The notes under the pieces: model-generated | Seen by the model: only the letters and a program-made list of their open reading frames with translations | Database searches by the model: none | Told to the model about the DNA's origin: nothing | Program-made: the position numbers and the translations under genes | Assembly (NCBI GenBank): GCA_024687845.1 | Contig: JAILEL010000245.1 | Span: forward strand, 1-16,673 | Direction: 5' to 3' | Source: Eubacterium sp. | GTDB lineage: Bacteria; Bacillota_A; Clostridia; Lachnospirales; Lachnospiraceae | DNA length: 16,673 bases | Part shown: one piece after another, positions 1-16,673 of the stretch | Layout: every line of letters begins with the position of its first letter | Position numbering within the stretch: the first letter of the stretch is position 1

Positions 1-146
1 CTCTTGATTCCACACACGTCTTACAGGTTTTATTAAGCAAGCTTATAAAATCTGCAGACGGTGTTCTACTGCCTCCTTGCGGAGGCAATAAATCGTGTAT
101 TCTGAGTTACTGCTTCGCAGTTACGATAAGAACTATGAATAGTAAC
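1..146. repeat. Hairpin-rich intergenic repeat, right part (cut by window start)
   Basis: This gene-free stretch is a chain of palindromes ending in the motif ATGAATAGTAAC (135-146). Visible stems are: a long imperfect hairpin at about 14-64 (outer arms ACACGTCT 14-21 and AGAC-G-GTGT 56-64, apex TTAAGC-AA-GCTTA around 34-45); TGCCTCC-TTGC-GGAGGCA at 70-87; and ACTGC-TTC-GCAGT at 109-121. It shares TTAAGCAAGCTTA (reverse complement), GGAGGCAATA and the GAATAGTAAC end with the complete composite element at 3282-3564, so I take it as another member whose left end lies before the window. From 147 to 298, the leader of the next gene, I see no other gene and no confident promoter. Confidence 0.7.
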
Positions 147-298
147 GTCCCTATGACATAAAATAGATATTATTCACAAGATATATGTCGATTTTATCTG
201 TGGTTTTTGTTATTATCAAAGCATAGTGTTTAATCGGTGATTTGCTGATATGATACTACTATGTAAAGAACTATTATTTTACACGAAAGGATTTAATT

Positions 299-1639
299 AT
301 GGGTTTTAGCAAAGATTTTATGTGGGGAGCTGCAACTGCGTCTTATCAGATAGAGGGTGCGTATGACGAAGATGGCAAGGGACTTGGAATCTGGGATGTG
401 ACTGCAAAGCCTGAGGGGCTTATTAGACATCGTGAAAATGGAAATGTTGCCTGCGACCATTATCATAGATATAAAGACGATATAAAGCTTTTCAAACAGC
501 TGGGAATAAAGTATTACAGATTTTCTATCAGCTGGCCGAGAGTGATTCCTGATGGGACGGGGGAGGTGAATCCTAAGGGACTGAAGTTCTACAGCGATTT
601 AGTTGATGAGCTTCTTGCTGCTGGGATAACACCTATGGTTACGCTTTTCCACTGGGATATTCCATATGAGCTATATCTTAAAGGTGCTTACGGTAATCCT
701 GACTTTCCTGACTGGTTTGAAAATTATACTAAGGTAGTGGTGGATGCACTGTCTGATAGAGTAAAGTACTGGATAACATTTAACGAACCACAGTGCTTTA
801 TAGGAAATGGATATTGGTATGGCGGACATGCTCCATTCCAGAAATGCGATAATAGAACTGTTTTAAGAATGATTCATAATTATCTGCTTGCTCATGGCAA
901 GTCGGTAAGATGCATTAGAAAAAATGCTAAGCTTGAACCGATTATTGGTTTTGCGCCGATCGGACCTGCAAGAATTCCTGCATCTGATTCACCAGAAGAT
1001 ATAGAAAAGGCGAGAAAAGATACATTTTCACTTAATGACATGTTTTTCTCTCTGGCAATTTATTCAGATCCTATAATGCTTGGCAGATATCCTGATGATG
1101 CTTATGAGGTTTTTGGTGATGATATGGTAGTTCCTGCTGAAGGAGATATGGAACTTATTTCAGAACCGATAGATTTCTATGGCATGAACATCTATTATTC
1201 ATCTGCTGATTATGTTGAAAATGGATACTGTGCTAATGAGTATCAGGGCGTTCCAAGAACTGCCATTGGCTGGGTGATCGATCCTAAGGTAATGTACTGG
1301 TCATCGAAGTTTATGTACGAGCGTTACAACAAGCCGGTTCTTATTACTGAAAATGGAATAGCAGTGAATGATGTTATTTCCCTGGATGGAAAATGTCATG
1401 ATCCTCAGAGAATAGACTATATCCAGAGATATCTGAGAGAGTATAGAAGAGCAGCTGAGGAAGGTATACCAATTATGGGATATATGTACTGGTCTGCTAT
1501 GGATAATTTCGAATGGGCTCAAGGCTATGACATGAGATTTGGACTTATCCACGTTAATTATCAGACACAGGAGAGAATAATCAAGGATTCAGGTTACTGG
1601 TATAAGACAGTAATTGAAAGTAATGGTGAAAAGATATAG
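299..1639 (+). CDS. GH1 family beta-glucosidase
   Basis: A 446-residue glycoside hydrolase family 1 enzyme, the usual length for the family, expected to hydrolyse beta-1,4-linked glucosides such as cellobiose by a retaining mechanism. The N-terminal GH1 signature (FMWGAATASYQIEGA) is present, as is the acid/base motif TFNEP (Glu163) and the nucleophile motif ITENG (Glu351). The NFEWAQGY segment near residue 405 resembles true beta-glucosidases rather than 6-phospho-glucosidases, so uptake of unphosphorylated sugar is likely. There is no signal peptide, so it should be cytoplasmic. The start is supported by GAAAGG nine bases upstream. It appears to be a single-gene unit closed by a terminator at 1694-1723. 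The exact substrate (beta-glucoside, galactoside or fucoside) cannot be told from sequence alone. Confidence 0.93.
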   Translation: MGFSKDFMWGAATASYQIEGAYDEDGKGLGIWDVTAKPEGLIRHRENGNVACDHYHRYKDDIKLFKQLGIKYYRFSISWPRVIPDGTGEVNPKGLKFYSDLVDELLAAGITPMVTLFHWDIPYELYLKGAYGNPDFPDWFENYTKVVVDALSDRVKYWITFNEPQCFIGNGYWYGGHAPFQKCDNRTVLRMIHNYLLAHGKSVRCIRKNAKLEPIIGFAPIGPARIPASDSPEDIEKARKDTFSLNDMFFSLAIYSDPIMLGRYPDDAYEVFGDDMVVPAEGDMELISEPIDFYGMNIYYSSADYVENGYCANEYQGVPRTAIGWVIDPKVMYWSSKFMYERYNKPVLITENGIAVNDVISLDGKCHDPQRIDYIQRYLREYRRAAEEGIPIMGYMYWSAMDNFEWAQGYDMRFGLIHVNYQTQERIIKDSGYWYKTVIESNGEKI

Positions 1640-1669
1640 TTACTTATCTCATGAACTGTGAATAGTAAC
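1639..1669 (+). repeat. 31-bp GTTACT...AGTAAC element, compact form
   Basis: This element begins on the last base of the GH1 stop codon. It has 6-bp inverted ends GTTACT (1639-1644) and AGTAAC (1664-1669), with ATCTCATGA and ACTGTGAAT between them. Its reverse complement is found at 3224-3254 with one mismatch in 31 bases, and its two halves flank the long composite element at 3282-3564. It is oriented toward nrdR and lies 34 bp before that gene's proposed -35 box. Confidence 0.8.
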
Positions 1670-1693
1670 AACATATAATAACACAAGATAATG

Positions 1694-1723
1694 GGGTAGA
1701 GGTTGCATCTCTACCCTATTTTT
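1694..1723 (+). terminator. Rho-independent terminator of the GH1 gene
   Basis: A perfect 8-bp stem GGGTAGAG (1694-1701) / CTCTACCC (1709-1716) with a 7-nt loop is followed by TATTTTT. It ends the beta-glucosidase transcript. The loop may also hold the -35 region of the nrdR promoter. Confidence 0.88.
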
Positions 1724-1731
1724 GCTATAAT
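1703..1731 (+). promoter_or_regulatory. Putative promoter of nrdR-yigZ
   Basis: A perfect -10 box TATAAT (1726-1731) is preceded, with exactly 17 bp between, by TTGCAT (1703-1708), a weak -35 match (3 of 6). The -35 lies in the loop of the upstream terminator. The predicted leader is about 55 nt. No NrdR box is evident near this promoter. Confidence 0.5.
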
Positions 1732-1792
1732 CACTTCCGGGCAAAGATACATTTTTGCTTAATATATTCAAATGTTACTCAAGGAGAAAAAC

Positions 1793-2242
1793 ATGAAGTG
1801 TCCATTTTGTTCTGATGATAATACGAGGGTAATTGATTCAAGACCGGCAGATGATAATACTGCTATCAGACGTCGCCGTCAGTGTGATGTATGTGGAAAA
1901 AGATTTACAACCTATGAGAAGGTTGAGGCAATTCCGCTTATGGTTATTAAAAAGGATAAGTCTAGAGAACCATATGACAGAGAAAAGCTTATGCAGGGTA
2001 TCATAAGAAGCTGTCATAAGAGACCGGTTTCGATGGATAGAATTGAAGATTGTGTAAATGAGATTGAGGCTGAGATCTATAACAAAGAGTCCAGAGAGAT
2101 TGACAGCACAATTATCGGAAGTATCGTGATGGATAAGATTAAGGATCTAGATGGAGTAGCATATGTAAGATTTGCATCCGTATATCGTGAATTCAAGGAT
2201 GTAAATACATTTATGGATGAGTTGAAGAAGCTTCTGGGATAA
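1793..2242 (+). CDS. nrdR: Transcriptional repressor NrdR
   Basis: A 149-residue protein, the usual NrdR length, that represses ribonucleotide reductase genes in response to dATP/ATP bound in its ATP-cone. The N-terminal zinc ribbon is complete: Cys3 and Cys6 in MKCPFC, Cys31 and Cys34 in QCDVCGKRF. Between them is the arginine-rich DNA-contact stretch (IRRRRQC). An ATP-cone domain fills about residues 46-136 ([15 protein letters not shown] onward). I chose the ATG at 1793, not the in-frame ATG at 1772, because AAGGAG (1781-1786) sits six bases before it and MKCPFC is the conserved N-terminus. yigZ follows after 39 bp on the same strand, so they are probably cotranscribed. No ribonucleotide reductase gene is in the window, so it acts on targets elsewhere. 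Confidence 0.96.
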
Positions 2243-2281
2243 GCTTTAGTGATAAAGAATATAATCACGGAGTAGAGTGTT

Positions 2282-2899
2282 TTGTCAGATAAAAAGATAA
2301 TTACCATAGCAGGTAATTCGGAAGTAATAATTAAAAAATCAAGATTTCTCGGTATGGCAGCAAATGTATCCACGGAGGAAGAGGCTCAGCAGATTATTGC
2401 TGCTACGAGAAAAGAGCATTACAGTGCCAGACATGTCTGCTATGCATACAGTATAGGTGAAGAAAATCCCAGACTCAAGTTTTCTGATGATGGGGAACCA
2501 GGTGGAACAGCCGGAAAGCCTATACTTGATGTCGTAACGGGATCTGGCATTTATAATATTATTATAGTAGTTACGAGATATTTTGGGGGTGTTCTTCTTG
2601 GAACGGGAGGACTGGTAAGAGCATATACTCAGGCAGCGGCAGAAGCTGTAGATGCCTGCACCTGCAAAAAGGTTATGCTTAGCGATATATATGATATAGG
2701 GCTGGAATATGGAGACTATGATAAGATTAGATTTATATTAGACAGCAAGGAAGATATATCCTACGAAACCCAGTATTCAGATAAAGTTATAATAAATGCA
2801 GTTATACCAGTAGAATTATCAGAACAGATAATTCAGACAATTACTGAAAAAACTGCCGGAAAGGCAGTTTTCAGACATATAGATACAAAAGTCCTATAA
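2282..2899 (+). CDS. YigZ/IMPACT family protein
   Basis: A 205-residue member of the UPF0029 (IMPACT/YigZ) family, with the N-terminal IMPACT domain (about residues 15-125) carrying the signatures SDDGEPGGTAGKPIL and TRYFGGVLLGTGGLVRAY, and a C-terminal DUF1949-like domain. The molecular role of bacterial members is poorly defined; eukaryotic IMPACT proteins affect translation control, but that cannot be carried over. The start is TTG, supported by GGAG at 2269-2272. The next in-frame ATG would remove the conserved KKSRFLG segment. The last 50 bases of coding sequence contain a hairpin that seems to be the terminator of the convergent neighbour, and the stop codon directly abuts that gene's stop. 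Confidence 0.93.
   Translation: MSDKKIITIAGNSEVIIKKSRFLGMAANVSTEEEAQQIIAATRKEHYSARHVCYAYSIGEENPRLKFSDDGEPGGTAGKPILDVVTGSGIYNIIIVVTRYFGGVLLGTGGLVRAYTQAAAEAVDACTCKKVMLSDIYDIGLEYGDYDKIRFILDSKEDISYETQYSDKVIINAVIPVELSEQIIQTITEKTAGKAVFRHIDTKVL
2847..2871 (-). terminator. Terminator of the minus-strand small gene, inside yigZ coding sequence
   Basis: AAAACTGCC (2849-2857) and GGCAGTTTT (2863-2871) form a perfect 9-bp stem with a 5-nt loop. Read on the minus strand the stem ends in GGCAGTTTTTT, a classical intrinsic terminator 29 bp past the stop of the gene at 2900-3181. It lies wholly within the last codons of yigZ. On the plus strand only four T follow the GC part, so it may also work weakly for yigZ. 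Confidence 0.7.
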
Positions 2900-3181
2900 T
2901 CACTCCCATGCGTGATCTTCTTCGATTACATGAAAATCCAGATAATCGAATTCAATAGCTTCTACAAAATTATCTTTTCCGAATCTTGTTCGGGCATGCT
3001 TTATGAATTCGGTTTTATTACTGTCGAGCCAGATTGGAACAGCCAGATCGAATTCCGTGCAGAGCATTTCTAAAGCTTTATAAACCTTAGCTGTTCTTGA
3101 CATTTCTTTACCTTCAAGGCAGATTACCTTATCCTTTAATAGGTGATTTTCGCTGATTACTTTTCCCCAGACTCTGAACAT
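2900..3181 (-). CDS. Small conserved-looking protein of unknown function
   Basis: A 93-residue acidic soluble protein beginning MFRVWGKVISENHLLKD and ending FDYLDFHVIEEDHAWE. I recognise the type as a small hypothetical seen in Lachnospiraceae but cannot name a domain. It has no signal peptide, membrane segment or metal motif; the many charged residues and aromatic C-terminus suggest a compact cytosolic fold. The start at 3181 is chosen because AGGAG (3193-3197) precedes it at a fitting distance; the longer frame to 3256 would begin inside the repeat element at 3224-3254 and has no ribosome binding site. It is convergent with yigZ with no bases between the two stop codons. Confidence 0.72.
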   Translation of the reverse strand: MFRVWGKVISENHLLKDKVICLEGKEMSRTAKVYKALEMLCTEFDLAVPIWLDSNKTEFIKHARTRFGKDNFVEAIEFDYLDFHVIEEDHAWE

Positions 3182-3223
3182 ATTATTATTTTCTCCTAAA
3201 CTTATATTTTTTGCAATATTTTT

Positions 3224-3254
3224 GTTACTATTCACAGTACATGAGATAAGTAAC
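3224..3254 (-). repeat. 31-bp GTTACT...AGTAAC element, second compact copy
   Basis: The reverse complement of the element at 1639-1669 with a single mismatch (30 of 31 identical), with the same GTTACT/AGTAAC ends. It lies in the leader of the minus-strand gene that starts at 3181 and points toward it. Its right half also pairs with the start of the composite element next to it: CATGAGATAAGT (3240-3251) with ACTTATCTCATG (3286-3297), extended by AACAAAAA / TTTTTGTTT, gives a roughly 20-bp stem with one bulge at 3240-3297. Confidence 0.82.
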
Positions 3255-3281
3255 AAAAATGACTGCTTGCAGGCACTTTTT

Positions 3282-3564
3282 GTTTACTTATCTCATGATA
3301 CCTGTGAAGCAGGAACTCAAAAAGCATGATTCAGTGCCTCAGCACCAGCTCTCGATTCGCAGAATAGAGAGTCCTCAGCATAGCTGAGGATGCGTTCTGC
3401 ATAGCAGTACCAATACTTGCTATGCAAGTATTGCATATCACGAAGTGATATGGCACAAGGAGGCAATAGAACATCGAATATTAGGCTTATTTAAGCTTGC
3501 TTAAGAATAAGCCATATTCGATGTGGACTTAAGAATGCTTTTTGAGTTAACTGTGAATAGTAAC
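3282..3564 (+). repeat. Composite palindromic intergenic element (31-bp element split by a hairpin cassette)
   Basis: The ends match the two halves of the 31-bp element: GTTTACTTATCTCATGA (3282-3298) and AACTGTGAATAGTAAC (3549-3564). Between them are, in order: a direct-repeat copy CTGTGAA (3302-3308, partner 3551-3557); a perfect 14-bp inverted repeat (3314-3327 with 3535-3548, AACTCAAAAAGCAT and its complement); and inside it stems GTGC/GCAC (3334-3345), CTCT..ATTC-GCA-GAAT..AGAG (3349-3371), CCTCAGC-ATA-GCTGAGG (3373-3389), CTGC-ATA-GCAG (3397-3407), CAATACTTGC-TAT-GCAAGTATTG (3411-3433), CATATCAC-GAA-GTGATATG (3434-3452) and a 54-nt hairpin (3471-3524). No ORF of note or ribosome binding site is seen. 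This and the copy at 3224-3254 account for most of the gene-free stretch 3182-3631. Confidence 0.82.
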
Positions 3565-3587
3565 TGACATAAAGCTTAGTAATCCAA

Positions 3588-3622
3588 AAGTGAGTCAAAA
3601 GAAATGTTCTTTCGACTCACTT
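3588..3622 (-). terminator. Terminator-like hairpin after the trigger-factor-like gene
   Basis: AAGTGAGTC (3588-3596) pairs perfectly with GACTCACTT (3614-3622), and AAAGAA/TTCTTT extends the stem inside. It starts ten bases past the stop codon of the minus-strand gene at 3632-4771. Only four T follow the stem on the minus strand, so termination could be moderate. Confidence 0.65.
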
Positions 3623-3631
3623 GTAAATTAC

Positions 3632-4771
3632 TTATTCTTCGGTTGTTCCAAAGTCATCAACCATTTCACCAGCTTCAGCGTCTGTTGCTGTGCCTTCAAC
3701 TGGAACTGCATTTTCATATACAAAATCAGTTACCTTGTTGTAGAGAACTTCATAATAGAAGTCATCATCCTGATATCCATAGGTTTTCTTAAGTGTCTCT
3801 ATATCAGAGATACCTGACTGATCCATGAGCTCCTGCTTCTTTGCTTCAACCTCTTCGTCCTTAACTTCGATTGACTCTGCCTCAGCAATTGCTACCATGA
3901 TCATTCTTTCACGAATGAAATCTTCAACACTCTCCTGAACCTGATTCTTAAATGTTTCTTCATCGTAACCAAAATTGGAAAGGTATGCTGAAAGATCCAT
4001 GCCATTTGACTCAGCTGCCTCAGTTACACCGCTGATCATATAATCAACTCGTGCTTTAACAACTGCTTCTGGATATTCAGATACTGTACTACTATCCTTA
4101 ACCTTCTGAATCACTGCATTTTTATCAGTTGAAAGGTCTGACTCAGCAGCCTCTTCCTCAAGATGAGTTCTTGTAGCTGCTTCAAAATCCTTTGTTGTCT
4201 GATAATCTGTTGCTGATGCGATAAGAGCATTATCATACTTTGGCGCATTTTTCTTAACTATATAGTTAAGCGTAGTCTTAAATAATGCATCTTTTCCAGC
4301 AAGTGTTTCACTGCCGTAATCATCAGGGAAAGTAACATTTACTTCAAATTCATCACCTGGCTTATGACCACTTATCTGCTCTTCAAAATCATCAATGAAG
4401 CTGTGGCTTCCAAGAGTAAGGTCATAACCTGCACCCTGTGAATCTCCACCTTCAAAGGCTTCACCATCAACATATCCTACAAAGTCAATGTTAACTGCAT
4501 CACCCATTGTAGCGGTGCCCTCTTTAACCTGTTCCTCTTTAGTATTGTCTTCAATAAGACTATCAATCTCAGCCTGAATGTCTTCATCAGTTACTTCAGT
4601 TTTTGATGGTGTATATTCAACACCCTTATAGGTACCAAGTGTTACGTATTTTGCAAAATTCTCCTTCTGTTCTTTGATTGAAGAAGTTTCTTCAGTCTTC
4701 TTTCCGCAACCACCTAAAACGGAAAGAATCATAACGCCTATAAGCACTGCGCTAATCTTTCTGCTTCTCAT
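3632..4771 (-). CDS. Trigger-factor-like lipoprotein (peptidyl-prolyl isomerase)
   Basis: A 379-residue protein with a lipoprotein signal: MRSRK, a hydrophobic stretch, then the lipobox LGGC with Cys22 as the predicted lipidated residue. An FKBP-type isomerase domain occupies about residues 89-172 (DAVNIDFVGYVDGEAFEGG onward), followed by a helical region like the C-terminal arm domain of trigger factor (about 180-350) and an acidic tail. The N-terminal ribosome-binding domain of true trigger factor is missing and replaced by the signal, so it should act outside the membrane as a folding catalyst or chaperone for exported proteins, broadly like PrsA. This role is inference. AAGGA (4779-4783) precedes the start. 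It sits downstream of, and co-directional with, the phosphoesterase gene. Confidence 0.88.
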   Translation of the reverse strand: MRSRKISAVLIGVMILSVLGGCGKKTEETSSIKEQKENFAKYVTLGTYKGVEYTPSKTEVTDEDIQAEIDSLIEDNTKEEQVKEGTATMGDAVNIDFVGYVDGEAFEGGDSQGAGYDLTLGSHSFIDDFEEQISGHKPGDEFEVNVTFPDDYGSETLAGKDALFKTTLNYIVKKNAPKYDNALIASATDYQTTKDFEAATRTHLEEEAAESDLSTDKNAVIQKVKDSSTVSEYPEAVVKARVDYMISGVTEAAESNGMDLSAYLSNFGYDEETFKNQVQESVEDFIRERMIMVAIAEAESIEVKDEEVEAKKQELMDQSGISDIETLKKTYGYQDDDFYYEVLYNKVTDFVYENAVPVEGTATDAEAGEMVDDFGTTEE

Positions 4772-4815
4772 AATTTTTTCCTTTCATAATGTAACATATG
4801 TATTACAACCACACG

Positions 4816-4844
4816 ATAATAACATAAACCTTAAAAAAAATAAA
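4816..4844 (-). promoter_or_regulatory. Putative promoter of the trigger-factor-like gene
   Basis: On the minus strand TTTATT (4844-4839), 17 bp, then TATTAT (4821-4816). The spacer contains much of a run of eight T. The match is moderate and the leader would be about 40 nt. Confidence 0.4.
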
Positions 4845-4873
4845 GAGATATTTATGAAAAATGGGTGACTTTT

Positions 4874-4887
4874 GTTACTATTTGCGG
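4874..4887 (-). repeat. Single copy of the AATAGTAAC intergenic motif
   Basis: On the minus strand this reads CCGCAAATAGTAAC, followed by AAAAG, a degenerate copy of the right end of the 31-bp element. It lies six bases past the stop of the phosphoesterase gene, about 29 bp before the proposed promoter of the trigger-factor-like gene, and points toward that gene. Confidence 0.5.
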
Positions 4888-4892
4888 TTAAT

Positions 4893-5684
4893 TTACTCTT
4901 CCTCAGGAGTTTCAAGGTAAAAAACCTCTTCATCCTCAAGGCGTATCATTGCCATATTTGCAGCAGGAAATCTTTCCTTATATACATAACCACAATCTAT
5001 ATTAATGTACCTGGTATTTGTTTTCTCCATATCCTTTACAAATACCGTTCCACCTGTATAGTAAGACGTAGAAGCAATAGTAGGTGTATGTCCAAACACA
5101 ACTGTTTTATCCCTTACTCCATCTATCTCCAGCACATCGTCACGTGCCCAGATATTATAGGTCTGAATATCGCTGTAATTGTATTTTCTTAATATCTTTT
5201 TTGTATTTTTATTTTTGGGGTCAAGATACCCTGCATGTACTACAATGAAATCCTTGTCATTTATAGTAAGCTCTTTATAATAAGGAATCTCTTTGATCAG
5301 ATCACTCCACTTTTGAAAATCCTCACTGTCACATTCATGATCTCTGATAAGTTCTTTCAAAGTCCCATATCTATCCAGATTAACAAGTGAAACATACCGT
5401 CTGTTCACATATTCCAATATTTTCTCTCTTGATTCCTTATCCTTCATGCAAGTAGCAAAAACACGGCAATAATATGCGAATTCGTCATCATGATTTCCGA
5501 GGGTAAAGGACACATTTTCCGGATGGTCTTCCAGATATCTTAGCATTTCATAACTCTGGGGACCTCTGTCAACAATATCACCTGCTATAATGAGATTGTC
5601 ATCATCACCAAATTCAACTTTTTCCAGCATTTTCTGAAATTCATCAAAGCAACCATGAATGTCTGATATCACATACGTGCTCAT
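4893..5684 (-). CDS. PPP-type metallophosphoesterase
   Basis: A 263-residue calcineurin-like phosphoesterase with the full set of metal and phosphate motifs: DIHG (Asp8, His10), GDIVDRG (Asp36, Asp39-Arg40), GNHD (Asn64, His65), VVHAG and VFGHTP further on. The GDxVDRG and GNHD pattern places it with the PPP group that includes bacterial Ser/Thr protein phosphatases and symmetrical Ap4A hydrolases; which substrate it uses cannot be told here. It should be cytoplasmic. I chose the ATG at 5684 (MSTYVISDIHG) because GGGAGA (5692-5697) precedes it by seven bases; the longer frame from 5738 adds residues with no ribosome binding site. It ends in three glutamates. Confidence 0.88.
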   Translation of the reverse strand: MSTYVISDIHGCFDEFQKMLEKVEFGDDDNLIIAGDIVDRGPQSYEMLRYLEDHPENVSFTLGNHDDEFAYYCRVFATCMKDKESREKILEYVNRRYVSLVNLDRYGTLKELIRDHECDSEDFQKWSDLIKEIPYYKELTINDKDFIVVHAGYLDPKNKNTKKILRKYNYSDIQTYNIWARDDVLEIDGVRDKTVVFGHTPTIASTSYYTGGTVFVKDMEKTNTRYINIDCGYVYKERFPAANMAMIRLEDEEVFYLETPEEE

Positions 5685-5742
5685 CCCATAATCTCCCTCA
5701 AAAGAATAATAAAGAGTATGCTCCCCCCAGAACAACAATCTA

Positions 5743-5770
5743 ATTTTATCATATCTTCATAAAATAACAA
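5743..5770 (-). promoter_or_regulatory. Putative promoter of the phosphoesterase gene
   Basis: On the minus strand TTGTTA (5770-5765), 16 bp, then TAAAAT (5748-5743). It is about 60 bp upstream of the chosen ATG. The match to consensus is moderate. Confidence 0.4.
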
Positions 5771-5806
5771 TTGACTACATTGCTAAGAATAATGCGTGTT
5801 TCAGCA

Positions 5807-5822
5807 GTTTTAATAGTAACAA
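5807..5822 (+). repeat. Single copy of the AATAGTAACA intergenic motif
   Basis: AGTTTTAATAGTAACA is a degenerate copy of the right end of the 31-bp element. It points toward the dUTPase gene and is about 40 bp before that gene's proposed -35 box. Confidence 0.5.
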
Positions 5823-5861
5823 TGAACATGTAAAATGCGTTATTACAGATGCATGAAGATA

Positions 5862-5890
5862 TTTACATCTAAACAATCAGATGATATGAT
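5862..5890 (+). promoter_or_regulatory. Putative promoter of the dUTPase gene
   Basis: TTTACA (5862-5867), a 17-bp spacer, then TATGAT (5885-5890): five of six and five of six matches to the sigma-A consensus. The leader to the chosen ATG would be about 75 nt. Confidence 0.6.
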
Positions 5891-5971
5891 TCTATACATA
5901 TCTGTAATGTGTATGATTATTTATTTAAGCATAATGATAATATAATCGAAGTCCAGAAAGGATATCATCAA

Positions 5972-6415
5972 ATGGAACAGGAAAAAATATATATAATGTA
6001 CCATACTGACAAAATAGATAAGATCAATTATGACATAGAGAAAAAGGGCGACTGGATTGATCTTAGAGCCGCCGAGGAATATCATTTAAAGCAAGGGGAC
6101 TTTCAGCTGATTAACCTTGGTATCTCAGTAAGAATACCTGAAGGCTATGAACTGATTATCGCCCCTCGTTCTTCTACCTTTAAAAATTTTGGTGTTCTAC
6201 AGACAAATGGCATTGGTATCGTAGATAATTCTTATAATACCTCAAAAGATATTTTAATGATGCCAGTTCTTGCGATGCGTGATACAGTAATTCATGTGAA
6301 TGACCGTATCTGCCAGTTCCGGATTCAGCGTAACCAGCCTCAGATTACATTTGAAGAAGTTGAAATACTTGAAGGTAATTCCAGAGGCGGATTCGGAAGT
6401 ACAGGAATCCAGTAG
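5972..6415 (+). CDS. dut: dUTP diphosphatase
   Basis: A 147-residue homotrimeric-type dUTPase, which hydrolyses dUTP to dUMP and pyrophosphate, keeping uracil out of DNA and feeding dTMP synthesis. All five family motifs are seen: I, WIDLRAAE (Asp30); II, APRSST (64-69); III, NGIGIVDNSY with the catalytic Asp85; IV, NDRICQFRI (110-118); V, SRGGFGSTG (137-145), the mobile C-terminal lid. Motif III is extended by NTSKDILMMPV where many bacterial enzymes have a short turn. The ATG at 5972 has AAGGA (5958-5962) at good spacing; the upstream frame from 5909 adds residues outside the family. It is convergent with the DUF4250 gene, with four bases between stop codons. Confidence 0.92.
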   Translation: MEQEKIYIMYHTDKIDKINYDIEKKGDWIDLRAAEEYHLKQGDFQLINLGISVRIPEGYELIIAPRSSTFKNFGVLQTNGIGIVDNSYNTSKDILMMPVLAMRDTVIHVNDRICQFRIQRNQPQITFEEVEILEGNSRGGFGSTGIQ

Positions 6416-6419
6416 TAGT

Positions 6420-6596
6420 TTACATAAATTTATTTAATTCTTCATTATATCTGTAGCCCAGAGCTTCCAGCTTCTGGGTTATTTCATTTTTATCTGCTCC
6501 AAGGCTGCTGCATAGTTCCTCAAGCGAACTGTAATTATCCCGAAGCTGGGTATTGATATAGCTATATAAAATGTTTGGATCTTTTGGTATATTCAT
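6420..6596 (-). CDS. DUF4250-type small protein
   Basis: A 58-residue protein, MNIPKDPNILYSYINTQL at the N-terminus and a tail ending LNKFM. The pattern PKDPxxLYSYINTQLRDxYxSLEELC...LGYRYNEELNKF fits the small clostridial family known as DUF4250; this is recognised from memory of the family, not by search. The N-terminal motif and predicted helices suggest a small helix-turn-helix-like fold, but no function is known to me. AAGGAG (6604-6609) lies seven bases before the ATG. It follows the SbcC/YhaN-like gene by 50 bp on the same strand, so it is probably the last gene of that operon. It is short and easily missed in automatic annotation. Confidence 0.85.
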   Translation of the reverse strand: MNIPKDPNILYSYINTQLRDNYSSLEELCSSLGADKNEITQKLEALGYRYNEELNKFM

Positions 6597-6646
6597 ATTT
6601 TGTCTCCTTATATCACTTTCTGATTAACTTTGCTAATATTTTGCTT

Positions 6647-8968
6647 TTAAATATATCTGCTTTCATGACAGGTCATATATATTATCTGATATTTTGAGCT
6701 TATCTGGTTAATAAGCTTCCTTGCCCCTTCCAAATGAGCCTCGTCCATTCCTGAAAATGGATCATCCAGTATCACGAAAGGCTTTTCTTTCTCATACATA
6801 GTATCAAGAAGGGCAAGTCGCATGCAGATTCCGATAGCATTTCCGTAGCCCTCACTCTGAGCTATAATGTCATGAAATGCGCCTTCTTCTTTTCGATAAA
6901 GATTCACATTGGCATCTATTCTGAACTCGTCTTCATCCCCACATAGAATGCTATAATATCGGTCAAAGGAATCCTTGATTGGTCTCATATATTTTGCTAT
7001 AAACTGCTCCTTAGCTTCCTTCAGCAGTTCCTGAGTCTGTTTTACAATATTATATCTGGCAAACATTTCCTCATATTCATCACTGAGCTTATCGAGTTTT
7101 TCCTTCTCCTCCGATAGTTCGTCCAGCTCTTCATAAGCTACTTCCAGTTCACGATTGTATCTGCTAAGTAATTCCTGCTGTTCTGATATTTTTTCTGAAT
7201 AGTTCTCCGGAATAGAAGTGTTTTCTTTAACAAATGAGATATTAACATTTTTAAGCTCAGGATTCTCCTTCAGATATTTTTTCAATCGATTCTCGGCATT
7301 CTGAACTTCGGTAACTTCAGTTTCGTAAGCATCGATTTTCCGTGACAGGTCCGATAGTTTTCTTCTTACTTCGTTCATAGGTAATGTATCTGATTCTGTC
7401 ACTATTTCAAGTCTTTCAAGTAAATCTTTAAGCTTTACCAGGACTTCTGAAAGTCTTGTATCCAGCCGGCTAAGTTCTTCTTCCTTCGTAGCTTCATTTC
7501 TGTCAATATCCTGCAGTTCCTTCACCTTACTTCGAATATCATATAGCATACTCTCCGCATCCAGTCTTGAATATGTAACTCCTAAGCGGAGCATAAACGC
7601 CTTTACATCAGCTTCCGTCTCTTTTATTGAAGAATTATTGGCCCGGATATTCTGCTTATATCTCTCTATCTGTGCATATCCCGCTGTTTCACTATTCTGA
7701 CCTCTTTTCCTATCGGCTCCTCTTATATTTGCTGCAAGACTGCAGATACCAACAATTCCTGCCACGGCGCCTAATATGATCAGCATTCTTCTTCCTGTAA
7801 AAATAGCCCCACAGATCAAGACAGCACTTATAAAAAATGATATCCACATGATAAGAATAAATGTGCTTCCATCTTCACTTGCAGTCTCAATTAGTGTTTC
7901 CAGCATTTCATTCTTTTTTATAAGGCTTTGCACTGTATTACATTTTTCTATTATACAATCCATCTCTGACAGTTCTGGAACATTTCCGGCAAATAATGCT
8001 TCAAGGCTCTTCTTTCTATCAATTGCCCAGCTATCAGTCGAACTGGATTTCCGCCTTACAAGCTCCGAATACTCATCCAGATAAGCTTCTGCCTTCTCAA
8101 TCTCCTGTGCTGAGGGTATCTCCTCCGGAAGGCTTTCCAGTCTTTTATCCAAAATAAGCTTTCTCTGGCGCACTTCCTCCTCCAGATGAGTAAGAGTCTG
8201 TCTTCTAACCTTTATCTTTTCCTCATTCACAGCCTGTTTCTGCATTTTTACAAAATGCTCCTGCTGACTACGCAGCTTACTGATTTCCTTTTTAATAACG
8301 TCACGGGATTGCTTCAGCTCTTCAATATGCTTAGTCACTGCAGGAATGTTTCTCAGATTCTGGGTAAGTTCATTTATCTCTGTTTTAAGCTTATACAGTT
8401 CTCCCGTTTTCTTCGTAGGTGAATAAGCATTAAGGTAGTTCGTCATCTTCTTATCTGCTGCATCATAATTCTCCAGGTCTCCCGACTGTCCCAGTGAACT
8501 CACCTTTGCACCTATGACACTGTTGATTCCCCTATAAAATGCACCTTTTTCTCCAACGAAACAGGTTCTTCTGAAGGATTCGCTATCAACACCAAACAAA
8601 GTCTCGCCAGGATTTTCTCCCAGATCATCTGATTCGAGAAGAGTCTCAGCATCAAGGAGCTTGTAGGTCATATCTTTATCTTTTCCGGCAAGATTTCTTT
8701 CTATCTTATAGGTTTTCTCTCCAGCCTCAAATGTTATCTCTCCGCCAAAAAACTGGCCATTCCAAGGCTGAAAACGGATTCTGTCATTTTCCGAATACTC
8801 CTTCTTCCTACCACCTTCAAGGCCATAAAACATAACCCTGATGAATTCAGCAAGGGTAGATTTGCCCCATCCATTCTCACGCCGGATTACATTTATGCCA
8901 TTGCTGAAGTCCATATCAATATCTGAAAGTCCACCAAAGTTCTCAATATGAAGGCTGATCAGTCTCAT
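6647..8968 (-). CDS. SbcC/YhaN-like AAA ATPase with central membrane hairpin
   Basis: A 773-residue SMC/Rad50-type ATPase. The N-terminal half-site has Walker A NGWGKST (32-38); coiled coils run at about 190-280 and 430-660; the C-terminal half-site has SEGYGN (705-710) in the place of the signature motif, Walker B FVILDDPF (about 731-738) and an H-loop histidine (TCHES, His768). Between the two coils, residues about 370-413 form two hydrophobic segments split by TGRR, predicted as a membrane hairpin where Rad50 proteins have a zinc hook. This layout is like Bacillus YhaN. It should pair with the upstream nuclease in DNA end processing, perhaps at the membrane. Its ATG overlaps the nuclease stop by four bases, implying translational coupling. 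The first glycine of the P-loop is Arg30, and Asp736 replaces the usual catalytic Glu. Confidence 0.88.
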   Translation of the reverse strand: MRLISLHIENFGGLSDIDMDFSNGINVIRRENGWGKSTLAEFIRVMFYGLEGGRKKEYSENDRIRFQPWNGQFFGGEITFEAGEKTYKIERNLAGKDKDMTYKLLDAETLLESDDLGENPGETLFGVDSESFRRTCFVGEKGAFYRGINSVIGAKVSSLGQSGDLENYDAADKKMTNYLNAYSPTKKTGELYKLKTEINELTQNLRNIPAVTKHIEELKQSRDVIKKEISKLRSQQEHFVKMQKQAVNEEKIKVRRQTLTHLEEEVRQRKLILDKRLESLPEEIPSAQEIEKAEAYLDEYSELVRRKSSSTDSWAIDRKKSLEALFAGNVPELSEMDCIIEKCNTVQSLIKKNEMLETLIETASEDGSTFILIMWISFFISAVLICGAIFTGRRMLIILGAVAGIVGICSLAANIRGADRKRGQNSETAGYAQIERYKQNIRANNSSIKETEADVKAFMLRLGVTYSRLDAESMLYDIRSKVKELQDIDRNEATKEEELSRLDTRLSEVLVKLKDLLERLEIVTESDTLPMNEVRRKLSDLSRKIDAYETEVTEVQNAENRLKKYLKENPELKNVNISFVKENTSIPENYSEKISEQQELLSRYNRELEVAYEELDELSEEKEKLDKLSDEYEEMFARYNIVKQTQELLKEAKEQFIAKYMRPIKDSFDRYYSILCGDEDEFRIDANVNLYRKEEGAFHDIIAQSEGYGNAIGICMRLALLDTMYEKEKPFVILDDPFSGMDEAHLEGARKLINQISSKYQIIYMTCHESRYI

Positions 8969-10101
8969 AGTGCGACCTCCTCTCCAGCCAGAAGTTCAAT
9001 TCCGGTTCTCGTAATAAGAGCTGCACTCTCTTCATCCAGAAGGCCCTGTTTTTGTTTGGAATCTATAAGCCTGACAAATTCTCCTCTGAGAGACATGTCC
9101 AGCATAAAGCTGTCATAATCGATGAACGGACGAGTCTTGTCTACCACCTTAATATGGAAGAAATCCCCTTCAAGAGCTTTCTCTATAAATGAAATATCTA
9201 TATCAGCATCCGAACGGATTCGCCCCATAATCTCAACTCTTAACATGTCATCCGAAGTTATTTCAAGATCTTCTGCCTGTCTTTTGACGTTTCTAATAAT
9301 TGATGATGAATCGTTTGCTGAATCAATCTCTATCCTATATATTGTTCGTCTTGCAAATGGAACAAACTTAACCTTCATACCCGGCTTTCCGTCTACCTCA
9401 TTAGTTACCTGAAGCAGATTAAAACCGCGTGGACCACACTCATCATATCCCCGCCCCTCAAGGCAGCCAGAATAGGAATATATTCCTCTTATATCCAGCC
9501 TCTCAATCTTGGGTTCATGAATATGTCCCAGTGCCATGTAGTCAATACCACGGTTTCTATATTCTCTCAGAGGAATTACCTCTGCATCCTTTTTTGCAGC
9601 AGTTTCTATCTCTTGTCCATGAAGAACAACAATGTTGAATCTGCTATGGTCAAGTGTAAGTGATGAAACCAGTCTGGAATTATTCTGGGCAGTCATTTCT
9701 GCCCCTGATATAATTACACTTACGCCATCCTTAGATGTAAATTCATAACTGGTCCATTCATCAGAAAACATTTTCAGATTTTCCGGAAGAACTCCATTTT
9801 TCTGCACCAAGGCTTCAACAAAACCATCTGCATCATGATTTCCTCTCAGATAGAAAAATGTAATCTGAGGATTCTGCTGAATAGCATCTCTCACTGCATC
9901 CCGTGCTGTTGCTGAAATACGGCGCACATCAAAAAGGTCGCCTGCTATAATAACAGCATCGACCTCATTTTCAGCTGCAAAGTTAATGGCAGCCTTAAAA
10001 GTCAGAAGAATTTCATTTCTACGTTCCCTTGCTCTTTTTTCATCCAGATATCTGGTAAGTCTGGAATCAAGATGTACATCTGCCATATGTAGGATCTTCA
10101 T
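8965..10101 (-). CDS. SbcD/YhaO-like DNA exonuclease
   Basis: A 378-residue Mre11/SbcD-type metallophosphoesterase and the expected partner of the overlapping SbcC/YhaN-like ATPase. Phosphoesterase motifs are in order: DVHLDS (Asp8, His10), GDLFD (Gly54-Asp55), GNHD (Asn88, His89, Asp90), VLHG (His161) and GHIH (His193, His195). By family it would cut DNA ends or hairpins with manganese, driven by the ATPase. The C-terminal part (about 260-378) would be the capping and ATPase-binding region. I chose the ATG at 10101 because AAAGGAG (10113-10119) precedes it and MKILHMADVH is the conserved N-terminus; the upstream ATG at 10131 has no ribosome binding site. I see no clear promoter; the leader carries a short tandem repeat. 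Confidence 0.92.
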   Translation of the reverse strand: MKILHMADVHLDSRLTRYLDEKRARERRNEILLTFKAAINFAAENEVDAVIIAGDLFDVRRISATARDAVRDAIQQNPQITFFYLRGNHDADGFVEALVQKNGVLPENLKMFSDEWTSYEFTSKDGVSVIISGAEMTAQNNSRLVSSLTLDHSRFNIVVLHGQEIETAAKKDAEVIPLREYRNRGIDYMALGHIHEPKIERLDIRGIYSYSGCLEGRGYDECGPRGFNLLQVTNEVDGKPGMKVKFVPFARRTIYRIEIDSANDSSSIIRNVKRQAEDLEITSDDMLRVEIMGRIRSDADIDISFIEKALEGDFFHIKVVDKTRPFIDYDSFMLDMSLRGEFVRLIDSKQKQGLLDEESAALITRTGIELLAGEEVAL

Positions 10102-10135
10102 TAAAGCATTAGCTCCTTTCGATGTAAGCATCAGC

Positions 10136-10180
10136 GTTAGTTTGCTAGTTTGCTAGTTTGTTTGCCTGTTTGCTTGTTAG
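10136..10180. repeat. Short tandem repeat (about 8-bp units) in the nuclease leader
   Basis: About five units built on TTTGCTAG occur in a row: TTTGCTAG, TTTGCTAG, TTTG, TTTGCCTG, TTTGCTTG, with TTAG at both edges. It lies between the calcium ATPase terminator and the SbcD-like gene, in the presumed 5' leader or promoter of the latter, so a change in unit number would alter spacing there. Confidence 0.75.
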
Positions 10181-10185
10181 CATAC

Positions 10186-10229
10186 AAAAAGCACTATCAC
10201 ACATTCTAACATTAAACATGTGATAGTGC
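10186..10229 (-). terminator. Terminator of the calcium ATPase gene
   Basis: A perfect 11-bp stem: GCACTATCACA (10191-10201) with TGTGATAGTGC (10219-10229), loop 17 nt, and AAAAA at 10186-10190, which reads as TTTTT after the stem on the minus strand. It begins 15 bases past the ATPase stop codon. Confidence 0.88.
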
Positions 10230-10243
10230 CATGAAATTATTTC

Positions 10244-12898
10244 TTATGACTGTTTTACAATAGCTTTTCTGATAAGATCTATAGGTATCATAGTGAATGC
10301 AAGAGCAATTACTATGAGCCATCCAACTATTCCAAATGGAGTACAGCTGAACATATTACCAATCCATTTAAATGGAGCAAGCGGAATTAATGCTGCATTT
10401 ACAATCAGACACTGAACTCCTGCTATAGTAAACCAAACCTTTATAAATCCAGGATTATCCTTTAATCCCTTAAATATACCGAATCCATTGTCTCTGACAT
10501 TGAAGCCATTAAATAAGGAACTAAGTATGAACAGAACAAAATATGCAGTATGGAGCTTTTCTTCACCACCAAGTAACTGCTCAAAGATTGGTGCCTTAAG
10601 GAAAATAAAGCTTACGATAGACAACCAAGCTGCCATACATAATATCTGACCTGCCATTGCTTTGCTAATGATGCTCTCATCTCTTCTGATAGGCTTCTGC
10701 TTCATGTAAAGCTCTAAGGCCGGTTCATTTCCAAGCATGATAGCTCCAAGACTATCCATAACGAGGTTAACAAAGAGCAGATGTGTTACCTTAAGTGGCT
10801 CCTCAACTCCAAAGAATGGGCTTAGTGCACTAACTACAACGGCTGCTACATTTATTACTAACTGGAATTTACAGAATTTCAATATGTTTCTATAAATTGT
10901 TCTACCATAGAGTATTGCATCCTTTATGGATCTGAAGTTATCATCTATGATTACAATCTCACCGGCTTCCTTTGCAGCTTCGGTTCCGCTACCCATAGCA
11001 AATCCTACGTCTGCACGTTTTAATGCAGGTGAATCGTTAACACCATCACCAGTCATACCAACTACCAGATTCATTTCCTGACAGATTTTAACCATTCTTG
11101 ATTTATCTGTTGGTAATGCTCTTGCAATAACTCTGATGTCCTTAACAATTGCCTTAACTTCTTCATCAGACATCTTATTTAATTCTGCTGATGTAAGTAC
11201 TCTGTCTGTATCACTCTTGATGAGGCCTGCATCCTTTGCAATAGCCTGAGCTGTTTCAAGTCTGTCACCGGTAATCATTACTACCTGAACTCCAGCTTCC
11301 TGAACCTCTGCTATAGCCTGCTTAGCTTCAGGTCTTACATCATCTCTGATTGCAACAAAACCAATTATTACTACATCTTCATTTATAGAATCCTCTGTAA
11401 AGCTGCTGTTTGAATAACCAAATGCAAGAACTCGCATAGCTCTTGAAGCATACTCATTGATCTTAGCATTTACAACATCTAAATTCAGTGGAGCTTCATT
11501 TCCATATGAATCAAGTCCCTTTGAAGCTTTATCCAGGAATCTTTCCGGTGCACCCTTGTAAAATACCTGATTTAGTTCTGTAATTTCAGCCTGACTGAAC
11601 TTATTCTTTGAGTTGAATCCCTGAGACTGTCCAATTGTATAACCTGAACTATTCAGCGCAAGGAATGATTCTTCTCCTAAGAATCTCATCATAGCCTGAT
11701 CTGTTGCATTTCCTCCAACTACTCTGTGATTTCCATCAAACATTGATGAAGTATTCTTACCAATTGCCAGATCAACCAGATTCTTAATATTTCCATGATT
11801 CTTTATCTGATCTAAAGGAATCGACTCACCATCTGTTGTAAAGAATTCTACAACTTCAAGACTTCCCTTAGTAATTGTTCCTGTTTTATCACTGAAAAGA
11901 ATATTTAATGATCCAGCTGTTTCTATACCAACTGCTTTTCTAACTAATACGTTATGGTCAAGCATTCTGCTGGTGTTCTGCATAAGAACCAGCGAAATCA
12001 TAAGTGGAAGTCCCTCAGGAACAGCACATACGACAATAATGATTGCCAGAGAAGCTGCCTCTAAAACCTGCTTTAATATTGGAGCCCATCCCTGTGCAAA
12101 AAATGCTGAAAAACCACCTGCACGGAAAATGAAATATGCTATATAAAAAAGCACAATTACTATAGCTGATACATAACCAAATACAGATATCTGATTTGCC
12201 AGTTTAGCCAGCTTAACTTTTAAAGGCGAATCAGGTTCTTCTTCCTGCATTTCTTCGGCCATTTTACCCATCATGGTCTTTACGCCGACTTTTCTTACAT
12301 CAAGAATTCCTTCACCATCGAATACAACTGCTCCTCTGAATAATGAAGAATCATCAACAAAAGAATCACCTGTAATCTCTTCTGGGAATACTGCATCATC
12401 ACTGGTTGCAACCTTGCTACACTCCTCAGCCTCACCATTAAGTACTGAGTTGTCAACTCGAAGGTCACCATCTACAAGAATACCATCAGCAGGTATTTTA
12501 TCTCCAGACTGAAGAATAATCTTGTCACCAACAACAACATCATCAATTTCAATTACAGAAACCTCACCGTTTCTGCAAACCTTACATGTATCCTTCTTTG
12601 TGCTGTCCTTTAATTCTCTGTACTTGGTATCACTGGCAACGCCAGTTTTTGCAGTAACAAATGCAACTATAAGAATAGCAACTACTGTTCCAATTGGTTC
12701 ATAGATTTCCGCCTGACCCATAAAGAACATAACTACCATGATCACAACAATGACAAGAAGAATCTTTATCATTGGATCACCAAATGTCTCCTTAAACTCC
12801 GCCCAGAAGGTGGTAGGCTCCGAATCAGGTATAGAATTATCACCATATTTTTCACGCGAAGCTTTTACTTCATTTTCATTTAACCCTGTGTACTTCAT
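10244..12898 (-). CDS. PMCA-type calcium-transporting P-type ATPase
   Basis: An 884-residue P2-type cation pump, predicted to export Ca2+ using ATP. In order: cation-ATPase N-terminal region (1-45); transmembrane helices 1-2 (about 45-85); actuator domain with GDKIPADG; helices 3-4 with the ion-site motif PEGLP (about 294-298); phosphorylation motif SDKTGT (Asp337); nucleotide-domain motif KGAPE (about 448); TGD and the hinge motif MTGDGVNDSPALKRADVGFAMG; helices 5-6 with QLVIN (Asn683) and NLVMD (Asn711, Asp715); and a C-terminal helical bundle to the end. Helix 5 lacks the second acidic residue of SERCA, as in PMCA pumps, which suggests one ion per cycle. The usual TGES loop reads NGEA (154-157), keeping the Glu. 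I chose ATG 12898, with GGAG (12905-12908) before it, over TTG at 12910. Confidence 0.93.
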   Translation of the reverse strand: MKYTGLNENEVKASREKYGDNSIPDSEPTTFWAEFKETFGDPMIKILLVIVVIMVVMFFMGQAEIYEPIGTVVAILIVAFVTAKTGVASDTKYRELKDSTKKDTCKVCRNGEVSVIEIDDVVVGDKIILQSGDKIPADGILVDGDLRVDNSVLNGEAEECSKVATSDDAVFPEEITGDSFVDDSSLFRGAVVFDGEGILDVRKVGVKTMMGKMAEEMQEEEPDSPLKVKLAKLANQISVFGYVSAIVIVLFYIAYFIFRAGGFSAFFAQGWAPILKQVLEAASLAIIIVVCAVPEGLPLMISLVLMQNTSRMLDHNVLVRKAVGIETAGSLNILFSDKTGTITKGSLEVVEFFTTDGESIPLDQIKNHGNIKNLVDLAIGKNTSSMFDGNHRVVGGNATDQAMMRFLGEESFLALNSSGYTIGQSQGFNSKNKFSQAEITELNQVFYKGAPERFLDKASKGLDSYGNEAPLNLDVVNAKINEYASRAMRVLAFGYSNSSFTEDSINEDVVIIGFVAIRDDVRPEAKQAIAEVQEAGVQVVMITGDRLETAQAIAKDAGLIKSDTDRVLTSAELNKMSDEEVKAIVKDIRVIARALPTDKSRMVKICQEMNLVVGMTGDGVNDSPALKRADVGFAMGSGTEAAKEAGEIVIIDDNFRSIKDAILYGRTIYRNILKFCKFQLVINVAAVVVSALSPFFGVEEPLKVTHLLFVNLVMDSLGAIMLGNEPALELYMKQKPIRRDESIISKAMAGQILCMAAWLSIVSFIFLKAPIFEQLLGGEEKLHTAYFVLFILSSLFNGFNVRDNGFGIFKGLKDNPGFIKVWFTIAGVQCLIVNAALIPLAPFKWIGNMFSCTPFGIVGWLIVIALAFTMIPIDLIRKAIVKQS

Positions 12899-12954
12899 AT
12901 TTCTCTCCAACCATCCATTTTTTTAATTTACTTGTTTATAGGTTCCTGAAGCTC

Positions 12955-12986
12955 ATGTCATAAGTACCTTTGATACCACATGACAT
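12955..12986. promoter_or_regulatory. Inverted repeat at the predicted start of the calcium ATPase transcript
   Basis: ATGTCAT (12955-12961) and ATGACAT (12980-12986) form a perfect 7-bp dyad 18 bp apart, placed just after the -10 box at 12994-12999 on the minus strand. It could be an operator for a dimeric repressor at the +1 site, or a 5'-end hairpin in the leader. Confidence 0.5.
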
Positions 12987-12993
12987 ACGGATT

Positions 12994-13022
12994 AGTATAT
13001 CAATTGGCAAGATGCTTGTCAA
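12994..13022 (-). promoter_or_regulatory. Strong promoter of the calcium ATPase gene
   Basis: On the minus strand TTGACA (13022-13017), exactly 17 bp, then TATACT (12999-12994), nearly perfect sigma-A consensus, 17 bp after the deoC stop codon. A dyad TTGGCAAG-ATG-CTTGTCAA (13004-13022, one non-matching pair) overlaps the -35 box. The leader is about 88 nt. Confidence 0.85.
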
Positions 13023-13038
13023 CGATACAGTTTTTATG

Positions 13039-13707
13039 TCATTCCCCCAGAAGCTCAGGATTATTCTTTACAATCTTCACTATTCTGCTTGTTCCAAGAC
13101 GACTTGCACCGAGCTCAATAAACTTCTCTGCATCTTCTAAGGAAGATATACCACCAGCTGCTTTGATTTTAACCGTTGGAGCCACATGCTCTGCAAAGAG
13201 CTTCACATCATCAAAGGTTGCCCCTGCAGTAGAAAAGCCTGTTGATGTTTTTATATAGTCAGCTCCAGACTCAGAAACGATCTCGCACATCTTTATCTTC
13301 TCCTCCTCAGTCAGCAGGCAGGTTTCGATAATTACCTTCAGAATATGTGAGCCGCAGGCCTCTTTTATAGCTTTAATCTCATTCAGCACATAATCATATT
13401 CCTTTGCACGCAGCATTCCGATATTGATGACCATGTCAATCTCATCAGCGCCCTTTTCAAGCGCATCTTTTGTTTCAAAAACCTTAGAATCTGTCGTCAT
13501 ATTTCCATTTGGAAATCCTATAACAGTACAAATCTTTACTTCGCCATTCAGATATTCCTTCGCCGGCTTTACATAGCATGGTGGAATGCAGATTGATGCA
13601 GTATGATATTTCTTTGCATCATCACATATCACTTTTATCTCCTCCCATGTAGCAGGCTGAAGAAGCAGCGTATGATCACATATTTCCAGTATCTTTTTAA
13701 TATCCAT
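13039..13707 (-). CDS. deoC: Deoxyribose-phosphate aldolase
   Basis: A 222-residue class I aldolase that splits 2-deoxyribose-5-phosphate into glyceraldehyde-3-phosphate and acetaldehyde in deoxynucleoside catabolism. The Schiff-base lysine is Lys153 in YIKTSTGF; the proton-relay residues are Asp91 ([11 protein letters not shown]) and Lys182 (KIKAAGGI); the phosphate-binding region ASRLGTSR is near residue 201. Length is normal for bacterial DeoC. AAGGAG (13714-13719) lies six bases before the ATG. It is divergent from the aminotransferase gene and is not next to other nucleoside-catabolism genes. I see no terminator between it and the calcium ATPase, so read-through is possible in addition to that gene's own promoter. 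Confidence 0.96.
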
Positions 13708-13774
13708 TTTTATCTCCTTCCATATTTTGAAATCTTAGTCAGTAGCAGCAATGTATGCACCTGTCACATATAGC

Positions 13775-13816
13775 GTAAATAGCAACAATAGTTTATCATA
13801 ATTACGGAATAGTAAC
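13775..13816 (+). repeat. Two tandem copies of the AATAGTAAC intergenic motif
   Basis: GTAAATAGCAAC (13775-13786), followed by AATAG, and CGGAATAGTAAC (13805-13816), followed by AATAA, are same-orientation copies about 30 bp apart, roughly three helical turns, in the divergent deoC/aminotransferase region. They point toward the aminotransferase. The second copy is about 48 bp before its proposed -35 box. Confidence 0.55.
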
Positions 13817-13864
13817 AATAAAGACTTACCAGTAGCTGCCTACCGTTCGAGGTTAACTTTTTCC

Positions 13865-13893
13865 TTGTATTCTACCATCGAATAATCTATAAT
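13865..13893 (+). promoter_or_regulatory. Promoter of the aminotransferase-malQ unit
   Basis: TTGTAT (13865-13870), exactly 17 bp, then TATAAT (13888-13893). The -10 box is perfect. The leader to the ATG is about 70 nt. Confidence 0.7.
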
Positions 13894-13910
13894 GTTGTAC
13901 GTGTGTGTAC

Positions 13911-13935
13911 CATTTGCCCAGTGCTATAGCAAATG
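13911..13935 (+). other. Leader hairpin upstream of the aminotransferase
   Basis: CATTTGC (13911-13917) and GCAAATG (13929-13935) form a perfect 7-bp stem with an 11-nt loop in the predicted leader, about 20 bases before the ribosome binding site. No T run follows, so it is not a terminator; it may only stabilise the transcript. Confidence 0.4.
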
Positions 13936-13968
13936 AATCACATCAATCCTTTTCATGGAGGTTTTATT

Positions 13969-15159
13969 ATGATTTCAGAATTCTATAAGGAAATGACAGG
14001 CAAGGAATCTGTCATCCGACAATTTTTCGATTTTGCACGCGGACGTATAGCTGAAATGGGTCCGGACAGTGTTTATAATTTTTCTATTGGCAATCCTTCC
14101 GTGCCAGCTCCTGAGAGTTTTAAACAGGCTCTTTTGGATATAGTAGAGAATGGTGATCCTGTAAAGCTTCATGGTTACAGCCCTACTCTTGGACAGGATT
14201 CTACTAAAAAATGTATCGCCGACTCTTTAAATAGAAGATTCGGAATGAATTACGAGGCTAAGCACATTTTCCCAACATCCGGTGCTGCTGGTGCGCTGGC
14301 ACACGCTCTTAGATGTGTAGCAGGAAGTGGTGATACCGTACTTACCTTTGCACCATATTTTCCAGAGTATAATCCTTACGTTATAGGTTCTGGTGCTGAG
14401 CTTAAGGTTGTACCTGCTGATTTTGATACATTCCAGATTAATTTCGAAAAGTTTGAAGAGATGTTCACTGAAAATGTATCAGCTGTTCTTATCAATTCTC
14501 CAAACAACCCTTCTGGCGTCGTTTATACTACTGAAACAATCCAGAAACTTGCAGACATTTTATATAAGAAGCAGGAAGAATATGGTCACGAGATATTCCT
14601 CCTTACTGATGAGCCTTATAGAGAGATTGTATTTGAAGGTGTTGACAGTCCGTTCCCTTCAAAGTTCTATGATAATTCTATCTGCTGCTATTCATTCAGT
14701 AAGTCGCTGTCACTTCCGGGTGAACGTATCGGATACATGGCTGTAAATCCAGCAGCCAAGGATGCTGATTATCTCGTTCCTATGGCTGGACAGATTTCCA
14801 GATTTACTGGTCATAACTGTCCAACAGCATTAATGCAGTTTGCAATAGAAAGAGTTATTGATGAAACAAGTGACCTTTCTATATATGAAGTAAATGCAAA
14901 TCTTCTATATAAAGAGCTTACTCGTATAGGTTATGATATAGTTAAGCCTATGGGTACATTTTATATGATGCCTCGTGTTCCAGGTGGAATGGACCGCGAT
15001 GCCAATGAATGGTGCTGGAAGGCAGCCAGGGAATTAGGACTTATTCTTGTTCCTGGAGACAGTTTCCAGTGTCCGGGACACTTCCGTATATCTTACTGTG
15101 TTCCAACTGAAACTATTGAGAAAGCTATTCCACTTTTTGAAAAAGCTTTTACATTCTAG
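13969..15159 (+). CDS. PLP-dependent class I/II aminotransferase
   Basis: A 396-residue fold-type I aminotransferase. Cofactor residues are in place: NNPSG (179-183), TDEPY with Asp214 and Tyr217, and SFSKSLSLPGERIGY with Lys245 as the Schiff-base lysine; the C-terminal substrate-carboxylate arginine is probably in FRISYC near residue 380. The family includes aspartate, alanine and aromatic aminotransferases and the sequence does not decide between them; annotation as aspartate aminotransferase would be a guess. The ATG at 13969 is chosen for GGAGG (13957-13961) at seven bases; the frame from 13933 would start inside the leader hairpin. malQ follows by 39 bp and is probably cotranscribed, though no pathway links the two. 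Confidence 0.92.
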   Translation: MISEFYKEMTGKESVIRQFFDFARGRIAEMGPDSVYNFSIGNPSVPAPESFKQALLDIVENGDPVKLHGYSPTLGQDSTKKCIADSLNRRFGMNYEAKHIFPTSGAAGALAHALRCVAGSGDTVLTFAPYFPEYNPYVIGSGAELKVVPADFDTFQINFEKFEEMFTENVSAVLINSPNNPSGVVYTTETIQKLADILYKKQEEYGHEIFLLTDEPYREIVFEGVDSPFPSKFYDNSICCYSFSKSLSLPGERIGYMAVNPAAKDADYLVPMAGQISRFTGHNCPTALMQFAIERVIDETSDLSIYEVNANLLYKELTRIGYDIVKPMGTFYMMPRVPGGMDRDANEWCWKAARELGLILVPGDSFQCPGHFRISYCVPTETIEKAIPLFEKAFTF

Positions 15160-15198
15160 AAGAGACAATATAACTAACTACGAGGAGAACTAACTACA

Positions 15199-16673
15199 AT
15201 GGATATTGACATTACAGCAAGCGTGGATATGGGGCCGGAGAGACTTGCCGGTATTCTTATTCACCCTACTTCATTTCCAGGTCCTTATGGAATAGGTGAT
15301 CTGGGAAAACCAGCTTATGATTTTATCGACTTTATGGCAAAGTCCGGGATGAAGGCATGGCAGGTTCTGCCACTTGGACATACAGGATTTGGCGATTCAC
15401 CTTATCAGCCATTTTCATCCTTTGCAGGTCAGCCACTTATTATCAGCATTGATCATCTGAGACAGCTGCATCTGCTATATGATGAAGATTTTAAAGACAT
15501 GCCTCAGTGGAATCCAGAGGATATCTGCTACGGTGACGTTATTCAGTTTAAAACAGAGCTTTTTAAGAAGGCTTATGAAAGATTTCTTGATGATGAAATA
15601 AAGGATGATTTTTCCACTGACGCAGAGCTCATGGAGAAATACGATGAATTCCGTAAGAATTCTCACTGGCTCAGAGATTATGCTCTTTTCATGGCTGGCA
15701 AGGATTATCATAATGGTGCACCTTGGTATCTCTGGGATGATGATCTTAAGAATCCAACAGCTGCACAGCGTAAGAAATGGGAATCTAAGCTTGAAAAAGA
15801 GATTGGATACTATGAGTTCCTTCAGTTCCTTTTTGATTATGAATGGGGCAATCTTAAGAAATATGCAAATGACAAGGGCATCAAAATAATCGGAGATATT
15901 CCAATCTTTGTTGCCTGGGACAGCTCTGATGTCTGGGTTAACAAGAAACTCTTCTGTCTTGATACAAAGGGCTACCCAACAGTTGTTGCCGGTGTACCAC
16001 CAGATTATTTCTCAGCTACTGGTCAGCTCTGGGGCAATCCCCTATATAAATGGTCTGAGCATAAGAAAACCGGTTATGAATGGTGGTTCTCACGTATCAA
16101 ACATCAGCTTAACCTGACAGATTATCTGAGAATTGACCATTTCCGTGGATTCGATAAATACTGGGCTGTGCCTTATGGTGAAGAAACAGCTATTAATGGA
16201 AAATGGATGAAAGCACCTGGAGAGAATTTCTTCACAATGCTGGAGTCAACACTTGGATATCATATGCCAATCATCGCTGAGGACCTTGGTGAGATTGACA
16301 AGTCCGTAGTTGATCTTAGAGATAAGTTCGGCTTCCCTGGAATGAAAATACTTCAGTTTGCATTTGAAAATCCAAATGAGAATAATTTCCTGCCACATAA
16401 CCATGTAAGAAACTGTGTATGCTACACAGGAACACACGATAATGATACCACACTTGGCTGGTACAAGAACTGCTTCGAACAGTCCAGAGATAAACTGAGA
16501 AGATATTTCAGTACTGATGCCAGTGATATCTGCTGGGTAATGATCAGAGCTTGCTTTGGTTCAGTCGCAACAATGGCTATTGTCCCTATGCAGGATATTC
16601 TCGAACTTGATTCATGGGCAAGATTTAACACACCTGGAGTCGGTGAAGGAAACTGGTCATGGCGCTACAAACA
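15199..16673 (+). CDS. malQ: 4-alpha-glucanotransferase (amylomaltase), 3' end beyond window
   Basis: An open frame of 491 codons runs to the window end with no stop; GH77 enzymes are about 500 residues, so only a short tail is missing. It transfers alpha-1,4-glucan chains between maltodextrins or glycogen-derived oligosaccharides in the cytoplasm. GH77 motifs are seen: ASVDMG near the start, the GDSPYQPFSSFAGQP region (65-79), GDIPIFVAWDSSDVW (232-246), the nucleophile Asp313 in LRIDHFRG, acid/base Glu361 in IIAEDLG, and Asp414 in GTHDNDTT. GAGGAG (15182-15187) precedes the ATG at 11 bases. The enzyme fits with the GH1 gene in glycan use, although the two lie far apart. Confidence 0.95.
   Translation, partial: MDIDITASVDMGPERLAGILIHPTSFPGPYGIGDLGKPAYDFIDFMAKSGMKAWQVLPLGHTGFGDSPYQPFSSFAGQPLIISIDHLRQLHLLYDEDFKDMPQWNPEDICYGDVIQFKTELFKKAYERFLDDEIKDDFSTDAELMEKYDEFRKNSHWLRDYALFMAGKDYHNGAPWYLWDDDLKNPTAAQRKKWESKLEKEIGYYEFLQFLFDYEWGNLKKYANDKGIKIIGDIPIFVAWDSSDVWVNKKLFCLDTKGYPTVVAGVPPDYFSATGQLWGNPLYKWSEHKKTGYEWWFSRIKHQLNLTDYLRIDHFRGFDKYWAVPYGEETAINGKWMKAPGENFFTMLESTLGYHMPIIAEDLGEIDKSVVDLRDKFGFPGMKILQFAFENPNENNFLPHNHVRNCVCYTGTHDNDTTLGWYKNCFEQSRDKLRRYFSTDASDICWVMIRACFGSVATMAIVPMQDILELDSWARFNTPGVGEGNWSWRYK

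Follow-up and report, generated by a model that had tools for sequence, protein, structure and literature searches.

A gene-less, probably mobile element (MITE) with a conserved branched interior in many genomes of one Clostridia family

Results

The element and its setting

The window, by which we mean the whole 16,673-nucleotide stretch of DNA analysed, holds three copies of one element: a long copy at 3224-3564, a compact copy at 1639-1669 and a cut copy at its left edge. On one side of the long copy is a trigger-factor-like gene (3632-4771, minus strand), on the other a small minus-strand ORF that follows this gene, and a TTG-started ORF (2900-3256, minus strand) extends into its left end. 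The cut copy (1-146, minus strand) is incomplete, its remainder lying beyond the window start; its end part at 106-146, with the terminal inverted repeat GTTACTATTCATAGTT, is recognised both by its fold and by the covariance model (CM) described below (E=9.2e-5). It stands upstream of an ORF at 299-1639, which by eye we take to be a glycosidase, and the compact copy shares its first base with the end of that ORF's stop codon. Elsewhere in the window, a decayed copy of the end motif with three mismatches (4874-4889, minus strand; GTTACTATTTGCGGTT on the plus strand) sits near the start of the trigger-factor-like gene, where the model gives no significant match (E=2.4). A hairpin with a 9-bp stem, AAAACTGCC..GGCAGTTTT, at 2849-2871 falls within the 3' end of an ORF at 2282-2899 and is possibly a terminator overlapping the coding end.

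A preliminary description of this DNA had been built around a 31-bp repeat, and the features it listed are present. In the orientation of that repeat, there is an exact match at 1639-1669 (plus strand) and another with one mismatch at 3224-3254 (minus strand), two such matches being found in none of 200 shuffles. The two halves of the repeat are also found separately, at 3283-3298 (one mismatch) and at 3549-3564. Two copies of CTGTGAA (3302-3308 and 3551-3557), a perfect 14-bp inverted repeat (3314-3327/3535-3548) and a chain of hairpins are likewise found, and no gene lies inside, there being no ORF of at least 80 aa. The fold of the region is far more stable than chance, with z-scores of -9.8 as DNA and -8.8 and -8.6 for RNA of the two strands, and none of 200 shuffles was equally stable in any of these cases.

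We read these features as parts of a single, larger unit. Together, the segments 3224-3254 and 3283-3298 make up the left end and both arms of the first hairpin, so the element spans 3224-3564 (341 bp, plus strand), and in the minimum-energy fold its 15-bp terminal inverted repeats, GTTACTATTCACAGT, close a three-branched structure with 15 terminal pairs. The left repeat (3224-3238) is supported by the fold and the model, and the same ends pair in relatives; the right repeat, ACTGTGAATAGTAAC (3550-3564), is supported by motif match and fold. The first branch, P1 (3240-3297, element positions 17-74), is a long hairpin with the apical loop GCTTGC at element positions 42-47 (42-52 in relatives), and its arms comprise most of the 31-bp repeat, from 3240, together with one of the supposed split halves. 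P2 (3301-3313), the small hairpin CCTGTGAAGCAGG, is the source of one CTGTGAA and has the look of a right end repeated internally and decayed. P3 (3314-3548) is a 14-bp closing stem around several hairpins, namely five short ones (3348-3372, 3373-3389, 3394-3410, 3411-3433 and 3434-3452) and a second long GCTTGC hairpin (3471-3524), with positions counted from the minimum-energy fold string; all these parts are given on the plus strand.

Relatives in one clostridial family

We used the end motif AACTGTGAATAGTAAC, with at most one mismatch, to find relatives in 299 genomes of one clostridial family, which from the look of the genes we take to be Lachnospiraceae. The class, Clostridia, is that of the genome used as first centre, and many of the genomes are in small contigs. 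The motif occurs in 46 of the 299, with up to 167 copies per genome, while a reversed control never exceeded two per genome over the same set; in several genomes inverted pairs lie about 95-200 bp apart. The inverted ends of the elements are 14-15 bp long, GTTACTATTCACAG, and relatives with these ends are multicopy.

We aligned 16 full-length relatives drawn from nine genomes (G499, G273, G311, G483, G397, G336, G415, G386 and G300; six of them from G397 and three from G311). All have the same order of parts: end, P1, P2, P3, end. Their minimum-energy folds place GCTTGC in the P1 loop in 13 of the 16 and form a separate P2 hairpin in 12, P2 being absorbed into other pairs in G499, G397c, G397d and G415. 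The CM R1 was built from the left 99 positions of these 16 elements, with the window excluded, and it matches the window at 3224-3316 over its full length (model positions 1-99) with E=4.9e-11; the E-values of this model are rough, by the tool's own statement. At E<=1e-3 the model finds 48 of the 299 genomes, 27 of them at a best E<=1e-6; the nine model genomes are among the 48, and G390, which appears below, is not.

Three end scans of viral contigs returned 0, 9 and 11 stretches, and the 20 inspected were lone end-like words with no paired end, several being the same site in related contigs. The plasmid and phage records searched showed no similar DNA. In the accessible part of the open-access literature, four 14-mers of the end motif were not found and a 12-mer was listed for one plant paper. 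The nearest genomes found by a scan with the trigger-factor-like protein were distant relatives only (G284, at 52% identity, G314, G404 and G424), and the stretches taken from them, two of which were at contig ends, showed neither synteny nor a match to model R1.

Target duplications

Insertion was examined through the flanks of two-ended copies. In G390, whose copies are 131-187-bp forms, the 8-bp flanks of 11 two-ended copies match at 8/8 positions in seven and at 7/8 in four, and none of 110 mismatched flank pairs matches at seven or eight positions. Among 38 elements of other genomes, six match at 8/8 and four at 7/8, against 5 of 1406 control pairs. Counted as exact duplications over all 49 two-ended elements, 8 bp is duplicated in 13 (the 744-bp element L050 included), 7 bp in one and nothing in 35. 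Because the G390 forms and L050 match the model at their ends only, and not over P1-P2, their duplications speak for the ends more than for the folded form.

For the folded form itself, we turn to G499 and G539, where standard-size copies that are 91-98% identical stand at different sites. Private 8/8 duplications flank three of six such copies in G499 (L234, L237 and L238) and two of five in G539 (L228 and L231), which is good evidence for transposition in those genomes, as distinct from the window's host. Copies in G386 are 79-93% alike, with flank matches of 8/8 (L137), 7/8 (L241), 3/8 (L240) and 6/8 (L242); three copies in G374, 80-90% alike, match at 2, 2 and 5 of 8 positions. A comparison of filled and empty sites in the genus of G311 found no match in three other genomes.

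Further arrangements were seen. The inverted ends of L050 (582-1325, in G027) are long and start with GTTACCATTCACAG, its 8-bp duplication, AAAAATGA, is perfect, and G027 has another site where end motifs are spaced in the same way. Two elements, L221 (1501-1697) and L217 (1405-1599), have the ends GTAACTATTCAGAACC / GTAACAGTTCAGAACC, nearer to the end of ISDge4 (see below), a similar branched fold, and flanks matching at 7/8 and 8/8.

These data bear on how the window element is to be divided. The preliminary description had proposed a 250-bp hairpin cassette inserted into the 31-bp repeat, with CTGTGAA as a 7-bp target duplication. The 31-bp halves do flank 3299-3548 and CTGTGAA is found on both sides, but the boundaries of that insert are the border between P1 and P2 and the right end of the element, the model sets the element start at 3224, and full-length relatives lacking a split 31-bp repeat also have P2 (CTGYGAAGCAG or a variant). 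One copy of CTGTGAA belongs to the P2 hairpin and the other to the right terminal repeat, and the relatives instead duplicate 8 bp, outside their 14-15-bp ends. We regard a cassette of this kind as extremely improbable. What survives of the proposal is its broader suggestion of a mobile element, non-autonomous and MITE-like, to which the comparison adds that the structured interior is conserved; the cassette inside a repeat gives way to an element with its ends, by fold and model, at 3224 and 3564.

Size forms and modular build

Full forms of the family are about 190-200 bp long. Sizes in the window run to 31 and 341 bp, and relatives with an exact duplication range from 62 (L152, perfect duplication) to 199 bp. 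The enlarged forms, L218 (267 bp) and the long window copy, are both without a duplication, the flanks of the window copy matching at 2/8. Since it lacks a duplication, the long copy is either old or has had its flanks altered, and we describe it as an old, enlarged full form.

P1-only forms of about 97-98 bp with perfect duplications occur in G311 (L119/L187 and L191), where P1-side and P3-side partial copies are frequent; the P3-side copies examined are without duplication. Because these P1-only forms carry perfect duplications and P2 looks like an end (it resembles the right end, AACTGTGAA...), the comparison suggests that the full form may have come from two units joined at an internal end that has since decayed. 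Scored over 23 elements, P2 is the best internal match to an end in 14, ties in 5 and is worse in 4, which supports P2 as an internal end only modestly.

We take the compact copy (1639-1669, minus strand in the orientation of the model) to be a minimal form with GTTAC...GTAAC at its two borders. Model R1 finds it at E=0.0018, a score that rests on its ends only, since a nearly equal score (26.2 bits) is reached by the 31-bp end hairpins of G390. Its flanks, AAGATATA / AACATATA, match at 7/8, with a probability by chance of 0.0014 window-wide and 0.009 in AT-rich stretches. It might instead be a deletion remnant of a longer copy, and not a transposed mini-element, a reading to which we give somewhat less than an even chance. 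In its favour, the copy differs at a single position from the opening 31 bp of the long element, and partial forms are common in G311; against it stand GTTAC/GTAAC on both sides, the matching flanks, and the existence of a short form with a perfect duplication, the 62-bp L152. Other short forms of 36 and 37 bp (L031, L142 and L151) are without duplication (2/8 each). Many copies in G390 (L037, L044 and L045) begin with a perfect 31-bp hairpin, GTTACTATTCACAG TTC CTGTGAATAGTAAC, which consists of two opposed ends and equals the window's compact copy in length.

Conservation of the fold

Comparison of the 16 relatives shows a predicted three-branched interior (P1, P2 and P3) that is kept by compensatory changes despite differing stem sequences. 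Changes on both sides are found in 28 of 40 pairs; 89.9% of cells are paired, against 72.8% when shuffled; and covariation scores 0.464, compared with 0.185 for shuffles and no more than 0.144 with slid partners, the shuffle control keeping the relatedness among the 16 sequences. Stem 1, formed by the ends, hardly varies and has 97.1% of its cells paired, while the interior stems vary almost freely yet remain paired. An asymmetric 2x3 internal loop next to the apical stem is constant in the consensus fold, and the GCTTGC loop also stays in place.

Covariation could also appear without selection, if the arms of a quasi-palindrome were mutually corrected by template switching in replication, in which case any mobile palindrome would seem to covary. 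Here the stems are unusually long and near-perfect (P1 and the 97-bp forms) and their sequence is almost free to change, both of which fit such a process. Template switching should, however, erase asymmetric internal loops, and the 2x3 loop and GCTTGC loop remain; their constancy argues against its being the whole story, and we rate it as a rather unlikely source of the pattern.

Another possibility is that the family is primarily a conserved structured RNA (a regulator, mRNA stabiliser, or processing or termination element) whose carriage by a transposon is incidental, its fold being kept because the RNA works in host transcripts. The strong covariation, the recurrence of the GCTTGC loop in relatives and window and the constant asymmetric internal loop would all suit an RNA, and comparable transcribed MITE-like repeats, the bcr elements of Bacillus cereus, are described in the portion of the source consulted (PMC3446304). 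Against this, transposition alone explains the inverted ends and 8-bp duplications, and P3 and the element length vary freely. No Rfam match reached the gathering score in the window; matches to structured RNA families were sub-threshold only, and those to microRNAs were taken as chance matches to long hairpins. Twelve loci, ten of them with MITEs, had no Rfam match inside the elements, the two matches obtained (an S10 leader and a tRNA) both lying in flanks. We judge a primary role as RNA to be quite unlikely.

Candidate transposase

An IS66 transposase search in 18 MITE-bearing genomes gave a match in nine. Classical IS66 elements (L076 and L078) have a PF03050 transposase in common with the candidates below but were rejected as the source, with ends GTAAGCGTCAAAT in the two loci showing such ends, as against GTTACTATTCACAG.

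A diverged IS66-like group with GTTAC ends (L081, L093, L094, L098, L102 and L103) comes closer. L098 has the left end GTTACTATTCACA; L102 has the left end GTTACCATTCACAGC and an irregular right end, GCTGTGAATAGTGTAAC; and L103, whose transposase is IS66-like (PF03050), has the right end CTGTGAATGGTAAC with a subterminal hairpin. Model R1 matches the right end of the L103 element, subterminal hairpin included (L180, E=3.1e-4), while the left ends of L102 (E=0.12) and L098 (E=0.36) are close by letters, though neither match is significant. Transposases with GTTACTGTTCA ends (L081, L093 and L094) are related, but their ends are less close. All of these elements come from genomes other than the host, and an element with a transposase and both ends identical to those of the window copy was not seen.

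The transposases of L102 and L103 score 54 and 53.9 bits with PF03050 (cut-off 23.1). With the NCBIfam IS66 model NF033517 they score 151.3 and 154.6 bits, below its cut-off of 180, and L081, L102 and L103 all fall in the range 151-162 bits. The L103 query finds 1506 proteins at E<=1e-30 among 7999 candidates scored. A recognisable transposase turned up in few MITE-bearing genomes, 5 of 46 with one query and 3 of 397 at E<=1e-20 with another, and a scan of viral contigs for the IS66-like transposase found no relative. Upstream of the IS66-like transposase there is a small ORF of about 108-134 aa (L102 165-515, L098 2153-2557 and L103 129-452); the three are alike by eye, and that of L102 has no Pfam match above cut-off.

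Discussion

We conclude that 3224-3564 is very probably a non-autonomous DNA transposon, a MITE, of a family spread through many genomes of one Clostridia family, and that it is probably moved by a transposase of the IS66 superfamily. The grounds for the call are the CM match, the near-identical copies at different sites, the 8-bp duplications, the covarying stems and the similar IS66-like ends. In keeping with a MITE, the window copy is short and carries inverted repeats but no transposase gene.

The mover is probably an IS66/ISBst12-like enzyme, to judge from the ends. A DDE transposase of this superfamily (ISBst12-like, with GTTAC ends and 8-bp duplications) would act on the ends in trans and insert copies, here between genes, and the full form may have arisen where two units became joined at an internal end, now decayed. 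In the parts of the sources consulted, ISDge4 of the ISBst12 group has the end GTAACTGCTCAGCA and an 8-bp duplication (PMC12898284), and IS66 elements make 8-bp duplications (PMC3281130), as do the elements with the ends described here. The likeness to the ISBst12 group lies in an IS66-type DDE transposase in elements with similar ends, and, as far as those accounts extend, in relatives with ends of the form GT[A/T]ACT..TCA and 8-bp duplications. The window element differs in being gene-less, and L098, L102 and L103 in their small extra upstream ORF, descriptions of the ISBst12 group giving it one ORF only.

Among known MITEs, MITEPsy1 and MITECca01 are likewise short, lack a transposase gene and have inverted ends in common with an IS; in the sections of the reports consulted, MITEPsy1 is tied to IS5?, with 4-nt duplications, and MITECca01 to IS982 (PMC3189936, PMC9769881). 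The window family differs from both in that its branched fold is conserved while its sequence is not. The bcr1-bcr3 repeats of Bacillus cereus, on the accounts excerpted here, are also intergenic, MITE-like and often in transcripts, and bcr1 was scored as a conserved structure (PMC3446304, PMC6542083, PMC2267715). Those repeats are, according to the same excerpts, restricted to the B. cereus group, with a mobility tied to a TTTAT motif, as against 8-bp duplications with GTTAC ends in the window family.

The fold itself might belong to the mobility cycle or play into host regulation, with shape selected and sequence free to drift. For example, a transposase or host factor may recognise an extruded single strand or a transcript, and the element may be a modular three-way junction in which hairpin arms are gained and lost, from 31 to 341 bp in one window. 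We put this reading forward tentatively and think it unlikely.

As a rule, MITEs are identified from their ends, and what lies between tends to be seen as leftovers. In the present family, which bears marks of recent activity, compensatory change has held the interior to one particular branched shape in many genomes. Since a conserved interior fold and recent activity occur together, whether the fold is needed for mobility of the MITE, or serves the host, is directly testable, which makes this element well suited to asking why certain mobile elements retain a fold, with the IS66-like group with GTTAC ends supplying a candidate transposase. The family also cautions against taking hairpin-rich intergenic DNA of Clostridia for regulatory when it may be mobile.
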